Source: Oscillospiraceae bacterium (GTDB lineage: Bacteria; Bacillota; Clostridia; Oscillospirales; Ruminococcaceae). From it: a stretch of 64,000 nucleotides of DNA. A program made the position numbers and the translations under genes. Below, piece by piece: positions 1-64,000 of this stretch; position 1 is the stretch's first letter; each line of letters opens with the position of its first letter. The stretch covers positions 1 to 64,000 of the forward strand of contig JAFSIC010000043.1 in the NCBI GenBank assembly GCA_017439985.1, written 5' to 3'. A model generated the notes under the pieces. The model saw nothing but the letters and a program-made list of their open reading frames with translations, had not been told where the DNA came from and ran no database searches.

Positions 1-60
1 ACGCAGAGCCAGGATTACAGGTTCAATATCTTTGATTTTCGTGTATTTTCTTTTTGACAT
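1..60 (-). CDS. N-terminal start of a probable transposase (partial)
   Basis: Only the first 20 codons are inside the window. The translation starts MSKRKYTKIKDIEPVILALR, a lysine-rich opening that resembles the small helix-turn-helix OrfA proteins of IS3-like elements. An ATG at 60-58 has a good ribosome binding site (AGGGGG) six bases upstream. The start lies just beyond a perfect 12-bp inverted repeat that covers this binding site. The family call is from memory of similar N-termini and is uncertain. The sequence before base 1 would settle it. Confidence 0.4.
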   Translation of the reverse strand, partial: MSKRKYTKIKDIEPVILALR

Positions 61-67
61 AGCAATA

Positions 68-111
68 CCCCCTGTGTAGTTATTATCCTACACAGGGGGC
101 CTTTTTGTCTA
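68..111 (-). promoter_or_regulatory. Promoter inside an SD-sequestering hairpin
   Basis: CCCCCTGTGTAG (68-79) and CTACACAGGGGG (88-99) form a perfect 12-bp inverted repeat with an 8-base loop. On the minus strand the 3' arm holds the ribosome binding site of the partial gene at 1-60. The loop holds a GATAAT -10 box (87-82), with TAGACA (111-106) 18 bases upstream as a -35 box. A transcript started here would lack the 5' arm and leave the site free. A read-through transcript would fold and hide it. On the plus strand the same hairpin is followed by a short T run and could act as a terminator. Confidence 0.5.
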
Positions 112-157
112 TTGTCCGTTTTTACAGGGGCTGTCTACAAGTCAGCTCCTTTTTCAT

Positions 158-928
158 TTAATCATCATATCGTTGCTGTTTCATTCTGCGGAAATATGAA
201 CTCATTTCATCGGCTAAGCCGGATAAACGATTCAAAAGTTTGGAATAATCGCGCAGCATTTCATCGTTTTCAACCTCTTTGTAAACGATGTCGTGGTCGA
301 TTTCTCCCCATCCCTCTTCAAACAGTGTGCGGCCCTGGATCTCAATATAGTAGCCTTTGTATTTGATGATATAATGCAGTGAACGATAGATACCATCTGT
401 GATGATTTCGATTTCTGTTCCATCGTAAATTTTGCTGTCGCCCGTTCTTTTATATGCCTTTGGGCGTTCTGCAATATAATTGTGCAGTGGATTTTCGTCG
501 AAATCCTCCAAGCGATTCTGAATATATCGAGCAGGGTCATTTTCAAATCTGCTTGTAATATAGCGATGGAAATTGATCCAATCTTCACGATAGAGGTAGA
601 ATACTCGAATTCCTATCATGTCTGTAATATACTTATAAAAATTCGAATGATCCAATTCTGCAAATTTTTCCGGAGCTTCTTTCTTTTTTCGAATAATTTT
701 CTCCAAAAGATGTTCGGTCTCCTTTGTGCGGTAACGGTAGGAGTGAATGCCTGCCTTTTCGATATCATAAAGATACTCGTCGATAAAACTTTTCCCGTTT
801 TCTCGGAGCGTTTGCTCGATCTTATGATATTCTTTTGCAATCAAATCAAGTTCTTCCCACGAAATATTCGCCTGTGTTAAATCAGATTCCAGCAGTTTAT
901 ATGTTGCTAAAAACGTATGCTTATCCAT
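158..928 (-). CDS. RelA/SpoT-domain protein (putative small alarmone synthetase)
   Basis: 256 residues with a single RelA/SpoT nucleotidyltransferase domain and no HD hydrolase domain, as in small (p)ppGpp synthetases. Visible motifs are DMIGIRV (103-109), YRSLHY (181-186), EIQGRT (196-201) and WGEIDH (207-212), which match the synthetase core. The N-terminal 60 residues look helical. It is the last gene after xpt and pbuX. Its ATG overlaps the pbuX stop by one base (TAATG), so it is probably translationally coupled. Family members transfer pyrophosphate from ATP to GDP or GTP, but some related proteins modify other targets, so the product is inferred. No terminator was recognised after it on the minus strand. 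Confidence 0.85.
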   Translation of the reverse strand: MDKHTFLATYKLLESDLTQANISWEELDLIAKEYHKIEQTLRENGKSFIDEYLYDIEKAGIHSYRYRTKETEHLLEKIIRKKKEAPEKFAELDHSNFYKYITDMIGIRVFYLYREDWINFHRYITSRFENDPARYIQNRLEDFDENPLHNYIAERPKAYKRTGDSKIYDGTEIEIITDGIYRSLHYIIKYKGYYIEIQGRTLFEEGWGEIDHDIVYKEVENDEMLRDYSKLLNRLSGLADEMSSYFRRMKQQRYDD

Positions 929-2250
929 TAAGCATCACTGTCCTTCGGCATGATCAAATTCATAATGATAGCTGTCAGGAATACAACTGCAACACAGTTT
1001 TCTGCAAAAATAGTACGAACCATATCCGGGAAAATAGCAAACATTTCAGGAACCTGTGTAAAGCCCAAGCCAACGCTCAGAGACAAAGCTGCAATGGTGA
1101 TATTGCGCTGAGTGAATCCGCAGGAACCGATCATCTGCAAACCAGAAATTACAATGTTACCAAACATCATAATCGTACAACCACCCAGAACTGCTTCCGG
1201 CAGTGTTGCGAGAACGGCGCCAAATGCAGGGAAGATACCTGCCAGCAGGAGAATACCGGCACCGGTAGCGATGGTGTAACGGTTAATAACTTTTGTCATT
1301 GCCAACAAACCGACGTTCTGGCTGAAAGAAGTAATCGGCATACAACCGAAGCATGCAGACAAGGAGCTCATCATACCGTCACATGCCAAACTACCGGAGA
1401 TTTCTCTATCCGTTGCTTCTCTGCCCAACGCTGTATTGGTCATCGCAGAAGTGTCACCGATGGTTTCAGTTGCGGATACCAAGAAAATCATAGTAACAGA
1501 AATGATCGCACTGAGATTAAATACAGGCTTGTAAGGCATGATTTGAGGCAGAGAAATAAGCGCGATACCTTCCAAGGAAGAGAGATCAACTTTGCCCATA
1601 AGCAGAGCCACAACATAACCGACAACAAGACCAAACAAAACAGACAGCTGTTTGAGATGTCCTTTTGCAAGCATGTTAAACATAATACAGCAAACCAAGG
1701 TAATTGTACCCAGGATCCAGTTCTGTGCACTGCCAAAATCAGCAGCTCCAACACCGCCTGCGAAAGAATTTGCACCAACGCTCAGCAAGCTGAAACCGAT
1801 AGCGGAAACAACGCATGCAGAAACGATTGGAGAAATGATTTTGCGCCAATATTTCGCACATAAGCCAAGAAGACCTTCCAGAATACCACCGATCAGCACA
1901 GCGCCGATGATTGCTTCATAACCCCATTGAGGTCCAACATAGCAAAATACGGAAACAAAGGTAAAGCTGATACCCATAACAATAGGGAGTTTTGCACCCA
2001 GCTTCCAAACAGTGAACAACTGCACAAAAGTACCCAGACCTGCCATGATCATTGCTGTCTGAATCAAAGATGCTGTTTCCTGTGTGCTCAATCCGCACGC
2101 ACCGGTGACGATCATAATCGGAGCAATATTGGCAACAAACATTGCAAGCACATGCTGTAAGCCAAAAGGAATGGATTTTAACAGAGGCACCTTACCATCC
2201 AGGGTATAAATATTATCCATAGATGCAAGGGATTGATTTGTCTTTGTCAT
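928..2250 (-). CDS. pbuX: Xanthine permease (NCS2 family)
   Basis: 440-residue integral membrane protein of the nucleobase:cation symporter-2 family, with about 12 to 14 hydrophobic segments. SATETIGDTSAM and the later GCMPITSFSQNVG match the conserved NCS2 helices that line the substrate site. The start ATG (2250) follows directly after the xpt stop codon and has a GGAGG site inside the end of xpt. Pairing with xpt, as in the Bacillus xpt-pbuX operon, makes xanthine the best substrate guess. Uracil or urate transporters share the same fold, so specificity comes from context only. Confidence 0.88.
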   Translation of the reverse strand: MTKTNQSLASMDNIYTLDGKVPLLKSIPFGLQHVLAMFVANIAPIMIVTGACGLSTQETASLIQTAMIMAGLGTFVQLFTVWKLGAKLPIVMGISFTFVSVFCYVGPQWGYEAIIGAVLIGGILEGLLGLCAKYWRKIISPIVSACVVSAIGFSLLSVGANSFAGGVGAADFGSAQNWILGTITLVCCIMFNMLAKGHLKQLSVLFGLVVGYVVALLMGKVDLSSLEGIALISLPQIMPYKPVFNLSAIISVTMIFLVSATETIGDTSAMTNTALGREATDREISGSLACDGMMSSLSACFGCMPITSFSQNVGLLAMTKVINRYTIATGAGILLLAGIFPAFGAVLATLPEAVLGGCTIMMFGNIVISGLQMIGSCGFTQRNITIAALSLSVGLGFTQVPEMFAIFPDMVRTIFAENCVAVVFLTAIIMNLIMPKDSDA

Positions 2251-2841
2251 TTATTTTTCCTCCTGCTCTCTGAAATTGATCGTACCGTTTACGTCGTCCA
2301 TAGAATCGACAATAGCAAGAGATTCAACATGGTAACCCATATTGCGGATTGCTCTTCCACCGATCTGGAAACCTTTCTCAATAACGATACCGCAGCCTTC
2401 AACAATAGCACCTGCGGACTCTGCGATGGAAATCAAGCCTTGCAGAGCACAACCATTAGCGAGGAAATCGTCAATGATCAGAATGTGTTCTCCCTCGTGC
2501 AGGAACTTTTTGGATACTACAACCTGATTTTTGTTTTTATGGGTAAAGGACTCTACCTCTGCAACATACATCTCACCATCAAGGTTGATGGATTTTGATT
2601 TCTTGGCAAATACCATTGGTACACCAAATTCTTTAGCGACAAAGGCAGCAATACCGATACCCGATGCTTCGATCGTCATAACCTTGGTAACAGTTTTATT
2701 ACCGAATCTACGTTTGAACTCTTTTGCGATTTCTTCAATGAGTTCGATATCCATTTGATGATTCAAAAAACTGTCAACTTTCAAAACATTGCCCGGTTTT
2801 ATAACACCATCTTTGATTATTCTTTTTTCCAAAAAGTTCAT
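2251..2841 (-). CDS. xpt: Xanthine phosphoribosyltransferase
   Basis: 196 residues, close to the 194 of Bacillus Xpt. It converts xanthine and PRPP to XMP for GTP salvage. LKVDSFLNHQ near residues 20-29 and the PRPP loop LIIDDFLANG are family signatures. The start at 2841 was chosen because an upstream in-frame ATG at 2859 overlaps the GGAGGGG ribosome binding site that serves the inner ATG. It is the first gene of the xpt-pbuX-RelA/SpoT operon, with a consensus promoter 158 bases upstream. No purine riboswitch core could be found in the leader. Confidence 0.93.
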   Translation of the reverse strand: MNFLEKRIIKDGVIKPGNVLKVDSFLNHQMDIELIEEIAKEFKRRFGNKTVTKVMTIEASGIGIAAFVAKEFGVPMVFAKKSKSINLDGEMYVAEVESFTHKNKNQVVVSKKFLHEGEHILIIDDFLANGCALQGLISIAESAGAIVEGCGIVIEKGFQIGGRAIRNMGYHVESLAIVDSMDDVNGTINFREQEEK

Positions 2842-2946
2842 AGTATTCTTCCCCTCCATAAATTTTGGACTGAACTTGTATTTACATTGAAACTGTCTGT
2901 CGTTTTATGACATTTCTACAATGCATACGAGTAAAACATTCTCTAT

Positions 2947-2991
2947 AAAATAAAAAATGCATAAACTTCTGCGAAAAACCGCGAAATTTAT
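2947..2991 (-). promoter_or_regulatory. Leader hairpin followed by a T tract (possible attenuator)
   Basis: Just after the xpt promoter, ATAAATTTCGCG can pair with CGCAGAAGTTTAT (about 12 bp with one bulged A and a six-base loop). This is followed by a T-rich run (2958-2947). The shape is that of an intrinsic terminator placed at the very 5' end of the leader, about 110 bases before the xpt start. It could be an attenuator or a 5' stabilising hairpin. No known riboswitch motif was recognised. Confidence 0.35.
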
Positions 2992-2998
2992 ACAATAA

Positions 2999-3027
2999 AT
3001 TATATATATCTGTGTATAATTTGTCAA
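2999..3027 (-). promoter_or_regulatory. Consensus sigma-A promoter for xpt operon
   Basis: TTGACA (3027-3022) and TATAAT (3004-2999) are perfect -35 and -10 boxes with a 17-base spacer on the minus strand. Transcription would start near 2992, leaving a leader of about 150 bases before xpt. Confidence 0.8.
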
Positions 3028-3187
3028 GTATTTTTATGCAACTTCGACAGTTTCTTGGTAGATTCAGCTAAAATTAATAGAAGTTCAGTAGAATCCTTGT
3101 GATTTCGCTCGTAATTCAGCTGATTCCGTTATGATTTCCGTTGGATATAGGAGTACCAGCAAGTGTAGAGCCAAATGCAGACTTCCT

Positions 3188-3325
3188 CTATCCCCTCTCC
3201 ATACCATTCCCCGCAAAACGCAAAAAGAGACTGAGGTTATTCCGATACGTTTTCAACGTCCTCGGACTGTACGTTCTAACCTCAATCTCTGTCAGATACT
3301 CTTTGATGGCTTCTCTGATTTTCAT
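3188..3325 (-). pseudogene. Truncated tyrosine recombinase, N-terminal fragment
   Basis: An ATG at 3325 opens a 45-residue frame starting MKIREAIKEYLTEIEVRTYS and continuing PRTLKTYRNNLSLFLRF, then stops at TAG (3188). This matches the start of the SAM-like core-binding domain of phage-type integrases (XerC/D superfamily). The catalytic domain is absent; no further homology was seen between 3187 and the xpt promoter. It is best read as a remnant of a mobile element between yebC and xpt. Two direct repeats lie just upstream. Confidence 0.6.
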
Positions 3326-3335
3326 ACTGAAAACT

Positions 3336-3366
3336 CATGTATGTCACAGTAAACGCCATGTATGTC
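3336..3366. repeat. Two direct repeats of CATGTATGTC, 21 bp apart
   Basis: CATGTATGTC occurs at 3336-3345 and again at 3357-3366, exactly two helical turns apart, just upstream of the recombinase remnant. It could be a recombinase arm or operator site, or chance. No other copies were noticed. Confidence 0.5.
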
Positions 3367-3409
3367 GCAACTGCCTGCAATTCTTCCTGCAAAGCAGTTT
3401 TATGCAGCT

Positions 3410-3449
3410 CCAAAAAGTCGCATGAATAAGCCATTTATGGCGTATTCAT
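3410..3449 (-). terminator. Probable terminator after yebC
   Basis: ATGAATAAGCCAT and ATGGCGTATTCAT form an inverted repeat (3422-3449) with one mismatch and a two-base loop that touches the yebC stop codon. On the minus strand it is followed after six bases by five T residues (3415-3411). The short T run makes it a weak intrinsic terminator. Confidence 0.5.
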
Positions 3450-4195
3450 TATTCCTCTTCTGGTTCTTCCCAGTTGTGGAATACGTTCTGGACGTCAACG
3501 TTGTCATCCAGCATATCGAGAAGTTTCTGCATTTTTTCCTGCATTTCAACATCGTCGATTTTAGTGTAGGTGGAAGGAACTTTCTGAATGTCTGCTTCTA
3601 CGAAGCTGTAGCCTTTTGCTTCCAGAGCTTCACGAACAGCACGGAATTCGTTTGGATCGCTGCTTGCGGTTACTTCAACCACTTCGCCGTTGATCTCGAA
3701 GTCTTCTGCGCCTGCATCCATGCAGTCTTCCATCAGCTGATCTTCGGTGTATTTTTCGTCTTCGTTGTCGATAACGATAATACCTTTTTCAGAGAACAGG
3801 TAGGATACGCAACCGGTCTGACCCAGATTACCGCCGCATTTGTCGAAGTAGTGACGGAGGTCACCGGCAGTACGGTTTTTGTTATCGGTCAGAGCTTCAA
3901 CGATAACAGCAACGCCGCATGGGCCGTAACCTTCGTAAACCATATCCATGTAGGTGTTTTTGTCACCTTCACCGGCAGCTTTTTTGATGATACGGTCGAT
4001 ATTGTCGTTTGGAACGTTGGAAGCTTTTGCTTTTGCAATCAGGTCGCGGAGCTTACCGTTGTTTGCAGGATCTGGACCGCCTTCACGAACTGCTACAGAG
4101 ATCTCACGACCGATTTTGGTGAACACTTTCGCTTTCTGAGCGTCAGTTTTTTCTTTTTTACGTTTGATATTGTTCCACTTGGAATGTCCGGACAT
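3449..4195 (-). CDS. yebC: YebC/PmpR-family protein
   Basis: 248 residues, full length for the YebC (TACO1) family. The N-terminus MSGHSKWNNIKRKKEKTDAQ is nearly invariant in the family, and KASNVPNDNIDRII and EGYGPCGVAVIVEALTDN are further signatures. Members have been described as DNA-binding regulators and, for some, as ribosome-associated factors that help translation of proline stretches. Which applies here cannot be read from sequence. The ATG at 4195 has an AAAGGATG site. The gene appears monocistronic, with a hairpin at its 3' end. Confidence 0.95.
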   Translation of the reverse strand: MSGHSKWNNIKRKKEKTDAQKAKVFTKIGREISVAVREGGPDPANNGKLRDLIAKAKASNVPNDNIDRIIKKAAGEGDKNTYMDMVYEGYGPCGVAVIVEALTDNKNRTAGDLRHYFDKCGGNLGQTGCVSYLFSEKGIIVIDNEDEKYTEDQLMEDCMDAGAEDFEINGEVVEVTASSDPNEFRAVREALEAKGYSFVEADIQKVPSTYTKIDDVEMQEKMQKLLDMLDDNVDVQNVFHNWEEPEEE

Positions 4196-4278
4196 TGAAC
4201 AATCATCCTTTCATGTGTAAATAACCTCAGATATTTTAGCACATTTTTGTCGCGTGAACAAGTGGTTTTCCGCGTTTT

Positions 4279-4806
4279 TTAGCGATTCGTCACGGAAATC
4301 TGCAAGCTGCCCATAACATCAAAAGTCTTTTGCTTCATTTCTTCGCTCATGGTTGCTGTGCAGGATGCATCCACGGAAATTTTTGCCTCCGGGAGAGCTG
4401 CTTTCGCGATGATCGCATTGGAGAGAACGCAAATATCTGTTACCACACCGACCAGTTCGATGGCGTCGTATGCTTTTTCCCTCAGCAATGCACCCAATTC
4501 ATAGGATGGGAAGGTCGGTTTCTCCATTACAATATCGCTTGGAAGCTTCTCTTCTGCAGTTTTTCCATACAAAGTCCAGCCATCTGTGCCACGAATACAA
4601 TGTGGGATCGGCAGATTCTTTCCTTCCTGTGTGTCCATGTAGTTGCTTTCGTGGGTATCAAGCGTAAAGATAACATCTGCGTTATCTGCATGATACTGCT
4701 TGATTTTTGCCGCAATGTTCTCATCTAATTTTACGGAAGCCTCAAAGCCCAAAGAACCATCCACAAAATCCTTCTGATAATCTACAACAATCAGACATTT
4801 TTTCAT
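4279..4806 (-). CDS. Isochorismatase-family hydrolase, nicotinamidase-like
   Basis: 175-residue cysteine hydrolase. The triad is visible as D9 (VVDYQKDF), K96 and C126 in VVTDICVLSNA, with the typical cis-peptide VV before it. D50 and H52 (DTHES) and H69 fit the metal site found in nicotinamidases, which deamidate nicotinamide to nicotinate for NAD salvage. The protein is somewhat shorter than classical PncA, so other amide substrates remain possible. A -10-like TACAAT lies upstream near 4855. It does not appear to share a transcript with yebC, 83 bases away. Confidence 0.8.
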   Translation of the reverse strand: MKKCLIVVDYQKDFVDGSLGFEASVKLDENIAAKIKQYHADNADVIFTLDTHESNYMDTQEGKNLPIPHCIRGTDGWTLYGKTAEEKLPSDIVMEKPTFPSYELGALLREKAYDAIELVGVVTDICVLSNAIIAKAALPEAKISVDASCTATMSEEMKQKTFDVMGSLQISVTNR

Positions 4807-5209
4807 TATTTTTCTCCTTCTGTCTTGTCAACTGATTTTACAGGCTATATTGTAGCATAAAAACTTGATAAAAAAAAATGAAACAGAGAAAATCTGCAAA
4901 AGCTACAAAAAATGTGGACTATTTTCGTCAACCATTTTCATACAACCGTAGTTTGTGCGTCTCTGGTGGACAAATCTCATTATTTTCTCCAGCACACAAT
5001 ACACATAAAAATACAGTCTTATACATATTTTTCCCGTTTATCCTCTGAATTCACTGCAATTTCTTCAACTAACATCAAAAATATGCTTAAAAAATGGCAA
5101 AATAATTCATTTTCTCAATTACAAAAATTCAAGCAATTTAACTTGGCGTTTTGTGATAGATAAAACGAGTTCTATGTTTTTCTTTTATACAAATTTGCCA
5201 AGATAAACA
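4807..5209. other. AT-rich intergenic stretch without a recognised gene
   Basis: The region is clearly more AT-rich than its neighbours and carries many A and T runs. Short open frames in it have no start signals or recognisable protein features. Apart from the likely promoter of the minus-strand hydrolase near 4850, nothing could be supported. Confidence 0.6.
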
Positions 5210-5238
5210 TTGACAAATTGCGTACAACATGGTATTCT
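5210..5238 (+). promoter_or_regulatory. Promoter of a short transcript
   Basis: TTGACA (5210-5215), a 17-base spacer and TATTCT (5233-5238) form a good sigma-A promoter. It points to a strong terminator only about 60 bases further on, and a second promoter follows before the next gene. Confidence 0.65.
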
Positions 5239-5244
5239 AATAAA

Positions 5245-5336
5245 CGGAAGCTTTAGGTTTTCTTTTAATTTAAAGTTCCATTTTCTCATTTTTCGTGAAA
5301 ACACTCGGTTTGGTGGCCGGGTGTTTTCTCTTTTTA
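5245..5336 (+). ncRNA. Putative small RNA of about 90 nt
   Basis: The stretch is bounded by a good promoter (5210-5238) and a strong terminator hairpin (5297-5328 plus T-rich tail). It has no open frame with a ribosome binding site. Because pepP-like gene 5484 has its own promoter after the terminator, this unit is more likely a free small RNA or a prematurely ended leader than part of the mRNA. No known RNA family was recognised. Confidence 0.4.
5297..5336 (+). terminator. Strong intrinsic terminator
   Basis: GAAAACACTCGG (5297-5308) pairs with CCGGGTGTTTTC (5317-5328), a 12-bp stem with one G-T pair, followed by TCTTTTTATT. Confidence 0.8.
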
Positions 5337-5417
5337 TTCGGTTTTTCAAAACCCGATAACTCTGCAAACTGTCCGCGAATGACGCACAGTTCTGCTTATT
5401 TGTCTTGATTTCAAAGG

Positions 5418-5446
5418 TTGTCAATCCGCTTTTTTTGCGGTATGAT
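5418..5446 (+). promoter_or_regulatory. Promoter for the M24 peptidase gene
   Basis: TTGTCA (5418-5423) and TATGAT (5441-5446) are separated by 17 bases. The spacer carries a small inverted repeat, CCGC and GCGG around a T run. The AAGGAGG site (5470-5476) and the ATG at 5484 follow. Confidence 0.7.
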
Positions 5447-5483
5447 ATATCTGTTAATGATTTTCCTGTAAGGAGGCTTTTTC

Positions 5484-6563
5484 ATGATTGAAAAACGTGT
5501 CCGCCGCATCCTTTCTGCCATGGAGCAGCAGGGCTTGAAGCAGATGCTCATCTCTGATCCGGGCGCGATCTACTACCTGACCGGCAAGTGGATCCATCCG
5601 GGTGAACGTATGCTGGCGCTTTACTTAAATACCAACGGAAACCACAAACTCATCGTCAATGAGCTCTTCCCTATCACCGAAGATCTGGGTGTTGATCTGG
5701 TGACCTACTGTGATACCGATGCTCCTGTTCAGCTGCTGGCTCAGTTTGTTGACCATGATGCTGTGATGGGTATCGACAAAACCTGGCCTGCTCGCTTCCT
5801 GATTCAGCTGATGGATCTGGGCGCAGGCAGCAAGTTCATCAACAGTTCTCCAATCGTCGACCACATCCGCTTGGTAAAAGACGAAGAAGAAATTGAGCAT
5901 ATGAGAAAAGCCTCTCTGCTCAATGACGCTGCGATGGAGGAAATTCAGGCTGCGATCAAACCGGGCATGAGCGAAACCGAGGCTGCTGACATTCTGGCAA
6001 ATATTTATAATGAAGTCGGCGCAAACGGCGGCTTCTCCTTCCACCCTATCATTGCTTACGGTGCAAACGCTGCTGATCCACATCATGGCAACAGCGCTGA
6101 CTGCATTGCAAAAGAAGGCGACTGCGTCATCATCGATATGGGCTGCATCCACAACTCCTACTGTTCCGATATGACCCGCACCATCTTCCTCGGTGAACCA
6201 AGCGAACATCAGAAAGAAATCTATGATATCGTTCTGCAGGCAAATCTGGCCGGTATTGCTGCTGTCAAACCGGGCGTTCGTTTCTGCGACGTTGACAAAG
6301 CCTGCCGCGACTACATCACTGAAAAAGGCTACGGTCCACAGTTCCTGCACCGCACCGGCCACTCCATCGGTCTGGAATGCCACGAATTCGGCGATGTTTC
6401 TTCCATCAACACCGACGTTCTGGAACCGGGCATGATCTTCTCCATCGAACCGGGCGTTTACCTCGCCGGTGACGTTGGTGTCCGCATTGAGGACCTGGTT
6501 CTCGTTACCGAGGACGGCTGTGAAGTGCTGAATCACTTCAGCAAAGAACTGAAAAGTAAATAG
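5484..6563 (+). CDS. M24-family Xaa-Pro peptidase
   Basis: 359 residues with the two-part layout of Xaa-Pro dipeptidases and aminopeptidases: a creatinase-like N-terminal domain (1-130) and a pita-bread catalytic domain. The five metal ligands are D218 (IIDMG), D229 (CSDMTRT), H293 (HRTGHSIG), E322 (SIEPG) and E336 (VRIED). It should release N-terminal residues next to proline in the cytoplasm; there is no signal peptide. A strong ribosome binding site and clear promoter precede it. An M28 peptidase gene follows after 58 bases, so the two probably form a peptide-degradation pair. Confidence 0.92.
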   Translation: MIEKRVRRILSAMEQQGLKQMLISDPGAIYYLTGKWIHPGERMLALYLNTNGNHKLIVNELFPITEDLGVDLVTYCDTDAPVQLLAQFVDHDAVMGIDKTWPARFLIQLMDLGAGSKFINSSPIVDHIRLVKDEEEIEHMRKASLLNDAAMEEIQAAIKPGMSETEAADILANIYNEVGANGGFSFHPIIAYGANAADPHHGNSADCIAKEGDCVIIDMGCIHNSYCSDMTRTIFLGEPSEHQKEIYDIVLQANLAGIAAVKPGVRFCDVDKACRDYITEKGYGPQFLHRTGHSIGLECHEFGDVSSINTDVLEPGMIFSIEPGVYLAGDVGVRIEDLVLVTEDGCEVLNHFSKELKSK

Positions 6564-6621
6564 TTTTACTTCATAATTTTATCAATTTGCGGCCTTGCCG
6601 CTTTAAGGAGATGTTTTTACC

Positions 6622-7941
6622 ATGAACATTTGCAAAGACAGAGCATTTGAAGTACTGAAAAGACTGAGCTTCTCCCGTATCGCTGGTACCCCTGGCGAAC
6701 TGGAAGCTGCTGAACTGCTGAAAGCAGAATGTGAAAAAGCCGGCGTTCCTGCTGTCATCGAAGCATTCGAAATCGACATGCCGGAAATTCACGAAGCAAA
6801 ACTGACCGTTACCAAACCTGAAGTTTGCGAAATCCGCTGCATCGGTATCGGCAAATCCGGCAACACCCCAGACGAAGGTGTGACTGGTCCTCTGCTCTAC
6901 ATTGAAGATGGTCTGGAAGCAAACCTGATCGATGCAAAAGGCAAAATCCTGCTGCTGACCGGTATGGCTAAACCAGAAGTCCTGGAAAGAATGAGAAAAT
7001 CCGGCGCTCTCGGCTACATTGCTTGCCACGGTTCCATCTACGATCCAGAAGAAATGATCCCAGAGATCCGCACCAGAAACGAACGCAGAAAACCAGGTGA
7101 AGATGCAAACTTCCCAGGCGTTGTGATCCACATGACCGACGCTGCAAAACTGCTGAACATGGGTGTGGAAGAAATCACTCTGGTTGTTAAACAGGATTGT
7201 GATAAAAAAGGTACTTCCCACAACGTTGTTGCTACCATCGAAGGTACCGAAAAACCAGAAGAAATCATCGCATTCTCCGCTCACTTCGACTCCGTAATCT
7301 ACGGCACCGGCGCATGGGACAACGGCACCGGCTCCATCACCATTATGGAAATCATGCACCACTTCATCAAAAACCCACCAAAGAGAACTCTGAAATTCGT
7401 ATGGTGCGGTTCTGAAGAAATCGGTCTCTGCGGCTCCAAAGCTTACTGCGAAGACCACAAAGATGAAATGGACAAACATCTCTTCAACATCAACGTTGAC
7501 ATGACCGGCGTTCTCATCGGTTACGAAACCGCTGTTTGCTCCTGCGATGAAGTAGTTGCAAAACACATCGACTTCATGGGTAAAGTGGAAGGCTTCCCAA
7601 TTACCACTAAAGTTGATATGTACCCATCCGACTCTTCTTCCTTCGCAAGAGTTGGCGTACCTGCAATGACCTTTGCTCGTCTGGCTCCAAAAGGTGGCGC
7701 TGAAATTCACTCCCGCCGCGACATCTTTGAAGTTTTGGATGCTACCGCTTTCATCAAAACCGTAGAGTTCATGGTGAAATTCTCCGAACAGGTTGTTAAC
7801 GCAAGAGTTTGCCCTGTTCCACGCGAACTGCCAAAAGAACTGAAAGAGAAAATTGAGAAAACCGCTAAAATGATGGGTCTCGACAAGAAAGACGAGAAAA
7901 AAGAAGAAAAAGCTGACGAAAAGAAAGCTGAAAACAAATAA
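6622..7941 (+). CDS. M28-family metallopeptidase with PA-like insert
   Basis: 439 residues without signal peptide. A PA-like domain (about 60-195) precedes the zinc aminopeptidase domain. Metal ligands and the catalytic acid are visible: H221 (SAHFDS), D233 (AWDNGTG), E265/E266 (GSEEIGL), D293 (VDMTG) and H363 (EIHSRRD). It likely trims short peptides after the upstream M24 enzyme. The last 20 residues are an unusual tail of lysine and glutamate (KKDEKKEEKADEKKAENK). An AAGGAG site precedes the ATG, and a strong bidirectional terminator follows. Confidence 0.9.
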   Translation: MNICKDRAFEVLKRLSFSRIAGTPGELEAAELLKAECEKAGVPAVIEAFEIDMPEIHEAKLTVTKPEVCEIRCIGIGKSGNTPDEGVTGPLLYIEDGLEANLIDAKGKILLLTGMAKPEVLERMRKSGALGYIACHGSIYDPEEMIPEIRTRNERRKPGEDANFPGVVIHMTDAAKLLNMGVEEITLVVKQDCDKKGTSHNVVATIEGTEKPEEIIAFSAHFDSVIYGTGAWDNGTGSITIMEIMHHFIKNPPKRTLKFVWCGSEEIGLCGSKAYCEDHKDEMDKHLFNINVDMTGVLIGYETAVCSCDEVVAKHIDFMGKVEGFPITTKVDMYPSDSSSFARVGVPAMTFARLAPKGGAEIHSRRDIFEVLDATAFIKTVEFMVKFSEQVVNARVCPVPRELPKELKEKIEKTAKMMGLDKKDEKKEEKADEKKAENK

Positions 7942-7953
7942 TCTTCTGTAACG

Positions 7954-7985
7954 AAAAAGACCTCCCAAATTGGGAGGTCTTTTTA
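7954..7985. terminator. Bidirectional terminator
   Basis: AAAAAGACCTCCCA and TGGGAGGTCTTTTT form a 14-bp stem with a three-base loop. It serves the M28 gene (+) and overlaps the stop of the XRE gene (-). Confidence 0.9.
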
Positions 7986-8507
7986 TTCTTCATCCAGCTT
8001 GAAGATTTGATTTGCAAGCCAATGTAATTCTTTTTTCATCCAGGCAAGAAAACTGTTTCTTCCGCTGATTTCGAAATACGATTCCAATAAACCAACTATC
8101 ATCGCTGCACAACCGATAAGGAAAGCTTCCATGCAGTCGTTGCCCAACAAACTGCCGTGGAGACCTTTGATTCCATTATAGATGACCGGATGTGCCATTG
8201 ACCAGCCCAAACAAAACACCGTAACAATAAATCCCATACAGCCGATGACCAGCCAAAATACTGCTCGCTGCGTATTGTGTTCCGTTTTGTGATTTGCATC
8301 TGTTTCATGGTGCTCAAAGCCAAGCAATTCATTTGGATCAACTTCAAAAAGCTCGCACAATGCAACGATTTTGGATAACTCCGGCTGGGCTTCATTGCGT
8401 TCCCATTTGCTCACCGCCTGTCGGGAGACCCCCAGCTTTTCCGCCAGTGCCTCCTGAGACAAGCCTTTTTGCTTGCGAAGAGCTGTTAACCTCTCACTGA
8501 AATTCAT
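7983..8507 (-). CDS. XRE-family regulator with C-terminal membrane segments
   Basis: 174 residues. An N-terminal helix-turn-helix of the Cro/CI type (1-62; KGLSQEALAEKLGVSRQAVS, then KWE) is followed by a short linker and two hydrophobic segments (about 80-105 and 122-143). It is therefore a membrane-tethered DNA-binding protein of a type common in Firmicutes. Target and signal are unknown. ATG 8507 has GGAGCG upstream, and TACAAT near 8541 may be its -10 box. It stands alone between two convergent or spaced neighbours. Confidence 0.82.
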   Translation of the reverse strand: MNFSERLTALRKQKGLSQEALAEKLGVSRQAVSKWERNEAQPELSKIVALCELFEVDPNELLGFEHHETDANHKTEHNTQRAVFWLVIGCMGFIVTVFCLGWSMAHPVIYNGIKGLHGSLLGNDCMEAFLIGCAAMIVGLLESYFEISGRNSFLAWMKKELHWLANQIFKLDEE

Positions 8508-8589
8508 AACATCGCTCCTTTGCTCTTTTTACAGCCTTATTGTAGCAGAAAGCTCAGTTGCATTCCAGTATTTTACGGTAGAAATCCCG

Positions 8590-9084
8590 CTACTTTAGGT
8601 TGCTGCCCTTCTTGCTTCGCTTTCCTTCAAAGAAATTCTTCAGATTTTCTGGCAAAACATAAGGCTTTTCCTGTTTTGGTGAAGTTTCATACAGTTTCTT
8701 GAGAATAGCATTGATGAGCATCGCTTTGCTTGGTGCATCAACCAGTTTATCTCCATCCAAAAAGGCACGGCATTTTACATCGGTACCGGAGATAGTACTG
8801 CAGCAGCCACAGTCATTTTCCAAAATATCTCCGAAAACATCTTCCCCATTCAGTAAAATCGTCGGCGAGGAAAGAAAGCGATAAGCTTCTGCGCTTGCCT
8901 CATCCTCTACCAGAATTTTTCGATATTCGATACGGTATCCCGCTGCATCCAAAACAGGACGAAGCAATTCCACAACAGAATCAAGCACCTTGTCAGTACT
9001 CATGCATCTCTCACAGCTCTGTAAATCCAAGTAAAGATATTCAATCAGCACTTTCTTTTTGATTTTTGCTGCGATTCGTTTCAT
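8590..9084 (-). CDS. DUF2703-like thioredoxin-fold protein
   Basis: 164 residues. YLYLDLQSCERCMSTDKVL near residues 16-34 has a CxxC motif after a beta strand, and CGCCS follows near residue 92. This pattern fits the DUF2703 group of thioredoxin-like proteins found in anaerobes. The function is not established; a redox or metal-binding role is inferred from the cysteines. The C-terminus is basic (EGKRSKKGSNLK). It lies upstream of the XRE gene on the same strand, 82 bases away. Confidence 0.65.
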   Translation of the reverse strand: MKRIAAKIKKKVLIEYLYLDLQSCERCMSTDKVLDSVVELLRPVLDAAGYRIEYRKILVEDEASAEAYRFLSSPTILLNGEDVFGDILENDCGCCSTISGTDVKCRAFLDGDKLVDAPSKAMLINAILKKLYETSPKQEKPYVLPENLKNFFEGKRSKKGSNLK

Positions 9085-9160
9085 AAAGTCCTCACTCTCC
9101 TGACTTATCTTTTCTCAAGCATAACATACATATAGAACATTGTCAATGTGATGAAAATAG

Positions 9161-9186
9161 AAAAAGCCACCCGAAGGTGGCTTTTT
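9161..9186. terminator. Terminator after purD
   Basis: AAAAAGCCACC and GGTGGCTTTTT form an 11-bp stem with a CGAA loop. It lies directly after the purD stop on the minus strand and is symmetrical enough to work in both directions. Confidence 0.9.
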
Positions 9187-9187
9187 C

Positions 9188-10462
9188 TTATTTCTTAAAG
9201 CATTTTGCGCCGATGTCGCTTCTGTTGAATGCATTCTCGAAGGTGATATTCTTCACTGCAGCATAGGATTTATCCAGTGCCTCGCGGAGGTTGGCACCTC
9301 TTGCGGTAACGCCCAGAACACGACCGCCGCTGGTCAGGTATTTACCGTTTTCCAGTTTGGTGCCTGCATGATAAACGCTGATGCCTTCATACTGGCCATC
9401 CGCATTCAGACCGCTGATTTCGCAGCCTTTTTTGTAGGATTTTGGATAGCCGCCGCTTGCAATGATAACACAAGCTGCTGCGCCGTCATGGAATTTTACT
9501 TCGCAGTTTGCCAAGTCTTTGTTCCAGATCGCTTCCATAATATCAACCAGATCGCTTTCCAGCAGTTCCATAACAACCTGAGTCTCTGGGTCGCCGAAGC
9601 GGCAGTTGTACTCGATCACATATGGGCCTTTTGGAGTGATCATCAGACCAAAGTAGAGACAACCAGTGAAGGTTCTGTTCAGCTCGTTCATTGCTTTCAC
9701 GGTTGGCAGGAAGATACGGTCCATGCACTGCTGAGCAACTTCTGCAGTATAGAATGGGTTTGGAGCGATGGTACCCATACCGCCGGTATTGAGACCCTCG
9801 TCATTGTCCAGTGCGCGTTTATGGTCCATGGAGGAAACCATTGGTTTTACGGTTTCGCCATCAACAAAAGCCAGAACGGATACTTCCGGACCGGTGAGGA
9901 ATTCTTCCACAACGATCTGGTTGCCGCTTGCACCAAACACTTTATCTTCCATGATCTCATGGATGCCGTCTTTTGCTTCCTGCAGATCTTTTGCGATAAT
10001 AACGCCTTTGCCCAGAGCCAGACCGTCTGCTTTGATAACGATTGGGAATTCGTTGTTTTTCTCAACGTATTCCATTGCTTTGATCGGGTCGGTGAACACT
10101 TCGTAAGAAGCGGTTGGGATACCGAACTGTTTCATCATGTTCTTGGAGAACACTTTGGAGCTTTCGATTTCAGCAGCCAGTTTCTTAGGACCAAAGGTTT
10201 TGATACCTGCTTCGTTGAGAGCATCGACCATACCTGCAGCCAATGGGTCATCAGGAGTTACAAAGACCCAATCCATAGCCTCTTCTTTTGCGTATTTAAC
10301 CACACCTTCTACGTCCATCGCATTGATCGCAACACAGATAGCATCAGCAGCAATACCGCCATTGCCCGGAGCGCAGAAGATTTCCGGATTGTATTTGCTT
10401 TCTTTCAGCTTGCGGATAATCGCATGTTCACGACCGCCGGAGCCGATTACCAAGATTTTCAT
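9188..10462 (-). CDS. purD: Phosphoribosylamine-glycine ligase
   Basis: 424-residue ATP-grasp enzyme that joins phosphoribosylamine and glycine to GAR, step 2 of purine synthesis. MKILVIGSGGREHAI is the family N-terminus. GADGLALGKGV-like residues, DHKRALDNDEGLNTGGMGT and the metal-binding YNCRFGDPETQ are visible. The start at 10462 was chosen for its GGGAGGAG site and the family N-terminus, although the frame stays open upstream. It is the last gene of the pur operon. The 124-base gap before it contains two small hairpins. Confidence 0.95.
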   Translation of the reverse strand: MKILVIGSGGREHAIIRKLKESKYNPEIFCAPGNGGIAADAICVAINAMDVEGVVKYAKEEAMDWVFVTPDDPLAAGMVDALNEAGIKTFGPKKLAAEIESSKVFSKNMMKQFGIPTASYEVFTDPIKAMEYVEKNNEFPIVIKADGLALGKGVIIAKDLQEAKDGIHEIMEDKVFGASGNQIVVEEFLTGPEVSVLAFVDGETVKPMVSSMDHKRALDNDEGLNTGGMGTIAPNPFYTAEVAQQCMDRIFLPTVKAMNELNRTFTGCLYFGLMITPKGPYVIEYNCRFGDPETQVVMELLESDLVDIMEAIWNKDLANCEVKFHDGAAACVIIASGGYPKSYKKGCEISGLNADGQYEGISVYHAGTKLENGKYLTSGGRVLGVTARGANLREALDKSYAAVKNITFENAFNRSDIGAKCFKK

Positions 10463-10508
10463 AGGAAACTCCTCCCTTTTGAATCGAACTAAAAACCGTA
10501 AGGACTCC

Positions 10509-10573
10509 AAAAGCCCCGTTTCGCGAAACGAGGCTTGGAATCATCCTAAGGCAAGACGCGGTTCAGACCGCGT
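10509..10573 (-). repeat. Two hairpins between AICAR transformylase gene and purD
   Basis: CGTTTCGCGAAACG (near 10515-10530) is a perfect palindrome extended by AAGCC and GGCTT arms. CGCGGT and ACCGCG (about 10558-10573) make a second small stem. The first is followed by only four T residues on the minus strand, so these look more like processing or pausing elements than a full terminator. Confidence 0.5.
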
Positions 10574-10586
10574 GGTCGCCACGCCA

Positions 10587-11762
10587 CTAGTGGTGGAAGA
10601 GACGAACGCCGTTGAAGGCCATTACCATGTTGTATTTGTTGCAGGTGTCGATAACGTTGTCATCACGGATGGAACCACCTGGCTGTGCAATGAACTGAAC
10701 GCCGCTGCGTTTTGCACGCTCAATGTTGTCGCCGAATGGGAAGAACGCATCGGAGCCCAGAGCTACACCGCTCATCTGATCCAGCCATGCGCGTTTTTCT
10801 TCGCGGGTCAGAGGTTCTGGTTTCACATCGAAGAACTGTTCCCAAATGCCGTCAGCCAGTACATCCATGTAGTCATCAGAGATGTAAACATCGATGGTGT
10901 TGTCGCGGTCTGCACGACGGATGTCTTTGCGGAATGGCAGGTTCAGGGTCTTCTCGTGCTGACGCAGCCACCAGAAGTCTGCTTTGTTGCCAGCCAGTCT
11001 GGTGCAGTGTACACGGGACTGCTGACCAGCACCGATACCGATAGCCTGACCGTCTTTTACATAGCATACGGAGTTGGACTGAGTGTATTTCAGGGTGATG
11101 AGAGCGATCATCAGGTCGATTTTCGCTTCTTCAGTCATGTTTTTGTTTTCGGTTACGATGTTTTCCAGCAGATCTTTGGTGATCTTCATGTTGTTTCTGC
11201 CCTGTTCAAAGGTGATACCGAATACATCTTTGCGTTCGATTTCTCTTGGAACGTAGTTAGGGTCGATTTTAATTACATTGTAGCCGCCTTTGCGTTTGCC
11301 GCGCAGGATTTCCAGAGCTTCTTCGGTGTAGTCAGGAGCGATTACGCCGTCGGAAACTTCTTTTGCGATGATAGCAGCGGTTGCTTTGTCGCAGGTATCG
11401 GACAGAGCGATCCAGTCACCGTAGGAGGACATACGGTCAGCGCCGCGAGCTCTTGCATAAGCGCAAGCGATTGGAGACAGTTCCATACCTTCTACGAAGT
11501 AGATTTTTTTCAGGGTATCGGTCAGTGGGAGACCAACTGCTGCACCTGCAGGAGAAACGTGTTTGAAGGAAGCAGCTGCTGGAAGACCGGTTGCTTCTTT
11601 CAGTTCTTTAACCAGCTGCCAGCTGTTGAATGCGTCCATGAAGTTGATGTAGCCAGGTCTGCCGTTTACAACTTCAACAGGCAGCTCGCCATCAGCGTTG
11701 AAAATACGGGAAGGTTTCTGATTTGGGTTACAGCCATATTTGAGGGCCAGTTCGTTTGCCAT
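10587..11762 (-). CDS. AICAR transformylase (stand-alone domain)
   Basis: 391 residues that correspond to the transformylase half of PurH without the IMP cyclohydrolase half. It transfers a formyl group from 10-formyl-THF to AICAR, giving FAICAR. FKHVSPAGAAVG carries the catalytic K67-H68 pair. The start MANEL (11762) was preferred over ATG 11771 because GAGGA is nine bases before the former and directly abuts the latter. The missing cyclohydrolase activity is supplied by the next gene upstream in the operon, 35 bases away. Confidence 0.92.
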   Translation of the reverse strand: MANELALKYGCNPNQKPSRIFNADGELPVEVVNGRPGYINFMDAFNSWQLVKELKEATGLPAAASFKHVSPAGAAVGLPLTDTLKKIYFVEGMELSPIACAYARARGADRMSSYGDWIALSDTCDKATAAIIAKEVSDGVIAPDYTEEALEILRGKRKGGYNVIKIDPNYVPREIERKDVFGITFEQGRNNMKITKDLLENIVTENKNMTEEAKIDLMIALITLKYTQSNSVCYVKDGQAIGIGAGQQSRVHCTRLAGNKADFWWLRQHEKTLNLPFRKDIRRADRDNTIDVYISDDYMDVLADGIWEQFFDVKPEPLTREEKRAWLDQMSGVALGSDAFFPFGDNIERAKRSGVQFIAQPGGSIRDDNVIDTCNKYNMVMAFNGVRLFHH

Positions 11763-11797
11763 ATCAATCATTCCTCTTTCTTGAAATTAGAAAACAA

Positions 11798-12499
11798 TTA
11801 TTTGTTTTTGTTGATGATTCTGGTCTGTTCTTCGCCGGATTTCAGATTGATGGTGCGAACAAACAGGGATACTTTGTTTTCTTCGTTGAGGGATTCCCAA
11901 ACTTCTTTGGTAATGGAATCGATATCACCTTTGATTTCCATTGGAGTTGGGTCACCTTCGAAGGAAGGAATTGGATTACCATCGTGGAGGTAGGTGTGGA
12001 TGAAGTGACCTTCACCTGCAACCGGTTCCATGTACTCATAGAAGAATCTCTGAGCGGAGTCAGGGTTGCCGTTGTTGCTCTTCAGGATGGACAGTTTGTA
12101 GGTGCCATTTTCCACGATACCGGAAACGCGAGGGGTAAAGTTTGGAGCGTCTGGCTCGAAAGTACGGGTACGCAGAGCTTCTTCAAAGGTTTTGCCTTCT
12201 TTGATGAAGTCGTAAATGGTATCGGTCTGGTCACCGTTGGTTACGATGGTTTTGCCGTCGATCACGCGAACCGGTGCATAGATAACCAGAGATGGGTCGG
12301 ACAGTTTAGCAGGGTCGAAAGCTTCAGTACGGATGCCGCCTTCCTGTTCGATGAAGACACGGTTACGGCTGTTTACGCTGCGGCCCATGATGAAGTAAAC
12401 GATCACCATATTTTCGCCGTCTTCGGATTTACCGATGATGATGCCGCGGCCTGGGTATGTATTATTTCTCAGTTCTTCAGAAATGGTTTTACGGTTCAT
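11798..12499 (-). CDS. purO: IMP cyclohydrolase, PurO-like
   Basis: 233 residues. The pattern YPGRGIIIG followed by YFIMGRSVNSRNR is typical of the PurO-like IMP cyclohydrolase family, unrelated to the N-terminal domain of PurH. It closes FAICAR to IMP, the last step of the pathway. Its start overlaps the end of the alpha/beta hydrolase gene by 11 bases, which suggests translational coupling. The stand-alone AICAR transformylase follows. Together they replace the bifunctional PurH of most bacteria. Confidence 0.85.
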   Translation of the reverse strand: MNRKTISEELRNNTYPGRGIIIGKSEDGENMVIVYFIMGRSVNSRNRVFIEQEGGIRTEAFDPAKLSDPSLVIYAPVRVIDGKTIVTNGDQTDTIYDFIKEGKTFEEALRTRTFEPDAPNFTPRVSGIVENGTYKLSILKSNNGNPDSAQRFFYEYMEPVAGEGHFIHTYLHDGNPIPSFEGDPTPMEIKGDIDSITKEVWESLNEENKVSLFVRTINLKSGEEQTRIINKNK

Positions 12500-13262
12500 T
12501 GTTAATCTCTCCCTTGAATGAATCTTGAGTGTATCGCTTCATAAATTCAAGCAAAATCGGGTTTAGCCTGTCTGCTGCGCGCATAGGAAAATCATGAGAA
12601 CTTCTCGGCAGGATCCTTGTTTGACAGGAAGGATTCCTTCCCAACAGCTCCAGAGAACGCTTCATATCTCTCACTTCCCCGCTGCCGCAGATCGCGAGCA
12701 TCGGCAGCCTCAGGCTATCGTAGTTGGGGTAGTCGCAGAGCCTGACCGTATACTGAAAGAAGGCACGGTATTGCTCCGCTGTGATATGACGGCTGTATTC
12801 CGCCATATAGTCCGCCTGCTCCTTACTGTAATTCCAGTAACGTCCCTGCAGTCGAACCAGCCACTTCCAGTGCAGCATCGCTGCCATCATAGGCGCTAAG
12901 CGCAGGTACGGTTTCAGCGAACGTTCCGTCGGGTTGACCCACGCACTGAGGAGTACGGCACAGGAAAAACATTCCGGATGTTCACAGATTAGCATCAAGG
13001 CCAGCTGTGCACCGAGAGAATGACCGATCAGGCCGATTTTCTCCTTATTCAGCGAACGGATCAGCTCGAACAAAGCTTCCATCTGCTTCTTGGGTTCATA
13101 CAGCTCTTCCACAGATTCTCCCGCTCCGCATAAGTGCGGCACAAGCAGGTGAAACTGCTTCTGGAAGCAGTACTGCTGACAGAAGGTATCCAAAGCACCT
13201 GCTCCATGAAGAAGCAGAATCGTTGGATTTTTGCGATCGCCGTATTCGTCATAGTGGATCAT
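12489..13262 (-). CDS. Alpha/beta hydrolase inside the pur operon
   Basis: 257 residues with an alpha/beta hydrolase fold. LLLHGAGA (17-24) gives the oxyanion loop, GHSLG has the nucleophile S82, and SSHDF near the C-terminus gives the histidine. No signal peptide. The start at 13262 was chosen because GGGGTGG lies six bases upstream; a GTG at 13277 and an ATG at 13268 are alternatives. It sits between purN and the IMP cyclohydrolase gene and overlaps the latter by 11 bases. No purine-pathway step needs such an enzyme, so its substrate is unknown. Confidence 0.8.
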   Translation of the reverse strand: MIHYDEYGDRKNPTILLLHGAGALDTFCQQYCFQKQFHLLVPHLCGAGESVEELYEPKKQMEALFELIRSLNKEKIGLIGHSLGAQLALMLICEHPECFSCAVLLSAWVNPTERSLKPYLRLAPMMAAMLHWKWLVRLQGRYWNYSKEQADYMAEYSRHITAEQYRAFFQYTVRLCDYPNYDSLRLPMLAICGSGEVRDMKRSLELLGRNPSCQTRILPRSSHDFPMRAADRLNPILLEFMKRYTQDSFKGEINNEP

Positions 13263-13295
13263 GCTCATCCACCCCACTACTTATGATATCTTACG

Positions 13296-13898
13296 TTATT
13301 TCTTGTTTGCGATTTTTTCGCAAATCATTGCAGTTGCTTTTGGCAGCAGCTCCCACTCAGCCTGTTCCATAACTCTGCGCTGCAGAATTTCCGGAGTGTC
13401 GCCTTCTTCCACATAAACGGCTTTCTGGAGGATGATCTCGCCGCCGTCGCAGATCTCATTCACGAAATGAACGGTCGCACCGGTGACTTTCACACCTTTT
13501 TCCAGAGCAGCTTCATGGACTCTTAGACCATAGAAGCCATCACCGCAGAAGGAAGGGATCAAGGATGGGTGGATGTTGATGATACGGTCGCGATAAGCTT
13601 CGATGAACTTCGGACCGAGGATGGACAGGAAACCGGCCAGTACAACCAGCTGGATCCCGTTGTCCTTCAAAGTCTGTGCCAGAGCCAGATCATACTCTTC
13701 TCCGCTGGCAAAATCTTTTCTGCGAACAACCGCAGATGGAATGCCTGCATTTTCAGCACGGGTCAGAGCGTATGCTTTGGAGTTGGAGCTAACGACCAGA
13801 GAGATCTGGCCGCAGCCCAGTTTGCCGGCAGCCTGCGCATCGATGAGCGCCTGCAGATTGGTTCCGCCGCCGGAAACCAATACGGCAACTTTTACCAT
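13296..13898 (-). CDS. purN: Phosphoribosylglycinamide formyltransferase
   Basis: 200 residues, usual length. VLVSGGGTNLQAL is the phosphate-binding N-terminus; NIHPSLIP contains the catalytic N and H, and ICDGGEIILQ the catalytic D. It formylates GAR with 10-formyl-THF, step 3 of purine synthesis. Its start lies inside the end of purM (7-base overlap), so the two are coupled. Confidence 0.96.
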   Translation of the reverse strand: MVKVAVLVSGGGTNLQALIDAQAAGKLGCGQISLVVSSNSKAYALTRAENAGIPSAVVRRKDFASGEEYDLALAQTLKDNGIQLVVLAGFLSILGPKFIEAYRDRIINIHPSLIPSFCGDGFYGLRVHEAALEKGVKVTGATVHFVNEICDGGEIILQKAVYVEEGDTPEILQRRVMEQAEWELLPKATAMICEKIANKK

Positions 13899-14935
13899 AA
13901 TTCTACCTCTTTGTTACCTGCTTCGATTTTACCTACCAGGTAAGCGTCAACATCATTTGCTTTGAGAATTTCGATGGTCTTGTCAGCATCTTCTGCAGAA
14001 ACGATCATCATCATACCAACGCCCATGTTGAAGGTGTTGTACATATCGCGTTCAGGAATGTTGCCTTCTTTCTGGATCAGGTTGAAGATAGGCAGAACTT
14101 TTACGTCCTCTTTTTTGATAACAGCTTTTACGTTGTCATTGAGAGCACGTGGAATATTTTCATAGAAACCGCCGCCGGTGATATGGCTGATGGATTTCAC
14201 GTTTACTTCGTTCAGAACAGCCAGAACAGGTTTTACGTACAGTTTGGTTGGAGTCAGCAGAGTTTCGCCCAGAGTTTTGCCGCCCAGTTCGTCAGCAAAG
14301 CGATCCAGTGGTTTGTTTTCGATGTCAAATACTTTACGAACCAGAGAGAAACCGTTGGAATGTACGCCGGAAGATGGCAGAGCAACGATCACGTCGCCAG
14401 GTTTTACATTATCATTGTTAAGGATGCGTTTTTTATCAACGATACCAACGCTGAATCCAGCCAGATCGTAGTCATCGATTGGCATCATGCCAGGATGTTC
14501 TGCGGTTTCACCGCCGATGAGAGCAGCGCCGGACTGTACGCAGCCTTCTGCAACACCACTAACGATGGTAGCGATTTTTTCAGGAATATTTTTGCCGCAG
14601 GCAATGTAGTCCAGGAAGAACAGTGGTTTTGCGCCGCAGCAAATGATGTCGTTGACACACATTGCAACAGCATCGATACCGATGGTATCATGTTTGTCCA
14701 GCATGATAGCCAGTTTTACTTTGGTGCCGCAGCCGTCAGTACCGGAAACCAGTACAGGTTCTTCCATACCGGTCAGGTTCAGACCGAAGCAGCCGCCGAA
14801 ACCGCCAACGTCATCCAGACAACCTTCGTTGCGGGTGCGTGCGATATGTTTTTTCATCAGTTCTACTGCTTTGTAACCGGCAGTTACGTCAACGCCGGCA
14901 GCTTTATAACTTTCGCTGAAACTATTATTGCTCAT
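13892..14935 (-). CDS. purM: Phosphoribosylformylglycinamidine cyclo-ligase
   Basis: 347 residues, typical AIR synthetase. YKAAGVDVTAGYKAVELMK at the start, VSGTDGCGTKVKLA and GGETAEHPGM are family motifs for ATP and substrate binding. It closes FGAM to AIR. It overlaps purN by 7 bases and lies 116 bases after purF; that gap holds a small GC-rich hairpin and an AAGGAAAGG ribosome binding site. Confidence 0.97.
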   Translation of the reverse strand: MSNNSFSESYKAAGVDVTAGYKAVELMKKHIARTRNEGCLDDVGGFGGCFGLNLTGMEEPVLVSGTDGCGTKVKLAIMLDKHDTIGIDAVAMCVNDIICCGAKPLFFLDYIACGKNIPEKIATIVSGVAEGCVQSGAALIGGETAEHPGMMPIDDYDLAGFSVGIVDKKRILNNDNVKPGDVIVALPSSGVHSNGFSLVRKVFDIENKPLDRFADELGGKTLGETLLTPTKLYVKPVLAVLNEVNVKSISHITGGGFYENIPRALNDNVKAVIKKEDVKVLPIFNLIQKEGNIPERDMYNTFNMGVGMMMIVSAEDADKTIEILKANDVDAYLVGKIEAGNKEVELW

Positions 14936-15051
14936 TGTAATCGTTCCTTTCCTTGTGGACCTCGCCTATGCCGCAGCGAAGTCCGTTCTTAATTTTATTG
15001 TACCTGTTTTTCATGGAAAAGTCCACCATAACAGGGAATTTCACAAGGGAA

Positions 15052-16467
15052 TTAGCGTTTTTCGTTGATATGATAGTTGAATTTATCGTACTTATTCTCT
15101 TTCTGGCTTGGAACTCCTGCCGGATAGATGCCATCGAAGCAAGCGGTGCAGAATTCACAGTTTGTGCTGCAGTGCGCGATCTTCTTCACACCTTCCAGAC
15201 TCAGATAGCCCAGAGAATCTGCGCCGATTTTCTGGCGGATCTCATCAATGCTCATTTTGCAGGCGATCAGCTTGTCTTTGCTGTCGATATCGGTGCCGTA
15301 GTAGCAAGGGTTGATGAACGGAGGAGAAGAAATACGAACGTGAACCTCGGTTGCACCTGCTTCACGCAGCATTCTGATGATGTTAGCACTGGTGGTACCG
15401 CGAACGATGGAGTCGTCCACCATAACAACACGTTTGCCTGCAACGGTTGCTTTCAGAACATTCAGTTTGATTCGAACTGCATCTTCACGCTGTTTCTGAG
15501 TTGGCAGAATGAAGGTACGGCCGATATAGCGGTTTTTGATGAAGCCAACACCGTATGGAATACCGCTCTGCTGAGCGAAGCCCAGCGCCGCATCCAAACC
15601 GGAGTCAGGAACGCCGATAACAACGTCTGCCTGACATGGGCTTTCCAGCGCCATGAAAGCACCTGCTCTACGGCGGGCGTCATGAACGCTTGCACCCTCG
15701 ATGACAGAGTCAGGACGAGCGGTGTAAACATATTCAAAGACACAGATATGGCCTTTGCTGCCGCAGTGACTTTCAATAGAACGAACACCATCCTGATCAA
15801 CGATCACGATCTCGCCCGGTTTAATATCTCGTACAAAAGTAGCGCCGATGGAATCGAACGCACAGCTTTCCGATGCAAAGACAACATCATCGCCCAGCTG
15901 ACCCATGCACAGAGGATGGATACCTTCCGGATCGCGAGCGGCGATCAGTTTCTGTGGGGACATGATGATCAGAGAGTAGGAGCCTTTCAGACGGTGCATC
16001 GCCTGTTCCACTGCAGCTTCAATGGATTTTGCATTCAAGCGTTCTTTGATGATAACATGAGAGATGATCTCAGCATCGGTACTGGAATGGAAGATCGCAC
16101 CATTCAGTTCCAGTTCCTCACGGAGTTCCGGAACATTGACCAGTGTGCCGCTGCTTGCCAGTGCCATGGTACCTTTGATGTGACGTACAACCAGTGGCTG
16201 TGCATCACTGCGGGAGCCGTTGGCATATTTGGAGTATTCGACATGACCGATTGCCATGTTACCCAGACCCAGCTTGGAAGCCAGCAGTTCCGGATTAAAG
16301 GTTTCCGGAACCAGACCCATATCACGGTAGGATTTGATTACGCCATCATCGTTTACTGCGATACCGCAGGACTGCTGACCACGATGCTGCAGGGAGAACA
16401 AAGCCATATACGCCTCGGAAGCGACATCGCTCTGTTTTTTATTTGTAAAAATACCAAATACGGACAT
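15052..16467 (-). CDS. purF: PurF-like amidophosphoribosyltransferase, glutaminase site degenerate
   Basis: 471 residues aligned end to end with Fe-S type PurF. The phosphoribosyltransferase half looks intact: GVPDSG (286-291), KNRYIGRTFI and the PRPP loop VMVDDSIVRGTT (348-359). Cluster cysteines C242, C388, C437 and C440 are kept. The N-terminal glutaminase half is altered. CGVFGI, whose cysteine is the nucleophile, reads MSVFGI here; GHVR reads GHVE77; and the HNGN oxyanion loop reads SSGT (105-108). D131 is retained. A TAA codon two codons upstream rules out a longer N-terminus. It may use free ammonia or need a partner (inference). Confidence 0.9.
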   Translation of the reverse strand: MSVFGIFTNKKQSDVASEAYMALFSLQHRGQQSCGIAVNDDGVIKSYRDMGLVPETFNPELLASKLGLGNMAIGHVEYSKYANGSRSDAQPLVVRHIKGTMALASSGTLVNVPELREELELNGAIFHSSTDAEIISHVIIKERLNAKSIEAAVEQAMHRLKGSYSLIIMSPQKLIAARDPEGIHPLCMGQLGDDVVFASESCAFDSIGATFVRDIKPGEIVIVDQDGVRSIESHCGSKGHICVFEYVYTARPDSVIEGASVHDARRRAGAFMALESPCQADVVIGVPDSGLDAALGFAQQSGIPYGVGFIKNRYIGRTFILPTQKQREDAVRIKLNVLKATVAGKRVVMVDDSIVRGTTSANIIRMLREAGATEVHVRISSPPFINPCYYGTDIDSKDKLIACKMSIDEIRQKIGADSLGYLSLEGVKKIAHCSTNCEFCTACFDGIYPAGVPSQKENKYDKFNYHINEKR

Positions 16468-16502
16468 TTCTTACACACCCTTTCCTAAAATATCAATCTA
16501 AA

Positions 16503-17006
16503 TTACAGTTCTGCAACCAATTTCTGCAGATTTGCGTCTTTTTTTGCAACAGCGTCTTTCATCTGCTGTTTCATATCAACCAGCTTCTGAGCCAGTTCTG
16601 CATTGGACAGAGCCAACATCTGAACAGCCAGAATTGCTGCGTTTTCTGCGCCGTCGATTGCAACGGTAGCAACAGGAATGCCGCTTGGCATCTGTACGGT
16701 TGCCAGCAGAGCATCCAGGCCATCCAGGGTAGAGGATTTTACCGGAATACCGATAACAGGCAGAGTGGTGTGGGCTGCCAGAACGCCGCCCAGGTGAGCT
16801 GCTTTGCCTGCTGCTGCGATAATAACGCCGAAGCCGTTTTCAACTGCTTTGGAAGCAAATTCGCTGGCTGCTTCCGGGGTACGATGAGCAGACATAACTC
16901 TTGCTTCAACAGGAACACCGAAGCTTCTCAGTTTTTCGATGGCAGGTTTCACGATTGGAAGGTCGCTGTCACTGCCCATAACGATAGCTACTTTTTTGAT
17001 TTCCAT
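16503..17006 (-). CDS. purE: N5-carboxyaminoimidazole ribonucleotide mutase
   Basis: 167 residues. GSDSDLP, SAHRTPE and [16 protein letters not shown] are PurE signatures for the carboxylation step from (N5-C)AIR to CAIR. The start at 17006 follows a strong GGAGG site; the reading frame stays open for 55 codons upstream, but those overlap the structured RNA and its terminator. It is the first protein gene of the pur operon, 42 bases after that terminator. No purK is in the window. Confidence 0.95.
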
Positions 17007-17048
17007 GGTTTTTCCTCCATTTGATCGCTCGCCTTGACACAGGAAATG

Positions 17049-17076
17049 AAAAACGCTGTGACTCTCATCACAGCGT
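17049..17076 (-). terminator. Terminator between the 6S-like RNA and purE
   Basis: ACGCTGTGA (17076-17068) pairs with TCACAGCGT (17061-17053), a perfect 9-bp stem with a six-base loop, followed by five T residues. It ends the structured RNA, or attenuates transcription into purE. Confidence 0.85.
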
Positions 17077-17290
17077 ACTACTTCCCTATACAGTGCCAAA
17101 GACGCACTTATTTTTCTGTTCAGTCTGCATTTCACCCTTGTTGGAGCTTGCACTTCTTGTGCAGGTATCATAACAAGTATTCAGTTTACTCAAAGCCAAA
17201 TACCACATGGAAAAGCCTCCCGCAAGTTTGCTGCAGATCAGATTTTATTCATATTCCATTCCCTGTTTTGATAAAATCAAAAAGGAAATC
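17049..17290 (-). ncRNA. ssrS: 6S-like structured RNA upstream of purE
   Basis: A promoter at 17325-17297 and the terminator at 17076-17049 bound a transcript of about 240 nt without a credible open frame. It can fold into the 6S layout. A closing stem joins 17215-17202 to 17094-17081 (CTTTTCC with GGGAAG, then ATGTGGT with ACTGTAT, partly wobble). A large central bubble follows, with a small hairpin on its 3' side (AGTGC with GCACT). The terminal arm pairs CTTGTT with AACAAG and is capped by TGCAC, AAGAA, GTGCA. 6S RNA mimics an open promoter and binds sigma-A RNA polymerase. A structured purE leader of another kind is the alternative. Confidence 0.55.
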
Positions 17291-17296
17291 AATCAT

Positions 17297-17325
17297 ATTG
17301 TAAACGAAAAGAGAAGAAAAAGCAA
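17297..17325 (-). promoter_or_regulatory. Promoter of the 6S-like RNA / pur operon
   Basis: TTGCTT (17325-17320), a 17-base spacer and TACAAT (17302-17297) on the minus strand. No PurR box could be identified with confidence. Confidence 0.55.
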
Positions 17326-17341
17326 TCCTTTTTTACTCTTC

Positions 17342-17375
17342 AAAAAAAGAAAGGCAGTTTCATCAAGAAACTGCC
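17342..17375 (-). terminator. Terminator after the DtxR-family gene
   Basis: GGCAGTTTC and GAAACTGCC form a perfect 9-bp stem (17353-17375) followed on the minus strand by TTTCTTTTTTT. Confidence 0.9.
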
Positions 17376-17432
17376 GAAACTCTCTTCTGTTTTTGCCGAT
17401 TTCTCACAGAGTATTTCCCAATAAACGGAATT

Positions 17433-17840
17433 TTACTGTTTCCAAAGTCCCTGCAGGTCCACCTTGTCAGCCAGCAGTTTCTGCAGCTGTTCAAAGCGCA
17501 GTGCTGTTTCCATGCTGACACCATGCTCCATTTTGCAGGCTTCTTCCTCTGCAGTCTCCGAGGAAATACCCAGCACCGCCTGAAGAAAACCACTAAGGAT
17601 CTCATGCTTCGCGGATACTTCCGCCGCTTTTTTCTGACCTGCCTCAGTCAGGTAGATCAGAGAATATTTTTCCTGCTGAACAAGACCCATGTCTGCCAGA
17701 GTAACGATCGCACGATGAACGCTTGGTTTGGAAACGGACAGCTTCGCCGCAATATCAGTGGACTTTACGCCCTGACCCTGATTGGTCTGATAAATACACT
17801 CCAGATAGTCTTCAATAGAGGGGGTAAATTTTCCCTTCAT
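17433..17840 (-). CDS. DtxR/MntR-family metal-dependent regulator
   Basis: 135 residues: winged helix (1-65) plus metal-binding dimer domain, without the SH3-like third domain. Putative ligands are D11 and E14 (SIEDYLECIY), H79 (KHEI), C102, E105 and H106 (ACKMEHG). D11 resembles manganese-sensing MntR, while cysteine at 102 resembles iron-sensing DtxR, so the metal cannot be assigned. It has its own promoter and terminator and is divergent from a YibE/F gene. TTGTGG and CCACAA flank its -10 box and may form an autoregulatory operator. Confidence 0.88.
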   Translation of the reverse strand: MKGKFTPSIEDYLECIYQTNQGQGVKSTDIAAKLSVSKPSVHRAIVTLADMGLVQQEKYSLIYLTEAGQKKAAEVSAKHEILSGFLQAVLGISSETAEEEACKMEHGVSMETALRFEQLQKLLADKVDLQGLWKQ

Positions 17841-17872
17841 GACGTTTCTCCTTCTCTTGTGGTAGTAGATTT

Positions 17873-17901
17873 ATTATACAGAATTTCCCCACAATTTGCA
17901 A
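17873..17901 (-). promoter_or_regulatory. Promoter of the DtxR-family gene
   Basis: TTGCAA (17901-17896), 17 bases, TATAAT (17878-17873) on the minus strand. Confidence 0.7.
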
Positions 17902-17922
17902 GTCTTTCTCCCCGATTCCCGA

Positions 17923-17951
17923 TTGCGGGATGCGGCATTTCATGATAAGAT
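17923..17951 (+). promoter_or_regulatory. Possible promoter of the YibE/F gene
   Basis: TTGCGG (17923-17928), 17 bases, TAAGAT (17946-17951). A CCCG-ATTG-CGGG inverted repeat overlaps the -35 box and could be an operator. Confidence 0.4.
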
Positions 17952-17981
17952 GATACTATTCTGAACATTGGAGTTTGAATC

Positions 17982-19148
17982 ATGAAATTAAGTAAAAATA
18001 CTTACCAATATATTCTGACTGTTTTTCTCTCCTGTCTCCTGCTTTGGCTTGGTTGGATGAGCATTAAAAATGAGGCTCATCTGTTCCAGAACACCAGTGG
18101 AAGCGACAGTGAAGAAGCCCTTTGCCGCGTGCTTGAAATCACCGATGATGACCAAACCATCAGCAATCTGGGCGACATGTACTATCTGGAACAGCGCATC
18201 GAATTTGATGCAGAGATCCTCCGCGGCCCCCACAAAGGAGAAATTATTTCCGCCGAACAGCTTATCGACAACGTATCTACTCTCGGCGTTCAGCCTGTGG
18301 AAGCGGGCGACAAACTTTTTGTTTACTCCCCTGCCGACGGCACTGACGGCGTCTGGAGTGCCGGTGATTTTTATCGCAGCGGACAAATCGCTTTGCTGCT
18401 GGGGTTCTTCTGCCTGGCTTTGCTGCTGTTCGGACAGAAAAAAGGCTTCAATACCATGCTGTCCCTCGCATTCACCTGTGGAGCTGTGTTTCTCGTCTTC
18501 GTTCCTTCTATCCTTGCCGGAAGAAATCCATATCTTTGGTCCTGTCTGATTTGCCTTTACATCATCGGTATGACTTTAGCTCTTGTCAGCGGCTTCTCCC
18601 GCAAAAGCCTTGCTTCCGCTCTTGGCTGCAGCGGCGGCGTTCTGGTCGCAGGTCTGATGACTGTCCTCTGCAGCCACACCATGAAGCTGACCGGCTTCCT
18701 CGATGATGATTCCCTCTACGTTTATTTGATGAACCCTGACCAGCCCATTGACCTGAAAGCCATCATCTTTGTCGCCAATATCATCGGCGCACTGGGTGCT
18801 ACCATGGACGTGGCAATGTCACTGTCCTCTTCCCTTCATGAATTGTCAGAACAGGCGCCCAACATCAGTTTTACAGAAATGTTCCGCTCCGGCATTCGCA
18901 TCGGACAGGATATCATGGGAACCATGGCAAACACACTGGTTCTCGCCTATATCGGCAGCAGCTTGTCCACCGTTTTGCTGTTCGTGTCCTATCAGGCTTC
19001 TCTGCTGCAGCTGCTGAACCGTGAGCTTATCATCGTGGAACTGCTGCAGGCTCTCAGCGGAAGCATTGGTATCCTGTTCACTATTCCAATCTCCGCCTTT
19101 GTCTCTTCTGTACTGTACCGAAAGCATAAAGAAAACCTCCCTGTGTAG
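17982..19148 (+). CDS. YibE/F-family membrane protein
   Basis: 388 residues. One N-terminal membrane segment (about 9-27) is followed by an outer-face domain (about 28-133) and then roughly seven membrane segments. GRNPYLWSCLICLYIIGMT, GALGATMDVAMSLSSSL and GQDIMGTMANTLVLAYIGSS are characteristic of the YibE/F family, whose molecular function is not known; transport is usually presumed. It is divergent from a metal-dependent regulator, which hints at metal-linked control (inference). Its stop codon lies in the loop of the terminator. Confidence 0.88.
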   Translation: MKLSKNTYQYILTVFLSCLLLWLGWMSIKNEAHLFQNTSGSDSEEALCRVLEITDDDQTISNLGDMYYLEQRIEFDAEILRGPHKGEIISAEQLIDNVSTLGVQPVEAGDKLFVYSPADGTDGVWSAGDFYRSGQIALLLGFFCLALLLFGQKKGFNTMLSLAFTCGAVFLVFVPSILAGRNPYLWSCLICLYIIGMTLALVSGFSRKSLASALGCSGGVLVAGLMTVLCSHTMKLTGFLDDDSLYVYLMNPDQPIDLKAIIFVANIIGALGATMDVAMSLSSSLHELSEQAPNISFTEMFRSGIRIGQDIMGTMANTLVLAYIGSSLSTVLLFVSYQASLLQLLNRELIIVELLQALSGSIGILFTIPISAFVSSVLYRKHKENLPV

Positions 19149-19161
19149 CAGGGAGGTTTTT
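19132..19161 (+). terminator. Terminator after the YibE/F gene
   Basis: AAAACCTCCCTG and CAGGGAGGTTTTT form a 12-bp stem with a five-base loop that contains the stop codon. Confidence 0.9.
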
Positions 19162-19257
19162 GTATTTGATTAAATAAGAAGATTTGGTAGATTTTTTGAC
19201 AGTCCTGTGTTACTATATAAGATAGACTATCCATCAACTTGGGAGAATTGAACTATT

Positions 19258-21174
19258 ATGATCGTATCGTTAGAACACGTTAGTAAATATTACGGCGCTG
19301 AATTAATTTTGAAAGATGTCAACGCCGCCATTCAGGAAAAAGACCGTATCGGTCTGGTTGGACCGAACGGTGAAGGTAAGTCCACTTTGCTGAACATGAT
19401 CGCCGCCAATCTGGACTACGAAGAGGGTGAAATCATCCTCTCCTCCGGTGCAACTATCGGCTATCTGAAACAGAACAGCGGTCTGTCCAACGGACGCAGT
19501 ATCCAGGAAGAAATGCGCAGTGTCTTTTCTGAGCTTCTTGCCTTGGGCGAAGAAGTGGAACAGCTTCATCAGCAGATGGCACAGCATCATGATGACCCTG
19601 CCGCACTGGAAGAACTGACTGCCCTCTACTCCAAAAAACAGGCTCTCTTTGAACAGCGCGAAGGCTACTCCATCGATGTGAAGATCAACATGATCCTCAG
19701 TGGTATGGGCTTTGCCAATTACGACCGCAATACCATCACCGATAATCTCTCCGGCGGTGAAAAAACCCGTTTAGCGATTGCGCAGCTGCTGCTTCGTGAG
19801 CCAAACCTTCTGATCTTGGACGAGCCGACCAACCATCTGGACTTCAAAACCTTGGGCTGGCTGGAGGAATATCTCAGCAGTTACAAAGGCGCCCTGCTGG
19901 TCGTTTCCCATGACCGTTACTTCCTCGACCATTTGGTAGGCAAGATTTGGGAAGTAGAGCGCTGCGCCCTGACCGAATACAACGGCAATTACAGTTCCTA
20001 TGTAAAGCAGAAAAAAGAGCGCGTGGAGCGTCAGCTGAAAGAGTATGAGATTCAGCAGGCACAGATCGCTCACATGGAGGATTACATCGCCCGCAATCTG
20101 GTGCGCGCGACCACTTCCAAAATGGCAAAATCCCGCCGCACTCAGCTGGAGCACATTGAGCGCATCGAAAAGCCGCAACTTTGGAGCAAAAAAGCTTCCT
20201 TTACCTTTGATTATGACGAAGAACCGGTGAAGGATGTTCTTCATGCGGAAGATATGGCTGTTTCCGTCGGTCTGGCAGACAATCGCAAGGTACTCTGCCG
20301 AAACCTGAATATTGATGTTCTCCGCGGTGAGAAAATCGCCTTCATTGGTCCAAACGGCGTGGGCAAATCATCCCTGCTGAAAGCATTGATGGGCATGATC
20401 CCAAGCGAATACAAACGCCTGGATTGGGGACGTAAAGTTAAAATTTCCTACTACGACCAGGAAAACAAACAGCTTTCTCCGGAAAAGAAAGCCATCGATG
20501 AGATTTGGGACCGTTTCCCTTCCATGGTGGAAACCGATGTCCGCAATATTCTCGGTCGAGTGCTCCTGTCCGGCGAAGATGTATATAAAGAAGTGGGACA
20601 GCTCTCAGGCGGTGAACGTGCCAAAGTTGCTTTCGCTGTCATGATGCTGGAACGCGGCAACGTCCTCATCATGGACGAACCGACCAACCATCTGGATATT
20701 GCCAGCAAGGAGATGCTGGAGGATGCGCTTGCCTCCTTTACCGGCACGCTCATTATGGTTTCCCATGACCGCTATATGCTGAATAAGATCCCAACCAAGA
20801 TCATTGAAATGCACGCCAACGGCATCGAGATCTATAACGGTCGATACGACTACTACCTTGAGCACAAGCGGGAACCTGCCGAAGTCAAAGCTCCTGCAAA
20901 GAGCGAAGCTTCTAAGGAAAATTCCCAGAAATATCATCGTTCCAAACAGGAACGTGCTCATCAGGTGGCTGTGCAGAAGCGCATCGCCCTGCTGGAAAAA
21001 CTGATTGAAGAGGGCGAGACCCGCATCGAAGAGCTTTCTGCTCAGATGGCAGAACCGGATATCGCCGCCGACTACCAGAAAGTGGACGAGATCTGCAAAA
21101 CCATCGAAGAGATCAAAAGCCAGAATGAAGCCTACTCTGAGGAGTGGCTGGAGCTTTGTGAAGAAGCAAATTAA
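19258..21174 (+). CDS. ABC-F family ATP-binding protein
   Basis: 638 residues with two ABC domains and no membrane segments. Walker A loops GPNGEGKST (about 35) and GPNGVGKSS (about 365), signatures LSGGEKTRLA and LSGGERAKVA, and Walker B LILDEPTNHLD and LIMDEPTNHLD are intact. A helical linker with many charged residues (about 245-300) and a C-terminal coiled coil (about 560-635) complete the ABC-F layout. Members act on ribosomes as translation factors or antibiotic-protection proteins; the subtype is not clear. TTGACA at 19196 may be its -35 box. It starts a four-gene plus-strand operon. Confidence 0.93.
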   Translation: MIVSLEHVSKYYGAELILKDVNAAIQEKDRIGLVGPNGEGKSTLLNMIAANLDYEEGEIILSSGATIGYLKQNSGLSNGRSIQEEMRSVFSELLALGEEVEQLHQQMAQHHDDPAALEELTALYSKKQALFEQREGYSIDVKINMILSGMGFANYDRNTITDNLSGGEKTRLAIAQLLLREPNLLILDEPTNHLDFKTLGWLEEYLSSYKGALLVVSHDRYFLDHLVGKIWEVERCALTEYNGNYSSYVKQKKERVERQLKEYEIQQAQIAHMEDYIARNLVRATTSKMAKSRRTQLEHIERIEKPQLWSKKASFTFDYDEEPVKDVLHAEDMAVSVGLADNRKVLCRNLNIDVLRGEKIAFIGPNGVGKSSLLKALMGMIPSEYKRLDWGRKVKISYYDQENKQLSPEKKAIDEIWDRFPSMVETDVRNILGRVLLSGEDVYKEVGQLSGGERAKVAFAVMMLERGNVLIMDEPTNHLDIASKEMLEDALASFTGTLIMVSHDRYMLNKIPTKIIEMHANGIEIYNGRYDYYLEHKREPAEVKAPAKSEASKENSQKYHRSKQERAHQVAVQKRIALLEKLIEEGETRIEELSAQMAEPDIAADYQKVDEICKTIEEIKSQNEAYSEEWLELCEEAN

Positions 21175-21197
21175 CCTTACGAAAGGATAAAATCGTC

Positions 21198-22421
21198 ATG
21201 AAACTGGACTTCAACAGAAAATATACAACGATCGCAGTCTATGCTTTTCTTGTCATTGCTGCCGGACTGCTGTTCCAGAACATTGTCAACGACTTCCCTC
21301 CGCTGACGCGTTATTTCAATAAAATCGGCGATCTGCTTCTGCCTTTTGTTGTAGGCGGCGCTTTAGCTTATATTTTGAATCCGATTTTGAATTGGATTGA
21401 AATGAAGCTCTTCCCGGTGATTTTCCGAGATAAGGTCAGCCGTAAGGCAAGACGCGCGTTATCTGTGCTCTTGAGCTATCTGTTCATGCTCCTTGTTATT
21501 GGTGTATTTGCGCTTATCGTTGTTCCTCAGATTTATGAAAGTATTATGAGTCTGATCGAGCGCAGCTCCACTTATGTAAAAAATGTGGAGGACTTCCTGA
21601 ACTCTCTCATCGCAACCTATGGCAGCAATGAACTGGTCAAACAGGTTCTGCAAAAAATCTATGACTCCGCAGAAACCATTTTCCGTCAGGGTTATCAGCT
21701 GATCGGTGATGTTGTTCCTATGATCGCAAACATTGCCATCGGCCTGACCAACAGCCTCTTTGACACCATCATGGGTCTGATCATCTCTGTTTACTCCCTG
21801 CTGATGAAAGAGACCTTTGCTGCACAGATCAAAAAGCTGCTGTCCGCTTTCTGCTCCAGAAATTTTGTGGATACCTTCCTCTCCATTGCTCACGACAGCA
21901 ATCAGATCTTCTGTGGCTTTATTTCCGGTAAAATCGTGGACTCCTTCATCATCGGTGTTATTTGCTTTGTGGGTACGACCCTTATGAATACCCCATATGC
22001 TATGCTTGTCAGCGTCATCATCGGTGTGACAAATGTGATCCCATACTTCGGCCCATTCATCGGTGCAATTCCAAGCATTCTGCTGATTCTTCTGGTCAAC
22101 CCACTGCAGGCTCTGTACTTCTCCATCTTCATCCTCGCTCTGCAGCAGTTGGACGGCAACGTGATCGGCCCGAAGATCCTCGGCGATTCCACCGGTCTGT
22201 CCGCATTCTGGGTAGTATTCTCCGTTACCTTCTTCGGAGGAATGTTCGGTTTTGTAGGTATGCTCATCGGTGTACCGACCTTCGCTGTGATCTATAATCT
22301 CATCAGCCGTTTTGCCGCTTACTGCCTGCATAAAAAAGGAATGCCGACCAATACGGAAGCTTACGCTTCTCCGGAGCGTCCTCTCGTTGACAAACCAAAA
22401 TCCAAACATCAGAAAGGATAA
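21198..22421 (+). CDS. AI-2E family transporter
   Basis: 407 residues with about eight membrane segments, in the AI-2 exporter / PerM (DUF20) family. The pattern GVTNVIPYFGPFIGAIPS and LQQLDGNVIGPKILGDSTGLS are the family's most conserved blocks. Substrates of most members are unproven. The ATG lies 23 bases after the ABC-F gene with an AAAGGA site, and the helicase gene starts six bases after its stop. Confidence 0.9.
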   Translation: MKLDFNRKYTTIAVYAFLVIAAGLLFQNIVNDFPPLTRYFNKIGDLLLPFVVGGALAYILNPILNWIEMKLFPVIFRDKVSRKARRALSVLLSYLFMLLVIGVFALIVVPQIYESIMSLIERSSTYVKNVEDFLNSLIATYGSNELVKQVLQKIYDSAETIFRQGYQLIGDVVPMIANIAIGLTNSLFDTIMGLIISVYSLLMKETFAAQIKKLLSAFCSRNFVDTFLSIAHDSNQIFCGFISGKIVDSFIIGVICFVGTTLMNTPYAMLVSVIIGVTNVIPYFGPFIGAIPSILLILLVNPLQALYFSIFILALQQLDGNVIGPKILGDSTGLSAFWVVFSVTFFGGMFGFVGMLIGVPTFAVIYNLISRFAAYCLHKKGMPTNTEAYASPERPLVDKPKSKHQKG

Positions 22422-22426
22422 GCCTG

Positions 22427-24514
22427 ATGCCCCTTTCTATTCCTGATTATCTCCATCAAAACTACGGCATCAAACTGCATAAGCAACAGAAAGAAGCATT
22501 GGACGCGGTAAGCGGTCCGGTGCTTCTTCTTGCAGTTCCCGGTGCCGGAAAAACCACCGTCATGGTGGCTCGAATTGCTCACATGATCGCCAACTGCGGA
22601 ATCGCCCCGGAAGAAATTCTGACCATCACCTTTTCCAAGGCCGGCGCCGCCGATATGAAGCAACGCTATGAGCATCTCTTCCGTTCTTTCGGCTGGACCG
22701 TTCCACAGTTTTCTACGATTCATTCTTTCTGTTATCGTGTTTTACGTTCTTACTGCCGACTGACCGGCGGTCAGCTGCCGGAACTACTGGAAAATCTCAG
22801 CAGTGCAGAGGGGCGCAGTGCGATCCTGCGGGATCTATACCGCACCATCAACCGTGATTTTCTTTCTGAGGATTTGGAAGAAGAGCTTCTTTCTCATCTG
22901 AGTCTCATTAAAAACAGTATGCTGACGCAGGAAGAAGTCAAGGAGCTGGAATGTGACATTCCACGGCTTTGGGAATTGTATGAAGGCTACAATGCCGTGA
23001 AACGCCAGCGCAATCTCATGGACTTTGACGATATGCTCGGATATGCCTACACTGCCCTGCGGAAGTTTCCTCAATTGCTGGACAGTTATCGTCAAAAATA
23101 TCCTTATCTTTGCGTCGATGAGGCACAGGATACTTCCCGTCTGCAGCATGAGATCATTCGCTTGCTGGCCGCTCCTCTCAACAATCTGTTCATGGTAGGC
23201 GACGAAGATCAGAGCATTTATCGCTTCCGCGGCGCTCATCCGCAGACTTTGCTGGATTTTCCAAAGCTTTATCCCGGCGCCAAGATTCTGAAGATGGAAG
23301 AAAACTTCCGCAGCAGCAAACATATTGTAGATCGTGCAGCTATCTTCATCGCACAAAATCAAAATCGTTATGAAAAGACGATGCGAACTGCCGCTTCCGC
23401 GGGGCTTCCCATCGAAACACCACAGCTCCATGATATGAGCGAGGAGTATCAGCTGGTTGCCAAAATTGCCAGAGAAACAGACGGCTCCTGTGCTGTTATT
23501 TACCGCAATAACTTTTCCGCGATTCCATTGGTTGACCTTTTGCAGCGTCAGGGCATTGATTTCTATATCCGAGATCAGAAAAGCTCTTTCCGTAATCATG
23601 CGGTGGTCAGCGATATTCTGAATTTCTTCGCCTTAAGCAAAGACAGCAGCGACTTGAAGGCATTCAGCCGTATTTTCTACAAGACCAACGCTTTTCTGAA
23701 ACGCTCTTTGCTGCAGGATATGGACACCTCTCCTCTTGCTGCAGGAGAAAGCTGGTTTGATCGCATCTCTGAGAAAAGTGATCGAGAATACAGCAGTAAT
23801 CGTGCCCATATCGTTGACCTGACCATCCGCGGTTTATATCAGATGAAACCTCAGCGGGCACTGGACGTGATCATCGAAAGCCTTGGATACCGCGACTACA
23901 TGGAATACAGCTTTGGCGGCAGTTTTGTCAACCAGCTGCAGAAGCTGACTGCTCTGCGGCATCTTGCAGGCCGTTGTCAGAGCGTAGAACAGCTTCTGGA
24001 CCGCTTGGAGGAACTGGATACCCTGATCAGCGAACACAGCCAAAACAAGGCTTGCAGCCTGACTCTGACCACTGCTCATGCATCCAAGGGTCTGGAATTC
24101 GACACCGTTATTCTGCTGGATGCTGTGGATGATATTTTCCCTGCTCACTCTGCCATTGACAAAGAAAAGCAAGGTCAGTGTGACGATATCGAAGAGGAAG
24201 CAAGACTCTTCTATGTTGCCTGCACCCGTGCACGGAAGCGTTTGATTATTCCCCGCTCCAATTTTTCTTCCGACCAACCGGTGGAGCCGTCCCGCTTTAT
24301 TGACCGACTGCTTCACGACCCAATCAAAGCCGTTTCCGGAACCGGCGGCAACGGTCTCTTCCCCGGCATGAAAATCCTGCACCCCAGCTTCGGTGAAGGA
24401 CAGGTCATGAGCTTGGACCGTGACAGCGGGAAAGCGGTCTGCTTCTTCAAAGGCGCAGGCACCCGCACGCTGAGCACCGAGTTTCTGCTTAGCGGTAAAG
24501 TACGACGACTATAA
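22427..24514 (+). CDS. UvrD/Rep-type superfamily 1 DNA helicase
   Basis: 695 residues. Helicase motifs are visible in order: VPGAGKTTVM (Walker A, about 37), TFSKAGAADMKQRY, VDEAQDTS (Walker B), GDEDQSIYRFRGA, ENFRSS, TAHASKGLEFDTVILLD and FYVACTRARKRL. The last 50 residues (LHPSFGEGQVMSLDRDSGKA) resemble the PcrA/UvrD C-terminal Tudor-like domain that contacts RNA polymerase. It should be a 3'-5' helicase in repair or replication-transcription conflict resolution. Shorter than PcrA (about 720-740), so it may be a paralogue rather than PcrA itself. Confidence 0.9.
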   Translation: MPLSIPDYLHQNYGIKLHKQQKEALDAVSGPVLLLAVPGAGKTTVMVARIAHMIANCGIAPEEILTITFSKAGAADMKQRYEHLFRSFGWTVPQFSTIHSFCYRVLRSYCRLTGGQLPELLENLSSAEGRSAILRDLYRTINRDFLSEDLEEELLSHLSLIKNSMLTQEEVKELECDIPRLWELYEGYNAVKRQRNLMDFDDMLGYAYTALRKFPQLLDSYRQKYPYLCVDEAQDTSRLQHEIIRLLAAPLNNLFMVGDEDQSIYRFRGAHPQTLLDFPKLYPGAKILKMEENFRSSKHIVDRAAIFIAQNQNRYEKTMRTAASAGLPIETPQLHDMSEEYQLVAKIARETDGSCAVIYRNNFSAIPLVDLLQRQGIDFYIRDQKSSFRNHAVVSDILNFFALSKDSSDLKAFSRIFYKTNAFLKRSLLQDMDTSPLAAGESWFDRISEKSDREYSSNRAHIVDLTIRGLYQMKPQRALDVIIESLGYRDYMEYSFGGSFVNQLQKLTALRHLAGRCQSVEQLLDRLEELDTLISEHSQNKACSLTLTTAHASKGLEFDTVILLDAVDDIFPAHSAIDKEKQGQCDDIEEEARLFYVACTRARKRLIIPRSNFSSDQPVEPSRFIDRLLHDPIKAVSGTGGNGLFPGMKILHPSFGEGQVMSLDRDSGKAVCFFKGAGTRTLSTEFLLSGKVRRL

Positions 24515-24528
24515 CAGGAGGTTACTGT

Positions 24529-25344
24529 ATGACATATCTCACCTGCCCTGTCTGCGGCAAAAAGCTGACAAAAAATGAGCGCAGCTGGCGCTGTGAAAAA
24601 GGACACAGTTTCGATGAGGCGGCTTCCGGCTACCTTCATCTGCTGCCCTCCAATAAAATGAACTCCAAACTGCCCGGTGACAACAAGCAGATGGTCAATG
24701 CCCGCAGAGATTTTCTCCGCAAAGGCTACTATCAGCCTGTCAGCGACAAGCTCAATGAGGTCATCGGCGGTCTTCTTAAGGATAAAAAATCCCCACTTCT
24801 GCTGGATGTGGGCTGCGGAGAGGGTTACTACACATCCCGCCTGAAAGAAGCTCTGCCGAAGGCTGAAATCTGTGGCATGGACATCTCCAAGCTTGCTGTT
24901 AATGCGGCAGCAAAAAGCTGCAAAAACGTCATGTGGGCGGTTGCCAGCTCTTTTGACCTGCCTGTTGCGGACAACAGCTGCGATGTGCTTCTTAGCATGT
25001 TTGCACCGATCTGCATGGAAGAATTCTCCCGCGTGCTGAAACCGGGCGGCGTTCTGGTTTTCGCAGTCACCTCCACCAAGCATCTCTGGGAGTTGAAAGA
25101 AGCCATCTACGATGAGCCTTATGAGAACAAGAAAGAGGATCATGAGTACGAGGGTTTTGTCTTTGAAGCCAAGCACAAAGTTCAGGACATGATCCATCTG
25201 CCTTGTCAGGAGGACATCGCCAATCTCTTCACCATGACTCCGTATTATTACAAATCCTCCGTTACCACCAGCCAGCGTGTTGCCGCTTTGCAGCACTTGG
25301 ACACCCTCATCGATGTGGATATTCTGGTTTACAGAAAAATTTAA
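24529..25344 (+). CDS. rlmA: 23S rRNA guanine-N1 methyltransferase
   Basis: 271 residues. The N-terminal zinc finger has C6, C9, C22 and H26 (CPVCGKKL, WRCEKGHSFD). The SAM-binding motif LLDVGCGEGYYTSRL follows near 93-107. This layout is that of RlmA(I)/RlmA(II), which methylate G745 or G748 in helix 35 of 23S rRNA. The AGGAGG site and 14-base gap to the helicase gene place it at the end of the operon. Which guanine is modified cannot be told. Confidence 0.9.
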   Translation: MTYLTCPVCGKKLTKNERSWRCEKGHSFDEAASGYLHLLPSNKMNSKLPGDNKQMVNARRDFLRKGYYQPVSDKLNEVIGGLLKDKKSPLLLDVGCGEGYYTSRLKEALPKAEICGMDISKLAVNAAAKSCKNVMWAVASSFDLPVADNSCDVLLSMFAPICMEEFSRVLKPGGVLVFAVTSTKHLWELKEAIYDEPYENKKEDHEYEGFVFEAKHKVQDMIHLPCQEDIANLFTMTPYYYKSSVTTSQRVAALQHLDTLIDVDILVYRKI

Positions 25345-25351
25345 GCATGAA

Positions 25352-25376
25352 AAAAGCCACCCCACAGGTGGCTTTT
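25352..25376 (+). terminator. Terminator after rlmA, with a duplicated arm
   Basis: AAAAGCCACC (25352-25361) pairs with GGTGGCTTTT (25367-25376). A second copy of the 3' arm, GGGTGGCTTTTT, lies at 25402-25413, next to the stop of the convergent zinc ribbon gene, and could pair with the same 5' arm. Confidence 0.8.
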
Positions 25377-25414
25377 CTTTATAGAATACACAAGTCCTTT
25401 CGGGTGGCTTTTTA

Positions 25415-25639
25415 TCATCGAATTGCTTTCTTACTGTTTACTACTTTCTCAATGTCTTCTTTGTCGATCCACTCTTCGGTAAAACCGCAGCTGCAACAAA
25501 CATATCGGTTTACATTGACTGCTGAGAAAATAGTTCCCCCAACCATAATGTTATTGCCTGCGCCATGTGCACCGGCATATCCATTGAATCGAACAATATC
25601 TCTCGATTGACATTTTGGGCAGACTTTTGTATTTTTCAT
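25415..25639 (-). CDS. Small zinc-ribbon protein
   Basis: 74 residues with two CxxC pairs, CPKC near the N-terminus and CCSCGF near residue 53, separated by a glycine-rich loop (GYAGAHGAGNNIMVGG). The start ATG 25639 has GAGAGGAG seven bases upstream; the frame continues upstream but without a comparable signal. Similar short proteins are widespread in Clostridia without known function. It lies alone between two hairpins. Confidence 0.7.
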   Translation of the reverse strand: MKNTKVCPKCQSRDIVRFNGYAGAHGAGNNIMVGGTIFSAVNVNRYVCCSCGFTEEWIDKEDIEKVVNSKKAIR

Positions 25640-25693
25640 AGAATCAACTCCTCTCACTTTCATCCTACCACACACAAACCCATAACGCAAGAA

Positions 25694-25721
25694 CAGGCAC
25701 AGCAGTTTTCTGCTGTGCCTG
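25694..25721. terminator. Hairpin after the ATP-grasp gene
   Basis: CAGGCACAGCAG and CTGCTGTGCCTG form a perfect 12-bp stem with a TTTT loop. The run of T residues is weak on both sides, so termination is likely but not certain. Confidence 0.6.
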
Positions 25722-25739
25722 TTTCATTTAATTTATGTA

Positions 25740-26945
25740 TTACCAGCAGCGAATGATGTCTGCGTAGAAGGCATTGAGTTCCTCTACGGTATCGAAGTTC
25801 GCCATGTACATCTGGTTGCCCATTGCACCGGAGAGAGCGTCTGGGATACGGTCCACCATCTTCATGTGGGAGCCGTATTTTGCCATAATATCGTCTTTGG
25901 ACATCACGTAGTTTTTGCTGTCACGCAGACCTGCGAAGCCGCAGAAGTAGTGCTGGCCGTCGGTCAGAGTGGAGTGATCGAATGCGATCATATCAGCCCA
26001 GATTTTATAAACATCGGTGCTGTTTGCAAAGTTGATCATATCCGGAGAGAAGCCGCCACATGGACGCATATTAACTTCCAGAGCTACAACATCGCCTTTT
26101 TTACCCATACCTTCCTGGTCCTGAGTTAGGCGGAAGAATTCAAAGTGAACAAAGCGGCTCTTAACACCAAAGCTTTCGATGGTTGCACGACCTGCTCTGC
26201 GCACATCATCCGGCAGATCTTTTACGATGTAGAACAGAGAGTCGTCAGCATTGTTTACCACATCCATGATGGACAGTGGGGTCACGTTGCCGGTTTCAAA
26301 CATTGGAACACCGTTGGAGTCGATAATGGCATCATAGGAGTTTACTTCCGCATGGATGAACTCTTCCATGATGTACTGGGTATTTGGAATTTTGGTTGCA
26401 AAGAAATGAGCCAAATCTTCCTCAGAGGAAATTTTGTGAGTATCGGAAGCGCCAACGCCGTTGTCCGGTTTGGTGATTACAGGGTAGCCAACCTCGTTGA
26501 TGAAGTTCATGCAGCCGTCCCAGTCTTCAACCAGATAGTAGCGTGCCACAGGAATACCGGCTTTGATGTAGAATTCCTTCATTTTGGATTTGTACTTGAT
26601 GCGTGGAATGTCTTCGTTATGGAAGCCGCTTGCAATGTTGAAATCGGTACGAAGCGCAGCATCACGTTCCAGCCAGTATTCGTTGTTGGATTCCAGCCAG
26701 TCAATACGGCCGTATTTCCAGGTGAAGAAAGCTACCGCACGGTATACTTCATCGTAATTTTCCATGCTGCCAACCTTGAAGTATTCGGTCAGGCTTTCTT
26801 TCAGCTCCGGCAGAAGCTCGTCGTATGGCTGATCGCCGATACCCAGAACATTCAGGCCGTTGTTTTTCAGTTCACGGCAGAATTTCCAGTAGTTTGTAGG
26901 GAAGTTTGGAGAAATAAAAATAAAGTTTTTCATCGAGTTTCTCAT
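25740..26945 (-). CDS. ATP-grasp family ligase of unknown substrate
   Basis: 401 residues. The N-terminal 110 residues look like a pre-ATP-grasp nucleotide-fold domain; the ATP-grasp fold follows (about 125-335) with VGYPVITKPDNGVGASDTHK for ATP binding, YIMEEFIHAEVNSYDAI and VALEVNMRPCGGF for magnesium and phosphate. Such enzymes form a carboxylate-amine bond by way of an acyl phosphate. The substrate cannot be inferred. The start at 26945 has AGGAAAAGAG upstream; ATG 26933 is an alternative. An esterase gene lies 72 bases upstream on the same strand. Confidence 0.8.
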   Translation of the reverse strand: MRNSMKNFIFISPNFPTNYWKFCRELKNNGLNVLGIGDQPYDELLPELKESLTEYFKVGSMENYDEVYRAVAFFTWKYGRIDWLESNNEYWLERDAALRTDFNIASGFHNEDIPRIKYKSKMKEFYIKAGIPVARYYLVEDWDGCMNFINEVGYPVITKPDNGVGASDTHKISSEEDLAHFFATKIPNTQYIMEEFIHAEVNSYDAIIDSNGVPMFETGNVTPLSIMDVVNNADDSLFYIVKDLPDDVRRAGRATIESFGVKSRFVHFEFFRLTQDQEGMGKKGDVVALEVNMRPCGGFSPDMINFANSTDVYKIWADMIAFDHSTLTDGQHYFCGFAGLRDSKNYVMSKDDIMAKYGSHMKMVDRIPDALSGAMGNQMYMANFDTVEELNAFYADIIRCW

Positions 26946-27017
26946 CTCTTTTCCTGTTTGTTGCTTTTGTTTTTTCTTTTATTGAAGCCGATCGCGGCTT
27001 TTGATACATTGATTCTG

Positions 27018-27776
27018 TTAGTACATCAGCGTACTGATGATAAAGGGCAGCTGTTTTTCCCAGCTTGCCTCGGAGTGTTCTCCTTTTGGGATCATGCGGC
27101 TGCTCAATAAGATTCGTTTTTTCTGCAGCTGCGTCATGACCTGTGTGTATGATTTGTGCATGCCTTTTCGGCGTTTCATTTCATTTTCACCGTAGTCCAT
27201 ATAGAGCACAGTGTCCATTTTCATGGCGGAGTGGCGAATCATCTCGCAAATCCCCTCCGGATTCACCCACAGAGAAGGTGAAATCGCTGCTGCACGACCA
27301 AATACATGATTATACTCTACCGCAGCGTAAAGAGCCATCAAGCCGCCCATCGAGCTGCCTGCGATGAATGTATGCCGACGGTCCGGCATGGTCCGAAGCT
27401 GAGCATCAATGAAAGGTTTCAGTTCATTGACAAACCATTCCATGGTCTCCTGTCCCCTGCCGTCTACATGACCAAAGGTATCATCCTCAAAAGTAAAAGG
27501 CGAATATTCTTTCAAGCGTCCGTTGTCCGGGTCGTGACTGCACTCTACAGCTACAATGATCAGCTGTGTCTTGCTCTGATCCATGTACTTCTTCAGTCCC
27601 CAGCTTTTGCCGTAGGTCGCATCGGAATCAAAGAAGAGATTATGCCCATCAAACATATAAAGAACCGGATAACGGCGTTTGCTGTTCCAGCGATAGGATT
27701 CGGGCAGATAAACATAGACCCGACGTTCCTCATCACCGCTCAGTTCCGGAATCGTAATATTCCATTTTTTAACCAT
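27018..27776 (-). CDS. Putative esterase (esterase D / Fes-like)
   Basis: 252 residues. YPVLYMFDGHNLFFD (36-50) and AGSSMGGLMALYAA, with nucleophile S142, are typical of the putative esterase family (PF00756-like) that includes enterochelin and other small ester hydrolases. A histidine in KGEHSEASW near the C-terminus completes the triad. There is no signal peptide. The start at 27776 has GGAGG five bases upstream. It is followed by the ATP-grasp gene, and the pair may act on one small molecule (inference). Confidence 0.85.
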   Translation of the reverse strand: MVKKWNITIPELSGDEERRVYVYLPESYRWNSKRRYPVLYMFDGHNLFFDSDATYGKSWGLKKYMDQSKTQLIIVAVECSHDPDNGRLKEYSPFTFEDDTFGHVDGRGQETMEWFVNELKPFIDAQLRTMPDRRHTFIAGSSMGGLMALYAAVEYNHVFGRAAAISPSLWVNPEGICEMIRHSAMKMDTVLYMDYGENEMKRRKGMHKSYTQVMTQLQKKRILLSSRMIPKGEHSEASWEKQLPFIISTLMY

Positions 27777-27877
27777 AATGTCCTCCATTCTGCAAGACAA
27801 GTGGCTTCCGTCTTATAAATATACCACGAAAGCTACGACTATGACAAGCCTTTTTCACAGTTTAACCGAAAAAAGCG

Positions 27878-27916
27878 CAAAAATACAGAGACAGGCCGAA
27901 ACTTCGACCTGTCTCT
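27878..27916 (-). terminator. Terminator after the Wzz-like gene
   Basis: AGAGACAGG with CCTGTCTCT forms the base of a hairpin (27887-27916) that overlaps the stop codon; GTATTTTTG follows on the minus strand. Confidence 0.75.
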
Positions 27917-29114
27917 ATTTCATTTCATCTAATAAAATCACACCTGGAACAGCCGCTCCGCAGCTTTCCAGCTCTTTCGCTGCCGCTGTAAGATTGTCCC
28001 GATTGCTCCGTCCAAGCTGCGCCACCAAAAGAACTGCGTCAGTCTCACTGCAAAGCCCCAGAGCATCTCCGCACTCATCCAAAGAAGGAAGCAGCAGAAT
28101 GACCCAATCGAATTCCCTGCTCCATTGCTGCAGCAGCTGCTTCATCGCCTCCGAAGACAGCAGTTCCGCTGCCCGTTCCTCCCCGTATTCGGCAGGCAGG
28201 AGATATAAATTCTCCTGTTTTGAGCTGTGGGAAATCAATTCTTCCGCAGAACCGCAGAGCAGTTCTGCCAATCCCTTCGGAGCAAGCTTCTCCCTCCGTG
28301 CCAGTTCCGGTTTACGAAAATCGCACTCCACCAGCAGAACTCGCTTACTCAATGAGGCCAGTGAGCAAGCCTGATGATAACTTACATCCAGCGCGTCCAC
28401 CTGTTTTCCCGATGGTACAAACGCCAAAATCGTTCCCCTGTTCTCCTGTTGGAATTGATGCAGCAGCCGACTTCTCAGCTTACGGATATCTTCCCTTTCG
28501 TTTGAACGGGAAATCGAAGCCAAAATCCTCATCGGCACATCCTCTTCCTTGCGGATACGATGGTCCGTCTGAGCCATCAGAAGAACCATTGCGGTTGATG
28601 CAAAAATTCCCATCAGCGCTCCCGCCAGTGTCCACAAAGACAGAGAATAATCGTTGATTTCTGCCGGTTCGGCCGGGTCTATGATCTGCAGGGTTCCAAT
28701 TTCCTTAAGCTGTTCGGCATAGTGCGGAAGAACTTCCTCCACTGCGGCAGCCAAAGTCATCGCAGTATCTGCATCCTCAGCACAAACTTTCAGCTCCATG
28801 AAGCCGATTTCCCCCTCGGGAGTTGCCTTCAAATGTTCTCTCAGTTCCTCCCGTCCCAAAGGCAAGGCGGCTTTTTCAATGATCTTATCCTGAACTGTTT
28901 TGCTTTCCAGTAGAATCAGGCAGCGATCTACCGCATCATTTCCTCCGGCATAAAACAACAGCTCCACCTCGTAGCTTCGAGGCAGTATCATTGCTACCGA
29001 AGTTGCCATCAATGCAGCCAGCAGACCTGCTAAAAGAATCGCCCAGATTTGTCGTTTTACCGCCTGCAGCAGTCGGGAAAAGTCAAAATCGAAGTAATCC
29101 TGTTGCTCTGTCAT
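27915..29114 (-). CDS. Wzz/BY-kinase-like protein with degenerate ATP site
   Basis: 399 residues. Membrane segments (about 24-43 and 156-181) flank an outer-face Wzz-type domain, then comes a cytoplasmic domain placed like a bacterial tyrosine kinase, as in polysaccharide copolymerases. The kinase motifs are altered: Walker A reads VPSGKQVDAL (233-242) rather than GEGKST, the A' motif reads LLVECDFRKPEL, and Walker B reads ILLLPS where IIDTPP is usual. No C-terminal tyrosine cluster exists. The start at 29114 has GGAGGG. No glycosyltransferases are nearby. It may be a non-catalytic regulator of chain length or export. Confidence 0.72.
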   Translation of the reverse strand: MTEQQDYFDFDFSRLLQAVKRQIWAILLAGLLAALMATSVAMILPRSYEVELLFYAGGNDAVDRCLILLESKTVQDKIIEKAALPLGREELREHLKATPEGEIGFMELKVCAEDADTAMTLAAAVEEVLPHYAEQLKEIGTLQIIDPAEPAEINDYSLSLWTLAGALMGIFASTAMVLLMAQTDHRIRKEEDVPMRILASISRSNEREDIRKLRSRLLHQFQQENRGTILAFVPSGKQVDALDVSYHQACSLASLSKRVLLVECDFRKPELARREKLAPKGLAELLCGSAEELISHSSKQENLYLLPAEYGEERAAELLSSEAMKQLLQQWSREFDWVILLLPSLDECGDALGLCSETDAVLLVAQLGRSNRDNLTAAAKELESCGAAVPGVILLDEMK

Positions 29115-29170
29115 CCGCCACCCTCCTTTCATACAGTAGCATTGTAGCATGGAATATGATTTATCGCAAG

Positions 29171-29199
29171 AAAAAGGACCTCTTTCGAGGTCCTTTTTT
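29171..29199 (-). terminator. Terminator after the binding-protein gene
   Basis: AAAAAGGACCTC and GAGGTCCTTTTT form a 12-bp stem with a TTTC loop, with T residues on both sides. Confidence 0.9.
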
Positions 29200-29215
29200 G
29201 TGGTGAAAGAATTGA

Positions 29216-31546
29216 CTATTCGCCGAGAACTGGGGTCCAAGCTTTAGCCATGATAGCGTCAACGTCATCCATGGAAGTGATCAGGCCCAAACGAACGTAG
29301 TTTTCAACGGTCTCGCGCAGGGTTCTTTCGGTGAATTTTTCACCCAGACCGAACTGCAGGGAGTTGTTCAGCATAACGTTCATATCGAAGTCAGCAGAGT
29401 TCATGTTGAGGTCGATCAGCATCTGAGTAGCTTCTTCTGGATTTTCACGCATGTAGGAGTGAGCTTTCTGAACAGCCTGTACGATTTTTTTAGCATGTAC
29501 TGGGTTTTCTCTTACATAAACACCGGACATAGCGATTACGCAGCAGTTGTTGTCAGCAAAGTCTTCGTCCAGCAGGGAACGGATGCATTTCAGTTTGCCT
29601 TCTTTAACCATGTTGTAAGCGAAGGTATCGGACAGCAGAGCGCCGGAGATTTCACCGTTTTCCATAGCAGCAACGCAAGCATCAGTGGAAACCTGAATCA
29701 GGGTAACATCGGTCTGTGGGTTGATGCCGTCAGCATCCAGCAGCAGAGCGGTGATGTTGTAGTCGGAAGCACCAATACCGTTTGGTACTGCAACCTGGGT
29801 GCCTTTCAGGTCAGAGGTGGTGTTGTAGTTGGAGTCAGCCAGAACGTAGATGGATTTGCAGCCGATGTGAGCGCCGCCTACGAAGGTCAGGTCAACGTCG
29901 TTGGTGCAAGGAACCAGCATGGTAGCGATGTGGCCTACTGCAACGTGGTTTTTGTTGGTACCCAGAGCGATGGTGTAAGTGTCGCCGCCTTTGGAACCTT
30001 CCGCGGTCAGACCAGCTTCTGCGTAGTAGCCAAGTTTGTCAGCGATGGTAGGACCGGAGGTGCAGCCGTCAGACATCCAGTACTGTACAGGCTGGCCGTA
30101 TGCAGGTTCTTTTTCCATAGCTGCTTTTTCTTCTGCGGTTGGAGTCAGATCAAAATCAGCATATTCGATAGCGCGGCCATCGATTTCAACTGGAACAAAC
30201 ATTTTGTCCCACTGACCGGAAGTGGAAGCTTCCCAGGAGTTCAGATGCTCGGAAGCAACTGCAGTGTCGCCGCCTTCAGCGTCCATTGCGTTGGTGTAGG
30301 TAGGAGCAACGTAGCCGATAGGAGCAACTGGAGATTCTGGACCGTTTACGCTCAGCTGTTTCTGTGGGATGATAGCATCTGCTGGAACAACTGGGTCACC
30401 TACGGTGTAGCCTTCGTCCATATCTTCGTCAGGGCAAACTGGAGTCCATGCCAGGTCGAGCAGTTCAGCAGCATTGTCGGTGGTGATGTCAGCTGGGAAC
30501 ATGCCGAGACGCAGGTAGTCGTCGATGATTTCTTCCAGAGCGCGTTTGGTGAAGGCGTCAGACAGACCGAAGTACAGAGTTTTCCAGAAGGTCAGCTGAT
30601 CTTCGTATTCACCGGTCATGCTGTCGTTGTCAAACATCATCTGAACAGCATCTTCTGCATGCAGACGAGCGTATTCACCAGCGCGTTTGATTGCTTTAAC
30701 AACGTATTTTGCATGAACAGGGTTCTGTTCGATGAAGTCGTTGTTCATAGCGGTAACGCAGCAAGGCTCATCCTGGAATTCAGGAGTGAAGGTCAGGGAT
30801 ACAACGTTGGTCATTTTGTCTGCAAAGTCGTTAGCAGCTACATAGTAGTCAGAGTATACAGCAGCGTCAACTTCGCCGTTCATCATAGCCTGAGTAGAGG
30901 TGGAGGAACCTTCGATTACAACCCATTCAACTTCGGAAGTTGGGTCGATACCGAATTCGTCCAGCAGACGGTAAGCAATGTTCATGTCGGATTCACCGAT
31001 ACCGTCATGGATTGCGATACGTTTGCCTCTCAGGTCTTCAACAGTTTTGATGTTGTTTTCGTTCAGGGAGTAGATGGATTTACAACCAATGTGGGCACCG
31101 CATACGAAGGTCATGTCTACGCCTTTAGCAACTGGAACCAGCATGGTAGCGATATGGTCAGTACCCCACATAGCCTGGCCGGTACCAACAGTGGTAACTA
31201 CAGAGCCGCCTTTGAGGGATACAGCGTTGATGCCGTATTCTTCGTAGTAGCCCAGAAGTTCTGCCTGATATTTAGCGGATACGCAAGCACCGCCGTTGAA
31301 CAGGTAGTTGATTTCCTGGCCGAATACTGGTTCAGCTTTCATAGCTTCCCAGTCTTCTGCAGGAACTGCAGCCGGACGGTTTGGATCGTCAGCTGGAGCA
31401 GCAGGGGTGGTCACTGCTGGAGTGGATGGAGCTGCTGGGGTGGATGGAGCTGCTGGAGTTTCAGCTGGTGCGGAAGAACCGCAAGCTGCCAGAGAAGCAA
31501 CCATAGCCAGTGCCAGAGCGCCACTGGTAATCTTTTTCAGATTCAT
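29216..31546 (-). CDS. Lipoprotein with two tandem SsuA/NMT1-type binding domains
   Basis: 776 residues, more than twice the usual length. A signal peptide ends in lipobox LAAC with C22, followed by a Pro/Ala/Thr linker. Two homologous substrate-binding domains follow (about 73-371 and 480-776). Both contain GHIATMLVP or DHIATMLVP, GAHIGCKSIY (C155 and C563), a CC pair (262-263 and 668-669), NPVHAK (275-280 and 681-686) and a final AWTPV. Another cysteine pair is C88 and C495. It is last in the permease-ATPase-binding protein operon, after a hairpin. The substrate is unknown; the family includes binders of sulfonates, nitrate and pyrimidine precursors. Confidence 0.88.
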   Translation of the reverse strand: MNLKKITSGALALAMVASLAACGSSAPAETPAAPSTPAAPSTPAVTTPAAPADDPNRPAAVPAEDWEAMKAEPVFGQEINYLFNGGACVSAKYQAELLGYYEEYGINAVSLKGGSVVTTVGTGQAMWGTDHIATMLVPVAKGVDMTFVCGAHIGCKSIYSLNENNIKTVEDLRGKRIAIHDGIGESDMNIAYRLLDEFGIDPTSEVEWVVIEGSSTSTQAMMNGEVDAAVYSDYYVAANDFADKMTNVVSLTFTPEFQDEPCCVTAMNNDFIEQNPVHAKYVVKAIKRAGEYARLHAEDAVQMMFDNDSMTGEYEDQLTFWKTLYFGLSDAFTKRALEEIIDDYLRLGMFPADITTDNAAELLDLAWTPVCPDEDMDEGYTVGDPVVPADAIIPQKQLSVNGPESPVAPIGYVAPTYTNAMDAEGGDTAVASEHLNSWEASTSGQWDKMFVPVEIDGRAIEYADFDLTPTAEEKAAMEKEPAYGQPVQYWMSDGCTSGPTIADKLGYYAEAGLTAEGSKGGDTYTIALGTNKNHVAVGHIATMLVPCTNDVDLTFVGGAHIGCKSIYVLADSNYNTTSDLKGTQVAVPNGIGASDYNITALLLDADGINPQTDVTLIQVSTDACVAAMENGEISGALLSDTFAYNMVKEGKLKCIRSLLDEDFADNNCCVIAMSGVYVRENPVHAKKIVQAVQKAHSYMRENPEEATQMLIDLNMNSADFDMNVMLNNSLQFGLGEKFTERTLRETVENYVRLGLITSMDDVDAIMAKAWTPVLGE

Positions 31547-31584
31547 GATTTTTCGTCTCCTTTTTTAATTGGGATATATACCTG

Positions 31585-31616
31585 AAAAAGAGGAAATGAA
31601 GCCATTTCCTCTTTTT
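31585..31616 (-). terminator. Intercistronic hairpin before the binding-protein gene
   Basis: AAAAAGAGGAAATG and CATTTCCTCTTTTT form a perfect 14-bp stem with a four-base loop between the ATPase and binding-protein genes. It could stop part of the transcription or protect an mRNA end after processing. Confidence 0.8.
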
Positions 31617-31627
31617 GAAGGACTGAA

Positions 31628-32407
31628 TTATTCTTCGTGTTTACCGCCGAAGTGGAGTTTGTTCAGAATCTCGTTACGGTATTTAACGAAGGATTCGGAA
31701 GAACGATCGCGTGGATATGCATCCGGAATTTTAATATCAGCAACGATGCGGCCAGGATTTGCATCCATAACCAGTACGCGGGTACCCATGTAGATCGCTT
31801 CGTCAACGTCGTGGGTAACCATCAGCGCCAGCTGTTTTCTTTCTTTCCAGATATCCAGGATCTCGTCCTGCATGTTCATACGGGTGAATGCGTCCAGCGC
31901 ACCCAGAGGTTCGTCCAGAGTCAGGATCTCAGGTTCACTGATCAGAGTACGTGCCAGAGCAACACGCTGTGCCATACCGCCGGAGAGCTGTGCAGGATAG
32001 TCGTTGCGGAAAGATTCCAGACCAATGACTTTCAGCATTCTGTCCACTTTGTGCTGATTTTCTTTCAGTTTGCCCTGTACCTGCAGAGAGAAGCCGATGT
32101 TTTTCTCAACAGTCAGCCATGGGAACAGGGTTGGTTTCTGGAATACCATACCGCGGTTTGGAGAAGGTTCGGTAACTTCTTCCCCGTTTACGGTAACTTT
32201 ACCGGCAGTTGGTGGGATCAGTGCGGTAACCAGACGGAGAATGGTGGATTTACCACAACCGGATGGACCTACCAGAGAGATGAACTCACCGCTTTCCATG
32301 GTAACGCTTACGTTATCCAGTGCATGAGTAACTTCGTCCGCTTCAACTTTTGCAAAGCTCTTGGAAACACCTTCGAGCTTCAATGTTACATGTCTATTCT
32401 CAGCCAT
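31628..32407 (-). CDS. ABC transporter ATPase (SsuB/TauB type)
   Basis: 259 residues. Walker A GPSGCGKST (about 49), the Q-loop MVFQKPTLFPW, signature LSGGMAQRVALARTL, Walker B ILTLDEPLGALDAFTR and the H-loop MVTHDVDEAIYM are intact. The sequence fits importers of the nitrate, sulfonate and bicarbonate type. It starts immediately after the permease stop, with GGAGCTG in the permease end as ribosome binding site. Confidence 0.93.
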   Translation of the reverse strand: MAENRHVTLKLEGVSKSFAKVEADEVTHALDNVSVTMESGEFISLVGPSGCGKSTILRLVTALIPPTAGKVTVNGEEVTEPSPNRGMVFQKPTLFPWLTVEKNIGFSLQVQGKLKENQHKVDRMLKVIGLESFRNDYPAQLSGGMAQRVALARTLISEPEILTLDEPLGALDAFTRMNMQDEILDIWKERKQLALMVTHDVDEAIYMGTRVLVMDANPGRIVADIKIPDAYPRDRSSESFVKYRNEILNKLHFGGKHEE

Positions 32408-33490
32408 TTATTTCACAGCTCCAATCTGCCAACGGAGAACGCGGCGTTTAATCAAATCCAGTGCTTTGGTTACTGCGGTGAAGATGAAGCAGATCACAAA
32501 CAGTGCTGCGAACATCTTGTCGTAGGAAGCCCAGGATTTAGCCCAGGTCATGTACCAGCCCAGACCGGCTTTTACACCCATCATTTCAGCGATCATAATT
32601 GCAGTACAAGCGGAAGACATTGCCTGAGTGCAGCCGGAAAGGATGGAAGGCATTGCGTGTGGAATTGCAACTTTGAATACCAGCTGACGCTCGGTAGCAC
32701 CCAGAGTTTTTGCTGCTTCAAAGTAGTCTTTGTCAACGTTCTGGATACCGTTCATGGAAGCAACGGTAACTGCGAACCAGGAACCCAGTGCGATGATGAA
32801 TACTGCACCGCCGAACAGAGAGGATGCAACTACCATGATGATAGGAATCCAAGTGGAAGTAGGGATAGGGCCAAGGAATTTGATGATAGGAGTTACCCAG
32901 TAACGTACACGTTCGAAGTAACCACAGCAAATACCGGTTACCAGACCCAAAGCAACACCGATGAAGTAACCCAGGAACATCAGTCTCAGGGTATGGAGAG
33001 TACATTCAATGATGTAAGCTCTGTCGATCCATGCGATGTTGATGATGTAGTTCATGCAAGGTACGAATGGCTGAGTCAGAACACCGGTTTTCAGGGTCAG
33101 GTAGTCATAAGCAGCCAGCAGCAGGAACAGCGCAGCAAAGAGAGGTGCGCGGTACAGCAGCTTGTCATGGACTGTTTTATCGCCCATACCTTTTTTGATG
33201 AAGGCATACAGGAAGTAGAGAACATACAGGGATACGAGAATGATCAGGAAGCCCATGTAGGTCATCGGATTATTGTTTGGAGAATTGTTTGGAACGAAAT
33301 GGTATTCACCGATCGCGATCAGTCCGCATACAACCGGCAGCAGCATGATGACAAGATCCAGGAATTTCTGGAACGGGGTCTTCTGCCTTTCTTCCAGCTC
33401 TTTGAGCTGCTGACGAGTCAGCTTATCAAGCTGAGCCATCTGTTCCATTGACGGCTTGTTTCTTGTGCTGTCCAATGGTTGATACTTCAT
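32408..33490 (-). CDS. ABC transporter permease with extended N-terminus
   Basis: 360 residues, about 100 longer than typical SsuC permeases. A hydrophilic, Gln/Lys-rich start (1-40) and about three extra membrane segments precede the BPD_transp_1 domain (about 165-350). The EAA loop is EAAKTLGATERQLVFKVAIP, then HAMPSIL, which contacts the ATPase. It is the first gene of the ABC operon with a GAGGAG site. An upstream element at 33532-33554 is shared with the operon at 38402. Confidence 0.9.
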   Translation of the reverse strand: MKYQPLDSTRNKPSMEQMAQLDKLTRQQLKELEERQKTPFQKFLDLVIMLLPVVCGLIAIGEYHFVPNNSPNNNPMTYMGFLIILVSLYVLYFLYAFIKKGMGDKTVHDKLLYRAPLFAALFLLLAAYDYLTLKTGVLTQPFVPCMNYIINIAWIDRAYIIECTLHTLRLMFLGYFIGVALGLVTGICCGYFERVRYWVTPIIKFLGPIPTSTWIPIIMVVASSLFGGAVFIIALGSWFAVTVASMNGIQNVDKDYFEAAKTLGATERQLVFKVAIPHAMPSILSGCTQAMSSACTAIMIAEMMGVKAGLGWYMTWAKSWASYDKMFAALFVICFIFTAVTKALDLIKRRVLRWQIGAVK

Positions 33491-33531
33491 TGTGCATACA
33501 CTCCTCTTTGGTTATTTTGATTGAAAAGAGT

Positions 33532-33554
33532 TTGATTTTTGGCGAAATTTCACC
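33532..33554 (-). promoter_or_regulatory. Shared 22-bp element, copy 1
   Basis: Plus-strand TTGATTTTTGGC, then GA, then AATTTCAC. It recurs at 38590-38611 with only the two middle bases changed. Here GGCGAAATTTCACC is also a near-palindrome (12 of 14). It lies about 42 bases before the permease start. A binding site for the PucR-family regulator is a natural guess. Confidence 0.6.
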
Positions 33555-33599
33555 AAGGTTTTTGTTAATTCTTAGTTTAACCCAGAGGAATGGAAATGT

Positions 33600-33757
33600 C
33601 GAAAAGATAATTTTTATACAAAATCCCTGATATATCGTTTTTTTCTATACTTTTACATATTTTGGATTTCTTTGATAAGCTTAAGGAATCATATAATCAT
33701 TTTCCCTGTTGTTGATAAGCAAAAGATATGTCAACTATTTGAAAATTTTTGAATAAA
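33600..33757. other. AT-rich upstream region of the ABC operon with a repeated nonamer
   Basis: No gene is seen. TTGATAAGC occurs at 33672-33680 and 33712-33720, exactly 40 bp apart, which would place both on the same face of the helix. No clear -35 and -10 pair could be chosen. Confidence 0.45.
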
Positions 33758-33789
33758 AAAAGAACAAGAGAAACTTCCCTTGTTCTTTT
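33758..33789 (-). terminator. Terminator after the PucR-family gene
   Basis: AAAAGAACAAG and CTTGTTCTTTT form an 11-bp stem, followed on the minus strand by a run of T residues (33760-33755). Confidence 0.85.
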
Positions 33790-33834
33790 CCAATCAATTT
33801 ATTATATTTTTTGCACAAATTCCATCAGAAAAAC

Positions 33835-35469
33835 TTACTGCAGGAATTGAAGCATCAGACCGATTTTTGTTCTCTCGAAATAATTATCCCAGTCGATTTG
33901 AATCAGCTCATTGATCTTTTCAATACGGCGGCGAATGGTATTGATATTAACGTACAGTTTTTCTGCAGTCACGCTGAAATTCATGTTGTTTTCCAGGTAA
34001 ACTTTCAAGGTCTGCAGAAGCTCACGGTTTTTCTCTGCCTTCATCAGCTCACGGAACTGTTCCAAAAGCTGTTTCAATTCCTCATCCGGAATATCCAGCC
34101 AAGTCAGAATACCCAATTCATCGTAATCAAGAACACTCTGTTCCGGCAGCGCGATACGGCCAATGCGCATGATTTTTCGGCATTTTTCGACGCTTTTGCT
34201 CAACGCTGTCAGTTCACGCTGCTCATTGCTGTAACTAAATGTCCAGCGAATACCACCGAATTTTCTCTGCAGGCGCTCCTCATATTCTCTCAGAAGAGCT
34301 GTAAGGTCTTCCTTTTTTATTTCGTCTTTAGGTCTATTCTCCAAGACAATAATGCCCTCTGTTTTGGACAGGAACGCCAGACGACCGTAACGACCGACGG
34401 TACACTGCTGGAACATATCGATCATTTCACTGCGGCGGCTGCGAAGGTCATAGGTAGCATGGTCATGACTGAGCAGCACATAGCGATAAGGCTTGTCCAG
34501 AGGCATATTCAGCTGGTTTGCCTGATAGACCAGCTTGTTGTAATCCTCATCGCTGCAGTCCATCGCCAGATGGATCAGGTTCTCAAAACCCAGATTGCTG
34601 GCATCTCGAGCCACCGACAGCTGTTCATACAAGCTTTGCAGCATCAAATAAGCAATACGCATGGAATACTCGTCGTAGAAATCCATGAAGCGGCGGGATT
34701 CCATAACACAGAAATAAGCCTGCGGAACTCCGCCTGCAAGTATCGGAATCACAACCCAACTGATACGCGGTTCATCCGCTGCCTCCCCTTTCAGCAAGCG
34801 GTAACGAGTCATGTGGATACAGTCGCAAAGAGTATGGCTGGTGTGCGAAATGGACGGGTTCCAGTAATCCTGTTCCTCTAAGCCATACTGTTCACTGGTA
34901 TTGAGAAAATTAGGAGAGCTGTAATAGCTTTTATTCTCAAAAACATCGTAAACCATAGCCGGGAACTCCATTTCATTCTCAACCGTCTGCAGCATACGAC
35001 GAATTTTTTGTTCTTTATAGTTGTGGTTGGCGGAGGTATAGGTGGCATTGATGTTGACGCAAAAACGCTGAATCGCATGATTCATGACCGCTACATTCAC
35101 CTGATTGATCGTCTCCATCCACGGAATACTGTACGGCATCGTGATCAGTGGGATCTGCTGACGGTCATGAAGCAAGATCAGATCCTCGGGGATTTCATCC
35201 AGATAGCGTCCGCGTTTAATGACCATGGCTGCCTGTGCGTTGGATGGGGCTGCCATACTTTTTTTATACAGCTCCAGAGTTTCCGGTTCATGTGCAAACA
35301 CATAGCCGGAGGTCAGAGTCAGCTCTTTACCCACTGCCCAGCGGTAGCCGTCCGGTGCATCCAAAATCGTAACACCCTGAATCTCACGGTTGAGCCCCTT
35401 CTTCCCTGCTATCACCTGAAAATCTTTGAAAAATTCCAGATTCAGCAGTTCACCTACTGTAATACCCAT
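33835..35469 (-). CDS. PucR-family transcriptional regulator
   Basis: 544 residues. The N-terminal PucR-type sensor domain (about 5-125) starts with ITVGELLNLEFFKDFQVIAG and has VTILDAPDGYRWAVGKELTLTSG. A middle region (about 150-470) is GGDEF-like in position but without its motifs. The C-terminus has a PucR HTH (FSVTAEKLYVNINTIRRRIEKI). The family regulates catabolic genes, first known for purines, also amino acids and amines. It lies between the ABC operon and the M20/membrane-protein operon and is the likely regulator of both. The AGGAGG site is strong. Confidence 0.88.
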   Translation of the reverse strand: MGITVGELLNLEFFKDFQVIAGKKGLNREIQGVTILDAPDGYRWAVGKELTLTSGYVFAHEPETLELYKKSMAAPSNAQAAMVIKRGRYLDEIPEDLILLHDRQQIPLITMPYSIPWMETINQVNVAVMNHAIQRFCVNINATYTSANHNYKEQKIRRMLQTVENEMEFPAMVYDVFENKSYYSSPNFLNTSEQYGLEEQDYWNPSISHTSHTLCDCIHMTRYRLLKGEAADEPRISWVVIPILAGGVPQAYFCVMESRRFMDFYDEYSMRIAYLMLQSLYEQLSVARDASNLGFENLIHLAMDCSDEDYNKLVYQANQLNMPLDKPYRYVLLSHDHATYDLRSRRSEMIDMFQQCTVGRYGRLAFLSKTEGIIVLENRPKDEIKKEDLTALLREYEERLQRKFGGIRWTFSYSNEQRELTALSKSVEKCRKIMRIGRIALPEQSVLDYDELGILTWLDIPDEELKQLLEQFRELMKAEKNRELLQTLKVYLENNMNFSVTAEKLYVNINTIRRRIEKINELIQIDWDNYFERTKIGLMLQFLQ

Positions 35470-35537
35470 ACTCTACGCCTCCTTCTTGCTTCATTTTAGC
35501 ATAAAAGATACAGAAAGTACAGCAGCGCAACAAACGC

Positions 35538-35574
35538 AAAAAGCGCCGCTTCTTTCACAGAAGCAGCGCTTTTT
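35538..35574 (-). terminator. Terminator after the M20 gene
   Basis: AAAAAGCGC-CGCTTCT pairs with AGAAGC-A-GCGCTTTTT, about 15 bp with one mismatch, followed on the minus strand by T residues. Confidence 0.85.
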
Positions 35575-35603
35575 ATGAGGAGGCTATTGGATTTTGCCGT
35601 TAT

Positions 35604-36965
35604 TTATTCATGATACATTGGGCTGTAATCCACATCAGCGTCCTTAAATTCTTTAATGATGGCTTCCGTGGTCTCCGGCTGAGTCAGCAAATCATAGGCT
35701 GTACCCGCCATGATGCGAGCTGCATAGAGGGCATTCTTCGCACCGATACTGGTTCCTGTCAGAGCAGTCGCCTGCCATGTGTGAGGAGCCACACCGAACG
35801 GCAGATTTGCCACAGTGAAGAAGCACATCGGCATCAGGTAGCTGACGTCACCGGCATCAGTGGATGCTGTCATGGTGACCTCTTTCCAGGTATCTCTTGC
35901 TGCTACCTGAGAATGAAGCACTTCGTCCGTATGGAATGGTGCTCTGTCACGCTCTACCGCCGCCGAAGCAACGGTATACTGAATGGACTTCGCATATGCC
36001 TTCTCTTCTTCTGTGTAAACAGGACGTTCTGCCTCGAACATATTCTTCCAAGTCAGATCAGACAGCTTATGGTTCGGACGAATTTCACAGCAGCCGTGCT
36101 GGATCTTCATCTCAACCTGAGTATCCGTCATGAGAGCTGCACCTTTGGCGATATTCTCAATGCGTCCGAGAATGGATTTTACATCCGCCATGTGCGGAGC
36201 ACGGACAGCATACCAAGCAACTGCCTTAGATGGCACGATGTTTGGCGGGAAGCCGCAGTTATCGGAAGAATAATGGATTCTCGCAGAGGAGATCACATGC
36301 TCACGGAGATAGTTGGAGCCGACATTCATCAGTTCCACCGCATCCATGGCGCTTCTGCCCAACTCCGGAGCAAAAGCCGCATGAGAGGTCACGCCGCTGA
36401 AGTAAAACTTCTCGTAAGCGCAGGCCAGCTCACCGCCATCAATAACAAGGTTGCTGGTACCGGGATGCCATGTCAACGCAATATCGCAGTCCTTGAACAT
36501 TCCGTAATAAGCCATTTTTACCTTACCGCTGAGGAGTTCTTCCTCCGGACAGCCATAGAAGCGAACCGTACCACTGAGCTTTTTGCTTTCCAGAAGACGC
36601 TTTACTGCAATAGCCGCAGTCATGGAAGCAGTGCCCAACAGATTGTGGCCGCAGCCGTGGCCTGCTCCGCCCTCAATGAGAGCTTCTCTCTCCGGAATCT
36701 CTTTCTGAGACAGACCCGGCAGTGCGTCAAACTCACCAAGGAAGGCGATGATTGGTTTACCGCTGCCGTATTCCGCATAGAAAGCATGTTCCATTTTTTC
36801 TTCATTGACGATCACGAAACCTTCTTTGGAAAGAATATTTCGCATATGATCGGCAGACTGCTTCTCCTGACCGCCGACCTCCGGGTTATCCCAGAGCCAA
36901 CGGCAGGTTTCTGCACAGAGAGCTTCCAGCTGATTCACTTGATCAAAAACAAACTGTTTGGACAT
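35604..36965 (-). CDS. M20-family amidohydrolase, AbgB-like
   Basis: 453 residues. Metal-site motifs are GHGCGHNLLG, the catalytic CPEEE, WHPG, and TDAGDVSY; a lid domain lies between about 190 and 310. The sequence resembles the aminobenzoyl-glutamate hydrolase subunit B and aminoacylase group, which cut amide bonds of N-acyl amino acids or peptides. The start MSKQF (36965) has AAAGGGG eight bases upstream; a TTG at 36986 is less likely. It is the last gene of an operon with two membrane proteins, so it probably hydrolyses what they import. Confidence 0.88.
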   Translation of the reverse strand: MSKQFVFDQVNQLEALCAETCRWLWDNPEVGGQEKQSADHMRNILSKEGFVIVNEEKMEHAFYAEYGSGKPIIAFLGEFDALPGLSQKEIPEREALIEGGAGHGCGHNLLGTASMTAAIAVKRLLESKKLSGTVRFYGCPEEELLSGKVKMAYYGMFKDCDIALTWHPGTSNLVIDGGELACAYEKFYFSGVTSHAAFAPELGRSAMDAVELMNVGSNYLREHVISSARIHYSSDNCGFPPNIVPSKAVAWYAVRAPHMADVKSILGRIENIAKGAALMTDTQVEMKIQHGCCEIRPNHKLSDLTWKNMFEAERPVYTEEEKAYAKSIQYTVASAAVERDRAPFHTDEVLHSQVAARDTWKEVTMTASTDAGDVSYLMPMCFFTVANLPFGVAPHTWQATALTGTSIGAKNALYAARIMAGTAYDLLTQPETTEAIIKEFKDADVDYSPMYHE

Positions 36966-36998
36966 ATCAGTTTCCCCTTTAATCAAATTTAAGAGATA

Positions 36999-37700
36999 TT
37001 ACGCTTCTTTTTTGCTGTCTTTTTTGCCGTTCAGAACTACGTTCAGAGCGATTGCACCAAATACACATACCAGGGTACCCAGCCAGTTGCTTGCACCTGG
37101 GATGAAGTTGAACACACCTGCGTTGATTGCAACGTACAGAACGCAAGCCAGAACCAGAACGATACCGGACAGTTTCAGGTTTTTAATACCGAACTGTACG
37201 AACAGTGCGCCGAACAGAGCTGGCAGCAGGTAGTTCAGTGCGGAAGTGATGGATTCCGGCAGAGCGGACAGGATTGCCTGACCACCGATAACGCCTACAG
37301 TCAGGATGGTGGTGTTGATGATGATGGAAACACCCATACCGATGGTAGCGATGATGGAACCTTTTTCAGTACCTGGTTCTACGCCTGCGGAAACCTGTGC
37401 CATGGATGCGCAAGGAATACGCATGTTGGAGATGTTACCGGATACGAATGCCATATAGGTACCTACAGGACCTACAACTGGGTAGTAAGAAATTGGTTCG
37501 ATGAACCAGAGGAATGCGAAGGAAGAAGCTGCGCTGACGAAGCATACTGCCAGAGCGCTTGGGTTTGGCCACAGACCGTAAACCAGTCCCAGAATCAGTG
37601 CTGGGAGGAATGCACAAACTACTGCCAATACACCGATCAATTTACCGATTTTGTGCATCTGTGGCAGGTATTCATTTTCGTAGAAATTCTGATTGCTCAT
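36999..37700 (-). CDS. Membrane protein, partner of the DUF5058 protein
   Basis: 233 residues with about six membrane segments and no recognised catalytic motif. VVGPVGTYMAFVSGNISNMRIPCASMAQ is a conserved-looking polar stretch between helices. It lies 12 bases after a DUF5058 gene and 33 before the M20 gene. Paired membrane proteins of this size next to an amidohydrolase suggest a two-subunit transporter for the amide substrate (inference). No experimental function is known to me. Confidence 0.75.
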   Translation of the reverse strand: MSNQNFYENEYLPQMHKIGKLIGVLAVVCAFLPALILGLVYGLWPNPSALAVCFVSAASSFAFLWFIEPISYYPVVGPVGTYMAFVSGNISNMRIPCASMAQVSAGVEPGTEKGSIIATIGMGVSIIINTTILTVGVIGGQAILSALPESITSALNYLLPALFGALFVQFGIKNLKLSGIVLVLACVLYVAINAGVFNFIPGASNWLGTLVCVFGAIALNVVLNGKKDSKKEA

Positions 37701-37712
37701 TGTGTTACCCCC

Positions 37713-38402
37713 TTAAATCACAGCAACAATAACCATAGCTGCAACGATAGCGATGGTCAGGTTCCATTCTTTCAGAGCAGGAACTTTTTTGCTTACCTGC
37801 ATCATTACGTACATCAGGATCGCACCCAGAACGGTAGCCAGAGCATTTTTGTTCATTGGAACAACACGCTGTGCAACCATGGAGCCGAATACGCCGACCA
37901 TAGCGCCGGTGGAAATCAGACCCATCATTGCGGAGTTGCCGCCAGACATTTTTTTCTGGACTTTGTCCATTTTATCTGCTGCGAAGGTGGAGAAAATGAT
38001 CCAACCAATGGAACCGAGGATCATGGTCCATACTGCCATGGTCAGAGCCAGTGGGGTCAGTTCATCAACGCCCAGAGCTACGCCAACAGAGCCGGTACCG
38101 ATACCTGCTGCGATGGACTCGAACATAACGGAACCGATGAAGGACAGACGCATCCAAGCCATTGGGCCGCCGACGGAGATCAGCAGAGAGAGCATACCGG
38201 ACAGAATTACGATGGAAGGACCGATGGAGGTCAGAGCGGAGCTTTTTACCGCTTTGGACATCTGTTCTTTGGTCAGACCAACTTTTGGTCCTGCTTCAAA
38301 GGCTTTCTTAACAAAGATTGCTGCCTGTGCGATTACCAAAACAACGGCGATACCGCAAGCGATCCACATAGGCATACTGTTCGCAATTTGCATTGCATTC
38401 AT
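37713..38402 (-). CDS. DUF5058-family membrane protein
   Basis: 229 residues with about six membrane segments. KAFEAGPKVGLTKEQMSKAVKSSALTSIGPSIVILSGML has the pattern of DUF5058 proteins. It begins the operon DUF5058, membrane protein, M20 amidohydrolase and has an AGGAGG site. The function is unknown; it probably forms a transporter with the next gene. A regulatory element shared with the ABC operon lies about 190 bases upstream. Confidence 0.82.
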   Translation of the reverse strand: MNAMQIANSMPMWIACGIAVVLVIAQAAIFVKKAFEAGPKVGLTKEQMSKAVKSSALTSIGPSIVILSGMLSLLISVGGPMAWMRLSFIGSVMFESIAAGIGTGSVGVALGVDELTPLALTMAVWTMILGSIGWIIFSTFAADKMDKVQKKMSGGNSAMMGLISTGAMVGVFGSMVAQRVVPMNKNALATVLGAILMYVMMQVSKKVPALKEWNLTIAIVAAMVIVAVI

Positions 38403-38791
38403 ATAAATTTCCTCCTTTAATAAAATAAAGATTTGATTACTATTTTACATTAATTAAGGTACTTACGCTATATCTTTTTTTGAGGCTTTTTGTCATATTT
38501 TTTACACATTTAATTTTTATTACACCAAAACTGAAATATATGTAAGAAATTTTACACTTTTTATTTTACTAACATTGCAGGGACAGCACTTGATTTTTGG
38601 CTTAATTTCACATCATTTGCGATTTTTATCAAATTATGATCCTGTCAATTCCCGAGAAAGCCACATTCCATTTTCAAAACAAAATAACCTACTATGAAAA
38701 AACGATGAAAAATATTTTCCATTTTTCTATAATTCTGAAAGTAAGCATTGCCCAAAGAAAAACATTTATACACTTTTCTCCACATCAAAGA
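38403..38791. other. AT-rich upstream region of the DUF5058 operon
   Basis: No gene is seen. The minus strand has ATGACA and ATATAG, 17 bases apart (near 38490-38465), as a possible promoter, and an inverted repeat TGTAA, six bases, TTACA (near 38540-38555). Several TGTAAAA blocks recur. Confidence 0.45.
38590..38611 (-). promoter_or_regulatory. Shared 22-bp element, copy 2
   Basis: Plus-strand TTGATTTTTGGC, then TT, then AATTTCAC. It matches 20 of 22 positions with the element at 33532-33553, in the same orientation relative to its operon. Confidence 0.6.
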
Positions 38792-38817
38792 AAAAACCTC
38801 CCGATTGGGAGGTTTTT
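38792..38817. terminator. Terminator after the amidohydrolase gene
   Basis: AAAAACCTCCC and GGGAGGTTTTT form a perfect 11-bp stem with a GATT loop, next to the stop of the minus-strand amidohydrolase gene. Confidence 0.9.
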
Positions 38818-38821
38818 CCTG

Positions 38822-39976
38822 CTATTTTACTTGTTTGCCATTGATAAATACCATATCCGGTTTTGCCGCCAGAGTCAGAGGATCCTGGGAGTAAACCAAC
38901 AGGTCTGCATCTTTTCCAACTTTGACAGAGCCTACACGATCTTCGATACCGCAGATGCGTGCCGGATTGATGGTGATCGCTTTCAGGGCTTCCATATAAT
39001 CCATGCCCTCTCTTACAGCATAGCCCGCTGTGATCGGCAGCATCCAAATCGGAATCACATTATAGTCTGTACAAATCGCAACCTGCAGTCCCGCTTTGCT
39101 GAGGATACCCGGCGTTTTGTCGCTGGCATGAAGCAGTTCCGGTTTGGTGCGAGTGCACATCAGAGGACCGTTCACCACAGGAGCACCGATCTCTTTCAGC
39201 TCATCGGCGATGAGGTGACCCTCTGTGCAGTGGATCAGCACATAATCCAATTCAAATTCTTCCGCCAGACGAACAGCAGTGAAAATATCATCGCTGCGGT
39301 GGCAGTGGATGTGTGCTTTCAATTCCCGCTTCAGCACCGGGATCAGCGCCTCTTTCTTTGCATCGAATTCCGGCGGATCATTCTCTTCCGGATCTTCTTC
39401 CGCTTTCTGCACATCTTCCAGATAGCGCTTCGCCTTGCTCAGCTCCTCACGGATCAGCGCTGCGGTTGCCATGCGAGTCATTGGAGTCTCGGATTTATCG
39501 TTGTAAACTTTTTTCGGGTTCTCACCCAGAGCAAATTTCATTGCCACAGGTTCGCGCAGAACCATCTTGTCCACACGTTTTCCGTAAGTTTTGATGGCGC
39601 AGAACTGGCCGGAAATGGCATTGGCAGAACCGGGACCGGTCACTACTGTGGTAACACCTGCATCTACTGCTTCCGGGAAGCTCTGATTCACCGGATTGAT
39701 GGCATCAAGTCCACGCAGATGAGGGCTGACCGGGTCTGTCATTTCGTTGAGATCATCACCCTCGAAGTCCAGACCCTCTTCTGCCATACCCATGTGACAG
39801 TGAGCGTCGATAAAGCCCGGATAAACCATTTTTCCTTGCAGATCCAGCACATTGTCATCCTGCGGAGCAGAACTCATGTCACCGACTGCAATGATTTTAT
39901 CGTCTTTGATTTGGATATAGCCGCAGTCGATAACCGCGTCTTCCATCGTCATAATTTTTGCATTGATCAGAAGCAT
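38822..39976 (-). CDS. Metal-dependent amidohydrolase
   Basis: 384 residues of the amidohydrolase superfamily. DAHCHMG (about 58-64) gives the first metal histidines; a carboxylated lysine may lie in FALGENPKK; AHIHCH, IHCTEGH and CTDYN provide the remaining ligands and the catalytic aspartate. The family resembles imidazolonepropionase and cytosine deaminase-like enzymes, so a cyclic amide or amidine is a likely substrate. It starts 12 bases after the clpE-like gene and ends at a terminator. Its link to the adjacent catabolic operon is by position only. Confidence 0.87.
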   Translation of the reverse strand: MLLINAKIMTMEDAVIDCGYIQIKDDKIIAVGDMSSAPQDDNVLDLQGKMVYPGFIDAHCHMGMAEEGLDFEGDDLNEMTDPVSPHLRGLDAINPVNQSFPEAVDAGVTTVVTGPGSANAISGQFCAIKTYGKRVDKMVLREPVAMKFALGENPKKVYNDKSETPMTRMATAALIREELSKAKRYLEDVQKAEEDPEENDPPEFDAKKEALIPVLKRELKAHIHCHRSDDIFTAVRLAEEFELDYVLIHCTEGHLIADELKEIGAPVVNGPLMCTRTKPELLHASDKTPGILSKAGLQVAICTDYNVIPIWMLPITAGYAVREGMDYMEALKAITINPARICGIEDRVGSVKVGKDADLLVYSQDPLTLAAKPDMVFINGKQVK

Positions 39977-39988
39977 CGTCTTCTCCCC

Positions 39989-42316
39989 TTACATGGTCAG
40001 AAGTTTGATCTCGCCGTCTGCGCCGCTGACACGAACGACGGTCGGTGCTGCATCCAGCTGATCCACCAAGAGAGTGCAGAGTGGGTCCTCCACATTCTGA
40101 CGGATCACTTTACGCAGATCACGGGCACCGCCTTTATTGCCGAAGGCTTTGTCGGCAATGAGTGCCAACGCAGAGTCTTCGTAATCGAAACGAATGCCTT
40201 TGTCAGCCAGAGGTTCTTTCAGTTCGTCCAGCATCAGAGCCGCGATTTTCTCGAAGGATTCCTTGGTCAGCGGATCGAATACTACAATTTCATCCACACG
40301 ACCGAGGAATTCCGGACGCAGGAACTGACTGAGGGATTTCATTGCTTTGTCTCTTGCGATGTCACCTTCGGTTTTGCCAAAGCCCAGAGAAGCAGAACCC
40401 ACTTCACTACCGGCGTTGGAGGTCATGATGATAACGCAGCTTTCAAAGGACACATTTCTGCCCTGTGCGTCTGCAATTTTACCTTCGTCAAGAATCTGCA
40501 GCAGGATGTTCATGACATCAGGATGTGCTTTTTCGATCTCATCGAAGAGCACTACGGAATATGGTCTGCGGCGAACTTTTTCCGTCAGCTGACCGGCTTC
40601 ATCGTAGCCCACATAGCCCGGAGGCGCACCGATAATACGAGCCACGGAATGTTTCTCCATGAATTCACTCATATCCAGACGAATCAGCGGGTTGGTTGCA
40701 TCAAAGAGCTCTTCGGACAGGACTTTAACCAGTTCGGTTTTACCCACACCGGTTGGACCAACAAAAATGAAAGAAGCAGGACGACGTTTCTTGCTGATCT
40801 GTACGCGGGAGCGTTTGACTGCTTTGGCAACCAGCTCCACGGCCTCGTCCTGACCGATAATGCGGCGTTTCAGGGCATCTTCCAGACCGGCTACACGCTG
40901 CAGTTCGCTTTCGCGAATCTTGCTGGCAGGAATGCCGGTCCACAACTCGATCACTTTCGCCAGATCTTCCTCGGTCACTGCCATACCCAGAGCCTTTGGC
41001 TCCAGCTCTTCCAGTTTCGAGGTCAGCTGCATGATCTTGGATTTATTTTCAGCCAGTGCTTCGTAGTCGATATTCTCGGTTTTCTGTTCCTCTTCTTCCA
41101 CCAACAGCTGGCAGAATTCCAGATCTTCACGGAGCTTTTCGTACTCGTTCAGCTCTGTATTTTTCAGAGAAGCGCAGGAGCAGGCTTCGTCCAGCAGGTC
41201 GATGGCTTTGTCCGGCAGGAAGCGGTCGTTGATGTAGCGCTGTGCCAGCAGGACGGATTTTCTCGCAATCGCATCGATGACCTGCACGCGATGGAAGTCC
41301 TCGTAGTACTTCTTGATGCCAAGCATAATGTCGATGGAGTCGGCGATGGTCGGCTCATCCACAGTAACAGGCTGGAATCGGCGTTCCAGCGCGGCATCTT
41401 TTTCAATGTGCTTACGATATTCGTCAAAAGTAGTTGCACCGATGACCTGCACCTCACCGCGGGACAGAGCAGGTTTCAGAATATTTGCAGCGTTCATGCT
41501 GCCTTCTGCGTCGCCCGCACCTACCAGAGAGTGTACTTCATCGATAAAGAGAATGACATTGCCGCGGCGTTTGATGTCCTCCAGCAGACCTTTCACACGG
41601 CTCTCGAACTGTCCGCGGAACTGAGTACCTGCCACCAGAGAAGTCAGGTCCAGCAGGAACAATTCTTTGCCCAGCAGCATCGCAGGAACTTCCCCTGCTG
41701 CCAGACGCAGAGCGATACCTTCTGCAACGGCGGTTTTACCGACGCCCGGTTCACCGATGAGGCAAGGGTTGTTTTTGCTGCGGCGGTTGAGGATCTGCAT
41801 CACGCGCTCGATCTCACGTTCACGGCCGATGATATTATCGATACGGCCTTCTCGTGCTTTCAGGCAGAGATTTTCACAGTGTGCATCCAGGAATTTATAT
41901 TTTTTCTTGTCTTTGTCCTTGGCTTTTTTATTCTGATAAGCTTCTTTTTCACTGTTGTCCGCAGGAGCTTCCTGTTCATTATCAGCGCTGTTTTTTGCCT
42001 GCGGGTTCATCAGATTCTGGAAGAAATTCTGCAAAGCCGGCAGTTCCTGCGCACCGCCCATTTCAAAATCATCGCCCATTTCTTCAAAATCGGCGTCCAT
42101 TGCTTCGGCGAAGGACATCATCTGCTGGTTCATGCTTTCCAGTTCATCATCGCCGATACCCAGCTGATCCAGCATTTTGCTGACCTGCGGGATGCCCAGC
42201 TCTTTGGCGCACTGAATGCACAGGCCTTCGTTGATTACCTTACCGTTTTCTTCGTGGCCGATAAAGACCACTGCCATTCGCTTTTTACAGCGAGAACACA
42301 TCATATTTGGATTCAT
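39989..42316 (-). CDS. clpE: ClpE-like AAA+ unfoldase with N-terminal zinc finger
   Basis: 775 residues. It starts with a treble-clef zinc finger (CSRC near 7-10, CIQC near 33-36) instead of the double-repeat Clp N-domain, as in ClpE. After an acidic linker come two ATPase modules: GEPGVGKTAVAEG (about 187) and GPTGVGKTELVKVL (about 518), with VILFIDEVHSLVGAG and VVLFDEIEKAH, separated by a coiled M-domain. It should unfold proteins for ClpP. No CtsR box was recognised upstream; a weak TTGCAA / TAGATT pair lies at 42363-42336. An amidohydrolase gene follows after 12 bases. Confidence 0.88.
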   Translation of the reverse strand: MNPNMMCSRCKKRMAVVFIGHEENGKVINEGLCIQCAKELGIPQVSKMLDQLGIGDDELESMNQQMMSFAEAMDADFEEMGDDFEMGGAQELPALQNFFQNLMNPQAKNSADNEQEAPADNSEKEAYQNKKAKDKDKKKYKFLDAHCENLCLKAREGRIDNIIGREREIERVMQILNRRSKNNPCLIGEPGVGKTAVAEGIALRLAAGEVPAMLLGKELFLLDLTSLVAGTQFRGQFESRVKGLLEDIKRRGNVILFIDEVHSLVGAGDAEGSMNAANILKPALSRGEVQVIGATTFDEYRKHIEKDAALERRFQPVTVDEPTIADSIDIMLGIKKYYEDFHRVQVIDAIARKSVLLAQRYINDRFLPDKAIDLLDEACSCASLKNTELNEYEKLREDLEFCQLLVEEEEQKTENIDYEALAENKSKIMQLTSKLEELEPKALGMAVTEEDLAKVIELWTGIPASKIRESELQRVAGLEDALKRRIIGQDEAVELVAKAVKRSRVQISKKRRPASFIFVGPTGVGKTELVKVLSEELFDATNPLIRLDMSEFMEKHSVARIIGAPPGYVGYDEAGQLTEKVRRRPYSVVLFDEIEKAHPDVMNILLQILDEGKIADAQGRNVSFESCVIIMTSNAGSEVGSASLGFGKTEGDIARDKAMKSLSQFLRPEFLGRVDEIVVFDPLTKESFEKIAALMLDELKEPLADKGIRFDYEDSALALIADKAFGNKGGARDLRKVIRQNVEDPLCTLLVDQLDAAPTVVRVSGADGEIKLLTM

Positions 42317-42409
42317 ATTGCTCTCCTAATCAAAAAATCTATAAAAATTAAAATTATTTGCAAGCTTATGGTAGCACATATTCATGAACAGGCTGTGAAG
42401 ATTTCTCCC

Positions 42410-43114
42410 CTATTTCAGAAATTCAAAAGGATTGAACTCATATACACGACTCCAGATCAGAGTGTCCATAATAAGTCCTTCATTGAACAATGCCGGCGGG
42501 TCGCTAAGGAAATACAGCACAAAACGCAGAACCAATGCGATCAGGTACAGGTTGATACCGCCCTGTACAAAGCCCAGTAAACCACCTGCAAAGCGATCCA
42601 ATGTTTTGATGACAGGCAGCTTGAACACGAAACCTACTGCTTCGGAGAAACGCTTTGCTAAAAAGCTCAGCACCACAAAGGTAATGAGGAAGATCACAAT
42701 GTGCAGGAAACCGGTCACTGCCGGTTCTACGATCTGCTGCTCCAAAGCACGCACCGCTCCGACCACTGTATCTCCGATTGCATCCTCCAGACCATTGCCC
42801 GTCAAACCATAGAAGTTCGCCATAAATGTTGGCAGAGCATCCGCCGCTTCACTGATGCTCTCCATAATATCGCTGGAGCTGAGATTATCTCCAACCACTT
42901 CCTGAAGAAAACGCATCAAACGTTTTTCCAGGAAAATCGTATAAATCAGCTGTGAGCTTACCTTACCGATAAACAATGCTCCGAAAAAGGACGCGATGCG
43001 TCCGATGATGCTCGTAATGGTCTGCGCAAAACCTGTTTTCGCACAGCTGTTAATAGAAATCAGCAGAATTGCCACTGCAATGACATCGTAAATAATTAAC
43101 ATTAAAAATTCCAT
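42410..43114 (-). CDS. cvpA: CvpA-family membrane protein
   Basis: 234 residues with four main membrane segments. The first (about 5-25) is followed by a glycine-containing region and helices at about 30-55, 145-165 and 190-215. KTGFAQTITSIIGRIASFFGALFIG is a CvpA-like N-terminus. The family was named for colicin V production in E. coli and affects the envelope, but its mechanism is unclear. The ATG at 43114 has a weak AGAG site. It follows the DUF5711 gene after a hairpin. Confidence 0.8.
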   Translation of the reverse strand: MEFLMLIIYDVIAVAILLISINSCAKTGFAQTITSIIGRIASFFGALFIGKVSSQLIYTIFLEKRLMRFLQEVVGDNLSSSDIMESISEAADALPTFMANFYGLTGNGLEDAIGDTVVGAVRALEQQIVEPAVTGFLHIVIFLITFVVLSFLAKRFSEAVGFVFKLPVIKTLDRFAGGLLGFVQGGINLYLIALVLRFVLYFLSDPPALFNEGLIMDTLIWSRVYEFNPFEFLK

Positions 43115-43150
43115 AGAATCAACTCTTACTCAAAATTTCAGACAAAGGGC

Positions 43151-43178
43151 GAGGGTGCGATATGGTATCGCACCCCGA
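43151..43178 (-). repeat. Intercistronic hairpin before cvpA
   Basis: GGGTGCGATA and TATCGCACCC form a perfect 10-bp stem with a three-base loop between the DUF5711 gene and cvpA. No T run follows on the minus strand, so it is not a classical terminator. Confidence 0.6.
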
Positions 43179-43191
43179 CCCATGATTATTC

Positions 43192-44538
43192 TTACAAGCC
43201 CGGTTCACTTGGAGCAGTTCCCGTCTGCGGAAGAACTTCTTCCGGCTGGACAGCTTCTTCCTCGTCCGGTGTTTCTGCAGGAACTTCTTCCGGAAGTTCA
43301 GAAGGAGTTTCTTCCGGAGTTTTCCAGTCTTCCTGCTCTTCTTCCTGCTTGTTCTGTTCCGGAACAACAGAACCTGTGCCTTCTCGATCCTCCGCTTCAA
43401 TCTGTTCCATGCGGACGATCTCCTCGTTGGTGATGGCAAAGACGCCTTTACCGATCGGCTGCAGGTCGTAAATGTACTCAGCTTCTTCCTCTACCAGATG
43501 TTCCCCGCTGTGCAGATCGATCTGATAGTAATTGCTACCCGCTAAAATATAGGCATTGTTGGCATCGGCTTTCAGTACATGAATATTACCCTTGATGAAC
43601 GTGGAACTCTGACGGTTGATGTCGTTTTTGAGAGATACAACTTCATAACCGCCTGTCTGGCGATAGTCACCCAGCAGCAAAACCGTCGCCTCGGTAGAAT
43701 TATAGAAAGCCGCCAGTGGTTGTGCCTTGTAGTCGTATTCGCCCATCAGCTTGCCCTTGTCGGAAATCAGGAAAGCTCCCTGATCGCTGACGCCGCGGAT
43801 CTCACTTTCTCCCACGAAAACAAGAGAGCAGAGCACCGCATCGTCGAAGTCGCGGCTATCCACCAGTTCTCCGTTGTTATACAGCAAAAGCTGAGATTTG
43901 ATCGTACCATCCTCAGTGTACAGACCGCTGACCGCCAGCTTGTTTCCGCTTGGGGACAAAGCTACACAAGTCACGATTTTATCTGAATAGTTCCAGGTAT
44001 ATTTTACTGCTTTGTTTCGGTCGAAAACACTCACCTGCGAGAGGTAATCCTCGCTGCGGGTAGCCAGTGCAAACGTGCCCTTCGCGGAAGCCGCACCGGT
44101 ATAGATCACATAGTCGGTTTCCCCGTCGGCAACAGGAACATTGTTCTGATACAATGCATAGGATTTGGCGCCTTGGTCGAACATCAGCAGCATATTGCCA
44201 TTGACACTGACCTGCGGGTCAGCCATCTGATGCTTGACGCTGAAGGTCTCTGCGCCTTTGGAATTGTACATCATCAGGTCTGTGTCACTGCTGATGCACA
44301 GCAGACCGTCCAAATTATACATACCCTTGGACTTTCCGCCGGGCGCTTCAATCGGATAGCCGTTACCGCTCTGGAACAAGTCCATAAAGGACGACAATCC
44401 ATACTCACTGCGGCTGGAAAACAGCAGAGACAAAATGACTGTCAGCGCCAGAATCAGCAAAATCAGCGCAAAGCCCCGTCGGCTGCGTTTCTTTTCTCTT
44501 TTACGGCGCACGTCACTCAAATTCGTGATTTCAGCCAT
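43192..44538 (-). CDS. DUF5711-family membrane-anchored beta-propeller-like protein
   Basis: 448 residues. A basic N-terminus (RRKREKKRSRRG) precedes one membrane segment (about 23-42), so the rest is outside the cell. Residues 60-370 are built from repeated short beta-rich units with WD-like spacing, consistent with a propeller. The last 65 residues are rich in Glu, Pro and Thr and have low complexity. This fits the DUF5711 family of unknown function. It lies between truA and cvpA, with a 19-base gap to truA. Confidence 0.75.
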   Translation of the reverse strand: MAEITNLSDVRRKREKKRSRRGFALILLILALTVILSLLFSSRSEYGLSSFMDLFQSGNGYPIEAPGGKSKGMYNLDGLLCISSDTDLMMYNSKGAETFSVKHQMADPQVSVNGNMLLMFDQGAKSYALYQNNVPVADGETDYVIYTGAASAKGTFALATRSEDYLSQVSVFDRNKAVKYTWNYSDKIVTCVALSPSGNKLAVSGLYTEDGTIKSQLLLYNNGELVDSRDFDDAVLCSLVFVGESEIRGVSDQGAFLISDKGKLMGEYDYKAQPLAAFYNSTEATVLLLGDYRQTGGYEVVSLKNDINRQSSTFIKGNIHVLKADANNAYILAGSNYYQIDLHSGEHLVEEEAEYIYDLQPIGKGVFAITNEEIVRMEQIEAEDREGTGSVVPEQNKQEEEQEDWKTPEETPSELPEEVPAETPDEEEAVQPEEVLPQTGTAPSEPGL

Positions 44539-44557
44539 GTTTCTGCCTCCTCGGGTT

Positions 44558-45316
44558 TTATTTGAGAATCAAATCATTCTCATCGTAGAATACCTTGCAA
44601 AGGTACAAGCCCCATGCAGGAGCCGTTGCTCCTGCTCTGGAACGATTTTTACTTTCAATGATTGCGGGAATGCTTCCCTGCGGAATACTGCCGGCAGAGA
44701 TTCCCAGCAGTGTACCGACCATGATGCGCACCATGTTATACAGGAAGCCGTCTCCCTCCACATAGAAGGTGACCTGCTCCCCTTCACGATACACGCCACA
44801 GTCATAAATGGTACGGACCATGTCCTTCACCGACGTTTTTGCCGCGCAAAAAGCGGAAAAATCGTGGGTTCCGATGAAGTCCTTGGCTTCGTTATTCAAC
44901 AAAGCCTCATCCAGCGGGTAGGCGTGTTCCAGCACGGATTTGTAGTGGAAAGCATCCTTGTAGGCGGCATTATGAATACGATACTCATAACGCTTTCCTC
45001 TGCTGTTGTAGCGCGCATGGAAATCCTCCGGCACTTCACGGCAGGCTTTCACTGCTACATCCGGCGGCAGTTTTACATTCAACGCCTTCACCAGATTTTC
45101 ACAGGGAATACGGCACTCCGTTTTCACGCTGACACAGAATTCCTCTGCATGAACGCCGCTGTCGGTGCGGGAACAGCCCTTGATGTCATCGCGGCTGCCC
45201 ATAACACTTTCCATGGCATCCTGCAGAACCTGTGCCACAGTAATGGCATTGTCCTGCACCTGAAATCCATGATAGCGAGTGCCAAGATACGAAATAGTCA
45301 ATAATAAATTGCGCAT
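44558..45316 (-). CDS. truA: tRNA pseudouridine(38-40) synthase
   Basis: 252 residues. The catalytic aspartate is D52 in CSRTDSGVHA. YNSRGKRYEYRI and FLYNMVRIMVGTLL are further TruA motifs. It isomerises uridines 38-40 in the anticodon arm. The start at 45316 with GGTGAG was chosen to fit the family N-terminus; the frame extends upstream into ecfT. It follows ecfT by eight bases, the classical Firmicutes order ecfA1-ecfA2-ecfT-truA. Confidence 0.95.
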   Translation of the reverse strand: MRNLLLTISYLGTRYHGFQVQDNAITVAQVLQDAMESVMGSRDDIKGCSRTDSGVHAEEFCVSVKTECRIPCENLVKALNVKLPPDVAVKACREVPEDFHARYNSRGKRYEYRIHNAAYKDAFHYKSVLEHAYPLDEALLNNEAKDFIGTHDFSAFCAAKTSVKDMVRTIYDCGVYREGEQVTFYVEGDGFLYNMVRIMVGTLLGISAGSIPQGSIPAIIESKNRSRAGATAPAWGLYLCKVFYDENDLILK

Positions 45317-45324
45317 GATCTCAC

Positions 45325-46128
45325 CTATCCGAGGATATGGTTCAGCAGCAGAACAGCTGCAATACACAGAACCATAACAGCCAATGCGATCCAGTCACGA
45401 TGACCGTATTTCAGCTGTTTCATGCGGGTTCTGCCGTCACCGCCGCGGTAGCAGCGGCATTCCATAGCCATCGCCAACTCGTCGGCGCGGCGGAAGGAGC
45501 TGACGAACAGCGGGATCAGAATCGGAACCAGTGCTTTTGCGCGCTGCATCAGACCGCCGCTTTCCATGTCGGCGCCTCTTGCCTTCTGCGCGTTGATGAT
45601 TTTATCGGTCTCTTCAATAAGAGTCGGAATAAAACGCAGAGCGATGGTCATCATCATAGACAGTTCATGAACAGGAACCTTGAACTTCTTCAACGGGTTC
45701 AGCAGGCGCTCGATGGCGTCGGTCAGCTCGATCGGAGAAGTGGTGTAGGTCAGCAGAGAGCTGCCTGCGATGAGGCAGAGAATACGCAGAGACATGAGGA
45801 TCGCCAGAGTCAGACCCTCTTTTGTAATAGTGATAAAGAAGAATTTGAACAGGGCTTCACCGCTGACAAAGAAGATATTCAATACAGAAGTGAAGAGAAT
45901 GACCGGAACCACCGGCTTCAAACTTTTTGTCACCATTTTCAGAGGAATGCCGGACACCTGATACAGCAGCACCAGCAGCAGGATTCCTACAATAAGGCTC
46001 AGCGGGTGGCTGGCCACGAAAAGCATGATGATATACAACAGGGTCGCAATGATCTTCATGCGGGGATCCATCTTGTGGATAAAGGAGTCACCGGGGAAAA
46101 ACTGACCAATGGTAATGTCTTTAAGCAC
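45325..46128 (-). CDS. ecfT: ECF transporter transmembrane protein EcfT
   Basis: 267 residues with about five membrane segments. The coupling helices carry the Ala-Arg-Gly type motifs KARGAD and CRCYRGG that contact the two EcfA ATPases. It forms the shared module of group II ECF vitamin importers, used by several S components encoded elsewhere. It overlaps ecfA2 by eight bases. Confidence 0.95.
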   Translation of the reverse strand: MLKDITIGQFFPGDSFIHKMDPRMKIIATLLYIIMLFVASHPLSLIVGILLLVLLYQVSGIPLKMVTKSLKPVVPVILFTSVLNIFFVSGEALFKFFFITITKEGLTLAILMSLRILCLIAGSSLLTYTTSPIELTDAIERLLNPLKKFKVPVHELSMMMTIALRFIPTLIEETDKIINAQKARGADMESGGLMQRAKALVPILIPLFVSSFRRADELAMAMECRCYRGGDGRTRMKQLKYGHRDWIALAVMVLCIAAVLLLNHILG

Positions 46129-46990
46129 GGATATCCCCTCCTTCCTCCAGCAGACGGATCAGCTCTGCTTTCGCCGCCTCAATGGTATAAACATTTGGAT
46201 TCACGTCGTAGCCGCGTTTTTTCAGCTCGGCAAAGATCTGTGTGATCTGCGGAACCGCAAGACCGATCTCCGCAATTTCTTTTGCTCTGGCAAAAACAGC
46301 ATCAACGGTGTCATACATAAACACCTTGGAGCGATTCATAACCAGAACTTTTTTTGCAAATTTCGCAACGTCTTCCATGCTGTGGGAAACGATGAGGACG
46401 GTATTGCCTTCCTCCTGATGATACTCCTTGATCTGACCGAGAATGCGGTCACGACCTTTTGGATCCAAACCTGCTGTTGGCTCATCCAGAATCAATACCT
46501 TTGGCTTCATCGCCAGCACGCCGGCGATAGCCACGCGGCGTTTCTGACCGCCGGAAAGCTCAAACGGAGATTTCATCAGCTGTTCTTCGCTCAGATTAAC
46601 AAAGGCTGCTGCTTCACGAACACGCTTATCGACCTCTTCCTCAGAAAGGCCCATGTTTTTCGGTCCAAAAGCGATGTCTTTATAGCAGGTCTCTTCGAAG
46701 AGCTGATACTCCGGATACTGGAACACCAGACCGACTTTGAAGCGAATGTCGCGGAGTTTTGCTTTATCCGCCCACATATCTTCCCCGTCGATGTAGATTT
46801 TACCGGAAGTCGGCTGCAGAAGACCGTTGAAATGCTGGATCAATGTGGATTTACCGGAACCGGTATGGCCGATGACACCCACCATCTCCCCTTCTTCGAT
46901 CTCCAGATTGATGTTATCGATGGCTGTTTTCACGAAAGGAGTTCCTTCCGAATAGATGTGGCTCAAATTTTCTGTTTTGATGATTGCCAT
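46121..46990 (-). CDS. ecfA2: ECF transporter ATPase EcfA2
   Basis: 289 residues. Walker A GHTGSGKST (about 40), Q-loop VGLVFQYPEYQLFEE, signature LSGGQKRRVAIAGVL and Walker B VLILDEPTAGLDPKG. Position after ecfA1 and the ecfT overlap define it as the second ATPase of the module. The C-terminal extension (about 230-289) is typical of EcfA proteins and helps dimerise. Confidence 0.95.
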   Translation of the reverse strand: MAIIKTENLSHIYSEGTPFVKTAIDNINLEIEEGEMVGVIGHTGSGKSTLIQHFNGLLQPTSGKIYIDGEDMWADKAKLRDIRFKVGLVFQYPEYQLFEETCYKDIAFGPKNMGLSEEEVDKRVREAAAFVNLSEEQLMKSPFELSGGQKRRVAIAGVLAMKPKVLILDEPTAGLDPKGRDRILGQIKEYHQEEGNTVLIVSHSMEDVAKFAKKVLVMNRSKVFMYDTVDAVFARAKEIAEIGLAVPQITQIFAELKKRGYDVNPNVYTIEAAKAELIRLLEEGGDIRA

Positions 46991-47007
46991 GTCAGGGCAC
47001 TCCTTCC

Positions 47008-47904
47008 TTATTTATTTTTGCTGCCCAGTTTGGCTGCTTTGCGCTTAGCGGCATAGGTACGCTCGATCAGCTTCTGCAGCTCGTCGGCGCAATTCTTTAC
47101 AGACAAAACTTCCGTCGGCATGGTGTAGCCTGCCTTGTTCAGCTCATAGCAGATTTCTGTCGCCTGCGGCACATCCAGACCAACACTTTTCAGCATTCTC
47201 ACATGGGAGAACACATCTTCCGGTGTAGAATCGATCAAAATAGAGCCGGAATCCATAACAACAACACGGTCGCACTGAGCTGCTTCGTCCATATAGTGAG
47301 TGATAATGACAATGGTAATACCGTGATTTTTATTCAAATCAAGAATGGTCTTCATTACCTCACGGCGTCCTGCCGGATCCAGCATTGCAGTCGGCTCATC
47401 CAATACAATGCAGCGTGGTCGCATGGCAATGATTCCCGCAATAGCAACACGCTGCTTCTGACCTCCGGAAAGACGATGCGGTGCGTGCGCTTTATATTCG
47501 CTGATGCCAACACGTTCCAGCGCATCATCCACACGGGTACGGATTTCTGCCGGTGGAACACCGATATTCTCCAGACCGAAAGCAACATCCTCTTCCACTA
47601 CAGTGGCAACGATTTGGTTGTCCGGATTCTGGAAGACCATGCCCACCTCCTGACGAATGTCATAGAGCAGGTCGCCGTTGCGGGTATCCATGCCGTTGAC
47701 GGTGATCATACCCTCGTCCGGCATCAAAATTGCATTAAAATGTTTGGCAAGGGTGCTTTTGCCGGAACCGTTGTGTCCCAGAATCGCAACCATTTCGCCC
47801 TCTTTGATTTTCAGATCCAGATCCTCAAATACGCGAATAGGATTCGGATCGTCGTCCATGGCATAGCTGAAGCTGATGCCTCTTGCTTCGATAAAATCAC
47901 TCAT
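47008..47904 (-). CDS. ecfA1: ECF transporter ATPase EcfA1
   Basis: 298 residues. Walker A GHNGSGKSTLAKHF, signature LSGGQKQRVAIAGI and Walker B CIVLDEPTAMLDPAG are intact. The start MSDFIEARG (47904) has an AAAGGTGG site 12 bases upstream, slightly far; the frame stays open upstream but shows no family similarity. It is first in the ecf-truA set and pairs with EcfA2 as a heterodimer. Confidence 0.94.
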   Translation of the reverse strand: MSDFIEARGISFSYAMDDDPNPIRVFEDLDLKIKEGEMVAILGHNGSGKSTLAKHFNAILMPDEGMITVNGMDTRNGDLLYDIRQEVGMVFQNPDNQIVATVVEEDVAFGLENIGVPPAEIRTRVDDALERVGISEYKAHAPHRLSGGQKQRVAIAGIIAMRPRCIVLDEPTAMLDPAGRREVMKTILDLNKNHGITIVIITHYMDEAAQCDRVVVMDSGSILIDSTPEDVFSHVRMLKSVGLDVPQATEICYELNKAGYTMPTEVLSVKNCADELQKLIERTYAAKRKAAKLGSKNK

Positions 47905-47986
47905 GGTTTGAAAAAACCACCTTTCTGAAACTTCTTGCTGCGGGTACTCTTGCCTGCTCCCGTCAGATGGAAGCACGAAACAGTAC

Positions 47987-48010
47987 CCGCTGCAGGATTT
48001 CTCCTGCAGC
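47987..48010 (-). repeat. Hairpin upstream of ecfA1
   Basis: GCTGCAGGA and TCCTGCAGC form a perfect 9-bp stem with a short loop between the DUF3592-like gene and ecfA1. No T run follows. It may be a processing site or weak terminator. Confidence 0.5.
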
Positions 48011-48063
48011 CAGTACAAGTATAGAATAATTCAGGGTCAAATAAAATAGATAAACTTTGAACT

Positions 48064-48447
48064 TTACGCGATAAACAGGCCCACAATACTCAAGGCAAGA
48101 CCAACAACGGTCAGAATGGTGCCGGTCATCATCGGTTTCTCTTTGCTGCCGTCGTTGACCAGAACATATTCCGGATCTTCACGGTCCACCAGCAGTTCCA
48201 CCATATCGCCCACTTCCAGCTGCATCTTTTTGATGCTGGCTTCTACTTTGTAGCCCACGTTATCCACATCATAGTGGAGAACCTGAATCGGGATCATACC
48301 GATCTTGCTCTCACGTTCGGTCAGTTCTGCCACGGTACCCTGTGTTTCCACAAAGTCACGCTTTTTATTTTTGGAGTGGATACGCAGTGCACTGATGCCC
48401 ACATACAGGCACATTGCACCGATAATCAGACAAATAATACTGAACAT
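48064..48447 (-). CDS. DUF3592-like membrane protein
   Basis: 127 residues. Membrane segments at both ends (about 3-20 and 106-125) flank a beta-rich domain with GTVAELTERES and VEASIKKMQLEVGDMVELLVDREDPEYV, the pattern of DUF3592 proteins. The start at 48447 has AAGGAG. The function is unknown. It is followed by the ecf operon. Confidence 0.7.
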   Translation of the reverse strand: MFSIICLIIGAMCLYVGISALRIHSKNKKRDFVETQGTVAELTERESKIGMIPIQVLHYDVDNVGYKVEASIKKMQLEVGDMVELLVDREDPEYVLVNDGSKEKPMMTGTILTVVGLALSIVGLFIA

Positions 48448-48464
48448 TTTGCTTCTCCTTTTCC

Positions 48465-49328
48465 CTATTTCTCCTCCCACATGGCAGTAGAACCACATGG
48501 AAGAACAAAGCCGGTTTTGGTAACAGGCAGACCGATTTCGGAGGAAGACAGCTTGCCCTTATATTTTTTACCGACGGTGACACCAATGATGTACTCCATA
48601 ACAGACGGAGACAGACCGGTGGTGTAGGAGTTCAGCAGGAAGAAGAGCGGCTTATCGCTGAGCACCTGAGAGCAAAGCTCAACCAGCGGGTAAACTGCTT
48701 CTTCCAGCTTCCACACTTCGCCGCCCGGGCCTCTGCCGTAGGACGGTGGGTCCATAACGATAGCATCGTACTTGTTGCCGCGACGGATTTCACGCTCTAC
48801 GAATTTTTTACAGTCATCCACGATCCAGCGGATCGGTTTGTCTGCCAGACCGGACAGCTGTGCATTCTCTTTCGCCCAGGAAACCATGCCTTTGGATGCA
48901 TCAACATGGCAAACTTTTGCACCGGCTTCTGCACAGGCAATGGTAGCGCCGCCGGTGTAAGCGAAGAGATTCAGAACGCTGATCGGGCGGCCTGCATTGC
49001 GGATCTTATCCGCCATAAAGTCCCAGTTGACCGCCTGTTCCGGGAAGAGACCGGTATGTTTGAAGTTGGTCGGGCTGATCTTGAAGGTCAGCGGACCATA
49101 ATTGATGTGCCACTGATCTTTGTTCATAGAACGATTATCCCACTGGCCACCGCCGGAAGAAGAACGCTGATAACGGGCATTTGCCTGCTTCCATTCGGCA
49201 CCCTTTGGGGTGTTCCAGATGATCTGCGGGTCAGGGCGAGCCAGGATCACATCGCCCCAGCGCTCCAGCTTTTCACCGGAGGTGGTATCAATGACTTCGA
49301 AATCTTTCCAATTATTTGCAACTCTCAT
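48465..49328 (-). CDS. Class I SAM-dependent methyltransferase (RlmI-like)
   Basis: 287 residues. SVLNLFAYTGGATIACAEAGAKVCHVDASKG is the SAM-binding region and IVMDPPSYGRGP the DPPSY-type catalytic motif found in RNA cytosine-C5 or guanine-N2 methyltransferases. No PUA domain is present, unlike RlmI. The target RNA is unknown. Its start codon lies directly after the glmM stop, so it is co-transcribed with glmM. Confidence 0.85.
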   Translation of the reverse strand: MRVANNWKDFEVIDTTSGEKLERWGDVILARPDPQIIWNTPKGAEWKQANARYQRSSSGGGQWDNRSMNKDQWHINYGPLTFKISPTNFKHTGLFPEQAVNWDFMADKIRNAGRPISVLNLFAYTGGATIACAEAGAKVCHVDASKGMVSWAKENAQLSGLADKPIRWIVDDCKKFVEREIRRGNKYDAIVMDPPSYGRGPGGEVWKLEEAVYPLVELCSQVLSDKPLFFLLNSYTTGLSPSVMEYIIGVTVGKKYKGKLSSSEIGLPVTKTGFVLPCGSTAMWEEK

Positions 49329-50687
49329 TTAGTAAGCCAACCTTTCCGTGATAGACTGTGCGATGGCATTCGCTGCGTCGTTGATGAGGCTTTCGTCCTT
49401 GCCTTCCACCATAACGCGAATCAGCGGTTCTGTACCGGACGGACGAAGCAGGATACGACCGTTGTCACCCAGAATCTGCTCCCATTTTTTCAGTTCTTTC
49501 TGTACGCCTTCATCTACGTTGAGGCGTTTTTTCATTTCCTTGTCTGCGCGGACATTGACCAGAACCTGTGGATAAACCTGCATCACGGAAGCTGCTTCTT
49601 TCAGAGACAAGTTCTTCACTTTCAGCAGGTTCAGCAGCTGTACGGCAGTCAGCTGACCGTCACCAGTGGTCATATGCTGCTGGAAAATAATATGTCCGCT
49701 CTGCTCGCCGCCGATGCGGTAGCCGTGTTCACGCATATTTTCCAGAACATAGCGGTCGCCAACTTTTGTGATTTCCGCTTTGATATCGTTTTCCTTGCAG
49801 AACTGGAAGAAGCCCATGTTGCTCATTACGGTCACAACAGCACAATTATTCGGCAGTTCGCCGCGCTCTCTCAGGAACAGGGCAAACATAGCGATCAACT
49901 GGTCGCCGTCCACCAGATTTCCGTCGCAGTCCACCGCAAGACAGCGGTCTGCGTCACCATCGAAAGCAACGCCCAGATCATAGGAGCCTTCTTTGACCTG
50001 TCGACCCAGTTCCTTGATATGAGTGGAACCGCAGTTATCATTGATGTTGATACCGTTTGGTTCTGCGTTGATGATATCCACGTCGGCATGGAGCTTTTCA
50101 AACATTTTTGCCGCGGTTGCAGACGCGGAACCGTTTGCGCAGTCCACCAGCACCTTCATGCCGGAAAGGTCTACTCCACCAACGGTAGCAACGATATGGT
50201 CAATGTATTTGTTGACCGCTTCAAAATCCTCGGTGATCGTTCCGATGTGGTCATTCCACTTGACGTCGAACGGAAGCACATGGTCGAGAACGATTTCTTC
50301 AATGGCGAATTCTTCCTCATCGGTCAGCTTAAAGCCGTCAGAACCGAAGATTTTGATGCCGTTGAACTCGAAGGAGTTATGAGATGCAGACAGCATCACT
50401 GCTCCGTCTGCTCCCATTTCTTTTACTAAGTAAGCCACTGCCGGAGTCGGAACCACACCCAGTGTGATCACGTTTGCACCTACGGAGCACAGACCGGCGG
50501 AAATTGCGCCGATCAGCATGTGGCGGGAAATTCTTGTATCGGAACCCACAAGGAAAGTCGGGTGCTCCTTATGTTTCTTCTGAGAAACAACCATTGCAGC
50601 CGCTCTGGCAATATCCATTGCCAGGGTACAGCTGATCTCGGTATTGGCAACACCTCTGGCACCGTCAGTGCCGAAAATTCTGCCCAT
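49329..50687 (-). CDS. glmM: Phosphoglucosamine mutase
   Basis: 452 residues, usual length. MGRIFGTDGARGVAN is the family N-terminus; VMLSASHN contains the phosphoserine S102; DGDADRC binds magnesium; and RPSGTEPLIRVM binds the phosphate. It converts glucosamine-6-phosphate to glucosamine-1-phosphate for peptidoglycan. It lies 54 bases after ruvB, with the methyltransferase gene directly after it. Confidence 0.97.
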   Translation of the reverse strand: MGRIFGTDGARGVANTEISCTLAMDIARAAAMVVSQKKHKEHPTFLVGSDTRISRHMLIGAISAGLCSVGANVITLGVVPTPAVAYLVKEMGADGAVMLSASHNSFEFNGIKIFGSDGFKLTDEEEFAIEEIVLDHVLPFDVKWNDHIGTITEDFEAVNKYIDHIVATVGGVDLSGMKVLVDCANGSASATAAKMFEKLHADVDIINAEPNGININDNCGSTHIKELGRQVKEGSYDLGVAFDGDADRCLAVDCDGNLVDGDQLIAMFALFLRERGELPNNCAVVTVMSNMGFFQFCKENDIKAEITKVGDRYVLENMREHGYRIGGEQSGHIIFQQHMTTGDGQLTAVQLLNLLKVKNLSLKEAASVMQVYPQVLVNVRADKEMKKRLNVDEGVQKELKKWEQILGDNGRILLRPSGTEPLIRVMVEGKDESLINDAANAIAQSITERLAY

Positions 50688-50741
50688 ATTGATCCCTGCC
50701 TTTCATATTTATCTTCTATAACATATTATAAGTTTTTCTTT

Positions 50742-51821
50742 TTAATCCAACAGACTCAGCTGCTCGGTTTCTTCCACTGCAGAAACCAGCTCTTTCGGGC
50801 GTTTCAGGCCCAGATGGTCGTAAGCCATACCGGTAACACAGCGGCCGCGCGGAGTACGCACCAGGAAGCCCAACTGCATCAGATACGGCTCGCAAACGTC
50901 CTCGATGGTGACCGTTTCCTCGCCCACTGCGGCTGCCAACGTATCTACACCAACCGGTCCGCCGTTGTAGTTGCGGATGATGGTCTCCATGATACGGCGG
51001 TCGTTGGAGTCCAGACCCAGTCGGTCGATCTCCATACGCTCCAATGCAATATCAACGATTTCTTCTGTGATAACGCCGTCTCCCATGACCAGAGCAAAGT
51101 CTCTTGCTCGCTTCAGCAGGCGATTGGCAATACGTGGAGTACCGCGGCTTCTTCTCGCCAGTTCCAGAGCACCGCTTTCCTCGCAGTCAGCATCCAGAAT
51201 GCTGGCAGAACGCTTGATGATCTTTGCCAGTTCTTCCGGTTTATACAGCTCCAGACGAAGAATCATACCGAAACGATCGCGCAGCGGCGCCGTCATCTGA
51301 CCGGCACGGGTAGTTGCGCCAATGAGGGTAAATTTCGGAAGATCAATGCGGATAGAACGTGCGGACGGACCTTTGCCGATGATAATATCCAGAGCAAAGT
51401 CCTCCATCGCCGGGTAGAGAATTTCTTCTACAGAACGGGACAAACGGTGGATCTCGTCGATAAAGAGAATATCGCCCGGCGCCAGATTGGTCAGCAGCGC
51501 CGCCAAGTCGCCCGGTTTCTCAATCGCAGGACCGGAGGTCACGCGAAGATTCACGCCCATTTCATTGGCAACAATACCTGCCAGGGTCGTTTTACCGAGA
51601 CCCGGAGGGCCGTAGAGCAGGATATGGTCCAATGCCTCACCGCGCATTTTCGCAGATTTCATGTAAATGGCCATGTTTTCTTTGACCTTCTCCTGACCGA
51701 TGTATTCAGCCAGAGTTTTTGGTCGGAGAGAGCCCTCCATGTCGGAATCGCCGGGGGTGTATTCCGGGGTGACCATTCGGTTTTCAAAGTCCAATTCTTT
51801 TTCTTCCAGCATGTCAGTCAC
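50742..51821 (-). CDS. ruvB: Holliday junction branch migration ATPase RuvB
   Basis: 359 residues. [13 protein letters not shown] (Walker A), LFIDEIHRL (Walker B) and [18 protein letters not shown] (sensor and arginine finger) are visible; the winged helix is at the C-terminus ([22 protein letters not shown]). It lies six bases after ruvA. Confidence 0.97.
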
Positions 51822-51827
51822 TCCTTC

Positions 51828-52439
51828 CTACCACTTGCTGCCGGACAGCTTCTTCAGAGCCTGCTTGATGATAGCATCCACAGGGTCTTCGTCTTTGCAG
51901 CCGGCCACAGCCTGCGCCGCTTCGCTCTGAGAGTAACCCAGCGCCAGCAGAGCAGCCATTGCTTCACTGAGATTGCCGCCGCCCACGCTATGCTGCATGG
52001 TATCGGCAACGGTAACGGCTTCGTCGGAGAAACCGGCAGTTTTCATTTTATCTTTCAGCTCCAGTACAACGCGCTGGGCAGTTTTCGGTCCGATGCCCGG
52101 AGCCTTGGTCAGGCTCTTATGATCGCCGGAAATGATGCTGAGCGCTACTTGATCCGGGGTCATCATGGACAAAATCGCCAAGCCGCCCTTTGGTCCGATA
52201 CCGGACACGGAAGTCAGCAGCTGGAAGCAATTCTTTTCTGCCATGGTGGAGAAACCGTAAAGGGTCACTCCGTCCTCTTTGACGTGCAGAACGGTGTACA
52301 GCAGTACCTCACTGCCCAAGGCAGGCAGCTGATTCAGTGTTGACAGGGTGGTATAGCAATGATAGCCCACACCGGCGCACTCCACTACCGCTTCGTTAGT
52401 GGAGCTGTGGATCAACTTTCCTCGAACGCTGTAAATCAT
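51828..52439 (-). CDS. ruvA: Holliday junction binding protein RuvA
   Basis: 203 residues. The OB fold MIYSVRGKL is at the start, tandem helix-hairpin-helix motifs follow (LLTSVSGIGPKGGLAIL, KAPGIGPKTAQRVVLELK), and the C-terminal RuvB-contact domain ends the protein (EAMAALLALGYSQSEAAQAV). It lies 21 bases after ruvC. Confidence 0.97.
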   Translation of the reverse strand: MIYSVRGKLIHSSTNEAVVECAGVGYHCYTTLSTLNQLPALGSEVLLYTVLHVKEDGVTLYGFSTMAEKNCFQLLTSVSGIGPKGGLAILSMMTPDQVALSIISGDHKSLTKAPGIGPKTAQRVVLELKDKMKTAGFSDEAVTVADTMQHSVGGGNLSEAMAALLALGYSQSEAAQAVAGCKDEDPVDAIIKQALKKLSGSKW

Positions 52440-52460
52440 GGATCGATCGTCCTTTCCTTG

Positions 52461-52979
52461 CTATTTCTGAAGCAGTTTGTACTTTTCCAAAATACTCTTC
52501 TGCAAAGACGAACCGGAGCAATGGGCGTGGCAGACAGCCAAAGCCAATGCGTCAGCAGTATCGTCCGGTTTCGGCACTTCACGAAGTTTCAGCAGAACAC
52601 GGGTCATCTCCATGACCTGTTTTTTCTCCGCTTTGCCGTAACCGACCACCGCCTGCTTCACCTGCGGTGGGGTGTACTCATTGATAGAAACACCGGACAT
52701 GGTCGCTGCAAGAAGGATCACGCCTCTCGCCTGCGCTACATCAATACCGGTGGTTTTGTTGTTGGTAAAGAACAGTTTCTCGATGGACAGCGCTTCCGGA
52801 CGATACTTACCGATGACCGTGCACATGTCCTTGTAGATGATCTCCAGTCGCTTCTCAAAAGGCATACCGGCCGGCGTCGTGATGGCACCGTATCCCAGAA
52901 CCCGAAACTGTCCTCTCGTGTATTCCAAAACTCCCCAGCCCACGATGGCATAGCCGGGGTCGATTCCCAAAATAATCAT
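52461..52979 (-). CDS. ruvC: Holliday junction resolvase RuvC
   Basis: 172 residues. MIILGIDPG gives the first catalytic aspartate, ALSIEKLFF a glutamate, and PDDTADALALAVCHAH the last aspartates. The start at 52979 has AGAGGTG and matches the family N-terminus. It heads ruvC-ruvA-ruvB-glmM. A serine hydrolase gene is divergent from it. Confidence 0.96.
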   Translation of the reverse strand: MIILGIDPGYAIVGWGVLEYTRGQFRVLGYGAITTPAGMPFEKRLEIIYKDMCTVIGKYRPEALSIEKLFFTNNKTTGIDVAQARGVILLAATMSGVSINEYTPPQVKQAVVGYGKAEKKQVMEMTRVLLKLREVPKPDDTADALALAVCHAHCSGSSLQKSILEKYKLLQK

Positions 52980-53085
52980 GTTTTGCACCTCTTCTTGTGG
53001 CTCTGCCTTAAAAAATGGCGCAATTCCACATAATAATTCAGTATAGCACATTCTGTCTGTGAAAACAAGAAAAAGAGCGTATTTC

Positions 53086-53114
53086 TTGCAAGTCCCCGCT
53101 GCTTGTACTATAAT
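53086..53114 (+). promoter_or_regulatory. Promoter of the serine hydrolase gene
   Basis: TTGCAA (53086-53091), 17 bases, and a perfect TATAAT (53109-53114). Confidence 0.75.
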
Positions 53115-53154
53115 GAAGTCAGCAAACAAATTCAGAAAGAAAGGTTCTGATTTC

Positions 53155-54549
53155 ATGGAACAGATCATCAACAAAACCATCGCTCAGGTTCGGGATCGCT
53201 ATGGACTTGCCGGCGGTATTCTCGTCGCTGTCAAGGATGGCAAATGTATTCTCAAGCACTGCTTTGGTGATGCCGATGTGGAGCAGAAGCGTCCGGTCGA
53301 TGCAAAGACTCTCTTCCAGATCGCTTCCTGCAGCAAGGCTTTCACAACTATGGTAGCAGGACAGCTCTGTGATGAAGGCAAGATGACATGGGATACCCCT
53401 GTCAAGGAACTGATGCTGGACTTCCGTATGATAGACAAATACGCAGAAGAGCATGTGACTCCCCGCGATATGGCCTGCCATCGCACCGGTCTCTGCCGTC
53501 ACGATGTCATGCGCACTTATGTCCGCGAGGACCGCGCTGATCTGGTAAAACGCATCGCGCACTTCCCTCCTGCTTTCGGCTTCCGTGAAAAATACAGCTA
53601 CCAGAATCAGATGTATGTGGCTCTCGGTCATCTCTGTGAGCGTCTCAGCGGCAAAACATGGGAAGAACTGCTGACCGAACGCATCGGTGAACCTCTCGGC
53701 ATGGATCTGTACTACCGCGGTCACTGTGATATTTTCTCTCTCAATGCGGCTCTGCCTTATGGACAGAAGGACGGCCAGCTCTACCGCGTTCCTGAGGTTC
53801 AGGGACAGGCCAGCAACCCTTGCGGCGGCGTATATACCAATGCCGACAGCTTGGAACAGTGGCTCTATATGCTCTGCAACAAGGGCGAACTCAATGGCAA
53901 GCGCATCATCAGCGAACAGGGCTTCAACGAACTGATCAAAGCAAACGTTGTGATCCCCGGACGCAGTGCCCATCCGGAAGAGTTGCAGCGCAGCTACGCC
54001 CTTGCCTGGCAGACTGCCTCTTACAAGGGACAGCTTGTGGCTTATCATTCCGGTTCCACCAATGGTTTCAACTCCATGGTGGGCTTCTTCCCGGAACTGA
54101 ACGCCGCTTATGCCCTCTCCGTCAACACCGAACCAACTCCGGCTTACAGCTGTCTCAGCTATCTGCTTCGTGACCTGCTGCTGGACGATGTGCAGGAGGA
54201 TTATTCCTTCCTTATCGACGCCTATGCCCGCTCTGTGAAGCTTGGTCCTGATTACAATGAAGAAGAAACTGCTGATCTTCCGCTTTCCGAGGAAGATGCT
54301 CAGCGCTTCTGCGGCAGCTTCTACAATCCCGGCTACGGTGTGCTGACCTTCACCTACGAAAGTGCTCACCTGCGCCTGAAATATGGTCTGATGGATCAGG
54401 AATTTACCCGCATCAGTGACAGCAAATTTGTCGCCTTTGAAGCAGAAGACACCCGCACCTTCCGCGCCAACTTCAACGCAGATGGCAGCTTGTCCATGCG
54501 CCTCTCCACCGACGCAGTCTGCTGGATCCACTTTGACAAAGTTCAATAA
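53155..54549 (+). CDS. Beta-lactamase-family serine hydrolase
   Basis: 464 residues without signal peptide. The class C/penicillin-binding fold motifs are S58-C-S-K61, Y149-Q-N151 and H298-S-G300, in the right order and spacing. A C-terminal beta-rich domain (about 365-464) resembles the DUF3471 module of LACTB-like and D-aminopeptidase-like hydrolases. A cytoplasmic esterase or peptidase is more likely than an antibiotic-resistance enzyme. The start at 53155 is supported by AAAGG and by the promoter position, which excludes a start at 53059. Confidence 0.87.
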   Translation: MEQIINKTIAQVRDRYGLAGGILVAVKDGKCILKHCFGDADVEQKRPVDAKTLFQIASCSKAFTTMVAGQLCDEGKMTWDTPVKELMLDFRMIDKYAEEHVTPRDMACHRTGLCRHDVMRTYVREDRADLVKRIAHFPPAFGFREKYSYQNQMYVALGHLCERLSGKTWEELLTERIGEPLGMDLYYRGHCDIFSLNAALPYGQKDGQLYRVPEVQGQASNPCGGVYTNADSLEQWLYMLCNKGELNGKRIISEQGFNELIKANVVIPGRSAHPEELQRSYALAWQTASYKGQLVAYHSGSTNGFNSMVGFFPELNAAYALSVNTEPTPAYSCLSYLLRDLLLDDVQEDYSFLIDAYARSVKLGPDYNEEETADLPLSEEDAQRFCGSFYNPGYGVLTFTYESAHLRLKYGLMDQEFTRISDSKFVAFEAEDTRTFRANFNADGSLSMRLSTDAVCWIHFDKVQ

Positions 54550-54556
54550 ACGCACG

Positions 54557-54583
54557 AAAGCCACCTCTTTCGAGGTGGCTTTT
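54557..54583. terminator. Terminator between serine hydrolase and polC
   Basis: AAAGCCACCTC and GAGGTGGCTTTT form an 11-bp stem with a TTTC loop. It lies between two convergent genes and can serve both. Confidence 0.9.
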
Positions 54584-54590
54584 CTTTGTT

Positions 54591-57500
54591 TTAGAACAAT
54601 GTCATCTGACTGCTTTCAGGCAGGTCGCCCAGCGCGCCGCATTCTTTCAGCATTTGCACGATGGATTTGCCGACACCGCGGCCTACCAGCTCATCCTGAG
54701 AGATGCACTCACCCTGCTGAGCAGCGGCATAGATGGTTTTCGCTGCGTTTTCGCCGACGCCGCGCAGAGATACGAAAGGCAGACGGATCTTTCCGTCCTC
54801 AATGCGATAACGGGTCGCATCGGACTTGTACAAATCGACAGGCAGGAACTCAAAGCCGCGCTGCAGCATTTCGTAGGCGGTCTGCAGAGCTACAAACTGC
54901 TTATCCTCCTTGTCTGTCATGTCCATGCCCTTGGCTTTCAGTTCCTTCATGCGGAACAGAACCATATCCTTACCCATCATGACGGTCTGCGCGTCGAAGT
55001 CATCACCGCGCACTGTAAACATAGCCGCATAGTAAGCCAGCGGATGGTGGATCTTATACCAGCACAGACGAATCGCTGCAATAACGTAAGCGGCAGCATG
55101 GGCTTTCGGGAACATGTACTTGATTTTGAAGCAGCTGTCGATGTACCACTGCGGAACATCGTGGGCTTTCATCTCGTCGATATGTTCCTGGGTCAGAAGT
55201 TTCGGCGCTTTACCCTTACGAACGATCTCCATGATCTTGAAGGACATGGAAGAATCCACACCGTGATAAATCAGATAGGTCATGATACTGTCACGGGTAC
55301 CGATAACTTCGGAAATGGTACAGGTGCCGTTTTTGATCAGTTCCTGCGCGTTGCCCAGCCAAACGTCCGTACCGTGGGACAAACCGGAGATCTGCAGCAG
55401 GTCGGAGAATTTGGTCGGTTTACAGTCCATGAGCATCTGCCGTACGAAAGGCGTACCCATTTCCGGGATACCCAATGTGCCTGTTTCGCACATGATATCT
55501 TCTGCTGTCACCCCCAGAGCCTCAGGAGAAGTGAAAAGACTATAGATCAACGGGTCGGAGGTATCCGCGTCGTTGGCATCAATGCCTGTCAAGTCTTCCA
55601 GATGCTTGTAGAGGGTCGGAACATCGTGTCCCAGAATATCCAGCTTCAGGATGGTATCATGAAGGGAGTTAAAGTCGTAATGTGTGGTGACGATATCAGA
55701 ATGGATATCGTCCGCCGGATGCTGAACGGGAGTGAAGTCATAGACATCGTAGTTGCTTGGCACAACGACCATGCCGCCCGGATGCTGAGAGGTGGTTCGT
55801 TTGACGCCGGTGCAGCCGATGGCAAGGCGATTCTCCTCCGCTTTGTGGAATACTTTTCCGCGCTCATCCAGATATTTTTTTACATAACCATAGGCTGTTT
55901 TATCCGCAACTGCGCCGATGGTTCCTGCTTTGAACACATGGCTGCTGCCGAAAAGCTCCTCGGTATATTTATGAGCGTGTGCCTGATATTCACCGGAGAA
56001 GTTCAGGTCGATATCCGGAGATTTGTCACCATGGAAGCCAAGGAAGGTCTCGAATGGGATGTCGTGACCGTCTCGTTTCATCGGAATGCCGCAGTGCGGG
56101 CAGTCCTTCGGCGGAAGGTCGAAGCCGGAACCAACAGAACCATCGGTGATAAACTCGCTGTACTTGCATTTTGGACACACATAGTGCGGAACCAGCGGAT
56201 TTACCTCAGAGATTCCCGCCATAATGGCAACAAAAGAGGAACCTACGGAACCTCGGGAGCCTACTTTGTAGCCGTTGTCTACTGATTTTTTAACCAACTT
56301 TTGTGCGATGATGTAAAGCACCGCAAAGCCATGTTTGATAATAGAATCCAGCTCTTTGCTCAAACGGGCAGAAACGATCTCCGGTACCGGATCACCAAAC
56401 ATCTCTTTGGCATTGCGCCAGCAGATCTCTTTCAGTTCCTCCTCGGCGCCGTCGATGGTCGGAGTGAATGTTCCGTTCGGGAAGGCACGCACCGGTTCCA
56501 CCCAATCGGCGATGAGGTTGGTGTTCTCTACCACGATCTCGTAAGCTTTCTTCGGCGGCAGGTAGTTGAACTCTGCCAGCATCTCATCAGTAGTACGCAG
56601 ATACAGCGGAGCCTGATCATCGGCATCCTCAAAGCCCTGTCCTGCCATCAGAATCGCACGGAAGATGGCGTCTTCTTTCTTCATGAAGTGAACGTCGCCG
56701 GTCGCAACCACCGGAATGTGGAGATAATCACCCAGTTTTACAATGGTTTTATTGAACTCGATGAGTTCGTTCATGGATTTGACCGTGCCGTTGCGCAGCA
56801 TGAACTCGTTGTTTCCCAGCGGCTGCACTTCCAGATAGTCGTAGAATTTCGCAATATCGCACAATTCCCGCCAGCTCTTTCCTGCCACAATGGCGCGGAA
56901 CAGTTCACCTGCCTCACAGGCGGAACCAAGAATCAAGCCCTCGCGATACTTGATCAGCTGGGATTTCGGAATCAATGGGCGACGTTTGAAGTATTTCAGG
57001 TGGGACATGGAAACCAGCTTGTACAGGTTTTTCAGACCCACGTTGTTCTTTACCAGAATGATCTGGTGGTACGGCTTCATCTTGGTCGGGTCGCCGGAGC
57101 CAAGCGCCGTATTGATCTCCTGCAGAGTGGACGCTTTCTTTTCCGCCTGCAGCAGCTCCATCATTTTAATATAAATTTTCGCCAGAACAGCGGCATCGTC
57201 GCAGGCGCGGTGATGATTGAAGTCGCCGCATTTGAGATATTCTGCCACTGTATTCAGCTTATGATTTTTTAGATTCGGGAACATGGCTCTCGCCATGGCT
57301 ACGGTATCTACATAGGTATTGTCAAAGTCAATGCCGCAGCGGCGGTATGCCTGCCGCAGGAAGCCGCAGTCGAAATCCGCGTTGTGTGCCACCAGAATGG
57401 CATCCTCACCAATAAACTCGCGGAATTTCTCCATGGCTTCGCACTCTTTCGGTGCGTCTTTGACCATGGCATCGGTGATGCCGGTCAGCTCAGTGATATT

Positions 57501-58880
57501 GGCAGGAATCGCCTTTTCCGGATTTACAAAGGTGTTGAAGGATTCCAGCACATTGCCGTCCCTCACGCGTACCGCACCGATTTCCGTGATGCGCTCGCTG
57601 GACGCAGAAAGACCCGTGGTCTCCAGGTCGAAGACGATGAACTCTCCGCTGAAATCCCGTTCTTCCGAACCTTTGACTGCGGAAATCATGTCATCCACAT
57701 AGTAGCCCTCGACACCGTAAATGACCTTGAAATCGTCCCATTTATCGGTCAGGTACATAGCATCGGGGAAGCTCTGACACACGCCGTGGTCAGTGATGGC
57801 GATGGCAGGATGTCCCCAATCGTGGGCCTGTTTCACCAAATCGGTAACGGAAGCCATACCGTCCATGGAGGACATATTGGTATGTAAATGCAGTTCCACA
57901 CGCTTTTTCTGTGCATCGTCCCGCTTTTTCATTTTGGATACCAGCATGATATTGCGCGGCGTGATGGTGACGTCGTGTTCGTATTTATCGAAGGCCGCGT
58001 CGCCCTGCACAATGAGGGTATTACCCAATTTCAACTCGTCGATGGCTTCTTTTTTATCGGAAGCACAGATGATCTTCAAGGTATTGGAGCTTTCGTAATC
58101 GGTAATGTCGATGGAATAGATTTCCCACTTTTTGTCGCGGGATGTGATGGATTCCTTGCGGGTAATGTCGCCCCAAACGGTGACGCGACCGCTCTCCTGA
58201 GTCACATCCTTCAAGGAGATCGGATGCTCCTTGATGTCCTTGCCCATGATTTGAATGGCCGTATTCTCGATAAACGGAAGATCTCGGCAGTCGAAAGAAA
58301 GACGCTTCTCTTCCGGTGCTTTCTTTTCTTTTTTCGGCCTGTCCTCTGCTTTCGGCAGAGATTTTACAAAGTCCTGCAAGCCTTTTTCCGCATGTTCCTC
58401 CGCTTTGGAAGCTTCGGAAGCGTCCAGCGTAATGGTAAAGCTACGCTGGAATTCTTCGGCGATCTGCTGACGGATCGCATCAATACAGCCCGCATTCTCA
58501 AGGAATTTGGAGCCACCGTGCTTCAAGGTAATGAGCAGGCGGTCTCCGTCCACCAGTGTTTCGCATTCATTGAAAAAGCCGTTGACCGGATAGCCCTTGT
58601 CTCGAACTGCTTCGAAAATACTTTCCATATAGCTTCGCTCGAATTGCTCCGGGCGGTATTTCGGCAATAAGGAGCAAAGGGACAGCCGGAACTGTTCCTT
58701 CAAATATTGTTCAACACGCTTGCGTTCCTTACAGCTGATGAGCGCAGGCGGTGATAATTTCAGAATGATTTCACGCTTCTGCATGTCCATGCACACCGGC
58801 TCCAGCACATCGGACTGCCGCAGTGCATCGACGGTAAATTCAGGCAGAAAGCGCCCGAGCACCTGTTCCAGGGTTGCCAT
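54591..58880 (-). CDS. polC: DNA polymerase III alpha subunit, PolC type
   Basis: 1429 residues, full length. In order: N-terminal domain; OB fold (about 205-310, [12 protein letters not shown]); split PHP domain starting [13 protein letters not shown]; an inserted DEDD 3'-5' exonuclease ([11 protein letters not shown], about 413); and the C-family polymerase with its zinc-binding CPKCKYSEF and CPHCGIPM. The catalytic aspartates are in [12 protein letters not shown]. It is the replicative polymerase of low-GC Gram-positives. It lies 39 bases after ispG, at the end of the isoprenoid/envelope block. Confidence 0.98.
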
Positions 58881-58919
58881 CTCATCCCTCCTTGCCGACC
58901 AAGCCGGCGATTATTTTCT

Positions 58920-59966
58920 CTACATCATTTCGATTTCTTTCAGCAGCTCTTCCAGAACCTGATCCTCCGGTACTTTGCGGAGAATTTCGCCTTTTTTGAA
59001 GAGCAGAGCACAGCCATCGCCGCCGGCAACGCCAATATCGGCTTCTCTGGCTTCACCCGGTCCGTTGACCGCACAGCCCATGACCGCAACGGTCAGCGGC
59101 TTCTCACAATCTTTGAGTGCTGCTTCTACTTTATTGGCAAGACCAATGAGGTCGATTTTGGTTCGTCCACAGGTCGGACAGGATACAATGTTGACGCCAT
59201 TTTTTCGTAAACCAATCGCCTTGAGGATATCCTTTGCTGCTGCGATCTCCTCAACAGGGTCGGCAGTCAGAGAAACACGAATGGTATCGCCGATACCATC
59301 GCAAAGCAACGAACCGATACCTACCGCAGATTTGATCAGACCCATGCGGGCGGTTCCTGCCTCTGTTACGCCCAAATGGAGCGCGTATGGGCACTGCTTC
59401 GCCGCCAGACGATAGGCTTCGATCATGGTCGGCACATCAGAGGATTTGATGGAAATGGCGATTTGGTCGTAATCAAATTTTTCAATCAGATGCACATGAT
59501 ACAGTGCACTGTCTACCAAAGCCTGTGCTGTTGGTGCGCCGTATTTCGCAAGAATATGTTTTTCCAGAGAGCCGCTGTTGACACCCACACGAATCGGAAT
59601 ATTCTTCGCTTTACAAGCGTCAACCACCTGTTTTACGCGGCTGTCATCGCCGATATTGCCCGGATTGATGCGAATCTTATCAATTCCGGCTGCTACAGAT
59701 TCCAGCGCCAGACGATAATCAAAGTGAATATCTGCTACGATCGGTACAGAAACTGCTTCTTTCAAAACAGGAATCAAGCCCACAGCATCCATATTGGGAA
59801 TCGCCGCACGGATGATCTCACAACCTGCCGCCTCCAGACGCTTTGCCTGCGCCGCAGAAGCTGCAAAGTCCTCAGCAGGAGTGCTGAGCATAGACTGAAT
59901 GCTGACCGGAGCTCCGCCGCCGATCTGTACGCCGCCTGCCATGATTGGGAGAGAATGTCGTTTCAT
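58920..59966 (-). CDS. ispG: (E)-4-hydroxy-3-methylbut-2-enyl-diphosphate synthase
   Basis: 348 residues, short bacterial IspG form. The TIM-barrel start VQIGGGAPVSIQSML, the 4Fe-4S ligands in SCPTCGRT and a third cysteine in VAVMGCAVNGPGEA are visible. It makes HMBPP in the MEP pathway; dxr of the same pathway is two genes upstream. It lies 12 bases after rseP. Confidence 0.97.
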   Translation of the reverse strand: MKRHSLPIMAGGVQIGGGAPVSIQSMLSTPAEDFAASAAQAKRLEAAGCEIIRAAIPNMDAVGLIPVLKEAVSVPIVADIHFDYRLALESVAAGIDKIRINPGNIGDDSRVKQVVDACKAKNIPIRVGVNSGSLEKHILAKYGAPTAQALVDSALYHVHLIEKFDYDQIAISIKSSDVPTMIEAYRLAAKQCPYALHLGVTEAGTARMGLIKSAVGIGSLLCDGIGDTIRVSLTADPVEEIAAAKDILKAIGLRKNGVNIVSCPTCGRTKIDLIGLANKVEAALKDCEKPLTVAVMGCAVNGPGEAREADIGVAGGDGCALLFKKGEILRKVPEDQVLEELLKEIEMM

Positions 59967-59978
59967 AGGGAGCCTCCT

Positions 59979-61007
59979 TTATGCAAAGAGAAGTTTTACT
60001 ACGTCATTAAAAGTCACAAAGAGCATAAGTCCCATCAGAAGGAACAGACCTGCCGCATGGATAAAGCCCTCGTATTTCGCCGGGATCGGCTTGCCTCTTA
60101 CCGCTTCAATGAGAAGGAAGAAAAGGCGTCCGCCGTCCAATGCCGGCAGCGGGATCAGATTGAACACGCCGATGTTGATGGTGATAAACGCCACCATCAG
60201 CAGTAGATTTTCCATGCCCAGGCTTGCTGCTTCACCGATGGCGCTGCTGACACCCACCGGGCCGGAGAGCTGCTGCATCTTATACTGGCCGGTCACCAAC
60301 TTGAAGAAGGAATCCCAGACCTGTTTGACCACGCCGGTGGTCATGTGCCACGCTTCTTTCAGCGTACTGAAAACAGTCTTTTCCTGACCGTAAACCAGAA
60401 AGTCCATGCTTGCCATGGTGATACCGTCGATGGTTTGCATCGGAAAAGGAACATCTTCCAGAAGTATAGTTTCTCCGTCACGAATAATGGTCAAATCAAC
60501 AGGCTCGCTTCCAACGCTGATGAATTCAAAGACGATGTCATTCCCAATACGAACCGGCGCACCGTTGACCTCCAGAATTTCATCACCGATCTGTAAAACC
60601 TGAGAGCTGGTCGCTCCCTCCTGGAACTGTGCGATCGTCGTCGTAGACACCAGCTCCTGATTTGCTACGATGATCACCATCAGAATGAAGCCGAAGAGCA
60701 CATTCATAAAGGCGCCTGCCCCAACAAAGAGGATACGCTGCCAAACCGGCTTGCGATTGATGGCGCGCTCGTTGTCGCTGTCCTCGTCCTCGCCTTCGAC
60801 CGCTACAAAGCCGCCAATCGGAAGCAGACGAAGAGCATACGTGGTTTCACCCCACTGCTTCTTCAAAAGTGCAGGACCCATACCCAAAGAAAACTCATGG
60901 ACAAGGGCTCCGCAGGCTTTCGCAACGGTAAAGTGTCCCAACTCATGGATAAAGATAATAAAACCAAAAATCAGGATCACGCTAAGAATCGTCACAAACA
61001 AACTCAT
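59979..61007 (-). CDS. rseP: Site-2 protease RseP
   Basis: 342 residues. Zinc motif HELGH in the first membrane segment (FIHELGHFTVAKA), a PDZ domain (about 120-200) and NLIPLPALDGGR with the third ligand in a later segment define the family. It cleaves anti-sigma factors and signal-peptide remnants in the membrane. It lies between dxr and ispG, the usual order in Clostridia. Confidence 0.95.
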   Translation of the reverse strand: MSLFVTILSVILIFGFIIFIHELGHFTVAKACGALVHEFSLGMGPALLKKQWGETTYALRLLPIGGFVAVEGEDEDSDNERAINRKPVWQRILFVGAGAFMNVLFGFILMVIIVANQELVSTTTIAQFQEGATSSQVLQIGDEILEVNGAPVRIGNDIVFEFISVGSEPVDLTIIRDGETILLEDVPFPMQTIDGITMASMDFLVYGQEKTVFSTLKEAWHMTTGVVKQVWDSFFKLVTGQYKMQQLSGPVGVSSAIGEAASLGMENLLLMVAFITINIGVFNLIPLPALDGGRLFFLLIEAVRGKPIPAKYEGFIHAAGLFLLMGLMLFVTFNDVVKLLFA

Positions 61008-61035
61008 TTCGATTACTCACATCCAATTCAAAAAA

Positions 61036-62184
61036 TTACAGTGCAAACAGAGAACGTACAAAGGCTCTGGTTTCTTTATCCTGAGCCAAAACATCTTCCA
61101 CAGTGGAATAGTCACTGGCATTGGTAAAGTGACTCAGGGACTCGTGAACAGCCTTAAAGATATCCAGATAAGCGATTTTGTCCTGCAGGAACAATTCCAC
61201 AGCCTGCTCGTTGGCTGCGTTGAAAATACAAGGATACAGTCCGCCCATTTTTGCAGCGGCAATGCCATCTTTCAGACAGGTGAAAGTCTCCATATCCGGT
61301 TTATGGAAGGTCAGCGGCTGGCAGGACAACAGATTCAGTTTTTTCGCCGGGGAAGGCATACGCTCCGGCCAGGTCAGTGCATACTGAATCGGCACACGCA
61401 TATCCGGTGCGCCCAGCTGCGCCATGACAGAACCATCCACATACTCCACCAGAGAGTGGATGATGCTTTGACGATGCACCACCACATCGATCTGCTCCGG
61501 CGGCATGTCAAAGAGCCACATGGCCTCAATGAACTCCAATGCTTTGTTTGCCAGCGTAGAAGAATCGATGGTGATCTTCGCTCCCATGGACCAGTTTGGG
61601 TGCTTTAGCGCCTGTTCCTTCTTAATACCGACCAGTTCCTCGCGGGTTTTTCCGAAGAATGGACCGCCGGACGCTGTGATGATCAGCTTCTCCACCTGTT
61701 CTCTATGATTCCCCTGCAGGCACTGGAATATGGCAGAATGTTCACTGTCGATGGGAACAAGAGTCATGTTTTTTTCTTTGGCCAGATTGGTCACCAGCTT
61801 ACCGCCGGCAACCAGCGTTTCTTTATTCGCCAAAGCCACCATATTTCCCGCTTCCAGTGCTTTTACCGTTGGCAAAAGACCCAGAACACCCATCAAGGAG
61901 TTGATGATCACATCCTGAGACGGGTCCTGTACGGCTTCCAACAGGGCATCAAAACCGCTTAAAACGGGAATATTGGTGTCAGCAAGGCTGATTTTCAGCT
62001 GAGCTGCCGCAGCCTCATCGGTGACGATAACACGCTTTGGAGAGAACTTTCTCGCCTGCTGTTCCAGTAATGTTATATTCCGATGAGCACAGAGGGTATG
62101 CACCTGATAGTTGGCTTTTTCGCAAACATCAAGGCTCTGCGTACCAATCGAGCCGGTACATCCCAGAATCGAAACCTGTTTCAT
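61036..62184 (-). CDS. dxr: 1-deoxy-D-xylulose-5-phosphate reductoisomerase
   Basis: 382 residues. The NADPH motif reads GCTGSIG (usually GSTGSIG). NKETLVAGG, PIDSEHSAIFQCL and ASGGPF are catalytic-site blocks, with HPNWSMGAKITIDSSTL following. It makes MEP, the first committed step of the pathway. The start at 62184 has AAAGGA; the frame reaches upstream into a hairpin but that part has no family similarity. Confidence 0.97.
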   Translation of the reverse strand: MKQVSILGCTGSIGTQSLDVCEKANYQVHTLCAHRNITLLEQQARKFSPKRVIVTDEAAAAQLKISLADTNIPVLSGFDALLEAVQDPSQDVIINSLMGVLGLLPTVKALEAGNMVALANKETLVAGGKLVTNLAKEKNMTLVPIDSEHSAIFQCLQGNHREQVEKLIITASGGPFFGKTREELVGIKKEQALKHPNWSMGAKITIDSSTLANKALEFIEAMWLFDMPPEQIDVVVHRQSIIHSLVEYVDGSVMAQLGAPDMRVPIQYALTWPERMPSPAKKLNLLSCQPLTFHKPDMETFTCLKDGIAAAKMGGLYPCIFNAANEQAVELFLQDKIAYLDIFKAVHESLSHFTNASDYSTVEDVLAQDKETRAFVRSLFAL

Positions 62185-62210
62185 ACTAATTTCCTTTCTA
62201 ACTAAAGACA

Positions 62211-62232
62211 GGAGGTCACCGCAATGACCTCC
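62211..62232 (-). repeat. Hairpin between cdsA and dxr
   Basis: GGAGGTCA and TGACCTCC form a perfect 8-bp stem with a six-base loop. Only three T residues follow, so read-through into dxr is expected. Confidence 0.55.
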
Positions 62233-62247
62233 TTCAAACAAGCTTAC

Positions 62248-63075
62248 TTACAGAATCGTAGCGATCGGTGTACTCTGCACGATGCCCCAAATCAGCGGCA
62301 GAACAAAGAGTACCGAATCGAAGCGGTCAAGAACGCCGCCATGACCCGGCATAATATTGCCGAAGTCCTTGATGCCAAACTGTCTCTTTACCAGAGAGGC
62401 AGACAGGTCGCCGATGATACTGATGACAGAGGCACATGGTGCCAGAAGAGCCAGCGCAAGGTAGTTGACATTTGCTCCCGGAATCAGGAGTTCAAAGGCT
62501 TTGCCCACCAGAAGCATACAGATCAGGCAAACAACGATGCCGCCGATGACGCCTTCCCAGGTTTTTTTCGGGGAAATGACAGGAGCCAGTTTATGCTTAC
62601 CAATAGCACAGCCGACAAAGTATGCACCGGTATCGCTGAACCATGCGCCGCCCAGAGACAGGATCAGATAAAACAGTCCCAGTGCCATGCCGTATGTATC
62701 GCGGAGATATACCGCAGAAGACAGAGACAGCGGAATGGCAAGGCTGATCATAAAGGTCATGGCGATCTGCTCCACCGGGGTCGATCTATGAGTCGCCAAC
62801 AGAATGCAGAACAGCAGACCAATATACGGCAGGACAACCACCGGCAACAGATCCGCTCCCTCTGCACGAGGAATAAACGGGATCACTGCGGCGATGGCGC
62901 AGCCCAGGATCAGCAGGGCTTTGTTTCGATCAATTTTTGTTGCGTGGAAAAACTCCCAGACCGCGATCACAGCAATCACTGCAATGGCCGCGTTGAGAAC
63001 CATGGTGTGGAACAGGCTGAGCACAAATGCCAGCACTGCCAGACCAATGATAGCAGAGAGTATCCTTTGTTTCAC
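62248..63075 (-). CDS. cdsA: Phosphatidate cytidylyltransferase
   Basis: 275 residues with about seven membrane segments. The signature SLVKRQFGIKDFGNIMPGHG, followed by GVLDRFD, is complete. It makes CDP-diacylglycerol for phospholipids. A GTG start at 63075 is preferred because TTGGAG lies eight bases upstream; the GTG at 63084 overlaps that site. Confidence 0.95.
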   Translation of the reverse strand: MKQRILSAIIGLAVLAFVLSLFHTMVLNAAIAVIAVIAVWEFFHATKIDRNKALLILGCAIAAVIPFIPRAEGADLLPVVVLPYIGLLFCILLATHRSTPVEQIAMTFMISLAIPLSLSSAVYLRDTYGMALGLFYLILSLGGAWFSDTGAYFVGCAIGKHKLAPVISPKKTWEGVIGGIVVCLICMLLVGKAFELLIPGANVNYLALALLAPCASVISIIGDLSASLVKRQFGIKDFGNIMPGHGGVLDRFDSVLFVLPLIWGIVQSTPIATIL

Positions 63076-63122
63076 AACGATCACTCCAATTTTCGTTTTC
63101 TAATCTATCATAGAACTCTGTG

Positions 63123-63842
63123 TTATTTTGCGGTAATATCGCCGAAACGGCGGCTTCTTCCCGCATACTGCTCCAGAGCGGCATCCAGTTCTTTCGCGCC
63201 AAAATCAGGCCAAAGAACATCCATGAATACGAACTCAGAATAAGCGGCCTGCCAAATCAGGAAGTTGGACAGGCGCAGTTCGCCGCTTGGGCGGATGATC
63301 AAGTCTGGATCCGGTTGTTCCGCCGTGTAGAGCACGGAAGAAATCAGCTCCTCTGTTACAGCATCCGGAGACAGCGTACCGTCCTTCACCCGCTGTGCGA
63401 GGGCTTTGACACCATGGACCAACTCATCGCGGCCACCATAGTTCAGAGCAATATTGACGGTGATTCCCACGTTATTTTTCGTTTGCTCCTCTAATTTGCG
63501 GATCTTTTCTTTCAGTTCCGTGCTGAGAGGTGCAACATCACCGATGATTTTTACACAGATTTCCTTATTTTCATCTTCATGCTGGAAGGCTTCGTCCAAA
63601 TATTCTCCGAGGAGCTTCATAATTGCATCCACTTCCTCTTTGGGACGCTTCCAGTTTTCCGTGGAAAAAGCGTACACAGTCAGATATTCGATTTCCCGTT
63701 TCCGACAGTGCTTTACAATCTCACGAAATGCTTTGGCACCGGCTTTGTGTCCGGCAGTACGAGGGAGTCCCCGCTTCTTCGCCCAACGACCGTTGCCGTC
63801 CATAATAATACCAATGTGCTTCGGAAGGCTTTTCTGTTCCAT
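63123..63842 (-). CDS. uppS: Isoprenyl diphosphate synthase (undecaprenyl type)
   Basis: 239 residues. IIMDGNGRWAKKRGLPRTAG, HKAGA holds the catalytic aspartate and phosphate-binding residues; ALNYGGRDELV and DPDLIIRPSGELRLSNFLIWQ follow. It extends farnesyl diphosphate to the carrier lipid for peptidoglycan. A hairpin separates it from frr. Confidence 0.97.
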   Translation of the reverse strand: MEQKSLPKHIGIIMDGNGRWAKKRGLPRTAGHKAGAKAFREIVKHCRKREIEYLTVYAFSTENWKRPKEEVDAIMKLLGEYLDEAFQHEDENKEICVKIIGDVAPLSTELKEKIRKLEEQTKNNVGITVNIALNYGGRDELVHGVKALAQRVKDGTLSPDAVTEELISSVLYTAEQPDPDLIIRPSGELRLSNFLIWQAAYSEFVFMDVLWPDFGAKELDAALEQYAGRSRRFGDITAK

Positions 63843-63875
63843 AGCTTCCCTTCTTTGCGTTTTGTTCGGATATGG

Positions 63876-63903
63876 AGAGACCCACTGAAAGCAGTGGGTC
63901 TCT
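63876..63903 (-). repeat. Hairpin between frr and uppS
   Basis: AGAGACCCACTG and CAGTGGGTCTCT form a perfect 12-bp stem with a four-base loop. No T run follows on the minus strand, so partial termination or mRNA processing are both possible. Confidence 0.6.
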
Positions 63904-63915
63904 GTTGTTCTGAAA

Positions 63916-64000
63916 TTAGATGGAAAGAACTTCGTTTTCTTTGTCTTTTACCATTTTATCAATGGTTTTGATGTAGTTATCGGTAACGTTCTGAACTTCT
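63916..64000 (-). CDS. frr: Ribosome recycling factor, C-terminal end (partial)
   Basis: The last 28 residues (ending NYIKTIDKMVKDKENEVLSI) match the C-terminal helix of RRF, which with EF-G splits post-termination ribosomes. The position upstream of uppS is the normal one. The rest of the gene lies beyond the window. Confidence 0.85.
   Translation of the reverse strand, partial: EVQNVTDNYIKTIDKMVKDKENEVLSI

Follow-up and report, generated by a model that had tools for sequence, protein, structure and literature searches.

A PurF homologue from an Oscillospiraceae bacterium with a dismantled glutaminase site, a conserved synthase half, and a predicted dependence on ammonia

Introduction

Purine synthesis is taught as drawing on glutamine at its first committed step, and an arginine and an asparagine have roles in the glutaminase site of the Escherichia coli enzyme, PurF. 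Several systems that depart from this scheme are described. Replacement of Cys1 by Ala or Ser leaves E. coli PurF able to use ammonia (PMC3261824, crediting Mei and Zalkin 1989), and the same paper gives no detectable glutamine activity for the Cys1Ser enzyme. In crenarchaea, PurF homologues lacking the cysteine (PurF') lie near purine genes, and an ammonia role was suggested for them as one, untested, possibility (Brown et al. 2011, PMC3261824); in that account, each crenarchaeal genome with PurF' also carries a Cys-containing PurF. In a different pathway, human CPS1 is described as retaining an inactive glutaminase-like domain, in which the cysteine has become Ser294, and as taking external ammonia (PMC4655335).

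Here we analyze a purF gene in a 64,000-nucleotide stretch of an Oscillospiraceae genome (contig JAFSIC010000043.1, positions 1 to 64,000), the whole of which we refer to as the window. We think it probable that its product is the working and sole detected PurF of the genome, in the reduced form of a phosphoribosylamine synthase that depends on ammonia, a reading drawn from sequence comparisons.

Results

The window gene is a 471-aa open reading frame matching the curated TIGR01134 model over its full length (479 bits; cut-off, 350) and scoring 452 bits with 1gph, the Bacillus subtilis PurF structure. It lies in a cluster of the order purE-F-M-N-hydrolase-O-H-D (Table 1), with purL located elsewhere in the genome; a model match beginning at residue 61 places the true start of purE downstream of the ORF start. 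The original prediction was of a PurF whose glutaminase site is lost and whose synthase half is intact, and both the motifs and the conserved-site counts (see below) bear this out. The N terminus reads MSVFGI, where intact relatives typically have EECGVFGI; GHVEYSKYA stands at the site typically occupied by GHVRYSTTG, so that E77 takes the place of the glutamine-binding arginine; and ASSGT, which includes the predicted SSGT at residues 105 to 108, stands where AHNGN is typical. The PRPP loop (VDDSIVRGTTS) is kept, as are the four Fe-S cysteines C242, C388, C440, and C443, which are invariant in a 27-row alignment (A1), also as predicted. By motif, the protein is thus a PurF homologue in a purine cluster and not a glutamine-dependent amidotransferase, since it lacks the N-terminal cysteine, the glutamine-site arginine, and the oxyanion asparagine.

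Table 1. Coordinates of purF, its diagnostic sites, and neighboring purine genes in the window
Feature	Coordinates	Strand	Basis or remark
purF, amidophosphoribosyltransferase homologue with dismantled glutaminase site	15052..16467	-	TIGR01134, 479 bits, and motif reading
First two purF codons; 21-bp in-frame deletion (relative to sister) directly after them	16462..16467	-	DNA alignment with L033
In-frame TAA two codons before ATG; rules out a longer in-frame reading with propeptide	16471..16473	-	Sequence
Codon 77, Glu replacing the glutamine-binding Arg of GHVR	16237..16239	-	Glu common to sister; Leu in three other congeners
Codons 105-108, SSGT replacing HNGN (oxyanion loop)	16144..16155	-	Motif reading
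PRPP-binding loop DDSIVRGTTS, intact	15388..15417	-	Motif reading, alignment A1
Fe-S cysteine C242, kept	15742..15744	-	Invariant column of A1
Fe-S cysteine C388, kept	15304-15306	-	Invariant column of A1
Fe-S cysteine C440, kept	15148-15150	-	Invariant column of A1
Fe-S cysteine C443, kept	15139-15141	-	Invariant column of A1
purE	16503..17171	-	TIGR01162; model matches from residue 61
purM	13892..14935	-	TIGR00878
purN	13296..13898	-	TIGR00639
Alpha/beta hydrolase in pur cluster, between purN and IMP cyclohydrolase gene	12489..13277	-	Weak NCBIfam matches, all below cut-off
PurO-like IMP cyclohydrolase	11798..12499	-	TIGR01922, 57 bits, below cut-off of 158
AICAR formyltransferase	10587..11771	-	NF005492, 740 bits
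purD	9188..10510	-	TIGR00877; model matches from residue 17

The manner of the loss is evident from the nearest relative (G001, the sister; 80% identity), whose purF is also present in locus L033 of an uncultured Clostridia bacterium. A DNA alignment shows that the start of the window purF differs from that of the sister by an exact 21-bp in-frame deletion of seven codons (Asp-Ile-His-Glu-Glu-Cys-Gly), which took out what remained of the propeptide together with Cys1 and Gly2, with both flanks conserved. A hidden propeptide or a frameshifted start was considered and rejected: besides this deletion and the in-frame TAA upstream, none of the three upstream frames (∼50 codons) resembles the HEECGVFGI region, in keeping with the original claim that no propeptide is concealed. 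The operon PurF of the sister has GHVEYSKYANG, identical to the window, and NNG in place of HNG, but keeps the cysteine. The arginine was probably lost before the cysteine in the window lineage, because a Cys-retaining sister already has the same Glu, and chance or sequencing error is an unlikely source of the motif losses, given the precise deletion with conserved flanks and the Glu shared with the sister. In three other congeners, all of which keep the cysteine, the Arg is replaced by Leu and HNG by FNG. The question of whether the loss is clade-wide therefore has a divided answer: among genus members in which PurF was found, the arginine is gone from all five operon copies, but the cysteine is gone from one of the five, that of the window species. 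In a sixth genome of the genus, which is 77% complete, no match to PurF exceeds the cut-off.

The gene nonetheless appears constrained as a whole, with the catalytic glutaminase site removed. First, dN/dS (NG86) between the window and sister genes is 0.107 for the glutaminase half and 0.096 for the synthase half, values to be read with caution at dS of 1.6 and 1.2, respectively, near saturation. Second, at columns conserved in ≥95% of 41 intact PurF relatives, the window protein is changed at 8 of 57 glutaminase-half sites versus 1 of 76 synthase-half sites (p=0.005), the eight being the propeptide Glu, Cys1, Gly2, A25, E32, V56, R77, and N106. When each of the 41 intact rows was left out in turn, glutaminase-half changes numbered at most six, and the two rows reaching six carry 11 and 6 synthase-half changes. 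The sister PurF shows 3 of 57 versus 0 of 76 (p=0.076), and in several other degenerate PurFs, too, the glutaminase-half excess taken singly is not significant (p=0.31 in G004, p=0.4 in G330). On the intact frame, the dN/dS values (subject to the near saturation of dS), and the synthase-half conservation, we reject a pseudogene. For the same reasons, together with the open frames of the neighboring pur genes, we regard it as improbable that purF is decaying or useless and that purines are salvaged, even though many members of the order may lack de novo purine synthesis, because 88 of the 297 sampled genomes have no PurF match at E≤1e-70, and even though the CTP synthase PyrG was not found in the window genome (G000).

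A working window PurF might still be accessory to another copy. A search of the window genome (94.35% complete, 63 contigs) with TIGR01134 returned the window PurF and GlmS and nothing else, so the genome-wide check for an intact second PurF found none by this model. The sister does have one (PurF2), with Cys and Arg both kept, adjoining carA-carB/dapF. At the matching site of the window genome, inside a 55-kb contig, PurF2 is absent and glmS stands in place of carA-carB-purF2; the flanks are collinear, with mutY and an exporter on one side and genes for a membrane protein, a DUF protein, an arsC-like protein, and a glycosyltransferase on the other (several named by eye). Because the neighbors are collinear on both sides within the contig, the second copy is absent from that site and has not been lost in an assembly gap. 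That an intact PurF was missed and the window copy is accessory or regulatory is accordingly a reading to which we give little weight: it draws on the sister's PurF2 beside carA-carB, on an intact PurF clustered with glutamine synthetase, carA, carB, and pyrG in genome G016, and on the genome being 94% complete in 63 contigs, which leaves room for an unplaced copy, itself unlikely; against it stand the glmS replacement and the three congeners (87, 95, and 99% complete), which likewise have a single, Arg-less PurF. The proposal that a second PurF supplies the ammonia was thus not borne out in the window genome, either by the model search or at the matching site.

In searches with the PurF and class-I models, the other protein source that had been proposed, a separate glutaminase, found no positive evidence. 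The PurF model, which is not a general class-II search, recovers only GlmS besides PurF, and a class-I model search recovers only GuaA, a CarA that is itself dead by motif, and a PuuD-like protein of 234 aa (the names GuaA and PuuD were assigned by eye). A glutaminase protein that docks in place of PurF's own domain and feeds it ammonia has parallels in split glutaminase/synthase pairs elsewhere, such as PurQ/PurL (PMC3261824), and the uncharacterized alpha/beta hydrolase within the pur cluster could be counted for it. However, the sister, whose PurF keeps its cysteine, has this embedded hydrolase too (L033, 9214-9981), and the native glutaminase domain is still present and constrained in the window protein, and such a partner seems to us unlikely, although a little less so than salvage or a missed second PurF.

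The CarA of the window genome (G000:C6) presents a similar picture. It has LGIGLGHQ and VQFIPE versus GICLGHQ and FHPE of intact CarAs, so that the catalytic Cys is replaced by Gly and the His by Ile; the class-I triad and the FHPE and GICLGHQ motifs are what we take to be the CarA catalytic motifs. The protein scores 298.8 bits, just under the family cut-off of 307.35, and its gene is in a pyrR-pyrC-pyrF-carA-carB run collinear with that of the sister, to which CarB is 94% and CarA 71% identical. At conserved columns from 22 intact rows (duplicates, one truncated row, and one partial row dropped), changes number 32 of 71 in the glutaminase domain versus 15 of 45 in the N domain, which is not significant (p=0.25), and by this count CarA has drifted across the whole subunit. 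Other amidotransferases of the genome keep their motifs: LGICYGHQ and FHPE in GuaA, CGICNGFQ and SHGEGRF in PurL, and MCGIVGF, GHTRWATHG, and VVHNG in GlmS. By motif, then, synthesis of carbamoyl phosphate and of phosphoribosylamine appears to have lost its use of glutamine, with PurL, GuaA, and GlmS unaffected, and because these three keep their glutaminase motifs, the cell is not independent of glutamine.

PyrG was not found in the window genome by TIGR00337 and is also missing from the class-I match list. No PyrG was found in G002-G004, G006, G027, and G356 either, although pyrC, pyrF, carA, and carB are present in the window genome. Because no CTP synthase was found, use of ammonia leaves this gap in nucleotide synthesis unexplained.

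Across relatives, the three losses tend to coincide. CarA was found in 31 of the 62 genomes searched, and its motifs are dead in the five members of the window genus that have CarA and in G006, G009, G026, G027, and G356 (both copies), the Cys being replaced by Gly, Asp, Ser, or Ala and the His replaced too in all but G009. The comparison covers 32 genomes with PurF read, the window genome included, in which an intact PurF is one keeping Cys and Arg; outside it are G005 (no PurF match at 1e-60, 77% complete) and G015, G021, G022, G031, and G035 (no or partial PurF). Six of the 32 lack an intact PurF (G000, G002, G003, G004, G027, and G356), and all six lack both an intact CarA and PyrG; among the other 26, PyrG is missing from one (G006, 84% complete), and among the 25 others with CarA, an intact CarA is missing from three (G006, G009, and G026). 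The PyrG Cys motif is intact in 24 of the 25 genomes with PyrG, the remaining one being a truncated match. Raw Fisher tests, which ignore kinship, give 1.1e-4 for PurF against dead CarA and 7.7e-6 for PurF against absence of PyrG, and 0.007 and 0.001 when the window genus is reduced to one row, with relatedness otherwise ignored. Of 3 phylogenetic pairs for degenerate PurF against dead CarA, 1.4 agree and 0.1 disagree in direction on average, and of 4 for no intact PurF against no PyrG, 3.0 agree and 0 disagree, with five changes on the tree for PurF, five for CarA, and four for PyrG; the tree-aware pairing stays above 0.05 because there are too few independent events. There are also counter-examples, with G006, G009, and G026 having a dead CarA yet a PurF that keeps Cys and Arg, G016 having a degenerate operon PurF and an intact CarA, and G001 having both intact and degenerate forms. 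We therefore treat the joint loss of PurF, CarA, and PyrG motifs or genes as a strong lead, not proof.

The G016 genome also suggests how the two kinds of enzyme may be arranged. Its operon PurF has Leu for Arg, and its intact CarA is in an island that contains, in one run, a piece that by eye resembles glutamate synthase (without an NCBIfam match at 1e-25), glutamine synthetase (best TIGR00653, 393 bits, below the cut-off of 429), an intact PurF2, CarA, CarB-DapF, PyrG, and LL-diaminopimelate aminotransferase. In G001, the carA-carB/dapF-purF2 part of the island is present and PyrG is elsewhere in the genome. This distribution suggests two enzyme sets, one that uses ammonia and belongs to the pur and pyr operons and another that uses glutamine and lies next to glutamine synthetase, the latter seemingly missing from the window species; that nitrogen supply regulates the two sets is a guess. 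Separately, we note that CarB (carbamoyl-phosphate synthase large subunit) is fused to DapF in G016 (L218, 5997-10178) and, judged by length and eye, in G001 (L087, 801-4766).

PurFs lacking the cysteine recur in other Clostridia. Six further genomes have PurFs beginning MGVFGI, MGIFGI, or MGIFAI (L058, L059, L062, L063, L064, and L152, all but the last being ruminant gut Clostridia MAGs), with Met at the Cys position, Arg kept, and Gln90 replaced by Glu, and with one PurF above the cut-off each. By eye, purE, purM, purN, a PurO-like gene, purB, and AICAR formyltransferase genes surround the L058 PurF, and purine genes adjoin the Cys-less single PurF in all three loci viewed (L058, L082, and L168). 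In the genus of Anaerococcus provencensis, one PurF match is present in 29 of 31 genomes; 27 of these matches begin at position 2 or 3 of the model, and the two late ones, starting at 112 and 130, are uninformative on the cysteine. The letter-by-letter reading covered all but nine of the 29, the two late ones being among the nine, and the cysteine is missing from all 19 newly read. In fifteen of these, Ser occupies the Cys position and the HNG Asn has become Asp, with Arg kept in 14, and the other four (L168-L171) begin MFGIWN, have Trp for Arg, and lack C440 and C443, the one viewed in full lacking all four Fe-S cysteines. The order-level survey gives start positions that, among the matches listed, are all at model position 1. 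CarA and PyrG matches were found in none of the six genomes of the MGVFGI clade, and in the Anaerococcus group in none of 23 (CarA) and none of 5 (PyrG) genomes searched, so these groups have no bearing on the pairing described above.

Identical matched PurF sequences were merged (from 162 to 144 frames), and 60, hand-picked to cover the groups, were used in a tree of the synthase half. This requires four changes for Cys loss, seven for Arg loss, and eight for any degeneration, five of the eight being forced by supported branches, although the method is a quick one and some branches are long. The window PurF groups among pur-operon PurFs of its own order, in trees without archaeal rows. As a side observation, six loci (L013, L021, L036, L039, L041, and L081) have near purF a second PurF-like protein (MGGFFGA...YHSHLGTRRGGM) without an N-terminal Cys and with 29 to 33% identity to the window PurF, and PurF matches of 170 to 190 bits may belong to the same family.

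The Anaerococcus-group sequences bear on whether a serine could have replaced the nucleophile, such that glutamine is still used. Ser or Thr nucleophiles serve other Ntn hydrolases, the window protein would expose Ser2 after removal of Met, and the 15 Anaerococcus-group proteins have Ser exactly at the Cys position. The window Ser, however, aligns one residue past the Cys, with Gly2, the Arg and Asn are also gone, and the six MGVFGI-type proteins have Met, not Ser, at the Cys position. With glutamine activity of E. coli Cys1Ser reported as undetectable (PMC3261824), we find a serine nucleophile the least credible of the alternatives considered.

Discussion

Use of free ammonia, one of the readings offered in the original prediction, best explains the loss of the glutaminase motifs with an intact synthase half, the nitrogen source being deduced from sequence. 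If the window PurF is an ammonia-dependent synthase, free NH3 or NH4+ would enter it, probably via the former glutamine pocket or by way of the domain interface, and NH3 would react with PRPP in the phosphoribosyltransferase site, which is intact. The glutaminase domain may stay as a structural and regulatory shell, and ammonium in the cells' surroundings would presumably be sufficient.

A broader reading, which we hold tentatively and rate below even chances as a whole, is that some Clostridia moved nucleotide synthesis off glutamine in one coordinated change. PurF and carbamoyl-phosphate synthase would have become ammonia enzymes and the glutamine-dependent CTP synthase would have been dropped, with a dispensable glutamine island (PurF2-CarA-CarB/DapF, plus GlnA and PyrG in G016) providing the glutamine route to those relatives in which it persists, perhaps when nitrogen is limiting. 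The replacement of Arg by Glu here, and of Gln by Glu at position 90 elsewhere, may make a carboxylate-binding site an ammonium-binding one.

If the ammonia reading of PurF and CarA is correct, free ammonia can replace glutamine in nature for two nucleotide pathways, and ammonium-dependent growth is predicted. Naming such proteins after their family (glutamine amidotransferase; EC 2.4.2.14) would then put the wrong nitrogen source into metabolic models of these bacteria. Cys-less PurF homologues are already known as PurF'; what is apparently new is the sole bacterial copy, the repeated origin, and the pairing with CarA and PyrG. Among the matches listed from the open-licence PMC literature, seen as titles and abstract starts, none reports a bacterial sole PurF without the cysteine, and likewise none a repeated origin or a pairing with dead CarA and missing PyrG.

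One of the three closest described systems is canonical B. subtilis-type PurF (1gph/1ao0), with which the window protein shares a full-length relationship, the PRPP loop, the four Fe-S cysteines, and a place in a pur cluster, but from which it differs in lacking Cys1, the glutamine-binding Arg, the oxyanion Asn, and the propeptide. It resembles crenarchaeal PurF' in lacking Cys1 and lying near purine genes (PMC3261824), but it is bacterial, the sole PurF found, and has lost the Arg and Asn as well. From its sequence context we do not file it as PurF', because it is the sole PurF found in its genome and is placed, in trees without archaeal rows, among the PurFs of its own order. With vertebrate CPS1 it shares a retained glutaminase domain with catalytic loss, the same kind of loss that is seen in the CarA of the window genome, where, unlike in CPS1, CarA is a separate subunit. 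CPS1 is a different enzyme from PurF, depends on N-acetylglutamate, and functions in detoxifying ammonia to urea; as a putative ammonia-type enzyme, the window PurF would thus work in a manner analogous to CPS1 and not be a member of its family.
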